Shown piece after piece: positions 1-64,000 of a stretch of DNA of 64,000 bases (position 1 is its first letter; every line of letters starts with the position of its first letter). The notes beneath the pieces were generated by a model. The model was not told where the DNA came from. It worked only from the letters and a program-made list of their open reading frames with translations, and did no database searches. The position numbers and the translations under genes were made by a program. Origin of the DNA: Desulfurococcaceae archaeon (GTDB taxonomy: Archaea; Thermoproteota; Thermoprotei_A; Sulfolobales; Desulfurococcaceae); assembly GCA_023269825.1 (NCBI GenBank), contig JAGDWI010000001.1, positions 802,492 to 866,491 on the forward strand. The letters are read 5' to 3'.

Positions 1-15
1 CAAGGTGAGATACAT

Positions 16-1305
16 TTATTTAGGTACCTCGATACGCCTGTACTTATCGTAGGTTTCACTTCTAGGTGTTATAGCTAGAACAATGACTTTGTCTCCTATT
101 CCGTTTCTACCCCTAGGCTCCAAGGTGCTTCCGCGTATGTCCTTTAATACAATAATGTTCTCGCTTCCCTTAAGCCTAGTTGCAATAGCCCACTCTACTG
201 CTAGGTTATCTTCTAAGTTCACATCATCATCAACGACGACGACGTGCTTAATGCTTGGGTGAGCAGCTATTGCAGCTATAGCAGCTAATTTAGCGTCACC
301 CTCTGAGCACTCTCTACTCACAGATATAAGGCAGTGAAGCCACATTCCACTACTCTCCGTTAATTTAACCTCCTTAACGCATGGTGTTACTCTCTTAGCT
401 TCCATGTATATATGGGCCTCTCGGGGGAACCCCATTAGTAACTGGTGCTCCCATAAACCCGGTACTATTGCATGTATTACCGGTGGTTTCTGCCTCGAAA
501 CATAGATATGCTCGACTTCGAAGACTGGTTGCTCTCTCTCGTTATCAAGCAGCATTAATATATCTGTAAAAGGACCCTCACGTGCTTTCTCCTCTCTCGA
601 TATGAAGCCCTCAACAACTACTCCTGCGCTTACTGGAACAGGTATACTGTAAACTGGTGTCTTAGCAACGCGTTTCTCTCCACCTAACGACGCGCCAATT
701 TCCACTTCGAATACTCCTAGGGGAGGTGACATCGCAGCTGCTATTTCATGGTATGGATCTACTCCGAGAACGAGAGCGACTGGTGCATTTCTTCCCTTCT
801 CGAAATACCTTGACATAATGTAATTTAAGTGACGTGGAACAATTCTAAGTGTTGCTTTACCACTAGATAAGAACATTGTTCTATGATAACTAGCATTACA
901 TATGTTCTCGTAGCATGCAATGTAAATAGAGCTCGTTAAGTAGCGACCACCATCCTCCCTATAATACTTAATGAAGGGTATTCTAGATAAGTCTGGTTCT
1001 GCTTCGACGAAGTATTCCCTAAAATCAACTAATTCAAGCTGGCTACGTGGTTGATGCGATTTCTCAATAATACCATATGCTTCCTCAAGGCTCCCCGCGT
1101 TAAGTAACTTAACTAAATCGCTCCTCCACGTGAACAAGTTCGCGTATACAGGGTAATCTTCACACCCCTTAATCCTCGCATAGATCAATGAGTTCCTGGA
1201 TTCGTAGCTGAGTCTCGTTATATCGTAATCCGAGTTGATCACTCCGCCATCAATAGTTTTCTTACCTAATTTAGAAGCATAACTCATCAAATCATGTAAA
1301 TTCAC
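16..1305 (-). CDS. UbiD-family decarboxylase (prenylated-FMN type)
   Basis: The 429-residue protein has the UbiD family layout, including R-H-L near residue 158, G-V-D-P at 181 and E-G-P-F at 243, where UbiD enzymes keep their acid and metal/prFMN contacts. Family members decarboxylate unsaturated or aromatic acids using prenylated FMN. In archaea one branch is the anhydromevalonate phosphate decarboxylase of the modified mevalonate pathway, so a role in isoprenoid lipid synthesis is a reasonable inference; the exact substrate cannot be read from sequence. The GTG start has a GAGGTG site about 6 nt upstream. It follows the Clp1-like kinase gene by a few bases, probably in one transcript. No UbiX flavin prenyltransferase is visible in the window. 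Confidence 0.82.
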   Translation of the reverse strand: MNLHDLMSYASKLGKKTIDGGVINSDYDITRLSYESRNSLIYARIKGCEDYPVYANLFTWRSDLVKLLNAGSLEEAYGIIEKSHQPRSQLELVDFREYFVEAEPDLSRIPFIKYYREDGGRYLTSSIYIACYENICNASYHRTMFLSSGKATLRIVPRHLNYIMSRYFEKGRNAPVALVLGVDPYHEIAAAMSPPLGVFEVEIGASLGGEKRVAKTPVYSIPVPVSAGVVVEGFISREEKAREGPFTDILMLLDNEREQPVFEVEHIYVSRQKPPVIHAIVPGLWEHQLLMGFPREAHIYMEAKRVTPCVKEVKLTESSGMWLHCLISVSRECSEGDAKLAAIAAIAAHPSIKHVVVVDDDVNLEDNLAVEWAIATRLKGSENIIVLKDIRGSTLEPRGRNGIGDKVIVLAITPRSETYDKYRRIEVPK

Positions 1306-1309
1306 GAGT

Positions 1310-2551
1310 TTACACCTCTAGATATTCTTCAGTGAAATCCTGTGTCAACTTTACTCTTGATAATTTAAGAACTTCTATTTTACCATTATATTTTGCTCTT
1401 ATAACGATTTCACGTGATTCAAAATCGAATTTTTCAACTAAGCATGGGTGATCTCCTTCACCTATTATCCCCACGGCGCAGTATAAACCTTTCTCGAAAC
1501 CCATAGGGTAAATCCTTACTTTCTCGAATCCCCTCTTCTTTAGTTCCTCGCTCTGATAGCTTTTAATTAATCCATAAACATTGAGTTGACCGGGTAGCCT
1601 GGAGGCATAAATGATTTTTCCATCGAACATGCTCTCTATGCTCGAAGCATCTACTTCAACACCTTGTAGTAAACTACATCCTTGAACTAAGATATCCTTA
1701 ACTTTTAATTTTTGAACAGGCGCGTTCTCAAGGAATTCTCTGTACTTAAGGCTTCTGAGCATTCTACGTTCTTCGCGACTACGTGTTTTCCTATACACGG
1801 GGGCGTTTAACTCGTAGACATAAATGCCTAGCTTGGAGAACTGCTTAAATACATCTCTTAGTTCTTCACCTAAAACCACTATGACATCTGGTTTTAACTC
1901 TTCAATTAGTGCAAACTTATAGTTTATTCCCGCTTCCTCTCTCACCCATCCATCTGTATCCACTACTACGCTATCATATTCTTTACTAAGTGCTTTTTCA
2001 ACTAGATCTCTTACTTCATATATAATATGGTAACTGTAGCCGTGTGGTTTAATATCCCCTATGAATCTCAAAACCAGTGGTTTTAACTCGTTAATCCAGT
2101 ACACGGGTGAATCAGATGCTCCTAGGGCAATGAAACCCGGTGGACCTATATCAGCTTGGCCGACATCACCATCTACAACTACTGGTTTATGTCCATTTGA
2201 CAACAACATATTGTAAGCCATGGTTACAAATGATGTTTTCCCGCAGTCAACGCACCCTACAACAACTATTTTTCTGCATTTTTTCCTGAGAATATCTAGT
2301 ATTACTTCTCTTTTCTCTCTGTAAGGATCAGTTTCTTCCAGTGTCTGTATTTGAGACTCGTTCACCATTGTTACATCTAATTCACTGTCTTCTAGCGCTA
2401 AAACCACGTAATTACGTGTTCTATGAATTATGAATTTCTCTCCCGCACAAGTTTTTTTACCATGCACATCTACGCAGCCGTTTTTCACATATACAGACAT
2501 TGGACCATACAATTTCACTGCTTCATTCCTAGATAACTTCAATCCAGGCAA
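1310..2551 (-). CDS. Polynucleotide 5'-hydroxyl kinase, Clp1/Grc3 family
   Basis: A 413-residue P-loop protein with Walker A GCVDCGKTS at about residues 99-107 and the family signature DGDVGQADIGPPG near 127. These mark the Clp1/Grc3/NOL9 RNA kinases, which phosphorylate 5'-OH ends of RNA. The N-terminal about 80 residues would be the beta-rich domain of this family and the C-terminal about 150 residues its accessory domain. In archaea the enzyme probably acts on tRNA or rRNA processing products; that is inference from the family. It lies 2 bp after an RNase H-fold gene (2554-3201) and 4 bp before ubiD, so the three look co-transcribed. Confidence 0.85.
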   Translation of the reverse strand: MPGLKLSRNEAVKLYGPMSVYVKNGCVDVHGKKTCAGEKFIIHRTRNYVVLALEDSELDVTMVNESQIQTLEETDPYREKREVILDILRKKCRKIVVVGCVDCGKTSFVTMAYNMLLSNGHKPVVVDGDVGQADIGPPGFIALGASDSPVYWINELKPLVLRFIGDIKPHGYSYHIIYEVRDLVEKALSKEYDSVVVDTDGWVREEAGINYKFALIEELKPDVIVVLGEELRDVFKQFSKLGIYVYELNAPVYRKTRSREERRMLRSLKYREFLENAPVQKLKVKDILVQGCSLLQGVEVDASSIESMFDGKIIYASRLPGQLNVYGLIKSYQSEELKKRGFEKVRIYPMGFEKGLYCAVGIIGEGDHPCLVEKFDFESREIVIRAKYNGKIEVLKLSRVKLTQDFTEEYLEV

Positions 2552-2553
2552 GA

Positions 2554-3201
2554 CTACAGCACCTCTATTCCCTTACTCAGAGCGATTCTATAAGCTGCGT
2601 ATATGTCTTTGTACCTGAATGGTTTTAATCCACGAAGTTTCCTAGAGGAGTATATAGCCTCGTCGATCCTACTCCTGCTAGGTGAAGTACTAGCTTCATC
2701 TACTAGTTCAAGCGGGATCTGCTTATACCTGGATTTTATGAATTCTATTATTTCACTCGACCTATAACCGGTTCCAACTTTTATTTTTATGTCTTTGAAG
2801 GGAACGCATTTTAACACGTAGTCAAGATCTCTTCCAAGGTCTTCTACTTTCCCTTCACCATAGAACAATAATAGTTCATCCCCTAGAACTACGTAACTAA
2901 CGAGCACGCCTGGATCAACACCTACTATTATGTCTCTATACTCGCTAATGTACATACTTGCTAGCATAGCTTCCTCGAGTTTCCTGCAGGTTTTCCCAGG
3001 ATCATAAACTATGAATAAGTCTCTCCTATCGGATAGCTCCTCTACAATCAAATTCATGTCAGTGTATATTACGCTACCATAGGGAACCTCTTCCTTTGAG
3101 TAGTAATGGTGAAACATTATTCCTCTTCTCTTCAACAAATTCATAACGTCTATAAACCATCGAGGATCATATATTGCTATTACCACCGGTCTCCTCTGCA
3201 A
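2554..3201 (-). CDS. Predicted RNase H-fold (RuvC/YqgF-like) protein
   Basis: The 215-residue product is not confidently assignable by name. Its middle has the order expected of an RNase H-like nuclease fold: a strand ending in VGVDPG (about residue 92) followed by a hairpin, a VGTG turn (about 142), the strand-plus-turn LVDEASTS (about 164) resembling the acidic E-x-x-T-S turn of YqgF/RuvX, and a late helix KDIYAAYRIAL supplying a final Asp. The N-terminal 90 residues form a separate small alpha/beta unit. It is the first gene of the run with the Clp1-like kinase, suggesting RNA metabolism, but substrate and activity are unknown. Fold assignment is inference from motif order. Confidence 0.55.
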   Translation of the reverse strand: MQRRPVVIAIYDPRWFIDVMNLLKRRGIMFHHYYSKEEVPYGSVIYTDMNLIVEELSDRRDLFIVYDPGKTCRKLEEAMLASMYISEYRDIIVGVDPGVLVSYVVLGDELLLFYGEGKVEDLGRDLDYVLKCVPFKDIKIKVGTGYRSSEIIEFIKSRYKQIPLELVDEASTSPSRSRIDEAIYSSRKLRGLKPFRYKDIYAAYRIALSKGIEVL

Positions 3202-3259
3202 TCCATATCAACCATTGGTTCCAATTATTTATCCTCAATAAATAATCTATTATGTTTAG

Positions 3260-3889
3260 GTGGTGAATATAGTTAACTTCACTGGAAACACCTTACTAGA
3301 TGAGCTTATAGATTCCTCGCTAGCTATCGTATTTTACGGACCAGCCGCCTCGGGTAAAACCACTTTGCTTTTAACTATTGCTAGCAACGTTTGCAGGGAG
3401 ATCTTATGCGTGTATGTTTCAACGGAGGAAACAGTGCACTATGAACAAGTTGCAAAAACACCTAGTAAGTATGAAGGAGTATTGTTCACTGAGGCGTTCG
3501 ACATGGATACTTTCCTGAAATCAGCTATCGCCACATACATGATGAGCCCAAAGTACATCTTCATAGATAGTATTAACTCTCTCTTCCGCTTAGAGCCCTT
3601 GAAGGAGAACACTTTAACAAAGCAAGCCTTCATCACTAGCTTACTACTGGAAACAGCGAGAAGGAATAAAGGTAAATTATTTGCCTCCGCACAAGTTAGA
3701 GTTGGAGAGAAAGGCGAACTTGAGGCCTCAGGATTCAAGATAATAGATTACTATTTCGACTTAATCTTAAGCGTATTTATTGGTGAAGGAGGTAAAAGAT
3801 ACGTGAAACCCGTTAAAACACCGGTACCAGCTAGATTCGAGAAAGTGGGCTTCACGATCTCAAATACAGGTTTGATGTGGAATGATTAA
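3260..3889 (+). CDS. RecA/KaiC-like ATPase (RadA paralogue)
   Basis: A 209-residue single-domain ATPase with Walker A GPAASGKTT at about 27-35, a Walker B strand KYIFIDSINS near 97 and an STEE segment after strand 2, as in RadA/RadB/KaiC-like proteins. It lacks the helix-hairpin-helix N-terminal domain of RadA, so it is one of the short archaeal RadA paralogues thought to assist recombination or signalling. Two consecutive GTG codons (3260, 3263) lie in the AGGTGGTG ribosome-binding context, so the start is uncertain by one codon. Its 3' end overlaps carS by 8 bp. Divergent from the minus-strand RNA-kinase cluster across a 58-bp promoter region. Confidence 0.72.
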   Translation: MVNIVNFTGNTLLDELIDSSLAIVFYGPAASGKTTLLLTIASNVCREILCVYVSTEETVHYEQVAKTPSKYEGVLFTEAFDMDTFLKSAIATYMMSPKYIFIDSINSLFRLEPLKENTLTKQAFITSLLLETARRNKGKLFASAQVRVGEKGELEASGFKIIDYYFDLILSVFIGEGGKRYVKPVKTPVPARFEKVGFTISNTGLMWND

Positions 3890-4397
3890 CTTCGAGGAGT
3901 TCACAATCTGGTTGTTGAAATACTATCTGCCAGCAATGGTAGCTAATGCTCTCCCCGTCCTAGTTAATGGCAATATTTTAATTGACCGTGGAAAATTATT
4001 CGTCGATGGTAAACCCGTTTTTGGGAGAAATAAAACCCTTGAAGGGTTAATTGTTGGTACTACCGGCGCATATGTTGCTGGCTCATCGCTAGGGTTATTA
4101 TTCATGGATTCTTTTTTACCTTTGATATCAATTGGAGCGGGTTTATTCGCTCTACTAGGTGATCTCGCGGGGGCCTTTGTAAAGCGGAGACTCGGGTTAA
4201 AACCAGGTGATCCAGCTCCTCTACTGGATCAATTGGATTTCGCTCTGGCAACCACGCTGTTTTACTACATATTAGGAGTCCCCGAATTCCTAGCTAATCA
4301 ATCATATATTCCATTAGCGTTACTAGTTATCATTGTTCTCCACATTTCAACCAATATTGCAGCGCATGCGTTAGGTTTAAAAAAGTCTAAGCTTTAA
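3882..4397 (+). CDS. carS: CDP-archaeol synthase
   Basis: The 171-residue integral membrane protein shows the CarS/DUF46 hallmarks: PVFGRNKTLEG near residue 45, then GDLAGAFVKRRLGLKPGD near 104 and APLLDQLDF. CarS transfers CMP from CTP to unsaturated archaeal phospholipid precursor (DGGGP) to make CDP-archaeol, the activated intermediate for polar lipid head groups. About five hydrophobic segments are visible. The gene starts inside the end of the RecA-like gene (8-bp overlap), indicating translational coupling without an obvious functional link. Confidence 0.9.
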   Translation: MINFEEFTIWLLKYYLPAMVANALPVLVNGNILIDRGKLFVDGKPVFGRNKTLEGLIVGTTGAYVAGSSLGLLFMDSFLPLISIGAGLFALLGDLAGAFVKRRLGLKPGDPAPLLDQLDFALATTLFYYILGVPEFLANQSYIPLALLVIIVLHISTNIAAHALGLKKSKL

Positions 4398-4406
4398 CTT
4401 TAAAAG
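4398..4406 (+). promoter_or_regulatory. TATA box for rpl44e-rps27e
   Basis: A CTTTAAAAG box lies just after the carS stop codon. A transcription start about 25 nt downstream falls near 4430, after which the only sensible start of L44e is the TTG at 4451. The box therefore helps fix the start of the ribosomal protein gene. Confidence 0.5.
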
Positions 4407-4450
4407 AGCATTGGTTAATACATAGAAGAATGTTAAAAGGGGGAACTACT

Positions 4451-4741
4451 TTGGCAAAGTACCCTAAAGTTATAGTGACATATTGCCCAAAGTGTAAAAC
4501 ACACACTGAGCACGCTGTAACCATTTATAAACACGGTAAACGGAGAAGTTTAGCTGAAGGAGAAAGAAGATATGAGAGAAAAAAGAAAGGGTATGGTTCA
4601 AAGAGGAAGCCCGAGCAAAAGAGGTTCGCTAAAACAACGAAAAAAGTTGTACTGAAACTCAAGTGTAATAAATGCGGGTTCATAGTTCAGAGAAGAGGCA
4701 TAAGATTGAAGAAAACGGAGCTCGTAGAGGTGACTAAGTAG
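4451..4741 (+). CDS. rpl44e: 50S ribosomal protein L44e
   Basis: Ninety-six residues beginning with the conserved family start (AKYPKVIVTYCPKCKTHTEH) and ending with a second zinc-binding pair (LKCNKCGFIV), as expected for L44e (eukaryotic L36a/L44), a zinc ribbon protein near the tRNA E site of the large subunit. I place the start at TTG 4451 instead of the upstream ATG 4430: homologues begin at this residue, AAAGGGGG lies about 8 nt upstream, and the TATA box at 4398 would put the transcript start near 4430. The stop codon shares one base with the rps27e start. Confidence 0.95.
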   Translation: MAKYPKVIVTYCPKCKTHTEHAVTIYKHGKRRSLAEGERRYERKKKGYGSKRKPEQKRFAKTTKKVVLKLKCNKCGFIVQRRGIRLKKTELVEVTK

Positions 4742-4941
4742 TGAAGAAACGTAAGATCCTGATCCCGATGCCTAAAAGCAGGTTTTACAAAGTAGTGTGT
4801 AAAAACTGCGGAGCAGAGAACATCGCTTTCAGCCATTCAACTTATCCTGCAAGATGCAGAGTCTGTGGAACGCGGTTGGTTCAACCAACTGGTGGGAGAG
4901 CTAAGATCATTAATGCTGAGATCGTAGCAGAACTCGGGTGA
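4741..4941 (+). CDS. rps27e: 30S ribosomal protein S27e
   Basis: Sixty-six residues with two CxxC zinc knuckles (VCKNCG, RCRVCG) and the S27e pattern GTRLVQPTGGRAKI. It is a zinc ribbon small-subunit protein. GTG start overlapping the L44e stop by one base, the usual archaeal L44e-S27e pairing. The eIF2-alpha and Nop10 genes that often follow in other archaea are absent; a small membrane protein gene follows instead after about 110 bp. Confidence 0.95.
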   Translation: MKKRKILIPMPKSRFYKVVCKNCGAENIAFSHSTYPARCRVCGTRLVQPTGGRAKIINAEIVAELG

Positions 4942-5052
4942 TTTCACCAATTAATATCTTACACTTGGATTTCGCGGGATCAGAATTTAAGTTTATTAAG
5001 CCTACCTATCATTGATTTAAAAAGACTAACATTACATGCGAGGATGCTCTAC

Positions 5053-5349
5053 ATGAGTAGAGATCAATTAATTGGTTGGCTTTTAGTATCGGTCTCCATA
5101 ATCATAGTAGCACTATATGTTTGGTTAATGTTTTTCACATCACACTGGGAAATTCTCACAAAAATAACTCTCGTAGTCGCAGTAATAGGTGTATTCGGGA
5201 TTCTAGGTTGGATTGGATACACACTAGCAACTACTCCACCACCGAAGCCAATCGAGGAAATAGAGAAGGAAATTGAAGAAGAACTAAAGAAACTTGAGGG
5301 AGAAGCAAAACAGCAGGAACAAGCCCAAAACCCATCAAAAACCAATTAG
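5053..5349 (+). CDS. Small membrane protein with C-terminal coiled coil
   Basis: About 98 residues: two hydrophobic segments (roughly residues 7-27 and 37-59), then TPPPKP and a strongly charged helical tail rich in Glu and Lys (EEIEKEIEEELKKLEGEAKQ) ending in a Gln/Asn-rich stretch. No catalytic motif is present. I prefer ATG 5053 over ATG 5044 because GAGGATG then sits at normal Shine-Dalgarno distance. The function is unknown; the topology suggests an anchored coiled-coil protein. Confidence 0.7.
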   Translation: MSRDQLIGWLLVSVSIIIVALYVWLMFFTSHWEILTKITLVVAVIGVFGILGWIGYTLATTPPPKPIEEIEKEIEEELKKLEGEAKQQEQAQNPSKTN

Positions 5350-5559
5350 ACAACGATGCATTTTTGTATTCACAGGGTATTTAAATAACTCTTTTCCATT
5401 AAAATAAAGTGCTAATTACTTTCAACACATTATCTCGTATTCTTCACCAAGTAATTATAGTTGAATAATGCGTGCTTCATGATTCATAATAGCAAAGTGT
5501 TACTAGTACATTGAGATCTCGAGTAAGTCAATTAAATTTAGAGGAGGAAACAATTGAGT

Positions 5560-5631
5560 AAAAACTATTGATCAGCTTATTGTATTCTTCATTTCTCAGT
5601 GTTCGGATCCTTCATCATTTCACTTGTTTTT
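5560..5631 (-). ncRNA. Candidate C/D box guide sRNA
   Basis: In the 317-bp gap between 5350 and 5666 the minus strand has a complete C/D architecture in order: C box ATGATGA (5612-5618), 12-nt guide (5600-5611), D' box CTGA (5596-5599), 3-nt spacer, C' box ATGAAGA (5586-5592), 10-nt guide (5576-5585), D box CTGA (5572-5575). It is bracketed by AAAAAC/GTTTTT (5626-5631 with 5560-5565) plus an inner TGA/TCA, giving a terminal stem. Archaeal C/D sRNAs direct 2'-O-methylation of rRNA or tRNA at the base paired 5 nt upstream of D or D'. Targets were not identified. Nothing else is visible in the gap. Confidence 0.65.
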
Positions 5632-5666
5632 AATCCATAGGAGTATATTGATTTAAGGGGTCTTTA

Positions 5667-6503
5667 ATGTGTAGAATAGCGGCTTTTACATCGGATAAAA
5701 TTAGTGAGAGTACTTTATCAAGTATTATCAACGCATTCATAAAAAGTGCGCAACACGACGCATACTTACTTAGAGTCACTAATGGTAAATACTCAACACA
5801 TGATGATGGATGGGGGATTGCAGCAACAGGGTTAATTAAGAACAATCCCACTACTGCTCATTATAAGTCTATTGACCCCATCTTCTATGAGTCTTCCACT
5901 AGGGTACTAAGCTTATTCCTAAGAAAAATCGTTAATTATCAACCAGTATATGTAATATTACATGCCCGTAAATCCTCTGCAAGCGAACCATTTGGACTAG
6001 AATACGCTCACCCGTTCATGATGCTATCTAGTAATGGTGCCGCTTGGTTTGCTCATAATGGGGGTGCAAAGAAGAAAATCTTAGCGGAGAAACTAGGGGT
6101 TTTTCCTTGGACACGTGTAGACTCAGAGTTACTTGGATACCATGTCATGAACAATATTTTATCTTGTGCTGAAAACGATGAAAACTTAGATAAATGCGTA
6201 GCGGAAACATATATTGAGTCAAAAGAGTACATAGTTGAAGGAAGTGCTTTAAACACGACACTTCTACTATTATGGAGAAATAAGCCTCATCTCTACATCA
6301 CCTACTGGGTAAAAGAGCCAGTTAATGAAGCAATAAGAGATTACTACGAGATCGTGGTTTATCGTACAAGTAACATGATATTAGCGGGTTCCATTTCGAT
6401 AAGAGATCATCTATCATTGGACGTAATTCATGACTCATGGATACTTGAACCCGGAGTATACGAGCTCTCTCCAGGAGAAATTCGTAAATTAACTGATCTA
6501 TAG
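5667..6503 (+). CDS. Class II glutamine amidotransferase-like protein
   Basis: A 278-residue protein starting Met-Cys-Arg-Ile; Cys2 would become the N-terminal nucleophile of a class II (Ntn) glutaminase after Met removal. Supporting family motifs are DDGWGIA (about 47-53), an HARKSSAS segment (about 100-107) and FAHNGG near 130, matching the YafJ/EgtC/Gat_4 group of stand-alone GATase II domains. There is no synthase domain, so the ammonia acceptor is unknown. It is monocistronic, with aIF5A starting 100 bp downstream. Confidence 0.78.
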   Translation: MCRIAAFTSDKISESTLSSIINAFIKSAQHDAYLLRVTNGKYSTHDDGWGIAATGLIKNNPTTAHYKSIDPIFYESSTRVLSLFLRKIVNYQPVYVILHARKSSASEPFGLEYAHPFMMLSSNGAAWFAHNGGAKKKILAEKLGVFPWTRVDSELLGYHVMNNILSCAENDENLDKCVAETYIESKEYIVEGSALNTTLLLLWRNKPHLYITYWVKEPVNEAIRDYYEIVVYRTSNMILAGSISIRDHLSLDVIHDSWILEPGVYELSPGEIRKLTDL

Positions 6504-6602
6504 TAAGTAAATTGAGACCACGTGGATCACAGATAGTTTATTCGAGTAGTAATTAATAATATATTAGTGCATATAATGGTTAATAATTAAATGGTGGTCT
6601 CC

Positions 6603-7004
6603 ATGAGTAGTAAAAACTATGAAACACTTGGAAACCTCAAAGTAGGAAGTTTTGTCATTATTGATGGCGAGCCATGCAGGATAGTTGAAATATCGAAAGC
6701 GAAAACAGGCAAGCATGGAAGCGCGAAAGCAACAGTCACTGCTGTTGGTTTATTCTCGAAATCGAAAAAAGTCCTAGTTGCTCCAGTGGACTCCCAAGTA
6801 GAAGTCCCAATCATTGAGAAAAGAATTGGTAGAGTAATAGCGGATCTAGGGGATAAATTACAAGTCATGGATGTTGAAACCTTTGAAGTATTTGAAGTTT
6901 CAAAAGACGCCATAGAGGAAACAATTAGGGATAAACTCACGGTTGATCAGGAGATAGAGTACTGGCAAGTAATGAATACAAGGCTCATCATTAGACCAAG
7001 ATAG
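6603..7004 (+). CDS. Translation factor aIF5A (hypusine-containing)
   Basis: The product has the eIF5A layout: an N-terminal SH3-like domain carrying the loop KTGKHGSAK, whose Lys (residue 37 from the chosen start) is converted to deoxyhypusine or hypusine, and a C-terminal OB fold. Its role is to relieve ribosome stalling at difficult peptides and to assist termination. About 133 residues, normal for the family. I use ATG 6603 instead of 6591 because homologues start near here and GGTGGT lies upstream. Promoter-like AT-rich sequence precedes it. Confidence 0.94.
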
Positions 7005-7012
7005 CACAGGGA

Positions 7013-7381
7013 TCACTGTATATCATCAGGTATAAAAACTGGTTTCTCAGCGAGTGAAATAATCGGTATGGAAACACCTGGTTTCGGGTTTTTAGATAGT
7101 TCGAAGCGGTCTTCTCCAGTGTACACTATAACGTAGTTAGCTTCCGAGGCTTGGGCATCGTTACCATCAAAAGTGTAGTAGTAGAATACTGGTAAACCAT
7201 ACTGCTTATAGTAATCTCTGAAGACTCCGAGTATACCTATAACTATTCTACCTTTATACTTGAACTTTATTAAGTACGTCATGACTTGGTGTGGAATTAT
7301 GGTAGCTGATGCTAACCTGACTAGATCATAGAAACTCGCTGTTTTTAATAGAACCACTTTTTCTTCTATCACGGAGTTCAC
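7013..7381 (-). CDS. Conserved-looking protein of unknown function
   Basis: I do not recognise this 122-residue protein. It appears to be a compact alpha/beta domain with several hydrophobic strands (RIVIGILGVF, ANYVIVYTG) and an aromatic patch VFYYYTF. No metal-binding or catalytic motif is evident. The GTG start is embedded in TTAGGTGAAC. It follows the nitrilase-fold gene on the same strand after about 17 bp and is convergent with aIF5A, so it is probably the last gene of the reverse gyrase transcript. Confidence 0.6.
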   Translation of the reverse strand: MNSVIEEKVVLLKTASFYDLVRLASATIIPHQVMTYLIKFKYKGRIVIGILGVFRDYYKQYGLPVFYYYTFDGNDAQASEANYVIVYTGEDRFELSKNPKPGVSIPIISLAEKPVFIPDDIQ

Positions 7382-7398
7382 CTAATCATATCTCATTA

Positions 7399-8295
7399 TT
7401 AAATAATGGTTCTGAAGTCTTTATATCTACGTATTTTTCTTAAATACTGCAGAGTTATGCTTAAAACCCTCCTAGTTTTATCTAGATCAGTGGTCCTCTT
7501 CGATTCTTTCAGTATTTTTAGCGGTATAGTTACTAGTACTGGGTTATTTTGATTGAACACGTGTATTTTCCCATCAGGTAAAACGATGATTGTAGGATTA
7601 GCGTCAACTATGTTTGAACCTTCTTCTATAATATACCCAGTGTGAATTACCGTTAACCCTGTAAATACTTGAAGTGCTTTCGCAACACTCAATAGCTCTA
7701 AATAAGGTGGTAATTGTCTAATAGTAATAAGTAACACATCTACTCCAATATAAGACATTAATCTTGAAAGTTCTAATGCTAATACGTCTTCATCTAATAG
7801 TATGGAATACTTCAAGTATAAGTCACTAATAACGTCGATTGATGCCCCTGGTTTTATGTTAGCCTGTACTTCTTGCTGAGATAACAAAATCTTCCGGGAG
7901 AAGAATTTAGAGACACCTGCTTCACCATCTATTAATAGATTTGAAACATGGTAAAATGAACGCGATTTCTCCACTATATATGGTGATATAATGTAAGCTG
8001 TGTTTAACCGTGCTAAGTGCTTGAGGATCCTAACGTAAGGGTTTCTCCTATTTATACTTATAGATTTCAGTGTTTCTCTTCCAGCATCAGAGTTAACTCC
8101 ATACGGCATAAACGGAGGAAGTACAAGAGTTTTAATACCCATTTTTCCAGCATATTTTATAATTTGCCTTATGTTATCAATGTTGAAGGAAAAACCTAGC
8201 TTCGTTAACGGTGCGTGAATTAATCCTAGTTTTAATCCCCCGATTTCCTCATATAGATTATATACTTCTAGTCCACGGCTATCTTTAAGTGTCAA
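7399..8295 (-). CDS. Degenerate nitrilase-fold (carbon-nitrogen hydrolase-like) protein
   Basis: The 298-residue product follows the nitrilase superfamily order: LGLIHAP strand, helix with NI..I..YA, LVLPPFMPYG, a SNLLID/GEAG hairpin, a FFSRKI segment, and SYIGVDVLLI. The Glu of the nitrilase LxxxPE motif is replaced (PPF), and no Cys stands at the nucleophile position, where ILLDEDVLALE replaces the usual C-D-x-R-F-P-E. It is therefore probably an inactive homologue or has a different chemistry. Its start overlaps the reverse gyrase stop by 4 bp, so the two are translationally coupled. Family assignment is by strand order and spacing. Confidence 0.55.
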   Translation of the reverse strand: MTLKDSRGLEVYNLYEEIGGLKLGLIHAPLTKLGFSFNIDNIRQIIKYAGKMGIKTLVLPPFMPYGVNSDAGRETLKSISINRRNPYVRILKHLARLNTAYIISPYIVEKSRSFYHVSNLLIDGEAGVSKFFSRKILLSQQEVQANIKPGASIDVISDLYLKYSILLDEDVLALELSRLMSYIGVDVLLITIRQLPPYLELLSVAKALQVFTGLTVIHTGYIIEEGSNIVDANPTIIVLPDGKIHVFNQNNPVLVTIPLKILKESKRTTDLDKTRRVLSITLQYLRKIRRYKDFRTII

Positions 8296-11200
8296 GACAT
8301 TAAACCTTCAACGCATTTATCTATCTTACTAACTGGTACATATCCCGGCGATTTATTTCTAGCTATTTCCAGTAGTTGCGTTTTCACGTACTCCAGAAGC
8401 ATGCTTTCCTTGCTCAATATTTTCTGGGTTACATCTCTATATATCTCGCTTAATACTCTTTGATAATCTATCTCCCCGTTTTCAACTTTATCCATTAATT
8501 TTTCCAGCTCACGAGTCGTTTCCTCGCTAACTACGTTACCAAAGAACCTTGTGAGGAAATCATATACAAATATTCCTCTGAGTTGAACAACTAGAGCTTT
8601 CCTAGTCTTAGATAAAGCTACGTATTTACGGTCCAGGAGAGTTTGTATTATTTTCGCGTATGTGCTCGGTCTACCTATGCCTTTGTCTTTCATCCATTTA
8701 ATGACATCGTGGAACCTCGGCAGAGGATATTTATATATTCTAATATCCCTCGTGTAACCTGTTAAAGTTACCGATTTCCCACTTACTCCAGGTAGCTCGA
8801 CTCTTATGTTCTCGTAGAACTCCATGTAACCTTTTTCTATGATGCCTGATACAACTTCTTTTTCAACAACGTGTTTTTTATTCTCCCATTCAAGCTGTAT
8901 TCTCAGTTTATTCTTCAGTATTCTAGCAGCTTTCATCTGGCTCGCTATGAATCTCCTGAATATTAGGTCGTATAATTTGATGTGATCTCTCGTGATTTTT
9001 CCAACTACGACGATTGCTCCTTCTCTAATTAACTCAGATAAATGATCAGCGTCTATCGGCCTAGTTGGTCTAATTGCCTCGTGTGCTCCCCCCAACCCCC
9101 AAGTTCTTGGTTTAAATACTTCTTTTAATTTATCTGGACCGTACTTCGCCTCAAGATACTGTCTCGCAACCTCTATACCGACATCACTAATCCTAGTACT
9201 ATCTGTTCTGTGATAAGTTATGAGGCCCATTTCAAATAAATCTTGCGCTATATCCATCGTCTTCGTTGTTGAAAAACCTAGTTCTCTTGAAGCTTCTGCT
9301 AATAAAGCATCAGTTGTGAAAGGTGGTGGTGGGTTTTCTTCCACCTCGTATTCCTCCACTATCTCGACATGCGCGTTAGGGTATACTTTGGGTTTGCCTT
9401 TCGCGTTCAGCTCCAGTATTTTTGATGCATCTTCATAGTTTAAAGTTATTTCTAAGCTATGGCCGTTCTCCAAGTCAACTAGTATGATGTATTTTGAATA
9501 CTCGAGTCTCTTCGATTTATTATACTCATCTATAATGTAACCTAGAACAGGTGTTTGAACTCTCCCAGCGCTGAGGTTCCTGTTTGGTCTACAGCATGTT
9601 TGAATACTCTCCGACTCGTTTTCATTTATTTTGCTTTTTCCATAGAGGTACTCGAGACAGTATATAGGCCACACATATCTCTGAACGAAACCAGACAAAG
9701 AGAACCCAAGCCACCTGTCCTCAATGCGTCTAACAATTTGAGCCTCCACGAGTCTCTCGGAAAAATCCCTCGGGTTAAATATAGCGTTTATAATTGCCCT
9801 ACGAGTGACCTCGTGAAATTCTACTCTAAGTATTCTATCAGCGTAGGGTTCAAGTAAAACACGTACATCCCATGCTATTTTTTCACCCTCGGAGTCTGGA
9901 TCTGTACCTATTAGTACTAAGTCGACTTCGCTCGCTAGTTTCCTAAGCGCCCTGATCACACTGAGTTTCCTCGCACTGGGTCCTATTCTGGCACCGCATT
10001 TAGGACAAGTATCAGATTCGTCGGTAAATTGATGCCCTCGTGAACATTTCTTCAAGTCAGTGTAAACCGGCTCAAACAAGTACTTGTCTCCTGCATTATC
10101 AATTATTACTCCATATAAGGTATCCCTGCGTCGTGCTTCAACAGGCTCAGCATCAACTACAAGGTCATATATGTGTCCACCTGTTGCAACAATGTTTAAG
10201 ATATAGTTTCCTAGAGCGATCTCATATACTCTAACTCCATCCCCAATAATTCTAATACTAGGCTTCCCGAAGAAGTTCGCAATCGTCCTCGCTTTATTGG
10301 GTGATTCAACAATCAAGAGAGCTGTTTTAACTAACTCTAATTGTTTCTCAGGCACTATTTCCCCAGCTAATATTCTCCTCACTTGTTCTCTTTCTCTAGC
10401 GATTTCATTAATTAACTCCTCAATATTCAATTCACTGTAATTTAGTATATTGAAGCCCTCGAAGATCCAGCGTAGTCTTTTAACTAGTCCATTCAGTAGT
10501 CTCTCATCATCAACAACTATGATAGATAACCCCTTTGTTATTCCACCCGGGTATAGTCTGGAGCATCTGCCACTGGCTTGTATGTATGTTGCGACATCCG
10601 GGATCAATATGTATAGTTCACCGTTCTCCGCGACGATTCCTACGTCTCCTAGTTTACTTAGTTTACTGAGGACCTCGGGTTTGCTTAAATACTCTCTCAC
10701 TATTTCGAAGGCTCTAATGAGATCTCTCAGTAAAGGTGTTTCTTCAACAACGGTTTCCTTTTGTAAGGCCTCAATGAGTTTAATCCTTAGCATTGCTAAT
10801 GCTCCCTGCGACATGGTTCTCAATCGTCTCGCAATTCTTCCAATTAAAACGTCTACTTCTTCCTTCTCTCTGCCTTCTAGTACTTCTCTTATAACTACGA
10901 GCATCCTCAGGAGATCCGTTGGTGATATAGTCTCAACTTTACTACTGAATTTATGGCGTGGAACACCAACAAACACAACATACTTAACTCTTTCCGGTAA
11001 ATCAATGCCTCTAACTATTATACCATAATATGTTGCAACACCCACAAGTACATCTAATTCGCCTTTCGCGAATTTATCAATTAAGTCAACTTGTTTCTTA
11101 GCGTGGAAGGCCTCAGCTCTTAAACCATTCTCTCTCAGTTTGCTAGCCACGTATTCAGCGAATTCAACTCCTTTATCAACCGGTACAAATACTAGTAAAC

Positions 11201-12311
11201 CGTCTCTAAGTTTCCTCGCGATATTTACCGCTGTATCAACTATTTTATCCGGGCTTGACGTAATGTAGGCGTCAACGATGTTTCTAATGGCTTCTGGTTT
11301 AGCTCCAGCTTCGAAGTTTAAAAACACTCTGAATAATTTTGGATATATCCCCCTGGGTTTACCAGTAGCGCTATTAACTATTAGTGCAACATCTCCTATT
11401 CTCTTTCTTGCTTCTTCAATTTCCTCCTCTAGTTTCTCAACTTGGCTTCTAGCTTTCTCTATTTCGCTTTCCGGTAGTGACCCTAGTCTAGCACGTAGCT
11501 TAATGAGCTCTAATCCTTTTTCTATATCTGTATCAGTTAAACCAAGTATATTCAATAATCTACGTATAGCTCTACCACTTCTTAGTACAGCGTCAACATC
11601 ATCCATTATAACCAGGTCATATACATTTTTAGGTAAGAATTCACTGTATCTATGCATAAATGCGCTCGTAGTTAATAAAATATCGAATTCCCCGCTTCTT
11701 ATTTTCTCATTGTAAAATTCTCTCTCCTTCTTACTTAGTCTTCCATGTATGCATATCACTCTAAGGCACTCTTTCCCCCAGTTCTCGGGACTACATACGT
11801 TTAAACCAAGGTTCTCGGCGAATTTAATAAGTTTCCTCCAAGCTTGCAGAAGTAAAGGTGCAGTGGGGAACGCTAAGTATACTTTCCTACCCAGCTCTCT
11901 AGCTTTCAGTGCTCTGTAGAGTGAAGCTATAAGCGAGAACACTGTTTTTCCCGTCCCAGTTGGAGCTATAATGCTGAATGATTCTCTTCTGAGAAGCCTC
12001 CTAGACCACGTCCTCTGAGCACTCCACATTTTTAATCCTTTAGTAGCCTTCTCGAAGAAGTTTTCAAAGTCCACTAGTTCAAGTTCTTCTTTTACAAGGC
12101 CCCTTAATTCTCCTGGTTTCCTTAAATTATCTAAGTACAGTTTCAGTCGCTCTAGTCTAGGTAAGCTTCTCACATCCGTTTTCTTAACTATCTCGCGGAA
12201 TTTTTCCTCAGGTAAACATGTTTCGCAAGGAGCTTTGAACAATAACCTAAGATCAGAGGTTGAGCCACCGCAATTTAAACAAGCATACCTATATATTCCA
12301 TGAGTTTTCAT
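8292..12311 (-). CDS. rgy: Reverse gyrase
   Basis: A fusion of a helicase-like module and a type IA topoisomerase, which introduces positive supercoils using ATP and marks hyperthermophiles. Visible in order: an N-terminal zinc finger (CLNCGG...CETC), Walker A APTGTGKT about 115 residues from the chosen start, the DDVD box, a C-terminal RecA-like half ending in QASGRCSRLYPGG, the Toprim start IVESPNKA, a second zinc finger (CSRGHQ...CPKCG), the acidic GTDPDSEGE and the catalytic Tyr region GLITYHRTDST. The open frame extends to GTG 12371 (1359 aa), but a TATA-like ATTTATATA covers that start, so I prefer Met at 12311 (about 1339 aa). An insertion around the helicase-2 part makes it longer than typical. 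Confidence 0.95.
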   Translation of the reverse strand: MKTHGIYRYACLNCGGSTSDLRLLFKAPCETCLPEEKFREIVKKTDVRSLPRLERLKLYLDNLRKPGELRGLVKEELELVDFENFFEKATKGLKMWSAQRTWSRRLLRRESFSIIAPTGTGKTVFSLIASLYRALKARELGRKVYLAFPTAPLLLQAWRKLIKFAENLGLNVCSPENWGKECLRVICIHGRLSKKEREFYNEKIRSGEFDILLTTSAFMHRYSEFLPKNVYDLVIMDDVDAVLRSGRAIRRLLNILGLTDTDIEKGLELIKLRARLGSLPESEIEKARSQVEKLEEEIEEARKRIGDVALIVNSATGKPRGIYPKLFRVFLNFEAGAKPEAIRNIVDAYITSSPDKIVDTAVNIARKLRDGLLVFVPVDKGVEFAEYVASKLRENGLRAEAFHAKKQVDLIDKFAKGELDVLVGVATYYGIIVRGIDLPERVKYVVFVGVPRHKFSSKVETISPTDLLRMLVVIREVLEGREKEEVDVLIGRIARRLRTMSQGALAMLRIKLIEALQKETVVEETPLLRDLIRAFEIVREYLSKPEVLSKLSKLGDVGIVAENGELYILIPDVATYIQASGRCSRLYPGGITKGLSIIVVDDERLLNGLVKRLRWIFEGFNILNYSELNIEELINEIAREREQVRRILAGEIVPEKQLELVKTALLIVESPNKARTIANFFGKPSIRIIGDGVRVYEIALGNYILNIVATGGHIYDLVVDAEPVEARRRDTLYGVIIDNAGDKYLFEPVYTDLKKCSRGHQFTDESDTCPKCGARIGPSARKLSVIRALRKLASEVDLVLIGTDPDSEGEKIAWDVRVLLEPYADRILRVEFHEVTRRAIINAIFNPRDFSERLVEAQIVRRIEDRWLGFSLSGFVQRYVWPIYCLEYLYGKSKINENESESIQTCCRPNRNLSAGRVQTPVLGYIIDEYNKSKRLEYSKYIILVDLENGHSLEITLNYEDASKILELNAKGKPKVYPNAHVEIVEEYEVEENPPPPFTTDALLAEASRELGFSTTKTMDIAQDLFEMGLITYHRTDSTRISDVGIEVARQYLEAKYGPDKLKEVFKPRTWGLGGAHEAIRPTRPIDADHLSELIREGAIVVVGKITRDHIKLYDLIFRRFIASQMKAARILKNKLRIQLEWENKKHVVEKEVVSGIIEKGYMEFYENIRVELPGVSGKSVTLTGYTRDIRIYKYPLPRFHDVIKWMKDKGIGRPSTYAKIIQTLLDRKYVALSKTRKALVVQLRGIFVYDFLTRFFGNVVSEETTRELEKLMDKVENGEIDYQRVLSEIYRDVTQKILSKESMLLEYVKTQLLEIARNKSPGYVPVSKIDKCVEGLMS

Positions 12312-12359
12312 CCTAGAAGCAGCATCCACTTTGCTCTCGCTTAACCTAGTCTCAGTTGC

Positions 12360-12368
12360 TATATAAAT
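12360..12368 (-). promoter_or_regulatory. Probable TATA box of reverse gyrase
   Basis: ATTTATATA lies on the minus strand directly over the upstream GTG of the reverse gyrase frame. A start of transcription about 25 nt downstream (near 12336) would exclude that GTG and leave ATG 12311 with a roughly 25-nt leader. Confidence 0.45.
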
Positions 12369-12567
12369 CACCGCATACTTCTAAATCTATCTTCGTTATA
12401 CTTGATAACAAGGTATTTAAACATTAGTTTTTTAAACAGCAACAATAGCTCCACACACTTAACTCTCTTAAACCCTGAAAGAGGTTTAAACACGTTCAGC
12501 ACATATAAGCACCTAATTAACAAGTGGTGTTTAAAAACCGGAACTAATTTAATTATGAAAGGGCCCT

Positions 12568-13233
12568 ATGTTTAAACTCACTGTTGTCAATAGGAAATAC
12601 GCGCAGGGAATACTAACAACACTTAGAAACAAGTATACAACTCAAATAGATTTTAGAAAAGGATTAGTAAGACTGGGTAGAATACTGGGACTCGAAATCG
12701 TCGAGGACTATGAAGTTGATGAATACGAAGTAGAAACTCCTCTCAACGTGAAAGTTAAAGGCGTGAAAATAAAAGATCTCGATAACACGATAATAATAAC
12801 TGTACTTAGAGCAGCTTGGCCTCTAACTGAGGGTCTAATAAAGATCTTCTATAATGCAAAACAAGGCGTAGTAGCTGCGAGAAGAGTAGAGGAGAAAGGT
12901 ATGCATGACTGGGAGTTCGATATCGACATCTCATACGTCAAAATACCTAGAGTAAGTGAAGATAATATTGTAATACTCAGTGATGTAATGGTGGCAACGG
13001 GCTCTACGCTGGTAAAAGTACTCAGAGAACTAGTCAAATACGGTAAAGCTAAAAGATACTACATTGCATCAGTTATAACGACGCCCTTAGCCATAGAGAA
13101 ATTAAAGAAAACCTCTGAGGAGCTCGGAATAGATCTCAGGATGTACGTTGTTTCCATAGACCCTGAGATCAACGACAGAGGTTACATAGTACCCGGACTA
13201 GGAGATGCTGGAGATAGATCGTTTGGTTCATGA
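12568..13233 (+). CDS. upp: Uracil phosphoribosyltransferase
   Basis: The 221-residue enzyme makes UMP from uracil and PRPP. The PRPP loop VILSDVMVATGSTL is at about 135-148, and the uracil-binding C-terminus reads IDPEINDRGYIVPGLGDAGDRSFG, typical of UPRT. ATG start with AAAGGGCCC just upstream and a TATA-like GTTTAAAAAC at about 12529-12538. Divergent from reverse gyrase across about 200 bp and convergent with the nucleotidyltransferase, directly abutting it. Fits the strong nucleobase-salvage content of the window. Confidence 0.95.
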   Translation: MFKLTVVNRKYAQGILTTLRNKYTTQIDFRKGLVRLGRILGLEIVEDYEVDEYEVETPLNVKVKGVKIKDLDNTIIITVLRAAWPLTEGLIKIFYNAKQGVVAARRVEEKGMHDWEFDIDISYVKIPRVSEDNIVILSDVMVATGSTLVKVLRELVKYGKAKRYYIASVITTPLAIEKLKKTSEELGIDLRMYVVSIDPEINDRGYIVPGLGDAGDRSFGS

Positions 13234-13980
13234 TTAATCGATAACATCCTCAAATACCGATAAGTTTTCGTTATCGAGTTTTTTATATCTCTCCAAGCTT
13301 CCAACATCGAACCATATATCATTATACATGTAAGCGTATACCTTGTAGCCTTTACCAATGAGCCATGGAACTAAGTCACCCATGAAATCGAAATCCTTAC
13401 CCAAGTATTCCTCTATTTTTTGATTAAAGATCTCGCGTTCAACAACCCCTATACCGACAGTAGCTGATATGTTTAATTCTGGTTTTTCAACCATTTTCAC
13501 TATTTCATTGTTCTCGTTTACCTCAGCTACGCCTACTGGAACCTTGTATCTCTTAGTGACAACTAACGTTAGATCTGCTTTCTTATCTACGTGGTAGTCC
13601 AGTAGCTCCTTGATATTTATTGGTGCCAATATATCACCATACCATATTAACCCACGAGAATCAACTAAGTTGCTTCGATAAGCTTTCAAAATCGCGCCTC
13701 CTGTGTTACGATACCCGTCGTGTTCATCTAGCGAATAATCTATCTTCACATTGAATCTCGATCCATTCTCAAAATAGTTGTAAATATATTTCCACTTATA
13801 ATCTACGAGAAAAACGAATTCTTTTACACCATGTTTACGCAACCATTTCACAATGACCTCTAAAACAGGCTTCTCTTTTCTTCCAACTGGTATCATTGGT
13901 TTAGGAATAATCTCCGTATATGGGTGAAATCTTGAACCAGTACCACCGGCTAGAATTAATGCTTTCACTTCACTTGACAC
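13234..13980 (-). CDS. Sugar-1-phosphate nucleotidyltransferase
   Basis: About 248 residues. The N-terminus shows the nucleotidyltransferase signature LILAGGTGSRFHPYTEIIPKPMIPVG in two adjoining blocks, plus GDI (nucleotide/metal site) in LIWYGDILAP, VEKPE and DVGSLERY. It forms NDP-sugars from sugar-1-phosphate and NTP. The sugar cannot be told from sequence. I choose GTG 13980, preceded by GGTGGTTAC; the open frame continues to TTG 14010. The epimerase gene lies 45-75 bp upstream on the same strand, so the pair probably supplies an activated sugar for protein or lipid glycosylation. Confidence 0.85.
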   Translation of the reverse strand: MSSEVKALILAGGTGSRFHPYTEIIPKPMIPVGRKEKPVLEVIVKWLRKHGVKEFVFLVDYKWKYIYNYFENGSRFNVKIDYSLDEHDGYRNTGGAILKAYRSNLVDSRGLIWYGDILAPINIKELLDYHVDKKADLTLVVTKRYKVPVGVAEVNENNEIVKMVEKPELNISATVGIGVVEREIFNQKIEEYLGKDFDFMGDLVPWLIGKGYKVYAYMYNDIWFDVGSLERYKKLDNENLSVFEDVID

Positions 13981-14054
13981 GTAACCACCATGTAGGTATC
14001 TATGCCTCAATTAATATAAATGTTCAGCTCTATTATTTAAAATCTCCATGATTC

Positions 14055-15023
14055 TCAGATTTTTAACTCGAGCTCCATGACTAATGATTTAATGGTTTCA
14101 ATAATTGCTTCTCTTGAATTCATTATGGGCCTCCAACCTATTTGAAGAAGTTTTGATACCTCGAGAGTTATTTTCTTTACATCTCCAGGCCACCCCACAC
14201 CGTGTAAAACTGGTTTATATATTATCCTCGTAGTGTTCTTTAAACCTAGGGTTTCTATCAGTGTTTCCACAATATCTCTCACGGAGACATAATCAGTGTT
14301 GCCAACATTGTAAACCTCGAAGCCTTTACTCAGGGTACTCCAAGCTAGCAGTGTTGCTTCAACAGCGTCTCTTACGTGAAGATAGCTTCTAACTTGAGTT
14401 CCATCGCCTAGAACCTCGAGAACCTCCTTGTTTCTAGATAATTTGATTAATAGATCATATAGAACACCGTGACGTAACCTGGGGCCAATGATGTTCGCGT
14501 ACCTTAATATTAATACATTAAATCCATATAGTTTACTGTAAGCATGCATAAGGTTCTCGCAAGCTGCTTTACTTGCACCATAAACTGAGAGAGGTTTTAT
14601 TGGTGCTTCTTCACTCACAGGCATTTTCTCCGGTTCCCCGTAAACTGCGCTCGAAGAAGCAAATATTATTGATTTAACGTCCTTTAACCTCATCGCTTCC
14701 AGTAAATTAAATGTTGCGACAACATTCTCATTAAAATGCACCTCAGGGTTTGTTGTACTTAGCCTTACCTCAGGGTTTGCTGCAAAGTGGAATACTGTGT
14801 CAACGTCTTCCACAACTCTCAATACGTCTTCTTTGTTCTTTAAGTCTCCTCGAATAAATTTTATGGATTGCTTAACTAAGTGATGTCTTATATTGTCAAG
14901 AGAACCTGAGCTCAAGTTATCAATAACTTTAACAGTGTAGCTAGTTTCAACCAGTTTATCAACGATGTGACTACCAATAAATCCTGCTCCACCTGTTACA
15001 AGGACTACGCTTTCTCGCTCCAT
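14055..15023 (-). CDS. NAD-dependent sugar epimerase (GalE-like SDR)
   Basis: The 322-residue extended short-chain dehydrogenase has an N-terminal TGGAGFIGSHIVD Rossmann motif, DNLSSG, a Ser-containing SSSAVYG, catalytic Y-G-A-S-K near residue 150 and NVGNTDYVSVRD. These are standard for UDP-glucose 4-epimerase and close NDP-sugar epimerases. It acts on a nucleotide sugar such as UDP-hexose; the precise substrate is unknown. First gene of a pair with the nucleotidyltransferase downstream. Confidence 0.87.
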   Translation of the reverse strand: MERESVVLVTGGAGFIGSHIVDKLVETSYTVKVIDNLSSGSLDNIRHHLVKQSIKFIRGDLKNKEDVLRVVEDVDTVFHFAANPEVRLSTTNPEVHFNENVVATFNLLEAMRLKDVKSIIFASSSAVYGEPEKMPVSEEAPIKPLSVYGASKAACENLMHAYSKLYGFNVLILRYANIIGPRLRHGVLYDLLIKLSRNKEVLEVLGDGTQVRSYLHVRDAVEATLLAWSTLSKGFEVYNVGNTDYVSVRDIVETLIETLGLKNTTRIIYKPVLHGVGWPGDVKKITLEVSKLLQIGWRPIMNSREAIIETIKSLVMELELKI

Positions 15024-15151
15024 AGTAAATCTCCAGTAATAAATTATACGTGAAAATAATAATTATGAAGCTAAAATAACTCTTAAATCCACGGAGTATA
15101 ATCCCACGTTTATCCATTGTGATAGTTTCCGGAGCTTCAAGGTTTAAAAAA

Positions 15152-17434
15152 TTAGACTACGGGTTTACCGTACTTTGCTTCCAAAGGCTTAACGTGGACT
15201 CTTAGTCCTCTCGAGTACAGTACGTCGAGGTAGTGTAAAGCTTTTCTCTTCGATAAAACCTTATTGTTGTTTCCACAGTATGGTGTATATATACACCTTG
15301 GGCACCCATCAATGCAATTACACCTAGCCATTAACTCGTACGCTGTTCTCACGGTTTCCTCTACTTTAGAGTATAAGAGCTTTGATACACCGGATCCTCC
15401 AATAGCTGCATCGTATATTACTATGTCGCCACTAGGATAACTTATACCTCCTAGATCCGTGATTCCGGCCCCACATGTTACCCGTGATGCCTCTATTAAA
15501 GCATGTTCTATTGCATGGAAAGCTTCCGCGGAGTCGTACTCCATGTACTCTTCAAGTGGTGGGAGCTTAATTAAAGAAGCCTTCGTAGTATACCTGTATG
15601 TTACTGGCTCGGAGAAAGATCTCATAGAGTAAGTTTCACCACTATACAGGTCTTTCACAATGAATCCGTCAACGCGCATCTCGATTAGAACTTTAGCGTA
15701 TGATATCTTGAAATCGAGTTCACTATCTCTCTCTGACACAATGTCGTAATCTACTACGTCGACAGAGTATAAAGGCCTCGTATAGATGCTTGGTCTCTCC
15801 GTTATTTCTCTTACATAGGCTTTTCTACGGGATACATCTAGTTTCACTACTTCGAATGGTTTCTTCGTGCAGAAGTATATTGCACCGGGATATAGCTCCA
15901 GCACCGCAACTGGTAACTCCCTGGTCGCAATGACCTGATCTCTACTTACATCTACTACTTCAACTAATTCACCCTGAGTTCTAATACCTCCCTTCATCGA
16001 CACATATTTTCTCCCAACCGCGTAGTTAACTGAAACGTAGGGCCCAATTTTCTTTATAAGCCTCTCCGTCAAGAGATCATCTAGTATAGTCCTCCACTCA
16101 TACGGTATCTTAGCCACATTAACTATACCTACTTGAAGCATATAGGATATAAAATGTAATTTCATGACTTCCTCGTTGAAGGATTCAATAACAGATGGCG
16201 TCAACTTCTGGTTAAAGTATTGCTCGGGGTTTCTCAAGTAATATGTATCTATAGGGTCCTCTCCTAGTATAGTGATTACATATCCTTTTCCTCTCCTACC
16301 AGCTCTCCCAGCTCTTTGCAAGTACTTGGAGTAAGAAGGAGGAGGATTACCTAAGACAACAGCATCTATAACTCCTATATCTAAGCCTAGTTCAAGCGTG
16401 GGCGTTGCCACTACTCCATCTATTTTCCCTTCCCTCAACTTGTTTTCAATATCTCGTCTAACTTCAAACGGTAAACCTGCTCTGTGTACCGCGATATTAA
16501 CATTGTAGCGAGACTCAATGGTGTTCGCCAGTAGCTCAGCTAATTGTTGACTATCCACGAACACGATGAATCTTAACCCCTTCTCTGCGAGAAACTTAGA
16601 AATTGACGCGAGAACACTCCATCGACTCATGTAACCAGATGAGATAAGTATGTGTGTTACGATTCCTCTTCTAGTTAAACTACCTCGTACTTCTTTAAAA
16701 TCAGCTTCAAATAAACTCTCCGCGAACTCCTTCGGATTTCCAATAGTTGCTGATGACGCTACAAACTGAGTGTTCTCTTTTCTCGTCAACCTGATTCTAT
16801 GTACTAAGTGATGTATATGAGCGCCTAGGACTCCTTCATACACGTGTAATTCGTCGAAAACCATTGTGTCAACTGATTCAATGAATCTCTTCACGTATGG
16901 ACTATAGATTAAACCTGTATGCAACATGTCGGGATTGGATATTATTATTGGAGGTGGATTACTCGCAATCTTCCTCCTCAAGTCCTCTGGTGTATCCCCA
17001 TCATATATGTTAACGCCTAGTTTCCCGTATACACTGTACTCCGTGAACCTTTTGACTTGATCCCTTGCTAGTGCTTTCGTGGGATATAGTATCATTGCTT
17101 GGGGATTCTGCTTACTATCATCCAGTATTCTTTTAGCGAGCGGAATAAAGAAGGCTTCCGTTTTACCGGTTCCCGTACCAGCAACGATTACAACGTTGTA
17201 ACCGTTTAATACCTCTTTATATGCCTCATATTGGAACTTGTATAATCTCGTAATACCCCTTTTCTCTAGAACTCTCAGTAATTGCTCCGGTAAGTTTACA
17301 TCATATATGCTTGGACCAGGTTCAGGTTCACTTGTCTCCTCTATTCTCTCGTAAGCTACTCGTGCATTTGACTTAGGGTAAGTGTTCTCCAAGTATTCAT
17401 TGAGTTCAAGAGTTAGCTGATCCCTGTATTTCAT
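15152..17434 (-). CDS. DEAH-like helicase with C-terminal four-Cys motif (DUF1998/MrfA type)
   Basis: About 760 residues. Helicase motifs in order: Q-like FQYEAY, Walker A AGTGTGKT (about 87-94), TPTKALARDQ variant YPTKALARDQ, DELH box, SAT (ASSATIG), TPTLELGLDIG and QRAGRAGRRG. The C-terminus carries CNCIDGCPRCIYTPYCGNNN, the cysteine signature of DUF1998 proteins such as the Bacillus repair helicase MrfA (YprA). Archaeal relatives are thought to act in DNA repair. The first in-frame codon is a TTG at 17440; ATG 17434 is equally possible. It follows birA by about 33 bp on the same strand. Confidence 0.88.
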   Translation of the reverse strand: MKYRDQLTLELNEYLENTYPKSNARVAYERIEETSEPEPGPSIYDVNLPEQLLRVLEKRGITRLYKFQYEAYKEVLNGYNVVIVAGTGTGKTEAFFIPLAKRILDDSKQNPQAMILYPTKALARDQVKRFTEYSVYGKLGVNIYDGDTPEDLRRKIASNPPPIIISNPDMLHTGLIYSPYVKRFIESVDTMVFDELHVYEGVLGAHIHHLVHRIRLTRKENTQFVASSATIGNPKEFAESLFEADFKEVRGSLTRRGIVTHILISSGYMSRWSVLASISKFLAEKGLRFIVFVDSQQLAELLANTIESRYNVNIAVHRAGLPFEVRRDIENKLREGKIDGVVATPTLELGLDIGVIDAVVLGNPPPSYSKYLQRAGRAGRRGKGYVITILGEDPIDTYYLRNPEQYFNQKLTPSVIESFNEEVMKLHFISYMLQVGIVNVAKIPYEWRTILDDLLTERLIKKIGPYVSVNYAVGRKYVSMKGGIRTQGELVEVVDVSRDQVIATRELPVAVLELYPGAIYFCTKKPFEVVKLDVSRRKAYVREITERPSIYTRPLYSVDVVDYDIVSERDSELDFKISYAKVLIEMRVDGFIVKDLYSGETYSMRSFSEPVTYRYTTKASLIKLPPLEEYMEYDSAEAFHAIEHALIEASRVTCGAGITDLGGISYPSGDIVIYDAAIGGSGVSKLLYSKVEETVRTAYELMARCNCIDGCPRCIYTPYCGNNNKVLSKRKALHYLDVLYSRGLRVHVKPLEAKYGKPVV

Positions 17435-17472
17435 CGCCAATTAACTCACTTACACTACTCATCTTGATTCAA

Positions 17473-18399
17473 TTACTCAACGTGTTTTAATTCGAGGACT
17501 TCACCGCTACTAAATCTAATTGAACCCGTTGATGTTTCTACAACAATGTCCCCTGTCTCTGTTACACTTTTCGCGATTCCAACGTATTCACCACTCCTTG
17601 TATGTACTTTAACTTTTCTCCCAAGTGTTTCAAGTAAATCTAAGTATTGCATTTGTAGTCTAGTAAATTCTTTAGAGTAGTCATCTATTCTACCTATTCG
17701 TCCAGCAATATAAGCTATAATACTATTTCTAGGTACTAGTTTTCCCAGAATAATCTTTAAACTAGTTGCTGTTTCAATGGGTATGTTATTGTTTACGTTG
17801 ATTCCTATACCTAGGTATACTATAACCCTACTCAGTAAGACTTCTCCCTCGATTAGGAAGCCAGCTAGCTTCCTCTCGTTAACAATTATGTCGTTAGGCC
17901 ACTTTATTCCAGCTTTTACTCTCAATCTATCTCTTAGGTAGTTGCACAGGAGCACGGGCACCGTTATCGGTAGCATTTGCGCGAATCTCGGCTCAACTTC
18001 GAACTTCATTGTCATCCATATGCCACCGAGGTTGCTTATCCATCTCTTACCATGTCTTCCATAGCTTTTACTCTGGTACTCGGCTATGATGATCGTCCAT
18101 GGAGGATGATACCTAGCCGACATCATAGTTGAACCAACTATTTGCTTGTAGACGTAGTTCCAACCCCATGGTTTAATTTTAGCTGGGTTATCTCCCGGAA
18201 TCCACGATACATTTATTTTTTCATGAGTAATCATGTAGTTCTCTCTTAGTTCAGTTATTAAGTCGACTACCTCTAACTCAGTTAAACCGAGTTCTCCAGC
18301 TAACTCGGGTACTAGAACACTGTCTTTTCCAGCGAGTTTCCTCAATAACTCCATTTTCACAAGGAAAGATTTTTCATCTACTAGTAGGCTTTCAGCCAA
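17473..18399 (-). CDS. birA: Biotin--protein ligase BirA with N-terminal HTH
   Basis: 308 residues. An N-terminal winged-helix-like region (residues about 10-60, LVPELAGELGLTELEVVDLI) precedes the biotin ligase domain, whose adenylate-binding loop reads YGRHGKRW and whose catalytic Lys lies in GIKWPNDIIVN; a C-terminal SH3-like BirA_C domain ends the chain. It activates biotin to biotinyl-AMP and attaches it to a carboxylase subunit; the HTH suggests it may also be a repressor. TTG start with AGGTGAGA upstream. Its start lies inside the end of the cysteine-cluster gene (19-bp overlap). No biotin-dependent carboxylase is in the window. Confidence 0.9.
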   Translation of the reverse strand: MAESLLVDEKSFLVKMELLRKLAGKDSVLVPELAGELGLTELEVVDLITELRENYMITHEKINVSWIPGDNPAKIKPWGWNYVYKQIVGSTMMSARYHPPWTIIIAEYQSKSYGRHGKRWISNLGGIWMTMKFEVEPRFAQMLPITVPVLLCNYLRDRLRVKAGIKWPNDIIVNERKLAGFLIEGEVLLSRVIVYLGIGINVNNNIPIETATSLKIILGKLVPRNSIIAYIAGRIGRIDDYSKEFTRLQMQYLDLLETLGRKVKVHTRSGEYVGIAKSVTETGDIVVETSTGSIRFSSGEVLELKHVE

Positions 18400-19076
18400 G
18401 CTCTCACCTTATAAGCAATTCTATCCAGACCAAGTGCGCTGGGTAAATCCGGATAAAACCTCCTCAAGTATTCATACAAGTTAACCACAGGAGCCGTGTA
18501 GTTTGCTTGCCTAATCTCCACTAATCCATCTCTCCACAGTTTCGATAATAGTGTTAGCATAAGAGACCTAACGTTGTCGCCTTCAACAGCGGCTAAATAA
18601 CCATCCTTAAAGTAATGTAAAAGTATTTTATCCACAGACTCCTCATTCCCAGCCCAGTATTTCTCTAGTATTTCCTTATGCTTTCTCACAACGCTACAAG
18701 CCAAACTAAGGCCGTAATCAGTTGACGCCATAATATACTTGTTAACGTCATCAATATGGTACTTCACATGCTTCGGAATATAGGGGAAACTTCTACATAT
18801 ATATGGCTTAAAAATATTGTGGATTCTACATTTGCTACCTTCAAGGAATGGGCATTGACCATTATTTAACTGCATTATATAACTGAGAGCTAAATTAACG
18901 CCTCCTAGAGCATCGTAAACCATGTATCCATGAATGTATTCAAGCCTTATATTTATTCTATCAGCTAACGACTCAAGAACAACTGCTTCATGGGGGAGAA
19001 TAGATATTGGAGACATTTTACAACACGATCCACACATTTCGCACTTAAAAACGGGGAGACCAGCATTTATTGTCAT
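18381..19076 (-). CDS. YkgJ-family cysteine cluster protein
   Basis: 231 residues with the family signature C-E-M-C-G-S-C-C at about 11-18 and a second cluster CPFLEGSKCRIHN...CRSFPY near 85-108, which together likely bind zinc or an iron-sulfur cluster. The biochemical role of the family is unresolved; some members act in protein demethylation or metal handling. It overlaps birA by 19 bp and follows nadM by about 12 bp, so the three are likely one operon. A second, shorter family member is at 47561-48085. Confidence 0.8.
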   Translation of the reverse strand: MTINAGLPVFKCEMCGSCCKMSPISILPHEAVVLESLADRINIRLEYIHGYMVYDALGGVNLALSYIMQLNNGQCPFLEGSKCRIHNIFKPYICRSFPYIPKHVKYHIDDVNKYIMASTDYGLSLACSVVRKHKEILEKYWAGNEESVDKILLHYFKDGYLAAVEGDNVRSLMLTLLSKLWRDGLVEIRQANYTAPVVNLYEYLRRFYPDLPSALGLDRIAYKVRAWLKAY

Positions 19077-19087
19077 TTCACACTACC

Positions 19088-19633
19088 TTAAGCTGTAACA
19101 TAGTAACCAGGTACTTTCTCCTTGTACAACATTTGAATTCTTTCAACGCCTTTGATTTCATCCATAAAGGATGCTACCGGCTCAGGAACAAGTTCTCTCC
19201 ACCTACTATCTCCTTCGCTCATTAGTTTCCTTATATATGAGCCCCTATACAATCCGCGGTTAAGTTCCGGGGGTTCTAACACGTTGTAACCCTCCTCGAT
19301 AAATATGGTTTTAATAATCGGGTTTAACGTGATAACTGCATCAAAACTTGGACTATATAGCTTAACATGGTGTACAGCTACTTTACTTACTTCAAGTGTA
19401 GGTAAAGTCACCGTTATGACTCGAGATAAATCCACGTTTTTCCACTTCAAACTCCTCCGAATCATCTCTATCCTTTCACCGGCTGTGAACGGGTTTTCAG
19501 GCGTATGACTTTGACTAGCCATACCAACTACAACTATTACTTCTTCGAAAATGGATAAGCAGTATTCAATAACATGTAGGTGTCCGAGGTGAAACGGTTG
19601 AAACCTTGCAATAATCAAACATCTCCTAGTCAT
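19088..19633 (-). CDS. nadM: Nicotinamide-nucleotide adenylyltransferase (archaeal type)
   Basis: About 181 residues with the nucleotidyltransferase HxGH motif in ARFQPFHLGH, NPFTAGERIEMI and a YRGSYIRKLM segment equivalent to ISGTxIR. Archaeal NMNAT joins NMN or NaMN with ATP to form NAD or its deamido form. ATG 19633 fits homologue starts; an in-frame GTG four codons upstream (19645) is possible. Together with the nicotinate phosphoribosyltransferase at 35549 it gives two steps of NAD salvage in the window. Confidence 0.9.
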   Translation of the reverse strand: MTRRCLIIARFQPFHLGHLHVIEYCLSIFEEVIVVVGMASQSHTPENPFTAGERIEMIRRSLKWKNVDLSRVITVTLPTLEVSKVAVHHVKLYSPSFDAVITLNPIIKTIFIEEGYNVLEPPELNRGLYRGSYIRKLMSEGDSRWRELVPEPVASFMDEIKGVERIQMLYKEKVPGYYVTA

Positions 19634-19698
19634 TCTAAATCCCACATGCTATTATGACTTAACATAATTAATAATTATTTAGAAACCGTGATTATTCA

Positions 19699-20073
19699 CT
19701 AGGGCTTTATTCTCACTAAGTAGTTCTCAATAGCTGTTATTATTTCCTTAATTCTCTCCTTCTCCAAGCTCATAATGCACTGCTCCAAGAGCTCCCGTCT
19801 ATATCTTTTATAGTCGTTTTGCGTTAATTCACCCTTAGCGAGCATGGATTCTACTCTCGCAACACACTCTTTATCAATTCCCTTTCTTGACGCAACTAGA
19901 GCAAATACATATGGGTATCTCTCATCCACGGGTTTTAATTCAACTAGTTTAGATATCTCTGCTTTTATAATTAGGTCTTTTACTTTCTCCAATTCTACGG
20001 ATTCAAATATGAAGCAGTTATATTTCTTGAATGCTCTTATAATTCTCTCAGCTAGTGAGAAGTATTCTCCTAT
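19699..20073 (-). CDS. Helical protein of unknown function with probable AUA start
   Basis: I do not recognise this protein. The shortest reading starts at TTG 19992 (97 aa), but the frame continues upstream without a stop to a TGA at about 20077-20079. It contains coherent helical sequence (EYFSLAERIIRAFKKYNC) with no ATG, GTG or TTG before 19992. The first plausible initiator is ATA 20071-20073, preceded at 5-nt spacing by a perfect GGTGAT Shine-Dalgarno and overlapping the previous gene's TAG. That would give 124 residues. Mostly alpha-helical, with paired Cys at ECVARV and EQCIMS. Runs with 20070-20498 and 20512-20757. Confidence 0.5.
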   Translation of the reverse strand: MGEYFSLAERIIRAFKKYNCFIFESVELEKVKDLIIKAEISKLVELKPVDERYPYVFALVASRKGIDKECVARVESMLAKGELTQNDYKRYRRELLEQCIMSLEKERIKEIITAIENYLVRIKP

Positions 20074-20498
20074 TTCTCATCACCTAGTCTCATATTTGTC
20101 ACAGGTATCTTCAATGTGTTCAGAAACAATCTTACTAGCCAAGCGTAAACAGGGTTTCCCTTACTTTTCACAACGAGACCATTATTGTACTTTGCTCTAT
20201 ATACTAGTTCTCCTCGGTGGTTGAATATAGAGATATAGCCTTTCACTCTGCTCTTAAAGTTCCTTATGAACAATGAGTGTATAATGAAGTCTCCATGTTC
20301 AACTTTAACTTTGACTAGTTTTGCTTCTCCCTTTGCATATGTAGGTTTCACTTTCTCCTCTGATACCAGGGATTTCACGTAGGGTATTAGACCTTGAGCT
20401 TTCTTGTATATTAGCAATGTACTACTCAGTAAGTGTTTTCCGCTTCTACTACGTGATTTTTCAACTATTAACCCCGGTATTTCATATTGACTCTGCAT
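20070..20498 (-). CDS. Protein of unknown function, basic beta-rich
   Basis: A 142-residue basic protein that I cannot assign. The middle part alternates short strands (AKLVKVKVEHGDFIIHSLFIRNF) and ends with a helical YAWLVRLFLNTLKIP segment. No catalytic motif is visible. It sits in a tight run: the HD hydrolase, an 81-aa gene, this gene and the AUA-start gene are all on the minus strand with gaps of 15 bp or less, so they are likely co-transcribed. Lys/Arg content would suit nucleic-acid binding, but this is speculation. Confidence 0.6.
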   Translation of the reverse strand: MQSQYEIPGLIVEKSRSRSGKHLLSSTLLIYKKAQGLIPYVKSLVSEEKVKPTYAKGEAKLVKVKVEHGDFIIHSLFIRNFKSRVKGYISIFNHRGELVYRAKYNNGLVVKSKGNPVYAWLVRLFLNTLKIPVTNMRLGDEK

Positions 20499-20511
20499 AC
20501 CTTAAACCACT

Positions 20512-20757
20512 CTAACCATAAATATATAGTAATCCACCTTCTTTTGCTTCAACTTTGAGAGAAGATGCTTCTATTATTAAAGCTAAATATTCGTGAAAAA
20601 TTTGCCTACTTAATCTAACTTCCTGCGATTTAACCACTATTTGCTTAATACTTGCGTATTCTCTTTCATCTATTAGTTTTCCCTCATTGTTGTAAGTATA
20701 AATCTTCACATCGTATTCCTCGAATTTCGGTTTAATGTAAACAATAATTTTCGGCAA
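20512..20757 (-). CDS. Small beta-strand-rich protein of unknown function
   Basis: Eighty-one residues with alternating strands (KIIVYIKPKFEEYDVKIYTY, LKVEAKEGGLLYIYG) and a short central helix. No recognisable motif. It lies 11 bp after the HD hydrolase and 13 bp before the next unknown gene, and ATG is preceded by an AT-rich but GAGG-containing leader. Probably a partner or accessory of the neighbouring hydrolase, by context only. Confidence 0.6.
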   Translation of the reverse strand: MPKIIVYIKPKFEEYDVKIYTYNNEGKLIDEREYASIKQIVVKSQEVRLSRQIFHEYLALIIEASSLKVEAKEGGLLYIYG

Positions 20758-20768
20758 TTTTGACTCCT

Positions 20769-22304
20769 CTACATTGTTAACTTGAACTTCGAGTAGTCTC
20801 TATCACTGTATCCTGTATAAATGTTTTCAATAATTTTCAATGCTGCATCTAAGTCTACTCCGAGAACGCTTTTCAGCGCGTTGGTGACCAGTGTTGTTAC
20901 AAGTGGCTCTAATTCTGCATCGTACTTGCTTCGCGGGACGTAGACTCTGAACGTGACTTTTAATGGTAATTCCTCGATCATAATATTGAACTCCTCTGAT
21001 ACTACTACTTTTTGCCCTATTTTCTTACCTATGAAGAGCGTCGGGGTTTTCCAAGACAATTCTCCCCCAGGGTAAATCGTGGATTTAGGCAGTGGAGTAA
21101 TGTCGAGTACGTCAATCCATAAATCGTCTTCACTAATGTTCTTCGATTTCAGTTTATCAAGCAAGCTTTGTTTAAGCTCGTAGGTTACTCTAGCTCGATA
21201 TGAATGATCCAAAATCAACCTTAGAGTTTTCTCTAATCCATCTAAACCTTTAGTAGCCGATATTGCAACATCTCTACCGACTCTCTTCCATTCCGGTTTT
21301 CTATCAATCAGCATTCTACGGCAGAGTCTTCCCAGCCTAGAATCATCGTATAGAGCTTTCTTCATCATAATACCATACAAGAATGCATCCGTTAATTCCA
21401 AGTACCCTCTCACGTCTCCTTTCATAATAGATATAACTCTACCAGTGAAATCTAGTTCCCTATCTAGTTCGTCTAGGATTTCGAAGAGAATCTTGTCGAA
21501 TGATCTGCATACACTGTGATAGTATACGTGTTCATACATGTTAGCCTTAGCGTACATGTATTGCTTAAATTCCCCGATAGCTATTCGATCTAATACAAGG
21601 GAGAATTTATTCCCCTCAATTAAAGGATAAGTGTTCTTATACAACCTCTCATACAGTATAGACCCGTATTCAACTGTGCCTGCATAGTAGCTATCTCTCC
21701 TTAGAAAATCTATTACGTCTGCAGGATAATACCCTTCAACCACTATCCACTTGAAGATCTTTATAATCCCTCTCGGTTCCCTCGGTTCCAGAATACCATA
21801 AAGAACATCGCTTAAACCAGGAATTATTTTCTCCGCTTTTTCTACGTAATCATTCAGCGTTGTTTTAATTAAAGTTAAACCTATTCTCTCATGGTTCGAG
21901 AGCTCGACGGGTAATTGTTTCTTCCACAATACACCGTGTTCAAAGGCATGACTGAACGCTGCGTGACCTACATCATGCAGTAATCCAGCTAACCTAGTCG
22001 CTTCAATAAGGGCCTCAGGAGAGTAGTCATCAAGTATTTCTCGACCATATAAGGACGTTATCTTATTAACCATGTCCTCTGCCATTTGCCCAGCTAAGTG
22101 CATTACTCCTACACTATGCTGAAATCTCGTGTGAACAGCTCCCGGGTACACGAAGTGAGCTGTTTGTAGTTGCATAATGTACCTTAAACGTTGAATAATA
22201 ATACTATTAATCAATGGTTCCTCTACTTCCACGTTAAAGTACGCATAGCCATACAGTGGATCGCTAATCATTTTCCACGTAAAAAACTTCCTCGAGAACT
22301 CCAT
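20769..22304 (-). CDS. HD-domain phosphohydrolase (SAMHD1/dGTPase-like)
   Basis: 511 residues with the HD superfamily pattern: first His in HTRFQHSVGVMHLAG (about 58-72), the HD doublet in GLLHDVGHAAFSHAFEHG (about 107-124) and the later metal Asp in ADVIDFLRRDSYYAG. This is the COG1078 group, related to dNTP triphosphohydrolases such as SAMHD1 and bacterial Dgt. It probably hydrolyses nucleotides, possibly controlling dNTP pools; the substrate is not proven by sequence. The remaining about 280 residues carry regulatory or oligomerisation regions. A 63-residue HTH gene precedes it by about 90 bp. Confidence 0.85.
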   Translation of the reverse strand: MEFSRKFFTWKMISDPLYGYAYFNVEVEEPLINSIIIQRLRYIMQLQTAHFVYPGAVHTRFQHSVGVMHLAGQMAEDMVNKITSLYGREILDDYSPEALIEATRLAGLLHDVGHAAFSHAFEHGVLWKKQLPVELSNHERIGLTLIKTTLNDYVEKAEKIIPGLSDVLYGILEPREPRGIIKIFKWIVVEGYYPADVIDFLRRDSYYAGTVEYGSILYERLYKNTYPLIEGNKFSLVLDRIAIGEFKQYMYAKANMYEHVYYHSVCRSFDKILFEILDELDRELDFTGRVISIMKGDVRGYLELTDAFLYGIMMKKALYDDSRLGRLCRRMLIDRKPEWKRVGRDVAISATKGLDGLEKTLRLILDHSYRARVTYELKQSLLDKLKSKNISEDDLWIDVLDITPLPKSTIYPGGELSWKTPTLFIGKKIGQKVVVSEEFNIMIEELPLKVTFRVYVPRSKYDAELEPLVTTLVTNALKSVLGVDLDAALKIIENIYTGYSDRDYSKFKLTM

Positions 22305-22393
22305 GTAACCACCTTATAAAAACATATAGATGAAGTTAAGGTTTATACATGGAAAAATGATTAGAGTTAAGTAATATCCATGTGATCAACACA

Positions 22394-22585
22394 CTACTGT
22401 TTCTTTGCAACCCAGCCCTCTTCAACTCTCTCAACGAGTCCTTCTTTTCTTAAATCATGTAACCTAGCTCTAACAGTGTTGTAGTTTATGCCGGTAAGCT
22501 TTGCTATTTCTTTAGGCATTAATGGTTTATCCTGCTTCTTCAAGAATTCTAGTAGTTTTTCCTTAACAGTCATAGTTTCACTCAT
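22394..22585 (-). CDS. Small winged-helix DNA-binding protein
   Basis: Sixty-three residues that form almost exactly one winged helix-turn-helix: VKEKLLEFLKKQDKPLM, then PKEIAKLTGINYNTVRARL as the HTH and a wing GLVERVEEGWVAKK. Such single-domain regulators are common in Crenarchaeota. It sits upstream of the HD hydrolase run on the same strand and may regulate it or itself. ATG start with GGGGATC upstream. Confidence 0.8.
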   Translation of the reverse strand: MSETMTVKEKLLEFLKKQDKPLMPKEIAKLTGINYNTVRARLHDLRKEGLVERVEEGWVAKKQ

Positions 22586-22716
22586 ATATAGATCCCCTCA
22601 CATGTAAGATCGTTGAATAGGGGTTTATAAATGAATTTCATTATTAACTTCTCTCGATTTATAATTCTAGTAAAACATGGTGTTAAACGCTGAAATAAAA
22701 CCCTGAGTTGATAACT

Positions 22717-23670
22717 ATGGTAGTAGCTATCATTACTCACACAGACATGGATGGCGCCGGAGCCGCTGGTATGTACTTATACTTGAGCAATAACCCAGAA
22801 TACAGAGTGTTTTTCACGGAACCCTACCTGCTTCATAAAGCACTTAGTAAAGTTACAGCTGCCTACTATGATAAAGTAGTAATTACTGATATAGGCATTA
22901 ATCCCGGTGTTTACAGTAGGATCATAGATTACTTATCTATGCTCAAAAGAAACAATACCTCAATAATTTGGTTCGACCACCATGTCTGGGAAAACAGGTG
23001 GGTAACAGAGTTAACCAACCTTGGAGCAGAATTGTACATTGATAAATCAACATGTGCTACAGGAGTAGTAGCTAAGTACATTAAACCCACTAGGATCAAC
23101 GTAGATGAAAACTTTGTTCAAGAAGTAGTTAATGGCGTATGCTCAGGTGATCTATGGAGATTCGATCACTGGCTGGGGCCATTCTACGTGAGACTTGTAA
23201 GGAGGCGAGATAACCAAGCATGGAGAAAACTAGTGGTTAAGACAGTGGCGAGTGGTAAACTATGGATACCGGAATTCAACGAGAAAATTCTTGACCATGT
23301 AGAGCGTGAATTAATCCTTTTCTCAGATAAAATACAAGTAGTTGAGAAGAATACTGGAAATATGAAGATTGTCGTAACAGAGAGTAATGAGGAAGTAGAG
23401 AACAGCTTTATAGGTGCATTCTTAATAGGACGTTATTCCGCTGACATAGCCGTTATAGCTTCGAGTGATGGTAAACTCAGCTTTAGGAGTAGGAACGTAG
23501 ATGTGCGAAGCATAGCGTTAAAACTCGGAGGAGGCGGGCACATATACGCATCCGGTGCAAAAATAGATGTCCCATGGTGGATCAGGATACTATCCAAAGT
23601 TAATAAGAAAGTGTTCCTAAACTACGTGGCTGAAATAGTAGCCCGTGAAGCTGAGAGAAACTCGATGTGA
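22717..23670 (+). CDS. DHH-family phosphoesterase
   Basis: About 317 residues. DHH motifs: THTDMDGAGAAG at the N-terminus, a second acidic segment VITDIG, the DHH triad WFDHHVWE and, in the C-terminal DHHA1 half, KLGGGGHIYASGA that binds the phosphate end of the substrate. Relatives include NrnA-type oligoribonucleases, RecJ-like nucleases and c-di-NMP phosphodiesterases; substrate is undetermined. ATG 22717 is preferred over TTG 22708. Convergent with the DUF429 gene. Confidence 0.82.
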   Translation: MVVAIITHTDMDGAGAAGMYLYLSNNPEYRVFFTEPYLLHKALSKVTAAYYDKVVITDIGINPGVYSRIIDYLSMLKRNNTSIIWFDHHVWENRWVTELTNLGAELYIDKSTCATGVVAKYIKPTRINVDENFVQEVVNGVCSGDLWRFDHWLGPFYVRLVRRRDNQAWRKLVVKTVASGKLWIPEFNEKILDHVERELILFSDKIQVVEKNTGNMKIVVTESNEEVENSFIGAFLIGRYSADIAVIASSDGKLSFRSRNVDVRSIALKLGGGGHIYASGAKIDVPWWIRILSKVNKKVFLNYVAEIVAREAERNSM

Positions 23671-23682
23671 TTCGGGGATTAT

Positions 23683-24249
23683 TCATTCAACGCATATCCT
23701 TGGTAGAATCGCTATTTCTCCGTCTTCATCCTTAACTACTATATCTTTATTCAATAAGTGAAACGCGCACGTTACCGCTGCAATTACGGCGTCTTTCTCG
23801 TCTTTCGAGAGTTCTCTAGATAGTTCTAAGTGAAGTTTCCCCGCGAGTTCATCAAATGAATCACAACCACTCGACCTAAGACTACTAGTTGGATGAGTTT
23901 CAATAACTAAAATACCTAGGCTTTTAAGTTCTTTAACTAAGTTAATGGCTCTCAAAGTTAGTTTTTTCATTGAGGCCCATGAAGGAGGTAGAACTCTATA
24001 TCCCATTTTAACCAATTTCAAATCCACTTCCCTAAAATGTTTCCCCCTACTCGGAAGTGTAAGGGGGGAATCCACGGCAACAGCTCTCACACAATGTTTC
24101 AATAAGAGCTCTGTGATCTCACTGTTACTTCGAAGTCTACCTACGTAGAGTACTTTTATATCGAGACCCTTTCCAACCTCTACTATTGAAACTCCACTAC
24201 TCTTTCTCTCGCTCCCCGATAAATCCAAACCAGCACATATATTTACCAT
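23683..24249 (-). CDS. DUF429 predicted nuclease (RNase H fold)
   Basis: 188 residues. The N-terminal AGLDLSGSE, the strand AVAVDSPLTLP, the ETHPTSSLR turn and the late DEKDAVIAAVTCAFHLL are the conserved acidic positions of DUF429 proteins, which adopt an RNase H-like fold and are predicted nucleases. Cellular role unknown. Its first codons overlap the end of the geranylgeranyl reductase gene by 7 bp, so it is translated from the same mRNA. Confidence 0.75.
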   Translation of the reverse strand: MVNICAGLDLSGSERKSSGVSIVEVGKGLDIKVLYVGRLRSNSEITELLLKHCVRAVAVDSPLTLPSRGKHFREVDLKLVKMGYRVLPPSWASMKKLTLRAINLVKELKSLGILVIETHPTSSLRSSGCDSFDELAGKLHLELSRELSKDEKDAVIAAVTCAFHLLNKDIVVKDEDGEIAILPRICVE

Positions 24250-25619
24250 TTCACTAGTGAGCCTCTGGTGAAACCTATTCTCTGAATGTATTCTGTGAAC
24301 ATTTGATCAACCATTGTTCTCCATACAAATATATCCTCTGGTTTCCTTGGGTATCTTTGTGTATATAGTTCACGGGCTTTATTCATGTAGCTTCTAACGG
24401 TGCGTAGTTCACTGAGTAGACTAGGTCTGCCAAGTAACTTTATGAGTGCTGATATAGCGTAAGTAACTCTTTCCGCTAGATCTCCCTTAACGCCTAGATC
24501 ATAAATCGAACTTCCATCCACGATCTTGTTCTCCATAATCCACTCATAGTCCTCGTTGCTGAGCTTCTGCATGTACATTCTTAGAACATCTAGACTAGCT
24601 TGTTTTCCACCATAAGCATACATATAGTCAACGTTGGCTTGCCATAACGCGTGTTCATTAACTCTCCCTGTTTCTAGAGCTGAGTTCATGTGTTTCGCCA
24701 CTACGTGAGCTGATAGTAGAGATGACCCTATGCCGCCACCATGCACAGGGTTCACAGTGTAAGCTGCGTCTCCTATGGTTGCAACATTACTCCACACTAG
24801 TGTACATATTGGTCTCCTCGTTGGCACCACGCCACCACCCGCGTTTATAACTCCGCCATTGAATCTGTATCTTAGATGTTTCTCGTATTGTAAACGCGGA
24901 TTATAGTGCCCGTTGTTTATAACTCCAAGCCCAACGTTTACCATGGTCCCCGAAGAGTTTTTGGGGAAAAGCCACCAGTAACCTCCTGGCGCTATATTTA
25001 CGTCGATGAATATTTTCGCGTAGTCTACTTCCTCTAATTTCTCATTCAACTGGATCACTTCTCTATAGGCAATGTTGTAATCCGTTACGTATGGTTTCTC
25101 CGAAATAGGCCACTCCGGCGGTAGCTTACTTCTAACTGCTGGTTTGTAACCAGAGGCATCTATAATTGCTTCTGCCTCAATTAATTTTGTTTCACCATTA
25201 ACTTTCTTCACTTTAATAGCGCTTACTCGGTTTTCCCTAAGCTCCACGTCGAGTACCACGTGTTGGTCGAGTAGTTCAATATTGTGGTCAAGGGCTTGAC
25301 GAAGTAGCCATTGACCAAATTTTAATCTATTTATGCTAACTCCTCCTCCCGGAACAATGATGCTGTGTCCCCCACTAGGACTAATAATCATTACTCCTTT
25401 GTACTTGTGATCAATGACGTCACCCGGCACACTTAAGCCTAGTTCCTCGAAGTGATGTGTTCCAATAGCGTCTCCGCATACGCGTTCACCGATTTTATGC
25501 ATGGGTTTACTCTCAACTAAGGCTACTTTCCAACCCATTGACCCCAAGTAGTAGGATGCGTAAAGCCCGGCTACGCCTGCTCCCACCACTATTACATCGT
25601 ATTTATCTTTTCCACTCAT
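24243..25619 (-). CDS. Geranylgeranyl reductase family flavoprotein
   Basis: About 458 residues with an N-terminal FAD-binding GxGxxG (VIVVGAGVAGLYASYYLG), a VALVESKPMHKIGERVCGD segment with the conserved Cys-Gly-Asp of this family, and GDAAYTVNPVHGGGIG as the second FAD motif. Archaeal members hydrogenate the geranylgeranyl chains of archaeal membrane lipids, a step that follows CarS. ATG 25619 is preferred over GTG 25628 because GAGGCGTG then lies upstream. The same transcript probably carries the DUF429 gene. Confidence 0.88.
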   Translation of the reverse strand: MSGKDKYDVIVVGAGVAGLYASYYLGSMGWKVALVESKPMHKIGERVCGDAIGTHHFEELGLSVPGDVIDHKYKGVMIISPSGGHSIIVPGGGVSINRLKFGQWLLRQALDHNIELLDQHVVLDVELRENRVSAIKVKKVNGETKLIEAEAIIDASGYKPAVRSKLPPEWPISEKPYVTDYNIAYREVIQLNEKLEEVDYAKIFIDVNIAPGGYWWLFPKNSSGTMVNVGLGVINNGHYNPRLQYEKHLRYRFNGGVINAGGGVVPTRRPICTLVWSNVATIGDAAYTVNPVHGGGIGSSLLSAHVVAKHMNSALETGRVNEHALWQANVDYMYAYGGKQASLDVLRMYMQKLSNEDYEWIMENKIVDGSSIYDLGVKGDLAERVTYAISALIKLLGRPSLLSELRTVRSYMNKARELYTQRYPRKPEDIFVWRTMVDQMFTEYIQRIGFTRGSLVKW

Positions 25620-25767
25620 CTGAAACACGCCTCATACATAACCATGTCTATTAGTAGTTGAATCAAATAAACTTATTAATAAAACAGTTACTTATTCTAA
25701 TATCAACCAGTGTGTCGAGTTAATTCTCCCATTCATTCAAGGGAGATCAAGCTTGAATAGTAAAATG

Positions 25768-27294
25768 CTAAGGCAATGTTTTAACAAGCATTCCTTCAAC
25801 AACTATGGGTTGATGTTCTCTAAGTAAAACGAGTGCGTCATCAAGCCTGGTTTCACTATTACTATAAATGGTTATGAGGGGGTCGCCTCTATTAACTCTA
25901 TATCCGACCTTAGCGTGGAATTCAACTCCTGCTCCTTTATCGTAGGGGGCTCCACACGCTCTCGCGATTAACGCTATAGCTGTATTATCAATGTATGTTA
26001 CAGCACCCTCCGTTGGAGACTTCAAAGTAAAAGTATACTTGCCAACCGGTATATCCTCGGGTTTCGTGTTGGGATTACCTCCCTGAGCTTCAATTATTTG
26101 CTTAAACTTCTCATATGCTTTACCACTGAGGAATATGTCTCTAGCTACTTCAACTCCTGTGCCAGGGTGAGCTCTACCAGACATTTCTATGATTAATCCC
26201 GCCAGCATTATTGCTTTATCTATGAGGCTCCTGCTACCTCTTTTCTCAATGTGAGTTCTAAGTGCTTCTCTTGCTTCTAATGCTGGCCCAACGCTTGTTC
26301 CTATGGGTTGTCCACCGTAAGTTATGGCGATCTTGATCGCTATGTTTAGTAAACCCGCTTGCTTAATAAAGATCGAGGCCAAACTCTCAGCGTCTTTTAA
26401 CTCCTGGACTTTTGTGCCGCGGCCAACGGGGATATCTACTACTAGTCTTTCAACACCCATGGCTAACTTCTTGGATAAAATACTTGCAACCATTTGCTGC
26501 TCGGGATCTATGGCTAGTTTTCTCTCAATGCTAACGAATATATCGTCTGCTGGAGCTAAGTTTAATCTACCACCCCATGCAAGCGTTCCCTTAACTTTTC
26601 TAGCTATTTCAACGATCTCATCTACCGCTAAGTCAACGCGGGCAAGCACCTCCATGGTATCCGCTGTTCCCGCGGGGCTCGTGATGGCTCTACTACTTGT
26701 TTTAGGTATTAGTAAACCCGCTGCAGCAACTATTGGAACAGAGATTAATGCAACTTTACTGTTCCCAGGTACCCCTCCAATACTGTGTATATCGTAAACT
26801 GTTTCCTCGAATTTAACTTTAACTCCTGTTTCAACCATGGCCTTGATCAAGTGTGATAATTCATTATCGCTCAGCGGGTTGTACAGCTGGGAAACTAGAA
26901 AAGCGGCTATCTCTGCTTCTCCATACATTCCAGCTACTACATCTCTTATTAACGCCAAGAACTCTCCTTCCGTTAACTTCTCGCCTTTTAGTCTTTTCTT
27001 TAACGCGTAGATGCTTTGAGGTAAACCAATTAGTCTTAATCCTATTACATCTCCTTCACTGATACCTAGTTTACTCATTAGCTCTAAAGGAAACACGCAT
27101 TCACTTCTCTGAGCTAGGGTTTTAGAAGTCATAACTATTAATGAATGGTATACATCTCCGATGGTAGCTAGAACAACGTTTCCTGACGCTATTCCAAATT
27201 CTCTTGCATCATCCTCGTTGATTATTACTATTGGTTGCGGGAACTTCACATCGATTGATTTAACTCTAAATGTTCTCTTCGTCGTTATTCCCAC
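25768..27294 (-). CDS. AMP phosphorylase
   Basis: 508 residues, the size of archaeal AMP phosphorylase (DeoA-like), with an extra N-terminal domain of about 85 residues that bacterial thymidine phosphorylases lack. The thymidine phosphorylase core includes SIGGVPGNSK, the TSSRAITSPAGTADTMEVL active-site stretch and the C-terminal HAKVGYRVNRGDPL. The enzyme splits nucleoside 5'-monophosphates with phosphate to give base and ribose 1,5-bisphosphate, feeding ribulose-1,5-bisphosphate isomerase and type III RuBisCO in archaea. Those partners are not in the window, but phosphorylase and PfkB kinase genes at 32-34 kb may feed the same route. Confidence 0.93.
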   Translation of the reverse strand: MGITTKRTFRVKSIDVKFPQPIVIINEDDAREFGIASGNVVLATIGDVYHSLIVMTSKTLAQRSECVFPLELMSKLGISEGDVIGLRLIGLPQSIYALKKRLKGEKLTEGEFLALIRDVVAGMYGEAEIAAFLVSQLYNPLSDNELSHLIKAMVETGVKVKFEETVYDIHSIGGVPGNSKVALISVPIVAAAGLLIPKTSSRAITSPAGTADTMEVLARVDLAVDEIVEIARKVKGTLAWGGRLNLAPADDIFVSIERKLAIDPEQQMVASILSKKLAMGVERLVVDIPVGRGTKVQELKDAESLASIFIKQAGLLNIAIKIAITYGGQPIGTSVGPALEAREALRTHIEKRGSRSLIDKAIMLAGLIIEMSGRAHPGTGVEVARDIFLSGKAYEKFKQIIEAQGGNPNTKPEDIPVGKYTFTLKSPTEGAVTYIDNTAIALIARACGAPYDKGAGVEFHAKVGYRVNRGDPLITIYSNSETRLDDALVLLREHQPIVVEGMLVKTLP

Positions 27295-27364
27295 GAAACT
27301 CCCCTAATACATTGGCAAAAACAATATTATTGTCGAAGCCCCCTTAAAAAGACTTAAACCACGA

Positions 27365-27568
27365 TTATTTCTTCTCTTCCAGTTGAGCTCTCTTCTTCTT
27401 TAATTCACTGATGCGTTTAAATAACTCTTCTTTACTTATTTCCGTTTCTTCCTCCTTCATAATGTTCTCTAAAACAGCCCGAGCTAATTCCCTAGTAGCT
27501 GGGTCAAGATCTCTCAATATGTCTTCAATGACTTTTTTCCTCTCTTTACTCGGCTTGTATATCGCCAT
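27365..27568 (-). CDS. Small charged helical protein of unknown function
   Basis: Sixty-seven residues, almost entirely alpha-helical and highly charged (ERKKVIEDILRDLDP, EETEISKEELFKRISELKKK), with no Cys or aromatic core motif. It lies between the AMP phosphorylase and phosphohexomutase genes on the same strand, about 40-70 bp from each. Regular heptad-like spacing of Leu and Ile suggests a coiled coil. Function unknown. Confidence 0.65.
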   Translation of the reverse strand: MAIYKPSKERKKVIEDILRDLDPATRELARAVLENIMKEEETEISKEELFKRISELKKKRAQLEEKK

Positions 27569-27610
27569 TTACTCAACCATGATATTAATTTGTTGTAATC
27601 CCCTTAATTT

Positions 27611-29008
27611 TCAACCAATAGTGACTTCTACTACTTTACCACCATGCTTTTTAGTAATTTTGATCAACGTGTCCTCTGTTTTCTCAGTGATTTCTCTTAA
27701 CCTACTTTTCTCTCTTGCCTCAACGTATATTCTTATCTTAGGCTCTGTTCCGCTTTTTCGGATTAGTATCCATGAGTAATCCTTATACTCGAACCTATAT
27801 CCATCGATTTCTATAACTCTTAGTGGTTCTCCGAGTAAGTGTTCTACTTCTTCAACTAGCTCCTTGAACACTATATCCCTTATGGAGAATGGCTCCAAGA
27901 AATAGCTTCTCCTATCCCAGGGGTAATCCGGGATCTTTTCGTCATCGAGGAGTTTTGATATAGGTTTACCCCATTCTAGAATAGCTTTAGTTAATAATGC
28001 TACTTGTAAAACTCCATCTACCCAAGGACCCCACGAAGTATGTATGAGTTTCCATGGTTCCCCAGCCATTACTACGTGTTTTAAACCCAGTTCTTTTACT
28101 CTCTCATGGGTTTTACCCAACATATACCTCTCTAAGCTTCCACCATGCTCGTAGACTACTTCATCCACTACAAACCCTGTGTCAATACTTACCACTACGT
28201 GGCCTTTCCTCGACTCCAAGATCTTTTTAGCGTAAAAAGCAAGTAGTCTGTCCTGCCTTATGAATCCTTTAACCGGGTCGAGTACTGCGACTCTATCTGC
28301 ATCTCCATCGTGAGCAAATATTACTGCTGGATTAATGGAGCTATAGGTTGAAAGCATTTCCTCCAATACATCGCGCCTAGGTTCAGGTGTCCTCGCCGGA
28401 AAGAAACCATCTGGGTTACAGTTAAATGTGAAGGGTATAGCACCTAAATCCCTAATAATACTGGGTGAAACATTGTACGCAGAACCATTAGCGCAATCAA
28501 TGACTATAATTGGTTTCCACTTAGCCTTCACTTCCCCAATGAAGTTAAAGAGGTCATCGTAGTAATCTCGGAGAACATTCCTCACTTCAAGCAATGCTCC
28601 AACATTGTTCCAGTCATTATAACAAGGGTAATCCACCATTTCCTCAATTCTACTTTCTAGATCACGTGTGAATTCGTAGCCTTCAACGTCATATAATTTC
28701 ACTCCATTATAATCTGGTGGATTATGACTAGCGGTTACACTAACACCGATCGCCTTCTCTTTCCGTGCTTCATATGCTGCAACCGGTGTAGGTGCTATTC
28801 CACCCAAGAAAACTCCTATTCCAGAAGACATTAAACCAGCACCTATGAGTAAAGATATTAGTGGACTCGTTGTCCGAGTGTCATGTACAATGTAGGCTTT
28901 ACTTGAAAGCTTCAATCGACCCACAGCGTTCCCTATTCTCAGGGCGGTCTCCGGAGTTAAATCCGCAGGATACTTCATTCTAATACCAGCTGTTCCAAAC
29001 AACTTCAT
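27611..29008 (-). CDS. Phosphohexomutase (phosphoglucosamine/phosphomannomutase family)
   Basis: 465 residues of the alpha-D-phosphohexomutase family. The phosphoserine loop is TASHNPP with Ser94, the metal loop is HDGDADR near residue 235, the sugar-binding loop lies in the third domain and the phosphate-binding loop is RKSGTEPKIRIYVEA near the C-terminus. It interconverts sugar-6-phosphate and sugar-1-phosphate (glucosamine, mannose or glucose). The archaeal GlmM and ManB types cannot be separated here. Supplies sugar-1-phosphates for nucleotide sugars such as those of the 13-15 kb genes. Confidence 0.88.
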   Translation of the reverse strand: MKLFGTAGIRMKYPADLTPETALRIGNAVGRLKLSSKAYIVHDTRTTSPLISLLIGAGLMSSGIGVFLGGIAPTPVAAYEARKEKAIGVSVTASHNPPDYNGVKLYDVEGYEFTRDLESRIEEMVDYPCYNDWNNVGALLEVRNVLRDYYDDLFNFIGEVKAKWKPIIVIDCANGSAYNVSPSIIRDLGAIPFTFNCNPDGFFPARTPEPRRDVLEEMLSTYSSINPAVIFAHDGDADRVAVLDPVKGFIRQDRLLAFYAKKILESRKGHVVVSIDTGFVVDEVVYEHGGSLERYMLGKTHERVKELGLKHVVMAGEPWKLIHTSWGPWVDGVLQVALLTKAILEWGKPISKLLDDEKIPDYPWDRRSYFLEPFSIRDIVFKELVEEVEHLLGEPLRVIEIDGYRFEYKDYSWILIRKSGTEPKIRIYVEAREKSRLREITEKTEDTLIKITKKHGGKVVEVTIG

Positions 29009-29119
29009 TCAGTGCACCTCCTCATTGTTTAGAATCATGTATTGACAACTATATAGTTAAATAGGTTATCATTATTCATGGGTATCATGGAGATACAAAT
29101 AGGGGTCTAGGTGTAGTTC

Positions 29120-29818
29120 GTGGAGGTATATGTTGGAACATCTGGTTGGTTATATGATTGGAATGAGGGTGCTTCACTAGACTGGTATGTTGAAGAAAGC
29201 GGTTTAAATGCAGTAGAACTTAATGCAAGCTTCTACAGGTTTCCATTTAGAAACCAGGTGAAAAGCTGGTTTACTAAGGGTAAAAAGCTAAGATGGAGTA
29301 TTAAAGTCCATAGATCTATTACACACATGAGGAAACTAAGTGAAAAATCCCTTGACACATGGAATAAATTCCGTGCCTTATTCAGTGTAATGGATGAAAT
29401 AATAGACTTCTACCTTTTTCAACTACCACCAAATTACACGTGTAAAGCGGAGAACCTCGAAAAAATCGCGTTGTTCGTTGAAAACACGAAACTGGGATCA
29501 AGAATGGCTGTTGAGTTTAGGCATGAATCATGTTTCAACGAGCAAGTCTCGAAATGGGCTGAAGAAAACAATTTAACAGTGGTTTCAATAGATGCCCCAA
29601 TAGCTTCATGGCTTACAGCTGTGAACGGAGTAGTTTACTTGAGAATGCATGGGAGAGAAGCGTGGTATGGATACGAGTACAGTGAAGAGGAATTAGAGGA
29701 GCTTGCAAGAAAAGTAATTAGTTTAAACCCTGTGAAAATATATGTCTTCTTCAATAATGACCACTGGATGCTCGAAAACGCTAGATACATGAGAAAAATA
29801 CTTGAGGAGAAAGCATAG
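29120..29818 (+). CDS. DUF72 family protein
   Basis: 232 residues with the DUF72 hallmarks VGTSGWLYDW at the start, LNAVELNASFYRFP near 35-50, the FQLPPNY segment and the AVEFRHESCF strand, a TIM-barrel-like family of unknown activity. GTG start with TAGGTG upstream. The stop codon is followed directly by the TTG start of an RNA m5C methyltransferase and then by a PUA-domain gene. Such context suggests a link to RNA or tRNA maturation, inferred only from neighbours. Confidence 0.82.
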   Translation: MEVYVGTSGWLYDWNEGASLDWYVEESGLNAVELNASFYRFPFRNQVKSWFTKGKKLRWSIKVHRSITHMRKLSEKSLDTWNKFRALFSVMDEIIDFYLFQLPPNYTCKAENLEKIALFVENTKLGSRMAVEFRHESCFNEQVSKWAEENNLTVVSIDAPIASWLTAVNGVVYLRMHGREAWYGYEYSEEELEELARKVISLNPVKIYVFFNNDHWMLENARYMRKILEEKA

Positions 29819-30841
29819 TTGAACATAGATCTAGCTGAAATATATAGAGAAATATACGTTGAGCCATCACGTGAAGCCATTGAATTATCCATGAAATACG
29901 GTTACTTACCATACATAGTTCAAAGATACATTGATATACTCGGGCATAGAGAAGCTAATAAGCTCCTAGAAGCTTTCGAGAAACCAGTGAAATCTGTTGT
30001 AAGAACTAATACTATTCTGATAAATCCCTCTGAGCTAAAAGAACGCCTCGAGTACCTGGGATTTAAATTAGAGACTATCTCATGGTCCAACGAATCATTT
30101 AGAGTAATATCTCAACCTAAATCACCGACAATAGGTTCAACGCACGAATATCTAAAAGGATACTACTATGTGCACAGAGATGCTAGTAGTCTTATCCCTG
30201 CTCACTTACTATTACACGAGTTCAGCGGCAACGTATTAGACGCTTGTGCAGCCCCCGGTGGAAAAGCAACATTCATGGCTCAACTTCTTCACAGAACAAA
30301 TGGAGTCGTCTTTGCAAATGATCTCGTACTATATAGACTCAAGGCTCTAATAGGTCACTTCATGAGAATGAAACTGAATAACGTCATTGTAACGTGTAGT
30401 GATGCACGTAAACTCAAAGATAAATTAAATAAGAAGTTCGAAAGAGTACTTGTTGATGCTCCATGTAGCGGTGAAGGAAGAATATCCGTAGACCCTGGGA
30501 GAAAAACCAGGACTAGCTTACTAGACCTAGCGATCATGGTTAAACGCGAAATCGAGATACTTTACAACACGGTGGATTTACTTGAACCAGGTGGTGTTTT
30601 AGTATATGTTACCTGTAGTATAGCACCCGAGGAAAACGAATACGTTGTAAATAAAGTTCTGGAACACAGAAGCGATCTCGAAGTAATTGAACCACCCCTA
30701 AAACTTTTAGACTATGGCAAAGGGCTAACTGAGTACAGAAATCTAAGGTTTAACTCCGAGCTAGAGAAGTGTATTAGAATATGGCCGCATACTCATCAAT
30801 TATTCGGGTACACTATATGTCTTCTGAGAAAAAAACATTAA
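29819..30841 (+). CDS. tRNA/rRNA cytosine-C5 methyltransferase (NSUN/Trm4 type)
   Basis: 340 residues. SAM-binding motif DACAAPGGKA near 140, motif IV DAPCSGEG (first catalytic Cys) near 218 and motif VI VTCSIAPEENE (second Cys) near 263: the two-cysteine arrangement of RNA m5C methyltransferases. The N-terminus has the family helical region preceding the Rossmann core. TTG start immediately after the DUF72 stop; the 3' end overlaps the following PUA-domain gene, so the trio is translationally coupled. The target (tRNA or rRNA) is not determinable. Confidence 0.88.
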   Translation: MNIDLAEIYREIYVEPSREAIELSMKYGYLPYIVQRYIDILGHREANKLLEAFEKPVKSVVRTNTILINPSELKERLEYLGFKLETISWSNESFRVISQPKSPTIGSTHEYLKGYYYVHRDASSLIPAHLLLHEFSGNVLDACAAPGGKATFMAQLLHRTNGVVFANDLVLYRLKALIGHFMRMKLNNVIVTCSDARKLKDKLNKKFERVLVDAPCSGEGRISVDPGRKTRTSLLDLAIMVKREIEILYNTVDLLEPGGVLVYVTCSIAPEENEYVVNKVLEHRSDLEVIEPPLKLLDYGKGLTEYRNLRFNSELEKCIRIWPHTHQLFGYTICLLRKKH

Positions 30842-31332
30842 AATTAAAAACAGGCACCGTATCTAAGTCGACGAGCGAGAAAATAGCCAAGTTATTGAGC
30901 GAACTCTATGGAGTAAACCCATCAAGGTATCTTCCATCGGTGTTAAATTACACGTGTTTCAACGAGAACCTATGTATTATCTATGGTTCTAAACTAGGCT
31001 TAGTTAACTTAAAGGTATTATATGAGAATTCCTGGATAGCTGTCTACACTAAGAAACGACTTGTTCCTTCGATCAATATTGTACGCTCCATTTACTCTGA
31101 TCAAGGGGTGAAAGCTGCGATAATTGTGAAGGAACAAGGTGTTAAAGCTTTTCTATATGGTAACGACATATTACTTGAAAGCGTACTACAAGTAGTACCT
31201 CCAGTCAAAAAATTATTTGCAGTAATAGATTCCGCGGATAACGAAGTCATCGGGTTCGCGGCATGGAACCCTAGGAGAAGAATATATGAAAACATATATG
31301 ATGCAGGGTTATTTCTAAGGGAACTCGGCTAA
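30817..31332 (+). CDS. PUA-domain RNA-binding protein (Nip7-like)
   Basis: About 171 residues. The C-terminal half (VIDSADNEVIGFAAWNPR...YDAGLFLREL) has the strand pattern of a PUA domain, and the whole resembles Nip7, a ribosome biogenesis factor, with an N-terminal alpha/beta domain. The frame opens at ATG 30781 inside the methyltransferase gene; I prefer ATG 30817 because the added 12 residues look unrelated to the fold. It ends convergently with the next minus-strand gene, sharing 4 bp. A role in rRNA or tRNA modification is inferred from context. Confidence 0.7.
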   Translation: MSSEKKTLKLKTGTVSKSTSEKIAKLLSELYGVNPSRYLPSVLNYTCFNENLCIIYGSKLGLVNLKVLYENSWIAVYTKKRLVPSINIVRSIYSDQGVKAAIIVKEQGVKAFLYGNDILLESVLQVVPPVKKLFAVIDSADNEVIGFAAWNPRRRIYENIYDAGLFLRELG

Positions 31333-32093
31333 ATTACCACTACTTTATCGCTGGGGATAATTCTCTCAATTAAAAACGAGATTTCCCTCGGAATAACCAT
31401 GTACAAGTACTTGTCTTTCTCGAATGATTCAAATTTCTTCCAAGCATCAAGCAATAACTCCATTAACGAGGTAGAGCATTTACTTAAAATACTACTTGCA
31501 AGGAACAGGCCGCTTAGTGCATGTAGTTTAATGCCTAGTATTTCTTTAAATTCTTCAATAGTTCTCTCATCTAGTTGCATTTCTTCAACTAGATCAAGTT
31601 TACTTAGAATCTCGCTCAAAACGGCTTCATCATTTATTTTCTCCGAGAGAAGCCTCAAGTAATGCACTGTTTTTTCCATTGCAATCTGGTACTCGTAGTA
31701 TTCGTTTTCACTTAACTCACGGTTTCTTAATTCCTTCACAACCAATGAGTGCTTTCTGAGTAAAGTTAAATATGTTGCAATAATGCTTAAATCATCTAAG
31801 CTGAGTCCCAGCGGTAATTTACATAGATTTAGGAGATTGCTTACATAAATAAATGTTTCTTTATCGCAATCATTGAGAATTACTCGTGTAGGTGTCTTGA
31901 TTAACAAGGCATTATTTAATACCCCTATAACTTTACGCAGGAGAAGCGTTGTCTCTTCACCAATAAAGAATAATGGAATCAAAACCACTGTTTTCTCTAA
32001 TAAGGATTGATGCCGCGTAACATCAAGGTCTTTTATGGTTGAAGAACTCAGCAATCTTTCAAGCATTTCTCTAAGTTGGCTATGATTAAACAT
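31329..32093 (-). CDS. All-helical protein of unknown function
   Basis: 254 residues that look almost wholly alpha-helical, with Leu-rich amphipathic stretches and few Gly or aromatic residues. No known motif was found. Its start codon shares a base with the stop of the PfkB-family kinase gene, so it is translated with the sugar kinase and nucleoside phosphorylase upstream. It may be a partner of those enzymes, but nothing in the sequence itself says so. Confidence 0.6.
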   Translation of the reverse strand: MFNHSQLREMLERLLSSSTIKDLDVTRHQSLLEKTVVLIPLFFIGEETTLLLRKVIGVLNNALLIKTPTRVILNDCDKETFIYVSNLLNLCKLPLGLSLDDLSIIATYLTLLRKHSLVVKELRNRELSENEYYEYQIAMEKTVHYLRLLSEKINDEAVLSEILSKLDLVEEMQLDERTIEEFKEILGIKLHALSGLFLASSILSKCSTSLMELLLDAWKKFESFEKDKYLYMVIPREISFLIERIIPSDKVVVI

Positions 32094-33031
32094 TAAATAT
32101 CACTAAACTCGCATTCTCTAACTCTTTCAACTAAGACTTTTTCTAGCTGTAAATTAAACAGTTTAGTGTCAAATGGGAGAAAACTCCCCTTATATCCAAC
32201 CTTGAGTGCTCCAGCTGCAACACCGTATTTTAGTGCTATAGAGGGATCCTTCGATTCCAGATACTTAACGTTGAAGAAAGCGTCGAAAGCGTCTCCAGCT
32301 CCCGTTGCATCAACTGGTTTCTTGATTGGTTGCGTTTTACCCTGTATACAGGATCCGCCTGGTAGTATTGCGACTGCTCCTTTTTCACCTCTCTTCACTA
32401 CGAGCATGGATAAACCATGCTTAAACAATGTATCCATTTTTATGATTTTTCCTAATCTAGCGAGCTCTTTTTCGTTGAGAAATAGTATGTCTATGTTCTC
32501 GAGTAATTTAATGTATTTATGTATATTGTCTACGTAAACCCCAGGATCATAAGTGATCATTGTACTGCTGCTTCTAAGCTTGCTGCTTACTTCCAGCGCG
32601 AGGGAAGCATTGATTGACGCCATGTGTATGATGTGAGCTTTCTCAACTACATCTACGGGAACATCTTCAACACTTAGTTCTTCATTAGCGCCAGGATACT
32701 TAATCATTGTTCTTTCACCGTTCCACTGAACAATAACGAGGACTACTCCAGGAGGTGAATCCACTATTTTCACTTTATCCACTATTACTCCCTTGTTTTT
32801 CAACGCATTTATAGCTACTTTAGCGAAATCATGGTTTGATGCTGATGCAATTAAGTATACTCTATGACCATACTGAGCTACTGCTACCGCGTAGTTAGAT
32901 GCAGCTCCACCTGGTCTTATATCTAGATCTGTTGCAATTAGACTTTCCCCAGGTGTGGGGAATTTCTCAACGTAAACAGTGATATCTACGTTGATGTTTC
33001 CAATGGAGACATGAGTATAAGTCTCATTCAC
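32093..33031 (-). CDS. PfkB-family sugar/nucleoside kinase
   Basis: 312 residues. Ribokinase/PfkB signatures: NVDITVYVEKFPTPGE, DIRPGGAASNYAVAVAQYG (first PfkB motif) and DATGAGDAFDAFFN (second motif with catalytic Asp) near 246. It phosphorylates a sugar or nucleoside; the phosphoryl donor is unknown. It is 5 bp after a nucleoside phosphorylase gene, which suggests ribose-1-phosphate as substrate, as for the ADP-dependent R1P kinase of the archaeal pentose bisphosphate pathway. This assignment is inference; ribokinase is the alternative. Confidence 0.85.
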   Translation of the reverse strand: MNETYTHVSIGNINVDITVYVEKFPTPGESLIATDLDIRPGGAASNYAVAVAQYGHRVYLIASASNHDFAKVAINALKNKGVIVDKVKIVDSPPGVVLVIVQWNGERTMIKYPGANEELSVEDVPVDVVEKAHIIHMASINASLALEVSSKLRSSSTMITYDPGVYVDNIHKYIKLLENIDILFLNEKELARLGKIIKMDTLFKHGLSMLVVKRGEKGAVAILPGGSCIQGKTQPIKKPVDATGAGDAFDAFFNVKYLESKDPSIALKYGVAAGALKVGYKGSFLPFDTKLFNLQLEKVLVERVRECEFSDI

Positions 33032-33035
33032 AGTT

Positions 33036-33884
33036 TTATCGCCGAGAAAACTCCCTTATTATGCTAGGTGAGAGGAATCTTCTCCCATGCTTCTTTAATT
33101 CTTCATCCCATTCATATAGGATTTTAACTGCTTCATTTGCAACTTTAACGGCATTTTCGACGCCTGCTCCAGCTACGAATTCCTCTGTTTCACGGTTTGC
33201 AACCACTGCGCAAACAGCTCCTGCTCTTAACCCATAGATGCTTGCTAAAACAAATATAACTGATGCCTCCATCTCGAAATTCAGTACATTCACGCTTCTC
33301 AAATACTCTATTAAACCTCTCTGGAATGGAGGAAGGTAGTTCATGTACCCCGGTCTCTCTTGGCCAACGTAAAAACTGTCACTGCTCGCTGTTAGTCCCA
33401 CATGGTACCTTACCCCGTGGATATCAGCTGCTTCTATTAGTGCTAGTACCACGTCATAGCTAGCTACGGCTGGATACTCTGACATCACATAATGTTTACT
33501 CGTTCCCTCTAATCTAACTGCACCCGTTGAGATTATTAAATCCCCTACCTTGATCTCCTTTTTCAGGGCACCAGTTGTTCCAACTCTAATGAAAACACGG
33601 GAACCAACTCTAGCTAATTCCTCCAATGCAATGGCGGTTGAGGGAGCCCCGATCCCAGTACTAGTTGCCGATATAAAAACACCTTTGTAGTAGCCACTAT
33701 AAGTTACGTATTCACGGTGAGTGGCTACATGCCATGATTTATCCCAGTATTTAGCAATTAAAGGTACCCTCTCAGGATCGCCTGGTAATAATACGTATTT
33801 ACTGACATCTCCCGGTTTAATCATTAAGTGGTATTGTAAACCAGACTCAGTCTCAGGCTGGCTCGCGCTCTTTATCTTATTCAA
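33036..33884 (-). CDS. Uridine phosphorylase-like nucleoside phosphorylase
   Basis: About 282 residues of the PNP/UDP family: YVLLPGDPERVP with the phosphate-binding Arg, VFIRVGTTGAL, the HYVMSEYPAV region and FEMEASVIFVLA with the ribose-binding Met-Glu. The DSFYVGQERPGY segment favours the uridine phosphorylase branch. It cleaves nucleosides to base and ribose-1-phosphate. I use TTG 33884, which has GAAGGGATG upstream and follows the phosphodiesterase stop; an ATG at 33899 or 33932 would overlap that gene. The neighbouring kinase is suited to process ribose-1-phosphate. Confidence 0.87.
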   Translation of the reverse strand: MNKIKSASQPETESGLQYHLMIKPGDVSKYVLLPGDPERVPLIAKYWDKSWHVATHREYVTYSGYYKGVFISATSTGIGAPSTAIALEELARVGSRVFIRVGTTGALKKEIKVGDLIISTGAVRLEGTSKHYVMSEYPAVASYDVVLALIEAADIHGVRYHVGLTASSDSFYVGQERPGYMNYLPPFQRGLIEYLRSVNVLNFEMEASVIFVLASIYGLRAGAVCAVVANRETEEFVAGAGVENAVKVANEAVKILYEWDEELKKHGRRFLSPSIIREFSRR

Positions 33885-33885
33885 G

Positions 33886-34413
33886 TTACATCCCTTCATT
33901 AATGTAATGCATTTCTGCTTTATTTGCTTCAAGATCCATTATCGCATATGATATTTTACCGGTTAGGTAACCGCATACTTCGCCGGGATTTAGAACGAGT
34001 TTCCCGTTTACTTTCTCCATGACCGGTTTATGTGTGTGACCATATAGTATTAGATCCACGTTTAAGGATTTCGCTAAAGAGTTAACAAGCATTGTAGTCT
34101 CATCTATTCCTCCATAACCATGTACTATAAATATTTTTCTACCATTAATTTCAATGACTCCTGGTTCAGATTTGAACGTCCAACCGAAACGGTTAAACAT
34201 GGATGTTAACTGGTAAACATCTCCATCATTATTACCTTTTACAGCTATTACGGGTATCCCGCGTAGTTCATCCCTCAACAACTTCACAGTGAAAGGACTT
34301 ATTATGTCCCCCAAGTGTATTACGGATTCAACGCCATGGCTGATTAAGCGTAATAGAACTTTCTTCAAAGCATATATGTTATCATGGCTATCGCTTATTA
34401 CACCTATGATCAA
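33886..34413 (-). CDS. Metallophosphoesterase, YfcE/MJ0936 type
   Basis: 175 residues with a full set of calcineurin-like motifs: GVISDSHDN, HLGDII, VKGNNDGD, IVHGYGG and ILYGHTHKP, followed by LVLNPGE. This YfcE/MJ0936 subfamily hydrolyses phosphodiesters in a Mn- or Ni-dependent way; the physiological substrate is unknown. It is the first gene of the run with uridine phosphorylase, PfkB kinase and a helical protein. Confidence 0.88.
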   Translation of the reverse strand: MIIGVISDSHDNIYALKKVLLRLISHGVESVIHLGDIISPFTVKLLRDELRGIPVIAVKGNNDGDVYQLTSMFNRFGWTFKSEPGVIEINGRKIFIVHGYGGIDETTMLVNSLAKSLNVDLILYGHTHKPVMEKVNGKLVLNPGEVCGYLTGKISYAIMDLEANKAEMHYINEGM

Positions 34414-34459
34414 AACAATATCCCTACTTGTCTCTGTTTTCTGAAAAAGTTACTTTACC

Positions 34460-35032
34460 CTAGTCCACTTTTATCTTAATGCCTTTACTTTCTTCTTTCC
34501 CCGTTTTTCTTAGTTTAACTTCTAGGACTCCATTCTTGTATGAGGCTTTAGCTGATGAGGGATCAACTTTTGCTGGTAACTCTATCTCTTTATAGTATTT
34601 CCTCCCCCCGTTTGAAGCATTAATGATTAAGGTTTTACCGTCCTCAGTTACTTTTACATCTATTTTATCTTTATCAACTCCAGGCATTTCTGCTACAACA
34701 GTTACTTCGTTTTCGGATTCAAAGACATCTACCAACGGTTCTCTTTCCTCAACAATTGATGGTTTTCCTCTCACTCTTCTAACGTTTCCAAATTCCCTGA
34801 TAACTGGTTTACCGTCTGGACCAATAGTTATGCTGAACCCATATATGAATGGGCCTTCCACTCTCTCGTATTCCCTGGGTTTCTCAAATCTATATTCACG
34901 CATTTCTTCAAACATTCTTTTTTCAAATTCCTTCAATAGCTTCATCATGTCCTCGAATATCCTATCTATATCGAAGAACTCGTCTTCATCCCAAATGCGT
35001 CTCCTTCTGCGCCACCATTCATCCCAACTCAT
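34460..35032 (-). CDS. Small heat shock protein (Hsp20/alpha-crystallin)
   Basis: 190 residues: an Arg/Trp-rich N-terminus (SWDEWWRRRRRIWDEDEFFD), a charged amphipathic linker of about 60 residues and the alpha-crystallin domain (about 95-180) with VVAEMPGVDKDKIDV and NGVLEVKLRK. The C-terminal I-x-I-like KGIKIKV tail would mediate oligomer packing. Holds unfolding proteins in solution at high temperature. The upstream region has TATA-like AT-rich sequence on the minus strand (about 35058-35085). Confidence 0.92.
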   Translation of the reverse strand: MSWDEWWRRRRRIWDEDEFFDIDRIFEDMMKLLKEFEKRMFEEMREYRFEKPREYERVEGPFIYGFSITIGPDGKPVIREFGNVRRVRGKPSIVEEREPLVDVFESENEVTVVAEMPGVDKDKIDVKVTEDGKTLIINASNGGRKYYKEIELPAKVDPSSAKASYKNGVLEVKLRKTGKEESKGIKIKVD

Positions 35033-35127
35033 TTCTACGTCACCAATATATGAGTTATTGAAATATAACTTAATATTTATTTAATATTCCACTCAATTTA
35101 TTTAACTCTAGGTGAGGTGTTTTTGAA

Positions 35128-35547
35128 TTGACGAAGTTTTACGCGGAAGTAATGAGAATTAAAACCACCGATAGGTTTCAACTAGTAGATATCACTAATA
35201 GAGTTGAGGAAATCGTGGAGAAATCCGGGGTTACCAATGGATTAGTACTAGTGTTTGCACCTCATGCAACTGCAGCCATTATAGCTAATGAACACGAGCA
35301 CGGGCTCATGGATGATATTATACAAAAAGTCAAAGAGTTCACAGAACCAGGCAGCGGGAAATGGAAACACGACCTAGTAGACGATAACGCGCATGCACAT
35401 ATTGGTTCCGCGTTATTTGGTGCCGAGAGAGTTTTCCCGGTTATAAATAAGCGTTTACTGAGGGGTACATGGCAAAATATATTCTTACTGGAAATGGATG
35501 GTCCGAGACCAGTTAGAGAAGTCCACGTAGTTGTTGTTGGTGAGTAG
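35128..35547 (+). CDS. YjbQ-family protein (UPF0047)
   Basis: 139 residues. The family core is visible: [17 protein letters not shown] with paired His/Glu, the [18 protein letters not shown] segment, and [14 protein letters not shown] at the C-terminus. YjbQ proteins bind metal and have been linked to thiamine phosphate synthase-like activity, but the true function is uncertain. TTG start with a GGTGAGG-type site. The stop is followed 2 nt later by the nicotinate phosphoribosyltransferase start. Confidence 0.88.
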
Positions 35548-35548
35548 T

Positions 35549-36724
35549 ATGAGATTCTACATTGCATCCGATGAAGATATACTGAATGGCGTAGTAACAG
35601 ATATCTATTTCACTAGAACAGTTAGAGTTCTGAAAGCGAAAGGTGTCAGGAGAAAAGTTAGAATGGAGTTCCACGTTGTCAAGCTTCCAAGAGGCTACGA
35701 TTGGGCCGTGTTCGCTGGGTTAGAGGAGGTCCTATACCTTCTTCGCGGGAAACCAGTTACCGTTTACGCGATGCCTGAAGGCACTGTTTTTCGTGCCGGC
35801 GAGCCATTGATGATTATTGAAGGCTACCTCGATGATTTCATAGTGTTTGAAACTGCGTTACTGGGTATACTGAGACACTATAGTAGTATCGCCTCCAAAG
35901 CTGCTCGCGTGAAGAAACTAGCTGGTGACAAAACAGTTCTCTTCTTTGGTTTAAGAGCTTTACACCCAGCTATAGCGCCAATGGTTGATAGAGCAGCGTA
36001 TATTGGCGGAGTAGATGCTGTATCAGGTTATGCAAGCTATAAGTATCTCGGATTAAAACCACAGGGTACTATGCCGCATGCTTTGATCATCGCTTTCGGC
36101 AACCAGATTGAAGCATGGAGAGCTTTCGATGAAGTAATAGAGAAAGATGTACCGAGAATAATGCTCGTTGATACTTTCTACGATGAGAGAATTGAAGCAC
36201 TCATGGCTGCTGAGCTCTTGAAAGAGAAACTACAGGGTGTTAGACTAGATACACCGAGTAGTAGGCGTGGAAACATGAAGCAAATAGTTGAGGAAGTACG
36301 TTGGACACTCGATATACATGGGTATAAACACGTGAAAATAGTGGTTAGTGGAGGAATAGATGAGAAAGAAATACTTGAATTAAGAAACCTCGTAGACGCC
36401 TTCGGTGTTGGTACAAGCATTGCTAATCCACCAAACATAGATATAAGTGCTGACATCGTGGAGATACATGAAAACAATGAGTGGAGACCAATCACTAAGA
36501 GAGGTAAACTACCGGGAGCGAAACAAGTGTACAGGAGGAGACCTGGTTTAAATGACATAGTTACATTGCTTGATAAGCCGGGAGAAATACAGGAAGAGTA
36601 CCAACCACTGCTTAGAAAATACATGGAGAACGGTGAACTTCTAGTTAACTTACCTAGTCTAAGTGAAATCCGAGAATATGTTCTAGAGCAATTGAGGGAA
36701 TTACCGGAACCTATGCCGATGTAA
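35549..36724 (+). CDS. pncB: Nicotinate phosphoribosyltransferase
   Basis: About 391 residues of the NAPRTase/quinolinate PRTase class: N-terminal [21 protein letters not shown] with the substrate-binding Y-F region, [30 protein letters not shown] and VVSGGIDE with GVGTSIAN for the phosphate loop. It makes nicotinic acid mononucleotide from nicotinic acid and PRPP, the first step of NAD salvage; nadM at 19088 supplies the next. ATG 35549 follows GGTGAGTAGT, a good ribosome-binding site. Confidence 0.9.
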
Positions 36725-36785
36725 ACTCGATTACAAAGTAATGCTGCAAGTTAAATGCTGAAATCCATTATAACAGGTTTTAAAG

Positions 36786-37373
36786 TTGAGTAATTCTACG
36801 AGTTTAATCTTCATATATGAATTAATGGGATCAAAGCATTTATCTCGTTTACTGTGTTTTATTGCTAAGTACCACGGCGTATCAAGCATTATTCTACTAG
36901 GTGACACAGTGTCCCCTGAAATAATTCAATGGTTAAGCAGTAAGTGCAAAGTAAACATATACGGGGTTTTAGGTAGACTCGATAATGCTTCAATCGCGAA
37001 CACTCTACGAAATATCAACGGGTTAATCGAATGCAAAGCAACCAGCATTAAGAATGTTGTAATATACGGCTACGGGTTCTCAGGTTGTTCCCATAAACTA
37101 TCATCCATCAGTAAAGTAGATGTATTAGTAACTAGCATACCTGGATTAAAGTACACTTGTTGTGGATCACGCTCAGATATAGTTGATGATGTAGTTGAAG
37201 CCTTTAAACCCCGCTTAATTATTACAGGTGATTGCATGAAACCATGCTTTAAGGATAATGTTTTCTCTCCTGGAAGTATACGAAAAGGGTTTATAGGGTT
37301 AGTGGAAGTTAAAGACTTGTTTCCAACGCCTCGTTGGGTGAACATATACGATTTCATTATTAATGTCGGATAA
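36786..37373 (+). CDS. Degenerate metallophosphoesterase-like protein
   Basis: 195 residues that keep the strand order of the YfcE fold but not its chemistry. Positions seen: IILLGDTVSPE for the GD motif, YGVLGRLDNA where GNHD/GNND is expected, VDVLVTSIPG where the first catalytic His motif should be, ITGDCMKPC where GHTH is expected, then VFSPGS for NPGS. The histidine ligands of a dinuclear centre are therefore missing. Unusually Cys-rich (about 8). It may be a non-enzymatic paralogue of the phosphodiesterase at 33886. TTG start. The frame is intact, so it is not an obvious pseudogene. Confidence 0.5.
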   Translation: MSNSTSLIFIYELMGSKHLSRLLCFIAKYHGVSSIILLGDTVSPEIIQWLSSKCKVNIYGVLGRLDNASIANTLRNINGLIECKATSIKNVVIYGYGFSGCSHKLSSISKVDVLVTSIPGLKYTCCGSRSDIVDDVVEAFKPRLIITGDCMKPCFKDNVFSPGSIRKGFIGLVEVKDLFPTPRWVNIYDFIINVG

Positions 37374-37447
37374 TAGTGATCCAGTGAGCTAATCAGCGTG
37401 TAATATTTTATAAGCTAAATTTTAGGTTATTCAGTCAAGGGCTAGAC

Positions 37448-38827
37448 ATGCTCAAATCCATGCTTGAACCAAGAAGTATAGCTGTAATTGGAGCGAGCAG
37501 AACACCTGGTAAAATAGGTTACGTCATATTGAAAAACATCATAGGATACGGATACAAGGGAAAAATATACCCAATAAACCCGAATGCTGAAGAAATCATG
37601 GGGTTAAAAGCTTATCCAAGCGTTCTCAACGTACCCGGAGATGTAGATGTAGCTGTCATAGCTATACCCGCCCAGGAAGTCCCCAGAGCAATGGAAGAAT
37701 GCGGTAAAAAAGGAGTTAAAGTAGCTGTTGTTATAACATCTGGTTTCTCGGAAGTAGGCAACGTTGAACTCGAAGAGAAAATAATTAAAATTGCGCGTGA
37801 ATATGGAGTAAGAATACTTGGTCCAAACATATTTGGATACGCGTACACACCCAGCAACATAAACGCTACCTTCGGACCACTCGAAGTAGAGAAAGGAAAC
37901 ATTGCCCTGATATCTCAGAGCGGTGCATTGGGAATAGCATTAATGGGTTGGACAATAATGAATGAAATAGGTTTATCCGCTTTATTCAGTGTTGGAAACA
38001 TGGCGGATATCGATGTTGCAGAGTTATCTGAGCTACTAGCAGATGACCCTAACACGAAGGTAATAGCCATATACTTAGAAGGAATTAAACCAGGTAGAGG
38101 ACGCGAGTTCGTTGAAACAATGACTAGAGTTACAGAGAAGAAACCAGTAGTCGTAATCAAAGCCGGTAGAACCAGTAGGGGAATGAAGGCTGTAGCAAGC
38201 CACACCGGTAGCTTAGCTGGAAGCGATGCTCTATATGAAGCTGCTTTCAAACAAGCTGGAGTAATAAGAGCTTACGACGTCGAAGAAATGTTCGATATCG
38301 CGAGAGCCTTCGCTCAACAACCGCTTCCACGCGGCGAGAACACGATCATAATAACTAACGGCGGAGGAGTAGGAGTATTAGCTACTGATGCAGCTGAATT
38401 AAGCGGGGTAAAACTCGTTGAGCCAAGCCAACAATTAATGAACGCGTTCAAACAGGCTATGCCATGGTTCGGTAGCCCGAAGAACCCAGTTGATTTAACT
38501 GGTCAAGCCGTAGTAGACAACTATATTAAAGCCTTGAAGATAGCTATTGAATCCCCTGAAATAGATAACATTGTAATATTGTATTGTAGAACAGCGATAC
38601 TAGATCCCAGGGATCTCGCTAAGGCCATAGTAGAATTCTACAGTGAAAACAAAGTAAATAAGCCAACTGTGGCTTCCTTTGTTGGCGGCCAAGATACCTA
38701 TGATGCGATGAGATACCTCAACAGGAACGGCATACCTTCATATCCTTCCCCAGAGAGAGCTATTAATGCATTAAGCAAAATGCTGTGGTATAAGAGGTTC
38801 TTAGAAAAGAGAACTAGTAAAAGGTAA
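37448..38827 (+). CDS. acdA: ADP-forming acyl-CoA synthetase, alpha subunit
   Basis: 459 residues with CoA-binding domain AVIGASRTPGKIGY, RILGPNIFGY, SQSGALGIA, and the phosphohistidine loop ASHTGSLAGSD (His near 252). This is the alpha subunit of ADP-forming acetyl- or acyl-CoA synthetase, which converts acyl-CoA, ADP and Pi to acid, CoA and ATP in peptide- and sugar-fermenting archaea. It lacks the ATP-grasp beta subunit, which is not adjacent and must lie elsewhere. Promoter-like TTTATAAG sequence precedes it. Confidence 0.9.
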   Translation: MLKSMLEPRSIAVIGASRTPGKIGYVILKNIIGYGYKGKIYPINPNAEEIMGLKAYPSVLNVPGDVDVAVIAIPAQEVPRAMEECGKKGVKVAVVITSGFSEVGNVELEEKIIKIAREYGVRILGPNIFGYAYTPSNINATFGPLEVEKGNIALISQSGALGIALMGWTIMNEIGLSALFSVGNMADIDVAELSELLADDPNTKVIAIYLEGIKPGRGREFVETMTRVTEKKPVVVIKAGRTSRGMKAVASHTGSLAGSDALYEAAFKQAGVIRAYDVEEMFDIARAFAQQPLPRGENTIIITNGGGVGVLATDAAELSGVKLVEPSQQLMNAFKQAMPWFGSPKNPVDLTGQAVVDNYIKALKIAIESPEIDNIVILYCRTAILDPRDLAKAIVEFYSENKVNKPTVASFVGGQDTYDAMRYLNRNGIPSYPSPERAINALSKMLWYKRFLEKRTSKR

Positions 38828-38831
38828 TCAG

Positions 38832-39164
38832 CTAAGTTAATCTCGCACCTGGTTTAACTGGTTTTTCAGCTACTATTATAACCGGGGGATCAGTGTCGGT
38901 TGCCAAAAGCATTCCCTGACTCTCAAACCCCATTAGCTTTTTTGGTTTTAAGTTAGCAACTACCACGATGTATTTTCCAACGAAGTCCTCGGGTTTATAC
39001 CACTTAGCTAAACCTGCGATGATCTGTCGTTCCCCCAGTTCACCTAGGTCTACGGTTAACTTGATGAGTTTTTCGCTCCCCGGGATTTTCTCAGCTGATT
39101 TCACTAATCCTACCCTGAGATCCATGCGTTTAAACTCATCTATGCCAATAAACTCGTTGTTCAA
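38832..39164 (-). CDS. tRNA-binding domain protein (MetRS C-terminal/EMAP-II type)
   Basis: About 110 residues forming one OB fold: FKRMDLRVGLVKSAEKIPGS, KLTVDLGELGERQIIAGLAKW, IVVVANLKPKKLMGFESQGMLLA and KPVKPGARL. These match the tRNA-binding domain found at the C-terminus of bacterial MetRS, as stand-alone protein in archaea (MetG beta). It may assist methionyl-tRNA synthetase or bind tRNA generally. The frame opens at GTG 39171-39173, but TTG 39164 has AGGTGG at good spacing. Confidence 0.85.
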   Translation of the reverse strand: MNNEFIGIDEFKRMDLRVGLVKSAEKIPGSEKLIKLTVDLGELGERQIIAGLAKWYKPEDFVGKYIVVVANLKPKKLMGFESQGMLLATDTDPPVIIVAEKPVKPGARLT

Positions 39165-39188
39165 ATAATCCACCTAGAATTCGTTAAA

Positions 39189-39923
39189 TTAGTGTTTAGT
39201 ATAAATACTTTTACGAGCGCCACCGTTTATACCTGAATACATCATTTCTTCGAGGATTTCCAGAGGCGACTTCTCCAATATAGCTCCAATTTTCATTAAA
39301 TCTTTCTCTATTTCCTCATCCCTCTTTTCAGGCAAATTATTCTTAAGCTCTAAGAATAGTTTTTGGAGCCTGTTTTTGCCTTCAAGGAGAGCATTATTTA
39401 GTACGGTTAACAAGCTTTCCATGTCATCTATTGAAACCACTTCACATTCTCTTGTCTTAATTAATTGAGCTAAATATATTCCAGTTACAAGTTCCACGAA
39501 AATACCTTTATCTCTGCTTACATGGATTACTCCACTATGCTTAAAACCCACTCTTCTAGCAGTATTCAGTATTTTACCGGCTTTCCTAGCTGATAAAGAG
39601 TAAAAATGAATTATTGGACCATTAACAATAATCCAGATCTTTTTGAATGGTTCATACCTGTAGATAAATTTCAATTCACTGGATACTATTGGAATATGGG
39701 ATTTAAAGATTACCCCTGTTTCATCTCTCACCCACGGATACTCTGCATCCATCACTACTATTCTACCACTGCAACTACTAGTCGTATATATCTCCGCATC
39801 CCTGTTCATCAAAACGAGGAGCGGCAGGAGATCTCTGTCGAGGTACCCTATTTCAAGATCCTCCCATATTCTTTTCCAAGAAAGAAGTTTCCTTTTTCTG
39901 TACTTAGATGAATCGATAATCAT
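39189..39923 (-). CDS. tRNA(Phe) wybutosine-derivative methyltransferase Taw3 (TYW3)
   Basis: About 244 residues with TTSSCSGRIVVMD and SSLKFIYRYEP-like signature SSELKFIYRYEP near the family's SAM site, an HSGV strand and a long helical C-terminus. TYW3/Taw3 methylates the 4-demethylwyosine-derived base at G37 of tRNA-Phe. The frame opens at 39995, but a TATA-like TTTATACTGG upstream and the good context of ATG 39923 suggest a shorter protein. Divergent from dtdA. No other wyosine gene is in the window. Confidence 0.8.
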   Translation of the reverse strand: MIIDSSKYRKRKLLSWKRIWEDLEIGYLDRDLLPLLVLMNRDAEIYTTSSCSGRIVVMDAEYPWVRDETGVIFKSHIPIVSSELKFIYRYEPFKKIWIIVNGPIIHFYSLSARKAGKILNTARRVGFKHSGVIHVSRDKGIFVELVTGIYLAQLIKTRECEVVSIDDMESLLTVLNNALLEGKNRLQKLFLELKNNLPEKRDEEIEKDLMKIGAILEKSPLEILEEMMYSGINGGARKSIYTKH

Positions 39924-40009
39924 GCCTTTCAACACCGCTAAATCAACCAGTATAAACATTATTAATACACTATGGGTTAAACGTTTAGTGTGCAATAGGT
40001 GTCATATTC

Positions 40010-40840
40010 ATGTTGGGAATAGTGTACAGTGTTAAAGACCCGGCTGGCTCAGGTGTAGCTAAATACCTTCTAAGTGAACTTAAACCAGTAGAGTCCAATG
40101 TTTGCCGCGGATCTATTACGTGTTTTACAGGCGACACATTTGTTTTAGGGGGTTTTAGTGAAGACGTAATATTTTTTGATTTCCTAGATGAGAGGCTGCC
40201 TCAAAACATTGAATTCTACCTTGTTTTGTCGAGACACTCAAGTGAATCCAGAATAAAGAGTTACACTGTACACGCAACCGGTAATTTCTCGGATGAAGCA
40301 TTAGCTGGCGGTAGACCTAGAGAACTAGGCATTGCTCACCCACTGGTTGAATGGTTCCTTTTACGAGCCCTATATAAGTTATCTAGGGATTTCCCTGAAA
40401 GAAGTAATTACGAAGTAAGCTATGAAGCTACCCACCATGGACCAACGAATCTCAGTAAGCCAGTAGTATTCATTGAGATAGGTAGCAGTTTAGAAGAGTG
40501 GGTTGACAGCATGAACCACTCCGTGATCGGGGAATCGGTTAAGCTCCTAATTAACGCCTACTCGTCTCTCCCGAGTTGCCGTGTATGCATAGGCGTAGGT
40601 GGAGGACACTACCCAAGGAAACACACCGAGCTAGCTTTAAACCAAGATTACTGCTATGGTCATATTGCATCTAAACACGTACTAGACTACATTAACATGG
40701 AGACTTTGATGAAGATGAAGGAGAAAACGTGTGGAGAAGTAAATTATGTCATAGTGGAAAAGAAGGGAACTAGGCTTGAACAAAGGAAGCTGATAGAGAA
40801 TTATGCCCGTGCAAATAATTTAACGTTGAAATATATCTAA
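40010..40840 (+). CDS. dtdA: D-aminoacyl-tRNA deacylase (DtdA/GEK1)
   Basis: 276 residues: LSRHSSESRIKSYTVHATGN near 77-96, the YEATHHGPTNLSKP stretch with the conserved His pair near 143, the FIEIGSSLEEW strand, and GVGGGHYPRKHTELAL near 198. These are the zinc-dependent GEK1-type deacylase motifs. It removes D-amino acids, mainly D-Tyr, from mischarged tRNA. Its stop overlaps the end of the next minus-strand gene. Confidence 0.92.
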   Translation: MLGIVYSVKDPAGSGVAKYLLSELKPVESNVCRGSITCFTGDTFVLGGFSEDVIFFDFLDERLPQNIEFYLVLSRHSSESRIKSYTVHATGNFSDEALAGGRPRELGIAHPLVEWFLLRALYKLSRDFPERSNYEVSYEATHHGPTNLSKPVVFIEIGSSLEEWVDSMNHSVIGESVKLLINAYSSLPSCRVCIGVGGGHYPRKHTELALNQDYCYGHIASKHVLDYINMETLMKMKEKTCGEVNYVIVEKKGTRLEQRKLIENYARANNLTLKYI

Positions 40841-41883
40841 GTTAACTTAATGATTTCATCTTTGAACCATCTTTTAGTCAACTTAAACCATATTAATCTA
40901 ACTTGGAGTTCGTCTATTTCCTTCAAGGGTAATTCGATCTGTTTCCTAGTAGATTGTCCCGGTGGAAGAATTAGTTCTGAGTCCTGTATCGTAGTAATCA
41001 AGTTTCCTTTTCTAAGTAATGATACTATGAGTTTATCTGGGTTTACTTCTCCTTTATTACAGATATCTAGAGATAACTTGAAAGAATTAGATCCTTTGGA
41101 GTAATCGACTCCGCAGACTTCTAGTAATGGTTGTTTCACGTTATTTCCATAAACAGTAATACTTGAGATCAATATTGAGTTGCCTTTACTTGGATCAGAT
41201 AAATTAACTATTTCAATGTACTCTGGTTTAGTATCAGATAATACTAAGTATTCATCGAAATTATCTGGATGAGTATAAATATTTGTCTTGCATGAGCCAG
41301 CTCTTAACTCCATGTTTACTTTTCTAGTCGTGTAAGTAATAATTCTCGTTGTTAAATGAGTATTTGATTGTGTTCTAACAGGGTATCTATATGTTTTCCC
41401 GCTTTCAATTAATGTAAGTCCTGTTCCATGCTCATAAATTGTTTGAGCATCTGCATCTTCATATACAGCATCTAGTAAAATCGCTCTAACTGTGAATGAG
41501 TCTCCTCCTTCATATTTTACGAGTAAATTAATCCATTCTTTTGATAAAATATCACTTGAGTTCAATACACTTGTAACATCGTAAACGAATTTATAGATAT
41601 TTTTATTTTCACCTTCCAGCGATATCGCGTAGGTTGGTTTAAATTGACGCGTTATATTAATGTTATCTAATTTAAGCTTCCACTCTAATGGCATCCCCCT
41701 TGATTCAACTATGATCTCTAGGAGAGCATAAGATATTCTCCTATTCTTTCTGTTAAATAAATTTAAAGGTATAATGGACTTCGAGTAATGACTACCGAGA
41801 GTGTCTCTAGTAGGCTTAAATATTGATAGTATGTCCCCATTTTTCTCGAATATCGAAACTGTTTCAATACCGCCATTGAACAT
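40837..41883 (-). CDS. Beta-rich protein of unknown function, possibly extracellular
   Basis: 348 residues dominated by beta strands and Ser/Thr, with no clear signal peptide. The final 90 residues (LDICNKGEVNPDKLIVSLL...ILPPGQSTRKQIELPL) resemble a CARDB-like immunoglobulin domain. No enzyme motif is seen. Together with the preceding secreted protein on the same strand it could form a surface or adhesin-like pair. The relation is by context only. Confidence 0.55.
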   Translation of the reverse strand: MFNGGIETVSIFEKNGDILSIFKPTRDTLGSHYSKSIIPLNLFNRKNRRISYALLEIIVESRGMPLEWKLKLDNINITRQFKPTYAISLEGENKNIYKFVYDVTSVLNSSDILSKEWINLLVKYEGGDSFTVRAILLDAVYEDADAQTIYEHGTGLTLIESGKTYRYPVRTQSNTHLTTRIITYTTRKVNMELRAGSCKTNIYTHPDNFDEYLVLSDTKPEYIEIVNLSDPSKGNSILISSITVYGNNVKQPLLEVCGVDYSKGSNSFKLSLDICNKGEVNPDKLIVSLLRKGNLITTIQDSELILPPGQSTRKQIELPLKEIDELQVRLIWFKLTKRWFKDEIIKLT

Positions 41884-41936
41884 AGTTTACCCCTAAACAC
41901 TATTCAGGCAGATAGCTAATATATGCATTAATTGTC

Positions 41937-43091
41937 TTACGAGTAAACTATGCGGTTAACTATTATCTTGAAAAGCCAGTACACTAGTATAAATAAAGGT
42001 ACGAAGACAGTTATAGCTACTATTACATCACCCATAGTTTCAACTGGTAAACTTGGAGGCAACCCTTTCTCTGGATAGTCTTTTTGCTCTTTTACATCAC
42101 TTGATACTGGAGTCGACATCACAATATTCACGGATTTACAAATATCTGGTTTCACCGAGAAATAAATGACTCCATTTGTTGTATTATATGAGTTCATCTG
42201 CAAATTACTTGTAACATTACCTGATACTACGCCTAGTTGAATAAAGCATAAAGCACTTTCATTGAAAAACAATGATATATTATCCTGATTCAAGGTGATT
42301 GAGGGTTCAGTGAGCACTGCTGAATCATTAAGGGGGTAATATAGTACTATTAATGTAGCTGTTTTGTTTTCCCCGGACTCTAAGTACTTTATTTCGAATA
42401 CTTTCCTGTGAATGTTTTTAAATACGGTTGGATCATTGAATAACGTAACATATAGAATGTAGTTGAGAGAGCCTTTAATTGATTTCTCCACGCGGGAAAC
42501 AGAGAAATGAGCAGGGATATTTGTGAGGGGTTCATAGTACAAATCATATCTAGCATATTTAACTGTTACAGCATCTTCATACGAGTACACACCGACAACG
42601 TACACTAAATCGTAGTTGAATCTCACTACCCCTACGACTTCTCCGTGGAAACTTGGTTCAAGTAATACTAATGAATCGTTTATAATCGTTAACTCCAGTG
42701 GTATACGTCCCGAGTTACTTCTCGAATTGAAGTTGTTAACTAAGTAATTGACTGCTATGTGAGCACAGTTAGGCGTGATCCTGAGGTCTTCGATCTTTAT
42801 GCTCGTGTTTTCTACGGTAACACTGGCTCCAATCGGGTCAAAGAGAGCTGTTACGTAGACATCAAAGTATAGTGTTATAGATACATGATCTACTGGTGCC
42901 TCGCAACTAGCTATAGATTCATTTATATACTCCTTTACTTTATCTTCCCCAGAGATGTCGAGGAAGAGGGCGCCTCTATATATTAGTTCAACTGATTTAC
43001 TCATAACTTGTTCTCGATCACCATTTAAACTGTTTTGCGGTAAAAATCCAACCATTATTATGATGAGTAAAATAATCTTAGCGTACTTCAT
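41937..43091 (-). CDS. Secreted membrane-anchored protein of unknown function
   Basis: About 384 residues. I start at ATG 43091, which has a GGAGGA site; the frame continues to 43136. From there a signal peptide (MKYAKIILLIIIMVGFLP) opens the chain, a beta-rich Asn-rich extracellular region follows with about a dozen N-x-S/T sequons, and the C-terminus has one transmembrane segment (DVIVAITVFVPLFILVYWLF) and a short basic tail. This topology suggests a glycosylated surface protein. The function is unknown. It lies upstream of another beta-rich gene on the same strand. Confidence 0.65.
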   Translation of the reverse strand: MKYAKIILLIIIMVGFLPQNSLNGDREQVMSKSVELIYRGALFLDISGEDKVKEYINESIASCEAPVDHVSITLYFDVYVTALFDPIGASVTVENTSIKIEDLRITPNCAHIAVNYLVNNFNSRSNSGRIPLELTIINDSLVLLEPSFHGEVVGVVRFNYDLVYVVGVYSYEDAVTVKYARYDLYYEPLTNIPAHFSVSRVEKSIKGSLNYILYVTLFNDPTVFKNIHRKVFEIKYLESGENKTATLIVLYYPLNDSAVLTEPSITLNQDNISLFFNESALCFIQLGVVSGNVTSNLQMNSYNTTNGVIYFSVKPDICKSVNIVMSTPVSSDVKEQKDYPEKGLPPSLPVETMGDVIVAITVFVPLFILVYWLFKIIVNRIVYS

Positions 43092-43201
43092 TGTTCCTCC
43101 TCGCAGTTTTCCAACAATGTGAAAAGTATTTTGCATACCAAAGTATTTTTATAACTGGTATTATTATATTTTCATGTATAACATTGTTATAAGTGACCCA
43201 T

Positions 43202-43564
43202 ATGAGTGATTCACAAGACTACGTTATTAGACACACTAGTCAAATCATATACGCTACTCTACCTGGTGGTAAAAAAGCGTTCTTAAAGTACGTAGTTGAA
43301 GACAACGTAATGAAGTTGCTCCAAACTTATACTCCCGAGGAATACAGGGGTAAAGGCATAGCATCTCAACTAGTAAACTACGCAATAAAGTTAGCACAAG
43401 CTAATAACTGGCGCATCGAACCCGTTTGCAGTTACACAATAAACTACTTCATGAAAAACAGAGAGCTACGACTAATACTCACGGAGAAATACAGGGATCT
43501 AAGCGAAGAGGAGTGGCGTAGGTTACTCGAAGAAGCTCTTGCACGAGAACACAAAGGGAGATAA
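43202..43564 (+). CDS. GNAT acetyltransferase, YjdJ-like
   Basis: About 120 residues. Acetyl-CoA binding motif A is YTPEEYRGKGIASQLVNYA with the R/Q-x-x-G-x-G/A pattern at residues about 55-62; preceding strands LPGGKKAFLKYVV suit the short YjdJ/GCN5-related group, which often acts on small molecules or proteins of unknown identity. ATG 43202 is likely; GTG 43193 is the upstream alternative. The next gene (a MoaD-like protein) starts 2 nt after its stop, so they are coupled. Confidence 0.75.
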   Translation: MSDSQDYVIRHTSQIIYATLPGGKKAFLKYVVEDNVMKLLQTYTPEEYRGKGIASQLVNYAIKLAQANNWRIEPVCSYTINYFMKNRELRLILTEKYRDLSEEEWRRLLEEALAREHKGR

Positions 43565-43566
43565 TT

Positions 43567-43872
43567 CTGAAAATAAGAGTAAAGTACTTCTTTTGGTTAA
43601 CACGTAAATTCGGAGCCAACGAGGAACTAGTTGAATTACCAGATAATTCACCACTATATGCACTATTAGAGAAAATAAGTGAGAGTAAATCAGAGAACAT
43701 TAAGAAACTTATCCAGGAAATCATTCAGGGAAAATCTGAGATAATTATTCTACTGAACTCCAAAACTCCTCCCAACGGGTTGAAAACTATTCTCAGAGAC
43801 GGTGATGAAGTCGATTTAATGCCACCTGTCTCCGGTGGCAGTAATTTAAACCCCTCCAAACTATCTAATTAA
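43567..43872 (+). CDS. MoaD/ThiS-like ubiquitin-fold protein with non-standard start
   Basis: An open frame of 101 residues with no ATG, GTG or TTG at its start. Translation from CTG 43567 gives KIRVKYFFWLTRKFGANEE, NSPLYALLEKI, GKSEIIILLNSK, a GDEVDLMPPVSGG ending typical of MoaD/ThiS/SAMP and a 10-residue tail SNLNPSKLSN after the Gly-Gly. Family members are sulfur carriers for molybdopterin or thiolation; this one would need tail removal before adenylation. The CTG is preceded by GGGAGAT; ATT 43564 is the next-best start. A molybdopterin oxidoreductase lies at 56616, which is the natural consumer. Confidence 0.65.
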   Translation: MKIRVKYFFWLTRKFGANEELVELPDNSPLYALLEKISESKSENIKKLIQEIIQGKSEIIILLNSKTPPNGLKTILRDGDEVDLMPPVSGGSNLNPSKLSN

Positions 43873-43879
43873 AAATGAT

Positions 43880-43982
43880 GCCGCCGTAGCTCAGCCCGGT
43901 AGAGCGCCGGCCTTGTAAGCGCGCGAGGATATAGGCCCGCTGGGAAAGCCGGTGGACGCGGGTTCAAATCCCGCCGGCGGCT
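43880..43982 (+). tRNA. tRNA-Thr (UGU) with intron
   Basis: Cloverleaf reads: acceptor GCCGCCG, D-arm GCTC AGCCCGGTA GAGC, anticodon stem CCGGC/GCCGG, anticodon TGT at 43914-43916, variable TGGAC, T-arm GCGGG TTCAAAT CCCGC, acceptor CGGCGGC and discriminator T. A 29-nt intron (43918-43946) interrupts it between positions 37 and 38, the usual archaeal site; the junctions sit in the two 3-nt bulges TAA and AAA with CTTG pairing to TGGG. The 3' end overlaps the priL gene, on the opposite strand, by 19 bp. TATA-like AATTTAAA at 43843-43850 lies in the end of the MoaD-like gene. Confidence 0.95.
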
Positions 43983-45139
43983 TCTTCACTTTTCTCTACT
44001 TGGTCTCCACCACGCTTTTTCTTCCTCGAGAGCGTTCTTCTAATATTGTACTTGTAAACAGCTATAGGGTTCTTGCCTCCGGGGCATTGCCCAGATATGG
44101 GGCAAATATTAGAGGCTTTTAAGTTCTCGCAATTATATGGTTTATACTTCTTCCTGCCTCCTCGCATACCCAAGATGTGCTCTACTTGATATCTAGCTAT
44201 TTTCTCATTGAAATCAGGGGTTTTCCTGAAGTACTCGATAATGTCATCTACATCTAGCCCGATGTATCCGAGAAAAGCCGCTAAGTTGAATCTTTCCAGG
44301 TGACTCGGGTTTCCTCCCGTGTTTATGAGATCAACTATTTTCTTAATACATGGGGGAAACAGCTCCTCCACTACTATTTTCTCGATTGAATCCAGGCTTT
44401 CTCTCCCGGGTTCAAGCTCGAGAAATATGGATTTATTAATTAGTTTTTCTTGGTAACTAGTTATTGTTGATTTCACGCCTTCTACGAGTTCAACGAAGTC
44501 AGGGGTGCTGGGTGGTTCCGTCCTCTCTATTTGAAGCAGTATACTGTAATATATGTGTTCTTCGAGTAATCGTTTAAATGTGTTTCGATCAAGGAATACT
44601 CGGCCTCCTGTAACAACGTGATTTATTAATGCGTAAGATTGATCATGCATTAGTCTTGGAGTAACTATCATTATATACTCTTGTATCGGTAAACTAAATG
44701 GACACGTCGTAAATAATACTCTCACGCTCCGCTGCTCCGTTACGACAAGCGGGATCTTCGGGAAGTTCGATGCATCAAATTTCACCTTTAATCCCAGTTT
44801 ACTAGCTATTGCGACTAATACCTCATTCTTCTCCTCATTAAGTGCTTTAGATGCTGTTTTAGCGTATGCTAATGCTACTCTATTTGCAATTCTTTTATCA
44901 TTGATGAATTTAACGATATCAAGTATCGTGTTATACACTAGTATGCTCTCATCATGATCGCTGAATGCCTCTACAGGTACTTCGCCATTCTCAACAATAG
45001 TTTTAAAAACCTCAATGGTTTTATCTCTTAGTACACTATTACCTGGTACTAGTACACTTGGTTTCTCAATGAAGAGATTGGGGAACTCTTTTTGGGTAGC
45101 GATGAATGGGTAGTACCTATAGTTTATCCTTGCAGGCAT
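43964..45139 (-). CDS. priL: DNA primase large subunit PriL
   Basis: 391 residues. PriL N-terminal domain, then the C-terminal Fe-S region with cysteines at FPPC, YNC (337), NIC (346) and QCPGG (352), preceded by the conserved HLERFNLAAFLGYIG. Partners PriS to prime DNA replication and holds a 4Fe-4S cluster. The reading frame ends in KKKRGGDQVEKSEEAAGGI, the last codons of which lie inside the opposite-strand tRNA-Thr. PriS is not in the window. Confidence 0.9.
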   Translation of the reverse strand: MPARINYRYYPFIATQKEFPNLFIEKPSVLVPGNSVLRDKTIEVFKTIVENGEVPVEAFSDHDESILVYNTILDIVKFINDKRIANRVALAYAKTASKALNEEKNEVLVAIASKLGLKVKFDASNFPKIPLVVTEQRSVRVLFTTCPFSLPIQEYIMIVTPRLMHDQSYALINHVVTGGRVFLDRNTFKRLLEEHIYYSILLQIERTEPPSTPDFVELVEGVKSTITSYQEKLINKSIFLELEPGRESLDSIEKIVVEELFPPCIKKIVDLINTGGNPSHLERFNLAAFLGYIGLDVDDIIEYFRKTPDFNEKIARYQVEHILGMRGGRKKYKPYNCENLKASNICPISGQCPGGKNPIAVYKYNIRRTLSRKKKRGGDQVEKSEEAAGGI

Positions 45140-45243
45140 ATATTCATCCTCAACGTAGATCAGTTATATCATCTAATCAACCGAAGACGCATTTATTAAT
45201 GATTTATCCGATTACCTCCATGCTTTAAAGACGGGTTTTAGTT

Positions 45244-45326
45244 GTAAATTGTGATCAGCGCTTTGGCCCCACATCATTGGTTCAGGCGTCTTTTGAGGTC
45301 CCCTCACATCATCCTGGTTAATTTAC
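45244..45326 (-). ncRNA. Candidate C/D-box-like small RNA
   Basis: In the 229-bp gap between priL and the next gene, the minus strand has ATGATGT (45306-45312) as a near-consensus C box, CTGA as D' (45282-45285), ATGATGT as C' (45271-45277) and CTGA as D (45255-45258). Guides would be 20 and 12 nt. The unit is bracketed by a perfect 7-bp inverted repeat GTAAATT/AATTTAC (45320-45326 with 45244-45250). Both C boxes lack the final A, so the match is imperfect. Whether it is a guide RNA or some other structured RNA is open; targets were not found. Confidence 0.5.
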
Positions 45327-45368
45327 GAATTCCTCCTTTATAAGTTATTCGGCAATACTCATGGGAGA

Positions 45369-45902
45369 TCATTGCATTTCGAACTCTATTTTCTCATAAC
45401 CCTTTATTTTCGTGTTTTTATTAACCGTGAATAATAATACTCTACCATTATTTATCAAAGAGTATGGTACATCTAAATCAGCATTAATCACTCTTGCTTT
45501 CAAAGGAAAGAACCAGTAAACCCTGTAATCATACTCCGCTATGTCTGGTTCGTATTTATCTTCATATATGTTCACGCCTTTTCTGAGTTCACCGATGAAC
45601 ATTATGAAGAAAACTATATATGGGTACTTGTAATCACTTTTAAACCCTATCTCTACGTCCACTACCCTAGGGTAAACTTGTTTACCGTTGATTTTGACTT
45701 CTTCCTGATCGAGGAAATACTGCATATTTTTCATTAAGAGCGATTTTTCTTCTTCAAGTTTCTGTTTATTCATTACTATGGATTTATACTCTTCGAGGGG
45801 ATCATGGTAGTCAAATATAATTACTTGTTCAATTAAACCCGTTTCTCTTACAAGGAATAATCCTAAACCATAGATTGGAGTTAAATCACTCATTTCACCC
45901 AT
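45369..45902 (-). CDS. Protein of unknown function paired with membrane HTH regulator
   Basis: About 178 residues with beta strands and one helical stretch (MNKQKLEEEKSLLMKNMQ). No signal peptide; no motif recognised. Its start is embedded in the last codons of the regulator gene: TTG 45914, ATG 45902 and ATG 45893 all follow GGAGGGTGAA or GGGTGAA, and I choose ATG 45902. Overlapping translation implies the two act together. It may be the cytoplasmic partner of the membrane regulator. Confidence 0.6.
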   Translation of the reverse strand: MGEMSDLTPIYGLGLFLVRETGLIEQVIIFDYHDPLEEYKSIVMNKQKLEEEKSLLMKNMQYFLDQEEVKINGKQVYPRVVDVEIGFKSDYKYPYIVFFIMFIGELRKGVNIYEDKYEPDIAEYDYRVYWFFPLKARVINADLDVPYSLINNGRVLLFTVNKNTKIKGYEKIEFEMQ

Positions 45903-45903
45903 T

Positions 45904-46860
45904 TCACCCTCCAAGTATCTTTTTCGCTAATTCAAGTCCTTTATTCGTTAAGAACACGTAGTTGTATTTTCCAACACGTTTAACTTCAACGAATCCTTCT
46001 TCCTCGAGTCTCCTAATTCGCCTACTAACACTGGATTTGGGAAGCCCTGTCACCTTGGATATCTCTGCTTGAGTTAGACCTTTGATCCCAGAATCCCTTA
46101 AAGCTTTAATTATTAGAATTGACGCTTGATCCCTAGTGTAATCAATATGCTCCACGACTATGCCTGGTTTTCTCCTAGTGAAATAATAGATAAAAAGAAA
46201 TATCGCTGATACTACAGCGATAACTCCAATAATTAATACAGGTGTCCATGAAACTCTTTGTGAAGGTTGAGTAGTTGTAACCTCCTCGAACTGTATATAT
46301 AGAGTGGAAATTAGCTCGCCGAAACCCTTAATTATTAACTGCGTAGTATTAGTGCTTTTAATAGTTGATACTTCTACGTCTCCACGGATTCTTACCGTGT
46401 CTTGTTCAAATATTCCAGGCAAAGTAATTTCTACTGTGATGTTTCTCGTTAAATACTCGAGCCCAGTAGTATCCAAGTATAATGTGTAATCAGTTAACCC
46501 TGTTTGCTCGAGGAGATTGCTTACATTGAAATATAAAATTAAATCCCCCATTCCCTGCGCTTGAACTTCCACCAGGTATTCTGCTTCATCATAGCTTACT
46601 CCCAGGGGCCTTAATCCACTCGTGTAATTGTACCCAAGATATTCAAATATTACGTTCTCGCCAAATACTCGTATCGGAATATAGAACCATGCCGTGTTCT
46701 CTGCACTTATGGTTATTCTCACTTCCAATAAACCAGTGTTTTCCATTGGATCGTAGAAAACCCTGTAGTATATACTGTTCACAGTCTGAGCATCAGCCAC
46801 CGTGCAAATCATTGACGATAAAACAAGCATGAGCACCAATACTCGCAGAGCTTTAATCAA
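45904..46860 (-). CDS. Membrane-anchored winged-helix regulator
   Basis: 318 residues: an N-terminal signal or anchor (LRVLVLMLVLSSMICTVADA), an extracellular beta-rich region of about 180 residues, a transmembrane helix (VLIIGVIAVVSAIFLFIYYF) at about 208-228 and a cytoplasmic MarR/IclR-like winged helix (GLTQAEISKVTGLPKSSVSR and a RVGKYNYVFLT wing). Such one-piece membrane sensors with cytoplasmic HTH are known in archaea. It would sense an external or envelope signal and control nearby genes. It overlaps its partner gene at the 3' end. Confidence 0.8.
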   Translation of the reverse strand: MIKALRVLVLMLVLSSMICTVADAQTVNSIYYRVFYDPMENTGLLEVRITISAENTAWFYIPIRVFGENVIFEYLGYNYTSGLRPLGVSYDEAEYLVEVQAQGMGDLILYFNVSNLLEQTGLTDYTLYLDTTGLEYLTRNITVEITLPGIFEQDTVRIRGDVEVSTIKSTNTTQLIIKGFGELISTLYIQFEEVTTTQPSQRVSWTPVLIIGVIAVVSAIFLFIYYFTRRKPGIVVEHIDYTRDQASILIIKALRDSGIKGLTQAEISKVTGLPKSSVSRRIRRLEEEGFVEVKRVGKYNYVFLTNKGLELAKKILGG

Positions 46861-46926
46861 TGTTCAATCCCTTTATTTGAAATTATTTTATACTATGATA
46901 TGTTTTTATATCAACAGAATAAAAAC

Positions 46927-47559
46927 ATGATAAGGGTTATATTATTGTGGAGGTATAAGGAACTCTATAGTTGCCCATTAGTAGTAATTCTTGGTTCCTT
47001 TAATTACAATGGTTTAAATGGTTTTGTTACACTACCCGTAGTCAATATGAGGTTAAACGTCCTTATATCCAGGGATAATGAGGTAAGAATCGTATCAAAC
47101 ATATCTCGCCATAACTGGTATGAACAGTTAAAGCGAGTTTGTTTATCCATATGCCTCAATGAACCAATGAATCTCAGCGTCTTGGAAAAGGTGATCACGA
47201 CTTCAATGTTCTACGGCGGGCTGGGGATATATGTTGTAAACAGAGACTCTGTGAGCATCTTATCTTTAGACTTCGTTAATAAAAGGAAACACTATTTCTA
47301 TGTTTTGCCAAGTGATTTCAATACTAATTTCGATAAAGCTCGCTTAGAGGACTGGGTTATTCTCCAATTCGCTTTAAGGGAGGGCGATAGTGATTTACTA
47401 CTCAGCGTCTGCAATAATGCTTTCAGAGAAAAAGGAATGTGTAAAATTATCACGAGCCATGGTTTGCTAAGAATTAGTGACAGGGAAATATGTGAAGATA
47501 ATTGGATCAGAATTATTCCAGATAATGCTCCACTTAGACATGTCATATCTGTTTCTTAG
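46927..47559 (+). CDS. Protein of unknown function
   Basis: The frame opens at ATG 46900, but a TATA-like TTTTTATAT at about 46903-46911 would put transcript start near the second ATG at 46927, so a leaderless mRNA is likely. The product has about 210 residues of mixed alpha/beta and several Cys residues (RVCLSICLNE and others) and no motif I recognise. Divergent from the membrane regulator across a short intergenic region, so it is a possible regulated gene. Convergent with the cysteine-cluster gene downstream. Confidence 0.5.
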   Translation: MIRVILLWRYKELYSCPLVVILGSFNYNGLNGFVTLPVVNMRLNVLISRDNEVRIVSNISRHNWYEQLKRVCLSICLNEPMNLSVLEKVITTSMFYGGLGIYVVNRDSVSILSLDFVNKRKHYFYVLPSDFNTNFDKARLEDWVILQFALREGDSDLLLSVCNNAFREKGMCKIITSHGLLRISDREICEDNWIRIIPDNAPLRHVISVS

Positions 47560-47560
47560 T

Positions 47561-48085
47561 TTAACTTACTTTACATGTTTCATCTAATAATATTTCTAGT
47601 GCTTTCAGCGGATCACTGTTTTCCTGAAATATTAATTTGAACAACCTTGAGTAATGGTCTTTTACTTCTCTTACATATAACTCCAAGTCGTTCCAAGGGG
47701 GGTCGATGTTATCCCCTCTTCCTATACCTGGACATATAGACGATATCTCCATTTTACTTGTCTCGCTTGGAGATAATGGCATAAATGGAAATAACCTACA
47801 GCGTAAAGGTCTCGCTGGGTAAATAGAGCATGCTGCTGTGTTTTTATGTATATTTAGGAATACGCATTTATCTCCTAAACCACGTAGAATAGCTATAGGT
47901 ATATGATCAGCTATTACCACGTAGAAATATTTTCCAGCAAGGTCTCTCCAAGATATTCCTAAATACTTTGATATTCTACATATATCGTAAACAGTTAAAG
48001 CTACGTTTGGTCCACTACTGCAGCACTTAGCGCACCTTAAACAAGTAAATCTTGCTTTTTCTCCTCTCACTATTACCTTATTCAC
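47561..48085 (-). CDS. YkgJ-family cysteine cluster protein (second copy)
   Basis: 174 residues with CLRCAKCC (about residues 15-22) and the later CVFLN...CSIYPARPLRCRLFPF cluster typical of YkgJ proteins, which likely bind zinc or an Fe-S cluster. Shorter than the paralogue at 18381. GTG start overlaps the end of a 50-residue gene by 4 bp (GTGA), giving a tightly coupled pair. Function not established. Confidence 0.78.
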   Translation of the reverse strand: MNKVIVRGEKARFTCLRCAKCCSSGPNVALTVYDICRISKYLGISWRDLAGKYFYVVIADHIPIAILRGLGDKCVFLNIHKNTAACSIYPARPLRCRLFPFMPLSPSETSKMEISSICPGIGRGDNIDPPWNDLELYVREVKDHYSRLFKLIFQENSDPLKALEILLDETCKVS

Positions 48086-48234
48086 TTGAATTTCCCGCAG
48101 AAGTTTTTAAATATACATCTCGCACAGGGCTTTTCGGCGACATCTACCGCATGATCATGTTTCTCCACACTAATTACTCCACTATTCGTCACAATGAAGA
48201 ATCCTCCATTAATTGTTTTGTTCTCTTTTCGCAT
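48082..48234 (-). CDS. Small 50-residue Cys protein, coupled to YkgJ-family gene
   Basis: A 50-residue frame below the usual size cut-off: ATG 48234, a Gly-Gly N-terminal strand and the C-terminal motif KPCARCIFKNFCGKF (C-x2-C-x6-C), suited to binding zinc or an Fe-S cluster. Its TGA overlaps the GTG start of the downstream YkgJ-family gene (GTGA). The overlap and the shared cysteine chemistry argue that it is real. Otherwise the 258-bp gap from 48086 to 48343 holds only the aldo-keto reductase promoter region. Confidence 0.55.
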   Translation of the reverse strand: MRKENKTINGGFFIVTNSGVISVEKHDHAVDVAEKPCARCIFKNFCGKFK

Positions 48235-48343
48235 TGTAATCACGCTTCAAGTATTCACTAGGCAATCAACCTATTTAAATTACTAGTTGATTGCTTGAGC
48301 TGGAAAAGTATATCATTTTTCGAGGAGTATTTAATTAAATGGG

Positions 48344-49168
48344 TTGAAACTCTTGCTGGAGTTCTACGATCCATCAGACTATAAGAATATTGGTTCGGAC
48401 AAAGTGCTCGCCGTGGGATTAGGAACTTACGCCATTAGATCCTATGATAAAGCATTCGATGCATTCATATACGCGATTACGCATGGAGTAAACTTAATTG
48501 ATACCGCTGAAATGTATGACGGGGGCCGTGCGGAAGAATTCGTAGGTAGATTAGTTAAAGATGCTGGGAGAGATGCACTATTTATTACTACTAAAATGCT
48601 ACCTGATAGATTAGATGATAAAGATAAAATCGTTAGAGCAGCTGAGGCGTCATTGCGTAGACTGGGAGTAACTTATGTTGATCTATTCCTCATTCATTGG
48701 CCCAATGAGAGAGTAAGTATACAGCAACAAGTCCAAAACTTCGAGATCTTAGCTGAAAGAGGTTTAACAAGGTATATAGGTGTAAGTAACTTCGATCTAG
48801 CTCAGCTCAGAAAAGCCCTTGAAGCCACTAGAAAACATGAAATAGTAGTCAACCAAGTACATTACAGTGTCTTAAATAGACTCTACGTTGAAAAAGAATT
48901 ACTACCATACTGCATACAGAATAATGTAACTATTCAAGCTTATACTCCACTTGAAAAAGGTTCTGTTGCAACTAACGCCGTATTGACGTCGATAGCTTCT
49001 AAATACGGGAAGACACCAATACAAGTAGCTTTAAACTACTTGATAAGTCATAAAAATGTAGTAGCAATACCTAAATCGGAGAAAATAGATCATGTTCAGG
49101 AAATCCTGGGCTCAATTGGTTGGCGACTGGAATCAAAAGACATAGAGTACATCAAGAGGAGATTGTAG
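48344..49168 (+). CDS. Aldo-keto reductase
   Basis: 274 residues of the (beta/alpha)8 AKR fold: GLGTYAIR, NLIDTAEMYDGGRAEE with catalytic Asp and Tyr, ITTKM with catalytic Lys, FLIHWPN with His, then GVSNFDLAQL and PKSEK near the C-terminus for NADPH. It reduces aldehydes or ketones; the substrate is unknown. TTG start, with TTTAATTAAA-type promoter upstream. No partner gene is evident. Confidence 0.9.
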   Translation: MKLLLEFYDPSDYKNIGSDKVLAVGLGTYAIRSYDKAFDAFIYAITHGVNLIDTAEMYDGGRAEEFVGRLVKDAGRDALFITTKMLPDRLDDKDKIVRAAEASLRRLGVTYVDLFLIHWPNERVSIQQQVQNFEILAERGLTRYIGVSNFDLAQLRKALEATRKHEIVVNQVHYSVLNRLYVEKELLPYCIQNNVTIQAYTPLEKGSVATNAVLTSIASKYGKTPIQVALNYLISHKNVVAIPKSEKIDHVQEILGSIGWRLESKDIEYIKRRL

Positions 49169-49345
49169 TTCTATTCATCAAAGCACCTGGTTTTTTTATC
49201 TACTAGAATTATACTTTGAGATTATGTTTTACATCATTGTTTCTCAACATAGCTTATTCGTATCCCAGGAAAAAGATTCGTTTAACACTGTTTCATTAAT
49301 CCTGAACGATGATGACTCTTATGGTTTAGTATCGGTTCCTTGGTT

Positions 49346-50464
49346 TCAATACGCGTTTCCCAATAGAAATACGTTTCCAACATAGACGCGCTTTAACCCG
49401 TTTTCTCTAGCTATTTTTACCGCTTTCTCCGCGTGTTTCTTGCTAGTTGAAGGTAAATCTGTTAACAAGTAATCGGGGTGAAATCCGAGGAAAACATACG
49501 GTATTTCACTATTTATGCTGGCTACGAACTTGGTCATTTGATCTATTTCATACTCGTCAATGTACCCTGGTACTAGTAGTGTCGATATAACCAATAATGG
49601 GGGCTCTTTTCTCTTACCCATATGTTTCGCTACGAGTTCAATGTTGCTCCTTATCACGTATACGTGTTTCTCCTCGACATCGCACAGAGCCTTATATATC
49701 TCAGGGCTCCATGCTTTGAAGTCTATTTTAACTATTCCCCCAGAGATCAGACTTAACCTCGCTGCTTCTTCGAGTAGACTCGGATTCCATAATCCATTTG
49801 TTTCCCAGCATACTCTGAAGACCCTTAACCCTATTGATCGCGCTTTTGCCATCATCTTTTTCGAAGCGAATAGAGCGTGAGGTGCAAACGGCCCCGGGTC
49901 ACCTCCGAAATAGCAAACACATGTTGTCTTCTCATTAACAGCGTTTACGAGTGCATCTATACTTAACCTCGGTCTACCTCTATAAGCCATTTCCCTATAC
50001 TCCCAGTTTTGACAATATAAGCAGTCTAGGTTGCACCCACCATAGAATACGGCGATGTTGTAGTAACCATGCTCCCCTTTCGGTGATAAAGAATACTCCG
50101 GGTAACCTCGACCAGTTATAGCTGGACAAACTGGGAATGCAACGCAGTTCGTTGGATGAGGATCATAATAGTATAATCCAATGGCATCGCTGTATACCAT
50201 CGTCGATGTTCGAATTGCTCCTTTTGATTCTAATCTGTAGTTACAATATCCTTGGCTACCTTGTTTAAGTGTGCATCTTCTCCCACATACACTGCATTTT
50301 ACTCCACCGGGTTCATCCAAGTAAGCTGGGAGCATGAACTTTGATCTAGACTCTACGTGTATATTTCTCGGTGGTTTAATGCCTTTTCTCAAGCAATTAA
50401 CACACAAACCTATAACGTCACTAATTACTGGTGATGATGCTTCGCAACTAATGCATTTACCCAT
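49346..50464 (-). CDS. Radical SAM protein with N-terminal zinc fingers (AmmeMemoRadiSam/PflA-like)
   Basis: 372 residues. Two N-terminal zinc-binding clusters (CISCEAS...CVNC and CSVCGRRC...GYCNY) precede the radical SAM Cx3Cx2C motif GGCNLDCLYCQNWEYRE near 140-156, followed by GGDPGPFAPHA and TNGLWNPS, a layout shared with pyruvate formate-lyase activating-like enzymes that accompany MEMO1 and AMMECR1. It forms a glycyl or organic radical using SAM; the partner protein is unknown and absent here. Confidence 0.85.
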   Translation of the reverse strand: MGKCISCEASSPVISDVIGLCVNCLRKGIKPPRNIHVESRSKFMLPAYLDEPGGVKCSVCGRRCTLKQGSQGYCNYRLESKGAIRTSTMVYSDAIGLYYYDPHPTNCVAFPVCPAITGRGYPEYSLSPKGEHGYYNIAVFYGGCNLDCLYCQNWEYREMAYRGRPRLSIDALVNAVNEKTTCVCYFGGDPGPFAPHALFASKKMMAKARSIGLRVFRVCWETNGLWNPSLLEEAARLSLISGGIVKIDFKAWSPEIYKALCDVEEKHVYVIRSNIELVAKHMGKRKEPPLLVISTLLVPGYIDEYEIDQMTKFVASINSEIPYVFLGFHPDYLLTDLPSTSKKHAEKAVKIARENGLKRVYVGNVFLLGNAY

Positions 50465-50522
50465 TTAACCCCATTATTTAATCTGTTCAAAACGGTAATT
50501 ATACTATATTCACATCGAGTTA

Positions 50523-51122
50523 ATGAGTTTAGAGGCCTCCTGCTTAATAAGGGTTTTTAAAATGAACAATTTCATGGTAGGAAAGTTGAACAACAGTATT
50601 GAAAACAATGAGAAGGTTTTAAAAATAATATCTATGCTAATTGATAACCCTGGAGTAAGCTTAAGAGCGGTCTCAGAGAAAACGGGATTAAGCTATAGCT
50701 ATGTTAGAAGGAAGACTAGTTCCTTGTTTTCAAAACACATTGTTTCACCCGGTTTAATGATATCAAGCAATATTATTGGAAAAGAAATCGCTGTCATAAA
50801 AATAAATGGAAATGTACCCGACGATGTACTAGATAACTTGCTGAAATGCAACAGGGTTCTAATAGCTTTTAGGTCTAATCACGGCGAAGTACAAATAGTA
50901 CTGATTGGGAAAGAGAAACAGGAAATAATGGAATTCATTGATGCACTGAAAACAGTTATCAACGAAGTAAAAGAAATTATGATTGAATACGGTGTTCTAC
51001 ACGAGAAAACAATGATACCACTTAAAAATAGCCACATTAAATGCAATATACCCGAAGAGTGCAAGGATTGCTTATCGTCGAGAATAACGCGTTACCATGG
51101 AAAAATGATACATCAATACTAA
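50523..51122 (+). CDS. HTH transcription regulator with C-terminal Cys motif
   Basis: Up to 199 residues. A winged helix (KIISMLIDNPGVSLRAVSEKTGLSYSYVRRK in two parts) is followed by an alpha/beta domain resembling the ligand or ferredoxin-like part of Lrp-type proteins and a C-terminal CNIPEECKDCL with three cysteines that could bind metal. The start is uncertain (50523, 50562 or 50574). Convergent with adk. Its targets are unknown. Confidence 0.7.
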   Translation: MSLEASCLIRVFKMNNFMVGKLNNSIENNEKVLKIISMLIDNPGVSLRAVSEKTGLSYSYVRRKTSSLFSKHIVSPGLMISSNIIGKEIAVIKINGNVPDDVLDNLLKCNRVLIAFRSNHGEVQIVLIGKEKQEIMEFIDALKTVINEVKEIMIEYGVLHEKTMIPLKNSHIKCNIPEECKDCLSSRITRYHGKMIHQY

Positions 51123-51138
51123 ATATTGCTTAGCGAGG

Positions 51139-51816
51139 TTATTCTAGTTTCACTTCTCTACATGGCTTCAATTTAAGTATTTTATTCTCGATTAGTATGC
51201 GCTCTAATAGCGGAGTGATCTCTTTAATTGATTTATCAGCGTTAACTTCTATTAGCCTACTGGTGTTCTTATAATACTCTAAGATAGGTGCAAAAGTATC
51301 GTAAAATACACGGTACCGTTGCTTAACAACCTCTGGTTCATCGTCTTTTCTCCTCATTAGTTTTGCTCCATCGTAATCGCATTGTTCATCGAATTTGGGT
51401 TTGGGTTCATAGTATAGATTATATACTCGACCGCAAACCGGGCATATAACTCTACCACTCAATCTCTTAACTGCCACTTCCTCTGAGACAACTAAGTGTA
51501 TGGCTGCATCAATCGACGTTATTTCATCCAGTGCTTTAGCTTGGTTCAGTGTCCTTGGAAAACCATCTAATATGAAGCCGTTTAAAGTATCAGGTTGTTC
51601 AAGTCTCCTCTTGACAACTTCAATTGTGATCTCATCTGGTACTAGTAATCCTTGTTCAACATACGACTTTATTCTCTTTCCTAACTCAGTGTTTTTAGAT
51701 ATCTCTTCGCGGAAAATATCGCCTGTACTTATATGTGGTATACAGTATTTATCTCTGAAGTACTGAGCATAGACACCTTTTCCAGCCCCTGGGGGACCTA
51801 TCAACACTATTTTCAT
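51139..51816 (-). CDS. adk: Adenylate kinase
   Basis: 225 residues. P-loop GPPGAGKG at 7-14, STGDIFREEI, NGFILDGFPRTLNQAKAL, and a long LID domain with Zn-binding CPVCGRVYNLYYEP...CDYDG. Interconverts AMP, ADP and ATP. The LID zinc site stabilises the enzyme in thermophiles and many bacteria; this bacterial-type long enzyme differs from the short AdkA of some archaea. ATG start, upstream of PadR/Ino1 on the opposite strand. Confidence 0.93.
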   Translation of the reverse strand: MKIVLIGPPGAGKGVYAQYFRDKYCIPHISTGDIFREEISKNTELGKRIKSYVEQGLLVPDEITIEVVKRRLEQPDTLNGFILDGFPRTLNQAKALDEITSIDAAIHLVVSEEVAVKRLSGRVICPVCGRVYNLYYEPKPKFDEQCDYDGAKLMRRKDDEPEVVKQRYRVFYDTFAPILEYYKNTSRLIEVNADKSIKEITPLLERILIENKILKLKPCREVKLE

Positions 51817-51936
51817 GTTTACACCGTGGGAATTGTGAAATATATCAATTTAATAAATTTTTACATGGAGTATTTAGAGTTGCGGTGGAAAAGCTTATAT
51901 TTACGATCATAAATATAATATTGATGGGTGAAAAGA

Positions 51937-52263
51937 ATGAGTGATAAAACGCCTAGGGCTTTGATAAGACTTCAGAGAAAACTAACAGTTGAAAACTTAT
52001 GGCTTTACATCATTAAAATACTCATGGAGGAGAAAAACCCGCTTAGAGCATACGATATTAAAGTGAAGCTCAGGGAGAGATTCTCAATAGATCCACCCGC
52101 TGTCACAGTTTACACAGTTGTGTATAGAATGGGGCTAGATGGACTACTATCAAGGATTAAAGAAGGCGAAGAGCAGAGATATAAACTCACGGAGACGGGT
52201 ATTGAGGCTTTTCACAAAGCTATTGTATTTCTGGAGGAAGTAGTTGCAAAACTCAAGTTGTGA
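51937..52263 (+). CDS. PadR-family transcription regulator
   Basis: About 108 residues: helix-rich with a winged helix (AYDIKVKLRERFSIDPPAVTVYTVVYRMGLDGLL in two blocks; wing EGEEQRYKLTETG) and a C-terminal coiled-coil helix for dimerisation, as in PadR proteins. ATG 51937 follows GGGTGAAAAG. The stop lies about 11 bp before the inositol-phosphate synthase start, so the two share one transcript and the regulator may control ino1. Confidence 0.78.
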   Translation: MSDKTPRALIRLQRKLTVENLWLYIIKILMEEKNPLRAYDIKVKLRERFSIDPPAVTVYTVVYRMGLDGLLSRIKEGEEQRYKLTETGIEAFHKAIVFLEEVVAKLKL

Positions 52264-52273
52264 GGTGGTTCGC

Positions 52274-53422
52274 TTGATCAAAGTTGCAATTGTCGGACAA
52301 GGATTGGTTGCACTTCACTTCGAGGTTGGCCTCGAGAAACTAAAGCGAAACGAGATCTCCGATTACGGTGTACCTCTGAGAAACTGGTTACCGTACAAGT
52401 ATAGTGATATAGAAGTAGTTTCAGCTTATGACGTCGATGAATCTAAAGTTGGGAGAACAATATATGAGCTGGCCAAACAATACTATGAGGGAAACGGCCC
52501 CATACCCGGTACACTTAAAGACCTCATCGTGAAGAGAGGAATACATTTAAATAGCTTAAAGGGCTTACCGTTCAAAGCGCGTGGCAGAGAGGAATTAATG
52601 GATTACGAGAAAGCGGTTTGGGAAATAATTGATGAGTGGAGAAGCCTCGGAGTAGACGTCGTAGTCAACACTATGACAACTGAACCCGTGGAACCTGTTG
52701 GAAACATCAACGAGTTACATGAAAGATTTCGAGCAGCCGGGTTAACGGCTTCTCAAACATATGCATACATGACTGCTTTATATTCTTCAAAGTATAAGAA
52801 CGCTGTCTTCGTTAACGCTATACCGTCACCTATTGCCAATGACCCAGCTTTCGTTGAGCTATATAAGATTAGTAGAGGAGTCGTGTTTGGTGATGATGGT
52901 TCAACGGGTGCAACTCCTTTAACTGCAGATTTACTTGAACACATGTATGAGCGCAATAGAAAAGTCATTGATATAGCGCAATTTAACATTGGCGGAAACA
53001 CCGATTTCTTGGCACTGAATTTACCTGAGAGAAACATCATGAAGAAAAAAACGAAAAGCGCTCTTGTATCCGATATACTTGGGTATGAAGCACCCAATTA
53101 CATCAGGCCCACAGGTTACTTGGAACCATTAGGAGATAAGAAATTCGTCGCCATGATTATAGAGTACTATAGTTTCGGCGAGTTCAAAGATGAACTATAC
53201 GTTGTTTGGAGAATAAACGATAGCCCTGCACTAGCTGGTCTACTAGTTGACCTCGTTAGATTAGGTAAAATAGCTCTTGATAGAGAAACCTATGGAACAG
53301 TATACGAGGTCAACGCATTCTACACAAAGAAACCCGGCCCCTCTGGATCTAGAATAGTGTCTAAGTTTAAAGCATACGAGTTACTGCTAAACTGGCTCGG
53401 CATAAAGGATCCAAGGATGTAG
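52274..53422 (+). CDS. myo-Inositol-1-phosphate synthase
   Basis: About 382 residues: Rossmann KVAIVGQGLVALHFEVGLE, the NTMTTEPVE region, GDDGSTGATPLTADLL and QFNIGGNTDFLALNLPER for NAD and substrate binding. It turns glucose-6-phosphate into inositol-1-phosphate, the head group of archaeal phosphatidylinositol and precursor of the heat-stress solute di-myo-inositol phosphate. TTG 52274 follows GAGGTGGT at proper distance; the ORF opens at 52244 inside padR. An IMPase-family phosphatase at 61765 can act on its product. Confidence 0.9.
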   Translation: MIKVAIVGQGLVALHFEVGLEKLKRNEISDYGVPLRNWLPYKYSDIEVVSAYDVDESKVGRTIYELAKQYYEGNGPIPGTLKDLIVKRGIHLNSLKGLPFKARGREELMDYEKAVWEIIDEWRSLGVDVVVNTMTTEPVEPVGNINELHERFRAAGLTASQTYAYMTALYSSKYKNAVFVNAIPSPIANDPAFVELYKISRGVVFGDDGSTGATPLTADLLEHMYERNRKVIDIAQFNIGGNTDFLALNLPERNIMKKKTKSALVSDILGYEAPNYIRPTGYLEPLGDKKFVAMIIEYYSFGEFKDELYVVWRINDSPALAGLLVDLVRLGKIALDRETYGTVYEVNAFYTKKPGPSGSRIVSKFKAYELLLNWLGIKDPRM

Positions 53423-53426
53423 TTTT

Positions 53427-54719
53427 TTATGGAGTAATCCTCGTTCTATCTCTAACAAACATTATCGCCTCCCTAATGTTCTCCAAGTTAAGCATTTTCA
53501 TGATTAATCTTTCCACACCTAAACCGAATCCACCGTGAGGAGGCATACCGTATTTAAACGCCTCCAAGTAAAACTCGAAGTCAGCTGGATTTAATCCTTT
53601 CTCTCTCAGGGCTTCCACTAATTTATCATATCTATGTTCTCTCTGCCCCCCACTCGCTATTTCGAGTCCTTTATAATCAAAGTCGAATTTCCTTGTGTAT
53701 ACTTTATCTTCTTCTCTCATGTAGTAGAAAGCCGTTGAAGTCCACGGGAATCCAACTATGAAGTATAGATCGTGTTTTTTCTCGGCCATTATTTCACCGA
53801 GTTTCTTCTCGGCAGCGTCACTTAGATCTTCTACCTCGCTTACCTCGATTCCTTCGCTCCTCAAAATGTCCACTGCTTCAGTGAACTTCAGTCTCCTAAA
53901 TGGTGGAGTTAACTTTGGTAAATTTACGCCAAGTATTTCTAGTTCATCCTTGTAATTGATTCTAACAAAATCCACTATGTACGAAACGAGGTTTTCCGCT
54001 GTTTGCATAACGTCTTCTACTCCGTTAATGAAGCCTTGTTCAATATCTATTCCCCATGATTCATTGAGGTGCCTTGTTGTATTAAATTTCTCAGCCCTGA
54101 AGTAAGGCGTTATCTCGTACACTCTCTCAAAACTCGATATTAGCATTTGCTTGTATAGTTGGGGGCTTTGACTCAAGTAAGCTTCTCTCTCAAAGTATTG
54201 CACTTTAAATAATGTTGCACCTCCCTCAGCACCTGCTGCAACAATTTTAGGTGTTTGAACCTCTACGAACCCGTTTTTCTCAAGGTATTCTCGAGCTGCT
54301 TTCAATACACCTGTTCTTATTTTAAATATAGCTTTCTCCACAGGGTTCCTAGCAAGCAACCACCTATACTTTATCCTAGTCTCGAGTAATGCTGGAACTT
54401 TACCCGCTATATCAACAGGAAGATGCTCAATTGGTTTAGCATAAACTTCTATTCTAGTCGCAACGTATTCAATGCCCCTTTTACTTCTCTGCTCTGATGC
54501 GAGTTCACCCTCGAAACATATCGCGGAACCTATATCCAATGGTTCAGCTACAGCGTAGAGTTCTCGATCTCTATCCTCCTTTAAAGCTAGAACATATGGC
54601 TTAGAGTTATTACCGCAGACCTCCACAATTAAAACTTTTCCAACTCTCGCTTTCCTAATAATCCATCCACACAGCTTAGCCAAGGCTAATACACCTGTGT
54701 TCAATCCTCGTTTAATCAA
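53427..54719 (-). CDS. aspS: Aspartyl-tRNA synthetase (archaeal type)
   Basis: 430 residues. N-terminal OB-fold anticodon domain, then class II core: motif 1 EYLEKNGFVEVQTPKI, the flipping loop region AEGGATLFKVQYFEREAYLSQSPQ in two blocks, motif 2 FRAEKFNTTRHLNE and motif 3 GGFGLGVERLIM. Attaches Asp to tRNA-Asp. The residues that separate Asp-only from Asp/Asn (non-discriminating) enzymes are in the OB fold (GWIIRKAR region) and are not decisive by eye. ATG start 54719. Confidence 0.92.
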   Translation of the reverse strand: MIKRGLNTGVLALAKLCGWIIRKARVGKVLIVEVCGNNSKPYVLALKEDRDRELYAVAEPLDIGSAICFEGELASEQRSKRGIEYVATRIEVYAKPIEHLPVDIAGKVPALLETRIKYRWLLARNPVEKAIFKIRTGVLKAAREYLEKNGFVEVQTPKIVAAGAEGGATLFKVQYFEREAYLSQSPQLYKQMLISSFERVYEITPYFRAEKFNTTRHLNESWGIDIEQGFINGVEDVMQTAENLVSYIVDFVRINYKDELEILGVNLPKLTPPFRRLKFTEAVDILRSEGIEVSEVEDLSDAAEKKLGEIMAEKKHDLYFIVGFPWTSTAFYYMREEDKVYTRKFDFDYKGLEIASGGQREHRYDKLVEALREKGLNPADFEFYLEAFKYGMPPHGGFGLGVERLIMKMLNLENIREAIMFVRDRTRITP

Positions 54720-55054
54720 TATTCAACCATATAAATAGATGCAATAAGCAAAATCCATATACTCAGAGATATAACTTAACTTGAAACAACATTAGAGTAC
54801 CTGCCTGGTTGTGAATTCTATTTGAAAACACTGACATAAAGCTGAATCAGATTCATATCTCAGGTAATTAACCATATCCTTGATCTTTTTTATTCTTTGC
54901 ATATCAATGAACAAAGGGTAGCCAGCAGTCTCGCACGAAAAAACACAGTAAAATAAAGGGAGATGGCGGGGCCCGCCTAGCGGCGGGACTAATAGCGGGG
55001 GGTGGATTTTCCTGGGGGATGCCCGCCCCAGGGGATTACTTTAATATAAATAGC

Positions 55055-55062
55055 CTTATAAG
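55055..55062 (-). promoter_or_regulatory. Candidate TATA box inside the T-loop interruption (3' part of initiator tRNA)
   Basis: Minus-strand GAAAAG-CTTATAAG has the same BRE-TATA form as the box before the 5' part. A start about 25 nt downstream, near 55034, would give a leader AATCCCCTGGGGCGGGC... that pairs with the trailer of the 5' part. Its presence is the main argument that the 3' part is transcribed on its own. Confidence 0.5.
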
Positions 55063-55157
55063 CTTTTCAACGCATTGGTGAGAGCTAATCACGCGTTGGA
55101 GTTGTTCATTAATACTAAGACGTTTTATCTGGGGAACTCGTTACGACTAAATCTCAG

Positions 55158-55178
55158 TTGTAAAAATAGAAGGAAGGA
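55158..55178 (-). terminator. T-rich terminator-like tract after the tRNA 5' part
   Basis: Immediately after the pairing trailer of the tRNA 5' part, the minus strand reads TTCCTTCTATTTTT. Archaeal terminators are T-rich tracts. Together with the internal TATA box at 55055, this suggests that transcription of the 5' part may stop before the 3' part. Not proven. Confidence 0.4.
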
Positions 55179-55375
55179 GCGGGCATCCCCCACTTTGAAC
55201 CACCGACCTCGGGTTCTCCGAGACGGTTTAAACCCGTTCTCTGTGACTCCGAGGGCCCGGCAGCCCTCTTATGAGCTTCGCGGGAGTAGCCTTTGCGGCG
55301 TGCTCCTCCCGCGGGCTACCAGGCTGCCCTACCCCGCTGTTTTGCCCCGCCGTTTTGTTTTTGTGTATTTTGTGG

Positions 55376-55383
55376 TTTATAAA
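55376..55383 (-). promoter_or_regulatory. TATA box of initiator tRNA 5' part
   Basis: On the minus strand GAAAACC-TTTATAAA fits BRE plus TATA. The box is 24-25 nt upstream of the GC-rich leader GGCGGGGC, which starts at about 55351, so transcription probably begins at that leader. Confidence 0.7.
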
Positions 55384-55427
55384 GGTTTTCGCGGTGGTGT
55401 TTCTACTCTTTATTTGCATTATTCTAT

Positions 55428-56363
55428 TTATTTGAGTAGTTCTTTCTGCTTAAAGTACTGTACGAGTTTCTCAGCGATCTGTACTCCTGCTCTTTCCTGT
55501 GCTTCATGCGTGCTTGCCCCTATGTGTGGTGTTAATACAACATTGTCTAGTTTAGTTAATGGGTGATCTCTGGGTAGTGGTTCTTCCTCGTAGACATCTA
55601 ATCCAGCGCCCGCTATCCAACCCTCCTTCAGGGCTTTAACTAACGCGTTTGTATCTATTACTGCTCCCCTCGAAGTATTAATTAATATGGCGTTTCTCTT
55701 CATGAGTCTTAGTTTCTCCTCGTTGATCATGTGTCTAGTTTCGTTTGTGAGCGAGACGTGTATGGTTACAACATCCGCTGTTTTCAGTAATTCATCTAGT
55801 GGTAGATACTTAGCATCTAGTTCTTCTTCTAGCCACGGTTTCCGAGTAGTACTATAATACACTATTCCCATGTTTAAACCATGTTTAGCTATTCTAGCAA
55901 CAGATGCACCTATTCTACCCGCACCAATAACTCCTAGAACTTTACCACTTAGCTCGAATCCTTCTCCATGCTTCTTGGGCCACGCCCCCCGCCGCATTTC
56001 TCTATCACAGAAAGCTATTTTCCTAGCAACAGCAATCATTAAACCTATAGTTAACTCAGCAACGCTGACAGTAGTGGCTTCAGGGACTGTTATTACTTCA
56101 ATGCCGCGGGATCTAGCTGCTTCAACATCAATGTTATCCACGCCGACACCGGCTCTTGCTATAACTAGGAGTTTATCAGCTGACTCTATTACTTTCCTAG
56201 TAACAAGGGGTTTACTTCTCACGATGAGCCCATGGTATCCTTTAATTAACTCAGCTAGTTCATCCTCGCTTGGTTCATCAACCATGGAGACCTCTAAACC
56301 ATTACTTTTTAGTAACTCAACTCCTTTTTCATGGATTCTGCTTGCAATTAGTACTTTAACCAT
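55428..56363 (-). CDS. serA: D-3-phosphoglycerate dehydrogenase (short, no ACT domain)
   Basis: About 311 residues of the D-isomer-specific 2-hydroxyacid dehydrogenases: substrate loop GLIVRSKPLVT, NAD motif GKVLGVIGAGRIGASVA, catalytic Arg in INTSRGAVID, Glu and the C-terminal HIGASTHEAQERAG with catalytic His. That last motif is typical of SerA. The C-terminal ACT/regulatory domain is lacking. Converts 3-phosphoglycerate to phosphohydroxypyruvate. I start at ATG 56363, which follows GGGGGAT; the frame opens at 56393. The class V aminotransferase at 58672 could carry out the next step. Confidence 0.88.
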   Translation of the reverse strand: MVKVLIASRIHEKGVELLKSNGLEVSMVDEPSEDELAELIKGYHGLIVRSKPLVTRKVIESADKLLVIARAGVGVDNIDVEAARSRGIEVITVPEATTVSVAELTIGLMIAVARKIAFCDREMRRGAWPKKHGEGFELSGKVLGVIGAGRIGASVARIAKHGLNMGIVYYSTTRKPWLEEELDAKYLPLDELLKTADVVTIHVSLTNETRHMINEEKLRLMKRNAILINTSRGAVIDTNALVKALKEGWIAGAGLDVYEEEPLPRDHPLTKLDNVVLTPHIGASTHEAQERAGVQIAEKLVQYFKQKELLK

Positions 56364-56615
56364 AGGTAATCCCCCTTGTGAGCATGTTATCATCTAAGAA
56401 ATCATTAAGTATCGAGAAGTAAAATCCTTACATGAATACTAAATGAACAAGAGTTAGTGAACTTAATAATGTTTTAAACAATTAGCTGGAAAACGCGAAT
56501 CGCATTAGATAACCATGAAACAAATATGTTAATTAATGTGTTCTAAACTACGCAACCATTTGTATTGTAAACTACGATTAAATAGTAAGCAATGTTTCTC
56601 ATTAATGGTGGAAGA

Positions 56616-58583
56616 ATGGAAAGTACTTTAATCGGTTGCCCAAGAGACTGCTATGATACTTGCGCGCTGAGAGTATACGTTAGTGATAATAGAATCACTA
56701 AGATTGAAGCAGCAGATAATTGGTATACGGGGGGAATCCTATGTCCTAGAGCAGCGAGAGACATTGAAAGAGTATATTCACCTCGTAGAGTTCTCTACCC
56801 TTTTATTAGGGTTAATAATGGAGTATTCAGGAGAATAGACTGGGATCAAGCCCTGGAAATACTAGTATCCAAGCTACGCGAGGTTTTAGAGATTCACGGC
56901 CCGGAGAAAGCTCTATTCTTAGAGTACGCTGGGAACAGGGGCATTATTACTAGATATGCTAGTAGGAGGTTATGGAATTTCCTGGGAGTTACGCAAACTG
57001 ATGGAAGTATATGTGATCACAATGGAAGTATGGCTCTTAGATACACCTACGGATCAACCTACGGTGCTTTTCCAAGAGATATAGATGAGTCGAAAATGAT
57101 TATTGCGTGGGGATTCAACCCAGCGGTAAGCGCTATTCACTTATGGAGGAGAGTCCTCGAGGTTAAGGAGAAAGGAGGATTCATAGTAACCATTGATGTA
57201 AGGAGCACTGAGACAGCAAAGCAAAGCTCAGACTTCATTAAAGTTAAACCCGGAACCGATGGTTACTTAGCACTAGGTATCGCGAAGTACATAGTTGAGA
57301 AAGACTACGTGGATAAAGAGTTCATCAGTAAATACACATATGGATTCAATGAACTTGTTAAACGCCTTGAAAAATACGATTTAAATATCATAGAAGAAAT
57401 CACAGGTGTCCCTAAAACTAAAATAATTGATTTAGCTGATAGAATGCATTCCAATAAACCCTTCACCATACTCATAGGTTACGGGCTCCAGAGAAGATAT
57501 GGCGGTGGAGAAATAGTTAGATTGATATCAATAATCCCTGCATTACTTGGATTACACAGAGCATTCTTCTATAGTAACACTGATGGGTTACCAATAAACT
57601 TAGCGGAAGTAGATGGAAGTTTAGCGTGGAATCCTAGAAAAATTATCAGCATGGAGAAAGTTGGCGTAGAGCTTGCTAATGGAAACTATAAGTTCGTATA
57701 TATACATCTACATAATCCAGTTGCAACTCTACCAAACGCTGGCAAAGTCGTTGAAGGACTGAGAAGAAACGATGTATTCGTTGTTGTCCATGAGACACAT
57801 TGGAGTGATACAGCTAAATTAGCTGACTTAGTTCTACCAGCACCAACCTTCTATGAAAAATTCGACGTTGTTTTCAGTTATACACACAACATTGTTTACT
57901 TAAATAAACCCGCTATAGATCCACTTGGAGAATCCATTGGGGAATATCAGTTGATGTGTGAATTAACTAAGAGAATGGTGCCAAGCAAGTATAGTGATCT
58001 TTGCCTAGAACCAATTCATTTGCTTAAAGTAGCTCTTGGAAATAAAAACCTGGATGAACTACTTAGGAAAGGGTTCATAGAGCTTAAACCAAAACCCAAG
58101 AGTATTTACCAAACTCCATCTGGAAAAATAGAGTTCCATTGTTCATTGAGTAAGTGGTGTAGAGAGCTAAATTTACCAATGCGAGAGGGTATAGGTGGAA
58201 ACAGCGAACTCGTACTAGTAACATCAGCGCATCCACTCTACATACATACGCAGTTCGAAGACGTCTATGGATCCATTAAGGGCGAGTTACACGTTAATCC
58301 AGATGATGCACGCAATCTCGATTTATCAACAGGTGATCTCGTTGAAGTATACAATGATAAAGGTAAAGTTGTAATGAGAGCCATAATAGACCCCGGTCTT
58401 TCCAAAGGAGTTGCATGGGCGCCGAGACAGGCACTCACATATAGTGGTGAAAGAATCAACATTCTGCTCAACGATGATGTAGATAAATATGGAGGAGCGG
58501 TTTTAAACTCGACACTCATTAAAATAAGGAAAATTCATTCTCCTCAGGAATACTTGAGAGAGGAGAACACTATTTTTAAATAA
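56616..58583 (+). CDS. Molybdopterin oxidoreductase (DMSO reductase family)
   Basis: About 655 residues. N-terminal Fe-S ligands CPRDCYDTC...LCPRA, then the molybdopterin-binding core (GSICDHNGS, GFNPAVSAIHLWRR, VIDVRSTETA-like IDVRSTETAKQSSDF, KPGTDGYLALG), HNPVAT, and a C-terminal dinucleotide-binding domain (SAHPLYIHTQFED, HVNPDDARNLDLSTGDLVEV). The family includes formate dehydrogenases, nitrate, DMSO and arsenate/sulfur reductases; which one is not determinable, and no electron-transfer subunit or membrane anchor is adjacent. No Tat signal is apparent, so it is likely cytoplasmic. ATG 56616 follows GGTGG. Confidence 0.88.
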   Translation: MESTLIGCPRDCYDTCALRVYVSDNRITKIEAADNWYTGGILCPRAARDIERVYSPRRVLYPFIRVNNGVFRRIDWDQALEILVSKLREVLEIHGPEKALFLEYAGNRGIITRYASRRLWNFLGVTQTDGSICDHNGSMALRYTYGSTYGAFPRDIDESKMIIAWGFNPAVSAIHLWRRVLEVKEKGGFIVTIDVRSTETAKQSSDFIKVKPGTDGYLALGIAKYIVEKDYVDKEFISKYTYGFNELVKRLEKYDLNIIEEITGVPKTKIIDLADRMHSNKPFTILIGYGLQRRYGGGEIVRLISIIPALLGLHRAFFYSNTDGLPINLAEVDGSLAWNPRKIISMEKVGVELANGNYKFVYIHLHNPVATLPNAGKVVEGLRRNDVFVVVHETHWSDTAKLADLVLPAPTFYEKFDVVFSYTHNIVYLNKPAIDPLGESIGEYQLMCELTKRMVPSKYSDLCLEPIHLLKVALGNKNLDELLRKGFIELKPKPKSIYQTPSGKIEFHCSLSKWCRELNLPMREGIGGNSELVLVTSAHPLYIHTQFEDVYGSIKGELHVNPDDARNLDLSTGDLVEVYNDKGKVVMRAIIDPGLSKGVAWAPRQALTYSGERINILLNDDVDKYGGAVLNSTLIKIRKIHSPQEYLREENTIFK

Positions 58584-58671
58584 GCATCACTTGGTGAACT
58601 CTAATAATTCATACAATAAAGCGTTATTCATGGTGAGAGAAGACAAAGTATTAGAGTGAAAAATGCTTACT

Positions 58672-59823
58672 CTAAGATGCAGGTTTGTAACCTATGTTTA
58701 CTAGCACTTCTCTCAGCGCATCAAACAATAACTTGATATCATCATTCGTTATGTAACCCATGTGACCTATTCTGAAAGTAATGTCTTTGACTTTTCCGTA
58801 TCCCCTCGCGATTTCTATACCTCTCTTCCTTAATTCCTCGTAAATCACGGGTCCCTTCACGCCTGGTGGATTATAAACAACTGTTATTGTTGGACTATAG
58901 TAGCCGGGTTCAGCGAATAACTGTAATCCTAGCTCTATTACGCCTCTCCTTATTTTCTCCGCTCGCTCCGCGTACATCCTTAGCCACGCTTCTTTTCCAC
59001 CTATTTTTTCAACTATTCTCAACGCTGCGTTTAAACCAGCGATCTGTGGTATTGGAGGAGTAGTTGGAGTAGACCATTGTGTTTCAAGAAACTCCTTGAT
59101 TTCAAGTAAATCAAAGTATAATCCTCTATCCGGTATTTTCTTAGCTTTCTCGAATACTTCTTCGCTAACGGCAGCCATAGCTAAACCAGGTGGAACACCG
59201 AACGCTTTCTGACTACTAGCGAAAACCAAGTCTAACCCCCAATCATCTACTTTTAACTCAGCTGCACCCATAGCGGAAACCGCGTCAACAAATACTAGTT
59301 TTCCATGCTCTTTTGCAACTTTTGCGAGTTCTTTAAGTGGATTTAGTACACCTGTGCTCGTCTCATTATATGTTATTGTAACAGCTTCCACGTCCGGGTT
59401 TTTCCTTAAAGCCTCATCTAGTTCAAATGGTAGAACAGGTTTACCCAGAGGTTTCTCTAATACTATGGGAATTCTCCCATTTCGTTCAACTGCTTCCTTG
59501 TACCGGTGCCCAAATTCACCTATAACTGTGACTAATACTTTGCCCCTGGGAGAAACAGCATTTCTAATACTCGCCTCCATGAAGCCAGTGCCGCTCGCAG
59601 GTATCAGTAAAACCGTTGTTTTTCTCGCTTCGAGGAACTCAGCGAGTTTTTTAACAGTGTCCTTGTGTAATTCACGGTACTCGGATGAACGGTGACTAAG
59701 CATCTGTATCTTCATTACCTCTAATACCTCTGGGAAACATGACACAGGCCCCGCGGTGAATAGTTTTAGTGGACGAGGCCACAGCATTTTCTCTATTTCC
59801 TTCACTACATCAGGGTAATTCAT
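58672..59823 (-). CDS. Class V aminotransferase (alanine/serine-glyoxylate or phosphoserine-like)
   Basis: 383 residues. N-terminal FTAGPVSCFPEVLE with the small-residue GP signature, HRSSEYRE, the PLP Lys in SSQKAFGVPPG, and C-terminal RIGHMGY that recognises the carboxylate. The family is usually serine- or alanine-glyoxylate transaminase; in archaea lacking SerC a member of this group may act with SerA in serine synthesis. Neighbouring serA (55428) supports that, but serA lies beyond an unrelated oxidoreductase gene, so the link is inference. Confidence 0.85.
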   Translation of the reverse strand: MNYPDVVKEIEKMLWPRPLKLFTAGPVSCFPEVLEVMKIQMLSHRSSEYRELHKDTVKKLAEFLEARKTTVLLIPASGTGFMEASIRNAVSPRGKVLVTVIGEFGHRYKEAVERNGRIPIVLEKPLGKPVLPFELDEALRKNPDVEAVTITYNETSTGVLNPLKELAKVAKEHGKLVFVDAVSAMGAAELKVDDWGLDLVFASSQKAFGVPPGLAMAAVSEEVFEKAKKIPDRGLYFDLLEIKEFLETQWSTPTTPPIPQIAGLNAALRIVEKIGGKEAWLRMYAERAEKIRRGVIELGLQLFAEPGYYSPTITVVYNPPGVKGPVIYEELRKRGIEIARGYGKVKDITFRIGHMGYITNDDIKLLFDALREVLVNIGYKPAS

Positions 59824-60066
59824 GTTTACACCGATACAATGATAATTAGGAAAGGAGTTTATATTGATGGAACCAATGCATAGTTAACCCAGCGGTCCCC
59901 GTCGCTCCACCTTACATCATGTTTCAGCACGTTCCTGCTAGGTCATCCCATCTCACATATGATTTTTTACACTCTAATATTATTTTGGTTTACGAAGTGA
60001 AACACACATGGGGTTCAAGAAGAGTAGTTTCATTAGATCCAATGGAGTTTAGCGGGTGTAAAATCA

Positions 60067-60419
60067 TGAAGATATACGTGAAGCTACGTAATGGTGAATG
60101 GATGCTTATAACTAGGAAAATAGAGCAAACAACTATCACAAAGAATAGGCGTACAACTAGGTACATATTAGCTGGTGAGACAGCGTCATCTGTTCCTTCC
60201 CTGGGTAAAAGCGACTCGTTAAGGGTTCCTGGAGGCATTGTTAACAAAGTTATCTCGAAACTATTAGACGTTAACGGTGAAGATGCTATCATTATTGAAC
60301 CGCTTAACAAGGAGTACTATGTTATCAAAGTACCGAGAAACAACCGCGAAGTCGTTGAAAAAATACTCAGCGAACTAGCATCTAGGAGAAATAGAAAAAC
60401 TACTGAGATACCCGAGTAA
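60067..60419 (+). CDS. Protein of unknown function
   Basis: About 117 residues from ATG 60067 (preceded by GCGGGTG). Upstream in the same frame lies poorly coding sequence to 59919 that I do not regard as translated. Composition is basic with several strands (IYVKLRNGEWMLITRKI, YYVIKVPRN) and helices near the end; no motif. Convergent with the zinc-ribbon gene, overlapping its 3' end by about 20 bp. The preceding region 59883-59975 is unusually GC-rich on both sides of the presumed promoter. Confidence 0.45.
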
Positions 60420-60603
60420 ACTTCTTGATTACTACTCCTTGCTCATCACGCTGTAATTCCAGTTTCTCCAAGTCTCTTCTATAACCGCACGTTGAACACT
60501 TGTAGTAGAGGGATACTTTAACTAAGTTACCTATTTTCTCTGATTCATATACAAGCGACATCACTGTGCCATCCTTCGGGCAGTTAAAAGTTTTCCCGCT
60601 CAC
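60400..60603 (-). CDS. Small zinc-ribbon-like protein
   Basis: Sixty-seven residues: FNCPKDGTVM near the start and YYKCSTCGYR near residue 35, i.e. a C-x2-D then C-x2-C arrangement, resembling the zinc ribbon of RNA polymerase subunit M/TFS-type proteins, but with Asp in place of one Cys. The remainder is charged. Possibly a transcription- or translation-related zinc ribbon; the assignment is not firm. Convergent with the gene above. Confidence 0.6.
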   Translation of the reverse strand: MSGKTFNCPKDGTVMSLVYESEKIGNLVKVSLYYKCSTCGYRRDLEKLELQRDEQGVVIKKFTRVSQ

Positions 60604-60660
60604 TTTACCATCCCTAATGTTTTCCTTTTTATCTTAGGAATATACTAGTTTAAATACAGG

Positions 60661-61770
60661 GTGAAATACGTGTTAAATAAGTTGAAAGTTATCGCTGAAG
60701 AAGCTGGCTTAAATGTCTTGATTCTGAGTGCTCCAGATAATGTAGAGTATTTTACTGAAGTACCAACTCTCGCGGACGGTGTTGCATTATTAGTCTACGA
60801 GAAGAAGGAGGATAGTATTTCTCTCTATGTTCCACTACTTGAGTACTATAGATACCGGGATCATCTCCCTCAAACCGTTAACGTGTACGCTGTATCTAAG
60901 ACAACTAAACTAGTTGACGCCCCAGTGGTTGAACTAGATTGGGGCGAAATAGTTGGAAAATATAGGGAAAAAGAGAAAATAGGTTTCGATGCTTCTCATC
61001 CAAGCCCACTGCAGAAAACCATTTACAGCGTTATTGGAGAGAAAAGTGTTGACATATCCAACCATGTTTGGAGAACGAGAATGATTAAATCAAGTAAAGA
61101 AATAGAATCCATTCGCGAAGCAGTAAAAGTAACAGCTAGAGGTATTTTAGCTGTATACGCGGGTTTACGGGATGGAGTCGCTGAGACCTCTTTAACTGGT
61201 TTATTCGAGAAAACTGTTAGAGAAAACGGTGTAGAGAGATTAGCTTTTGATCCTATAATTGTGTTTAAACCCAATAACGCTTATCCTCACGCTCTACCAA
61301 GCAATAGGGTTCTGAGAAGCAGAGACCTCGTATTATTAGATGTAGGTGTTAAAGTGAATGGGAGATGCAGCGACATAACTAGGATGATCACGTGGGGGAA
61401 ACCAACTAAGGATGAGAAAAACAGCATTGAAGCAGTTGTTGAAGCGCTGGAAACAGCGATAGATGCCATCAAACCAGGAGTAAAAGCTGGAGACGTACAC
61501 GAGTCGGCTGTGAAAACACTTGATAAGTATGGTCTAAGAGATAGATTCATCCACGGTTTAGGACACGGCGTAGGAGTAGTTGTACATGAACCACCATACT
61601 TGAGAACAGGGAATAATACTACTCTAGAGCCCGGCATGGTTGTCACCGTTGAACCAGGAGTATATTTTCCCGGAAAATACGGGGTACGCGTCGAAGAATT
61701 AGTTGTTGTCACAAAGAAGGGCTGCAGAGTCTTGTCGAAAAATCTCGATAAAGTACTAAATGCACTATAA
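60661..61770 (+). CDS. M24-family Xaa-Pro aminopeptidase/dipeptidase
   Basis: 369 residues with the pita-bread metal ligands: LLDVGVK and SDITRM (two Asp), HGLGHGVGVVVHEPP (His), VVTVEPGVY (Glu) and VRVEELV (Glu), all in the C-terminal half; the N-terminal creatinase-like domain is intact. Cleaves N-terminal residues or dipeptides at Xaa-Pro bonds, a step in peptide use. GTG 60661 is given, but a TTTAAATA box lies only about 5-13 bp upstream, so a later start (GTG 60670 or TTG 60682) is possible. Ends convergently over the IMPase-like gene (6-bp overlap). Confidence 0.88.
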   Translation: MKYVLNKLKVIAEEAGLNVLILSAPDNVEYFTEVPTLADGVALLVYEKKEDSISLYVPLLEYYRYRDHLPQTVNVYAVSKTTKLVDAPVVELDWGEIVGKYREKEKIGFDASHPSPLQKTIYSVIGEKSVDISNHVWRTRMIKSSKEIESIREAVKVTARGILAVYAGLRDGVAETSLTGLFEKTVRENGVERLAFDPIIVFKPNNAYPHALPSNRVLRSRDLVLLDVGVKVNGRCSDITRMITWGKPTKDEKNSIEAVVEALETAIDAIKPGVKAGDVHESAVKTLDKYGLRDRFIHGLGHGVGVVVHEPPYLRTGNNTTLEPGMVVTVEPGVYFPGKYGVRVEELVVVTKKGCRVLSKNLDKVLNAL

Positions 61771-62583
61771 TTCGCTAACAATTTTCCAAATAGGGTTTAA
61801 AGGTGAAGCAACCACTACTTTATCGATTTTCTGAATATCATCAACTCTTAAACTAAGTAAATCTGGTTCAGCGTATACACTGGTACCTAGTTTCGCCGCT
61901 ATCGCTAATGCTACTGCAATATCACTGTTCCTCAACCTACCAGTTAAATGCATAAATCCGCCGATTAAACCTATTGCTGCGTAAGATGCCTCAATTGATG
62001 CGGAACCCATAGTTCTAGTTTTCAAATGAAACTTTGAACCTGCGAAAGCTTCTCTCACTAATTTAAGGTGCTCAGGATTCTCAGTATATATTGAAAGTAC
62101 CTCTAATCCTTTACCTAAGTAGCTCTTGATCCTTGAATTATTAAAGTATACTTCGTTCTGACAAAACTCAATAACATCGTCAGTGAATATATTGTATACT
62201 ACTCCGTAAACTGGGTTAACTATATTGTTGACACCATATGGGTAAACAGCAATTGACACTGATGCAAACGGTATATTACTAGCGTAGTTTAAACTACCGT
62301 CTAGTGGATCTACTAGCGTTACTATATCCGGTTTATTGACGATTCTTCTAACGCCTTTTTCTTCCCCCACTAACCATGCCTTAAACCCTCTTCTCTCTAA
62401 CTCCTCCTCAATCATGTCTTCCGATAAGATATCTATTCTCCTAGATACATCTCCGCTTACTCCTAATCCAATGATTTCATTATACTCTTCTCTCCCGTAA
62501 TAATCTCGGAGGGTTTTAGCTACTCTCGCAGATATCTCTCTAAATACTCTACATACTTCTTTACTATTAATCAACACTACCAC
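61765..62583 (-). CDS. Inositol monophosphatase/FBPase-family phosphatase
   Basis: 272 residues. Metal-binding motifs of the IMPase/FBPase-IV family: VGEEKG near 77, LVDPLDGSLNYASNIPF near 90-106, and a C-terminal SDIAVALAIAAKLG region. Archaeal members hydrolyse inositol-1-phosphate and often fructose-1,6-bisphosphate. Ino1 at 52274 makes inositol-1-phosphate, so both could serve inositol lipid or di-myo-inositol phosphate synthesis. GTG start within GGTGGTAGTG; other near-by starts are possible. Confidence 0.85.
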   Translation of the reverse strand: MVVLINSKEVCRVFREISARVAKTLRDYYGREEYNEIIGLGVSGDVSRRIDILSEDMIEEELERRGFKAWLVGEEKGVRRIVNKPDIVTLVDPLDGSLNYASNIPFASVSIAVYPYGVNNIVNPVYGVVYNIFTDDVIEFCQNEVYFNNSRIKSYLGKGLEVLSIYTENPEHLKLVREAFAGSKFHLKTRTMGSASIEASYAAIGLIGGFMHLTGRLRNSDIAVALAIAAKLGTSVYAEPDLLSLRVDDIQKIDKVVVASPLNPIWKIVSEL

Positions 62584-62667
62584 CTAGTATTTATTCATAA
62601 TCAGTAATGAACATACTATTAAACACGTAAAAATAAGAATACAAACATATTTTAAAGGTTGGTGCTA

Positions 62668-63168
62668 TTGGAGAAAACGCCTAAGCTGATAGTAACTTGT
62701 AGAAGTACTAGTGTTGAGTACTGTGAACATGAAATAGGAAATGTCATATACCCGAGAGATCCAGGCGTTGAAGTACGTGAATCACCGTTTAAAGGCGTAT
62801 TATTCGTTTACACAACGCTGACACCTGATAAAGCTTACGCGGTTTCATCTCACAGAGAGTATGGTTTCGTGGAGAACATTATACCCATATATTGTGCACT
62901 TAGCTACCCGCTTAGTGTTGAGGATTTAGCAGCGTGTTTTTCGAAGTTACCTCTACCTAGGAGAATTAAGCTGAAAGTTAGAATAAGGGGGTTGAGAGGC
63001 TTTAGCGAGGAATTATTCAGCTTAGCGGTGAAAATGCTTAAATCAATGAACATTGACCACGATTCTAAAGCTAATACTTGCCTATACTTCGAGGGCTTCA
63101 ACAACGTGATTTACGTGGGATTAGGTGATTGTCAATCCGTTTTTAAGGCTAGTATTAAGAGTAGATAA
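62668..63168 (+). CDS. THUMP-like RNA-binding protein
   Basis: About 166 residues. The C-terminal half resembles a THUMP domain (RIKLKVRIRGLRGF, followed by YFEGFNNVIYVGLGD), the RNA-binding unit of archaeal tRNA modification enzymes; a short region of about 65 residues precedes it (SVEYCEHEIG). No catalytic domain follows, so it may be a partner for a tRNA modification enzyme, as in the acetyltransferase/TAN1 pairs. TTG 62668 with GGTTGGTG upstream. Confidence 0.65.
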   Translation: MEKTPKLIVTCRSTSVEYCEHEIGNVIYPRDPGVEVRESPFKGVLFVYTTLTPDKAYAVSSHREYGFVENIIPIYCALSYPLSVEDLAACFSKLPLPRRIKLKVRIRGLRGFSEELFSLAVKMLKSMNIDHDSKANTCLYFEGFNNVIYVGLGDCQSVFKASIKSR

Positions 63169-63194
63169 GTGAAAGTTTTGGTGTAACCGTAACT

Positions 63195-64000
63195 ATGAGC
63201 GATGCCTGGCGCATTATAGAGGAAGAAATAAGTAAGCCGTCTCTATTCAAGAGCAGAGAAAGCCTTATGCCGGAGCATTTACCGGATAAACTACCACATA
63301 GAGAGAACGAGTTGAGAGAACTCGTATCATACTTTAAACACCTCGTATACGACCCTGGTAGCGTATCTCAAAGAGTACTAATCATAGGGGGAGTTGGAAC
63401 CGGTAAAACCGCTCTCTCCAAGCTCTTCGGTAAGATCTTCACTCGAATGGCACGCGAGAAAGGCTACAGTGTTTCATATGTTCACGTAAACTGCCATAGG
63501 AATAGGACATTATATAATATAATATACGATATAGCTAGGCAACTAGCTATTCCTTTACCTCCCAGGGGTCTTTCAGCTAAGGAAATGTTTGATGCATTAC
63601 TCTCATACCTAGAGGAGCTAGATCAGTACGTTATAGTTGCATTAGATGAATTCCACTACTTCGCCAGCGTATCGCGGAGTGAGGCCGTTTACTTCCTGGC
63701 TAGAACCTATGAAGCATACGAGGGAACAAAGCACGTTAATTTCATGTTCATAGCTACTGATACATCTAAACTAGCATTCCTAGACCCTGTTACAGAGGGC
63801 TACTTGCTAAGACACATAATTAAACTAGAACCATATTCTTCAAACCAATTATACGATATACTAAAGTACCGGGCTTCTCTCTCACTATATGATGGAGTAT
63901 ATGATGAAGACGTGTTAAAATTCATAGCTGAATACGAGGGCGTAGATAAAGGTGGAGGAGGCAATGCTAGACACGCCCTCGAAATACTGTTGTTATCCGG
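63195..64000 (+). CDS. Orc1/Cdc6 replication initiator (5' part, runs off window)
   Basis: ATG 63195 opens a frame that continues through the window edge (about 268 codons seen). N-terminal KSRESLMPEHLPDKLPHREN, typical of Orc1/Cdc6 proteins, precedes Walker A GGVGTGKTAL and Walker B VIVALDEFHYF. The AAA+ part continues to RHIIKLEPYSS and GGGGNARHALEIL (sensor 2). It recognises origins and loads MCM. The missing C-terminal winged helix should lie downstream. The upstream 26-bp gap is too short for an origin. Confidence 0.92.
   Translation, partial: MSDAWRIIEEEISKPSLFKSRESLMPEHLPDKLPHRENELRELVSYFKHLVYDPGSVSQRVLIIGGVGTGKTALSKLFGKIFTRMAREKGYSVSYVHVNCHRNRTLYNIIYDIARQLAIPLPPRGLSAKEMFDALLSYLEELDQYVIVALDEFHYFASVSRSEAVYFLARTYEAYEGTKHVNFMFIATDTSKLAFLDPVTEGYLLRHIIKLEPYSSNQLYDILKYRASLSLYDGVYDEDVLKFIAEYEGVDKGGGGNARHALEILLLS

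What the first reader, a model, noticed from the sequence alone, without database searches (positions are those of the whole stretch)
54993..55338. Initiator tRNA gene split or deeply interrupted in the T-loop between positions 59 and 60
The 5' part of tRNA-iMet ends at A59 (55194) and the 3' part begins at T60 (55006), 187 nt apart. Rejoining gives a standard TTCAAAT loop with GGTGG/CCACC stems. The junction obeys bulge-helix-bulge geometry (helix TTCA/GGAA, bulges AAG and AAT). The inserted ends form a 16-bp, largely GC helix (55178-55191 region with 55011-55026 region). Inside, each half has its own BRE/TATA box (55376 and 55055), and a T-rich tract follows the first half. Split tRNA genes have been described in Desulfurococcales for other tRNAs, and T-loop breaks occur in permuted tRNAs. 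An adjacent-halves split initiator would be unusual and may capture an intermediate between a large intron and a split gene.
Basis: partly seen in the sequence, partly recalled or inferred. Interest (0 to 1): 0.92.

Follow-up and report, generated by a model that had tools for sequence, protein, structure and literature searches.

The report
Initiator tRNA gene split in place
In this heat-loving archaeon the only gene for the tRNA that starts every protein is cut in two by a 187-base insert carrying its own start signal for the second half, and relatives carry larger inserts of the same design with homing-endonuclease genes, which suggests how split tRNA genes arise.

Summary
Minus strand 55338-54993 encodes the genome's single tRNA-iMet, interrupted by 187 nt in the T-loop (59/60). 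The spliced exons match intact iMet genes of four congeners base for base. The insert has a 17-bp GC helix at its ends, a pyrimidine/T tract after the 5' helix strand, and a BRE/TATA box 23 nt before the 3' helix strand. Only one other position of 127,974 in the window scores as high: the gene's normal promoter.

Most likely the halves are transcribed separately and trans-spliced, as shown by northern blot for A. pernix tRNA-Asp, whose internal promoter has the same geometry (22 nt).

Across relatives, 28 non-redundant large iMet introns (151-1,628 nt) at 30/31, 37/38 and 59/60 were tested with a promoter model trained only on 5' promoters. In 24, the best sense-strand site lies 18-28 nt before the 3' helix (0.67 expected). 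Most introns over 700 nt carry LAGLIDADG-type genes specific to site and orientation. Four genomes have opposite-strand split iMet genes at 30/31.

The window is a small, endonuclease-free member of what looks like a class of promoter-carrying, tRNA-splitting elements. No RNA data were available.

The parts
55374..55387 (-). BRE/TATA of the 5' half (AACCTTTATAAACC)
   Evidence: 16.9 bits with the iMet promoter matrix
55339..55351 (-). leader GGCGGGGCAAAAC; its first 8 nt pair with the trailer
   Evidence: co-fold; complementarity in 48 of 54 iMet loci
55194..55338 (-). 5' half of tRNA-iMet (nt 1-59), including three short introns: about 55277-55307 (30/31), about 55245-55268 (37/38), about 55214-55242 (39/40)
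   Evidence: exons join to the tRNA of intronless congeners; ends of the 37/38 and 39/40 introns inferred by comparison with relatives
55007..55193 (-). 187-nt insert between tRNA positions 59 and 60
   Evidence: absent from the closest congener G007 and from G001, G002, G004, G006
55176..55192 (-). 5' strand of the joining helix (17 pairs)
55162..55178 (-). pyrimidine/T-rich tract TCCTTCCTTCTATTTTT, candidate terminator of the 5' half
   Evidence: 66% pyrimidine in the 30 nt after the 5' helix strand against 47% elsewhere, over 28 introns
55053..55066 (-). internal BRE/TATA AAAGCTTATAAGGC, promoter of the 3' half
   Evidence: 16.3 bits; with the 5' promoter one of two such positions in the window; best of 174 positions in the insert, 23 nt before the 3' helix strand
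55028..55034 (-). predicted transcription start of the 3' half
   Evidence: inferred from TATA spacing; same spacing as the proven A. pernix case
55013..55029 (-). 3' strand of the joining helix
54993..55006 (-). 3' half of tRNA-iMet (from T60)
54965..54973 (-). trailer GGCCCCGCC pairing with the leader
   Evidence: co-fold

Best explanation
This is an adjacent-halves split tRNA gene. The 5' half is transcribed from the normal promoter and ends at the T tract just after the 5' strand of a 17-bp GC helix. The 3' half is transcribed from the promoter inside the insert and starts at or just before the 3' strand of that helix. The two RNAs pair through the helix, the acceptor stem and a leader/trailer helix. 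The bulge-helix-bulge formed at 59/60 is cut by the heteromeric splicing endonuclease (two paralogues are encoded in this genome) and joined by tRNA ligase. Three short cis introns in the 5' half are also removed. Shown from sequence: anatomy, single copy, identity of the product, promoter strength and position, and the same architecture in relatives. Inferred: separate transcripts, termination at the T tract, trans-splicing, perhaps with some cis-spliced read-through. The insert is probably an endonuclease-free version of a family of promoter-carrying splitting elements; whether it ever held a homing-endonuclease gene is unknown.
For: Internal promoter as strong as the gene's own; no other position in 64 kb, both strands, reaches it. 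Best site in the insert, 23 nt before the joining helix. The same geometry in 24 of 28 non-redundant large iMet introns (0.67 expected; permuted matrices at most 11; shuffle p<0.05 in 30 of 34). The northern-proven A. pernix tRNA-Asp split gene shows 22 nt. Opposite-strand split iMet genes in four relatives need two transcripts and have matching joining helices. Spliced product identical to intact congener genes. Only iMet copy. Pyrimidine tract after the 5' helix strand. Two EndA paralogues.
Against: No RNA data. A TATA match is not proof of use. In A. pernix a weak spanning product was also amplified by RT-PCR, so cis-splicing may coexist. The central BHB helix has one A.G mismatch. A few large iMet introns (G116; the 59/60 intron of G011/G023/G031; G119) lack a strong promoter at the expected place. 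The promoter matrix was trained on iMet promoters, one of which is this gene's 5' promoter.
Confidence: 0.8

Rival explanations
1. It is a large cis-spliced T-loop intron: one transcript spans both parts and the internal TATA box is unused or a leftover.
For: Halves are adjacent, in order and on one strand; short cis introns occur at the same site in 19 relatives; the helix and BHB would serve cis-splicing equally well.
Against: Promoter strength and position are far beyond chance and conserved over distant introns; T tract after the first half; the A. pernix analogue is separate by northern blot.
Confidence: 0.14
2. The internal promoter serves another RNA or a gene, not the tRNA half.
For: Some archaeal tRNA introns hold C/D RNAs.
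Against: Nothing but the 3' half lies between the predicted start and the trailer; no Rfam match; position fixed relative to the joining helix in many unrelated introns.
Confidence: 0.03
3. Assembly error or a decayed relic gene.
For: The genome is a 3-contig assembly estimated 96.6% complete, so another copy could in principle be missing.
Against: No other iMet in the genome; exons perfect; neighbouring genes (PGDH, aminoacyl-tRNA synthetase) conserved in congeners; insert ends complementary over 17 bp.
Confidence: 0.03

Closest known systems
Aeropyrum pernix tRNA-Asp(GUC), adjacent-halves split gene (Chan, Cozen and Lowe 2011, PMC3218864)
   Same: Halves adjacent, in order, same strand; about 120-190 nt between them; GC joining helix of 14-17 bp; internal BRE/TATA 22-23 nt before the helix; BHB at the junction
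   Different: Other tRNA and site (37/38 there, 59/60 here); separate transcripts shown there, only predicted here
Permuted tRNA-iMet of Thermofilum pendens (PMC3218864)
   Same: Same tRNA, broken at the same site 59/60
   Different: 3' part lies upstream of the 5' part under one promoter; here the order is normal and there are two promoters
Short noncanonical BHB introns at 59/60 of iMet in relatives
   Same: Same site, same exon sequences, BHB at the boundary
   Different: 22-50 nt with no room for a promoter
Archaeal rRNA BHB introns with LAGLIDADG genes
   Same: BHB boundaries; endonuclease genes as in the larger related iMet introns
   Different: No promoter found before the 3' exon in the few rRNA introns examined; the window insert has no detectable endonuclease gene
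Split tRNA-Lys(CUU) of Staphylothermus and Nanoarchaeum (PMC3218864)
   Same: Two halves with own promoters and a GC joining helix
   Different: Split at 30/31 with halves kilobases apart

Membership tests
Split (trans-spliced) archaeal tRNA, adjacent-halves type | Two parts that together give one complete, sole tRNA of its kind | tested here: met
Split (trans-spliced) archaeal tRNA, adjacent-halves type | Own promoter for the 3' half at the expected distance | tested here: met
   16.3 bits, 23 nt before the helix; control A. pernix 22 nt
Split (trans-spliced) archaeal tRNA, adjacent-halves type | GC-rich complementary trailer and leader forming a joining helix with BHB | tested here: met
   17 bp helix; BHB with one mismatch in the central helix
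Split (trans-spliced) archaeal tRNA, adjacent-halves type | Separate half transcripts | not testable with these tools
   needs RNA
Permuted tRNA gene | 3' part upstream of 5' part | tested here: not met
   5' part comes first; L093, L095, L099 show the permuted order for contrast
Homing intron | Encodes a homing endonuclease | tested here: not met
   longest frame in the insert 46 aa; no tblastn match to the related endonucleases
Group I intron | Match to the group I covariance model | tested here: not met
   no Rfam match for the window or for the large related introns

The most novel reading that the evidence does not exclude
Large introns in the initiator tRNA of these archaea are a class of mobile tRNA-splitting elements. 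Each brings a joining helix, a terminator for the 5' half, usually a site-specific LAGLIDADG gene, and a ready-made promoter for the 3' half, so that the host tRNA becomes split in place on arrival. Loss of the endonuclease gives small split genes like this one; later inversion gives dispersed split tRNAs at 30/31, and perhaps permuted ones at 59/60. This would be the missing route from intron to split tRNA.
Probability: 0.55. Interest if true: 0.92.

Novelty: new variant of a known kind. Interest (0 to 1): 0.86.

Why it matters
How split tRNA genes arose, and whether they are ancient or derived, is a long-standing question. Here one tRNA in one class of archaea shows intact, short-intron, promoter-bearing large-intron (with or without endonuclease) and true opposite-strand split forms. 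It gives a specific testable rule: iMet introns longer than about 150 nt carry a promoter about 22 nt before the 3' half. If true, homing elements can interrupt an essential tRNA gene without harm because they supply the missing promoter. It also warns that common gene finders can miss such genes: ARAGORN and Rfam both missed this one.

Tried and rejected
ARAGORN and Rfam on the window: nothing, because the gene is interrupted. Second iMet copy: searched, none. Permuted gene: rejected by order. Endonuclease remnant in the insert: none by tblastn. Group I intron or known small RNA: no Rfam match. Known structure for the endonuclease families: no PDB match by sequence. Pfam gives LAGLIDADG_3 firmly only for the 59/60 family; the other two families show the LAGLIDGDG motif in their sequences and alignments. 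Saccharibacteria hits of the T-arm pattern were set aside as other tRNAs. The rRNA-intron control is small and its intron boundaries are rough. Structure prediction was not run: it would not bear on the question.

Full report
1. Observation. The minus strand from 55338 to 54993 encodes tRNA-iMet(CAT). Exons AGCGGGGTAGGGCAGCCTGGTAGCCCGCGGG, GCTCATAA, C, CCCGAGGTCGGTGGTTCAAA and TCCACCCCCCGCTA join to a 74-nt tRNA found letter for letter as an uninterrupted gene in four congeners. The gene has four interruptions: short introns at 30/31, 37/38 and 39/40 (ends of the last two inferred) and 187 nt at 59/60. The tRNAscan-SE 2.0 paper gives three as the maximum per archaeal tRNA gene (PMC8450103). 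The 5'-half and T-arm patterns occur once each in the genome. The two other CAT tRNAs have non-initiator sequences. Two splicing-endonuclease paralogues are encoded.

2. The insert. Its ends form 17 consecutive pairs (55192-55176 with 55029-55013). Co-folding the predicted halves gives T-stem, acceptor stem, a leader/trailer helix and the joining helix, with an interaction energy near -27 kcal/mol at 80 C and -47 at 37 C. The central BHB helix is TTC/GAA plus an A.G mismatch. The same 3' boundary GGAAAAT occurs at other 59/60 introns, for instance G011, G020 and G028. A pyrimidine-rich tract (TCCTTCCTTCTATTTTT) follows the 5' helix strand.

3. Promoter test. I learned a 14-nt BRE/TATA matrix from 62 non-redundant upstream regions of iMet 5' halves. 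The internal site AAAGCTTATAAGGC (55066-55053) scores 16.3 bits, against 16.9 for the gene's own 5' promoter. No other position on either strand of the 64-kb window reaches 16.26, and the 27 other tRNA promoters of this genome that could be scored are all lower. The training set was iMet promoters, this gene's 5' promoter included, so the comparison with other tRNAs favours iMet-like sites. The internal site was not in the training set.

4. Relatives. G084 carries the published A. pernix tRNA-Asp 5' half at the published coordinate. By size G028, G020, G024 and G052 look like Staphylothermus marinus, S. hellenicus, Thermosphaera aggregans and Ignicoccus hospitalis (from memory). The genomes are thus Desulfurococcales and kin. 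In 229 genomes of the class, 31 have an interrupted iMet T-loop. Of the 30 loci read, 19 inserts are 22-50 nt, one is 187 nt (the window) and ten are 712-801 nt. The ten long ones hold a LAGLIDADG_3-type gene, intact in some and with stop codons in others. Large introns also occur at 30/31 and 37/38. The endonuclease families are specific to site and orientation: 37/38 sense, 30/31 antisense, 59/60 sense, over several host families. One large 37/38 interruption (G131) holds an ATPase gene instead.

5. The main comparative result. Scanning 34 large iMet introns, 28 after removing near-duplicates, the best sense-strand promoter site falls 18-28 nt before the 3' helix strand in 24 of 28. The uniform expectation is 0.67 (tail probability about 1e-38); 200 column-permuted matrices gave a mean of 2.3 and a maximum of 11. 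Dinucleotide shuffles of the 120 nt before the helix give p<0.05 for 30 of 34. Exceptions: G116; the 59/60 intron of G011, G023 and G031 (a TATA-like site at 36 nt instead); G119 (weak); G153 at 59/60 (31 nt). The 30 nt after the 5' helix strand are 66% pyrimidine against 47% elsewhere in the introns. The A. pernix tRNA-Asp gene, with separate halves shown by northern blot (PMC3218864), gives a 13.4-bit best site that I count as 22 nt before its GGGGCGG helix strand. In the few 23S rRNA introns examined no such site lies at that place, apart from weak scores in two short ones; that control is small.

6. True split genes. In G054, G037, G167 and G169 the two iMet parts lie on opposite strands and join at 30/31 through 11-14 bp helices. 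These cannot be single transcripts. G037 and G169 also carry a 59/60 insert. Thermofilum-like genomes L093, L095 and L099 have permuted iMet genes broken at 59/60.

7. Interpretation. The window gene has the anatomy of the proven A. pernix adjacent-halves split gene, at a new site in a new tRNA. The comparative series supports a general rule that large iMet introns in these archaea bring their own promoter for the 3' half. The closest congener by the neighbouring PGDH gene, G007 (80% identity), has an uninterrupted T-loop at the same locus, so the insert is probably recent, though loss in G007 is possible. Whether the insert descends from an endonuclease-bearing element or from a short intron enlarged by a promoter cannot be told: congener G005 has a 31-nt intron at the site with a similar stem, and no endonuclease remnant is detectable. 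Homing itself is inferred from site-specific endonuclease families and patchy distribution; it was not tested.

8. Literature. I found no report in the held library of homing-endonuclease genes in archaeal tRNA introns or of internal promoters as a general feature. The 2011 survey reported tRNA introns of 11-129 nt and saw A. pernix tRNA-Asp as the single case over 100 nt apart from C/D-RNA introns. A 2012 paper proposed mobile-element integration as a cause of tRNA disruption in Caldiarchaeum (PMC3293823), without this mechanism. The library lacks most subscription journals, so novelty is provisional.

9. Limits. No RNA evidence. Many relatives are metagenome assemblies. Intron ends at 37/38 and 39/40 and the transcription start are inferred. 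Statistical independence of related introns was handled only by removing near-duplicates.

Noticed in passing
L067 (G054), L068 (G037), L176 (G167), L177 (G169): True split tRNA-iMet genes with the halves on opposite strands, joining at 30/31 through 11-14 bp helices.
   Followed up: partly
L061, L062, L064, L066, L075, L161, L172, L174, L175, L181: tRNA-iMet introns of 0.7-1.5 kb with LAGLIDADG-type genes at three sites; each site has its own endonuclease family and orientation. I found no earlier report in the held library.
   Followed up: partly
L171 (G131), 37/38 interruption: The two halves flank an archaeal ATPase gene (ATPase_2) on the opposite strand instead of an endonuclease gene.
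   Followed up: no
L062 (G011), L063 (G023), L065 (G031), 30/31 intron: A 57-aa MazE/AbrB-like ORF lies just before the internal promoter of the antisense-endonuclease element.
   Followed up: no
L093, L095, L099: Permuted tRNA-iMet genes broken at 59/60 in Thermofilum-like genomes beyond T. pendens.
   Followed up: partly
window 55339-55351 with 54965-54973; 48 of 54 iMet loci: The iMet leader is complementary to the trailer in most loci (7-mer or longer), so precursor ends are paired outside the acceptor stem.
   Followed up: partly
window about 55067-55098: An imperfect hairpin (CAACGCGTGA...TCACCAATGCGTTG) sits directly upstream of the internal promoter; role unknown.
   Followed up: no
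L034 (G035:C214) and L046 (G010): iMet genes with an intron-like insert in the 3' T-stem/acceptor region; in G035 a degenerate 59/60-type endonuclease gene lies about 170 nt downstream of the tRNA gene.
   Followed up: no
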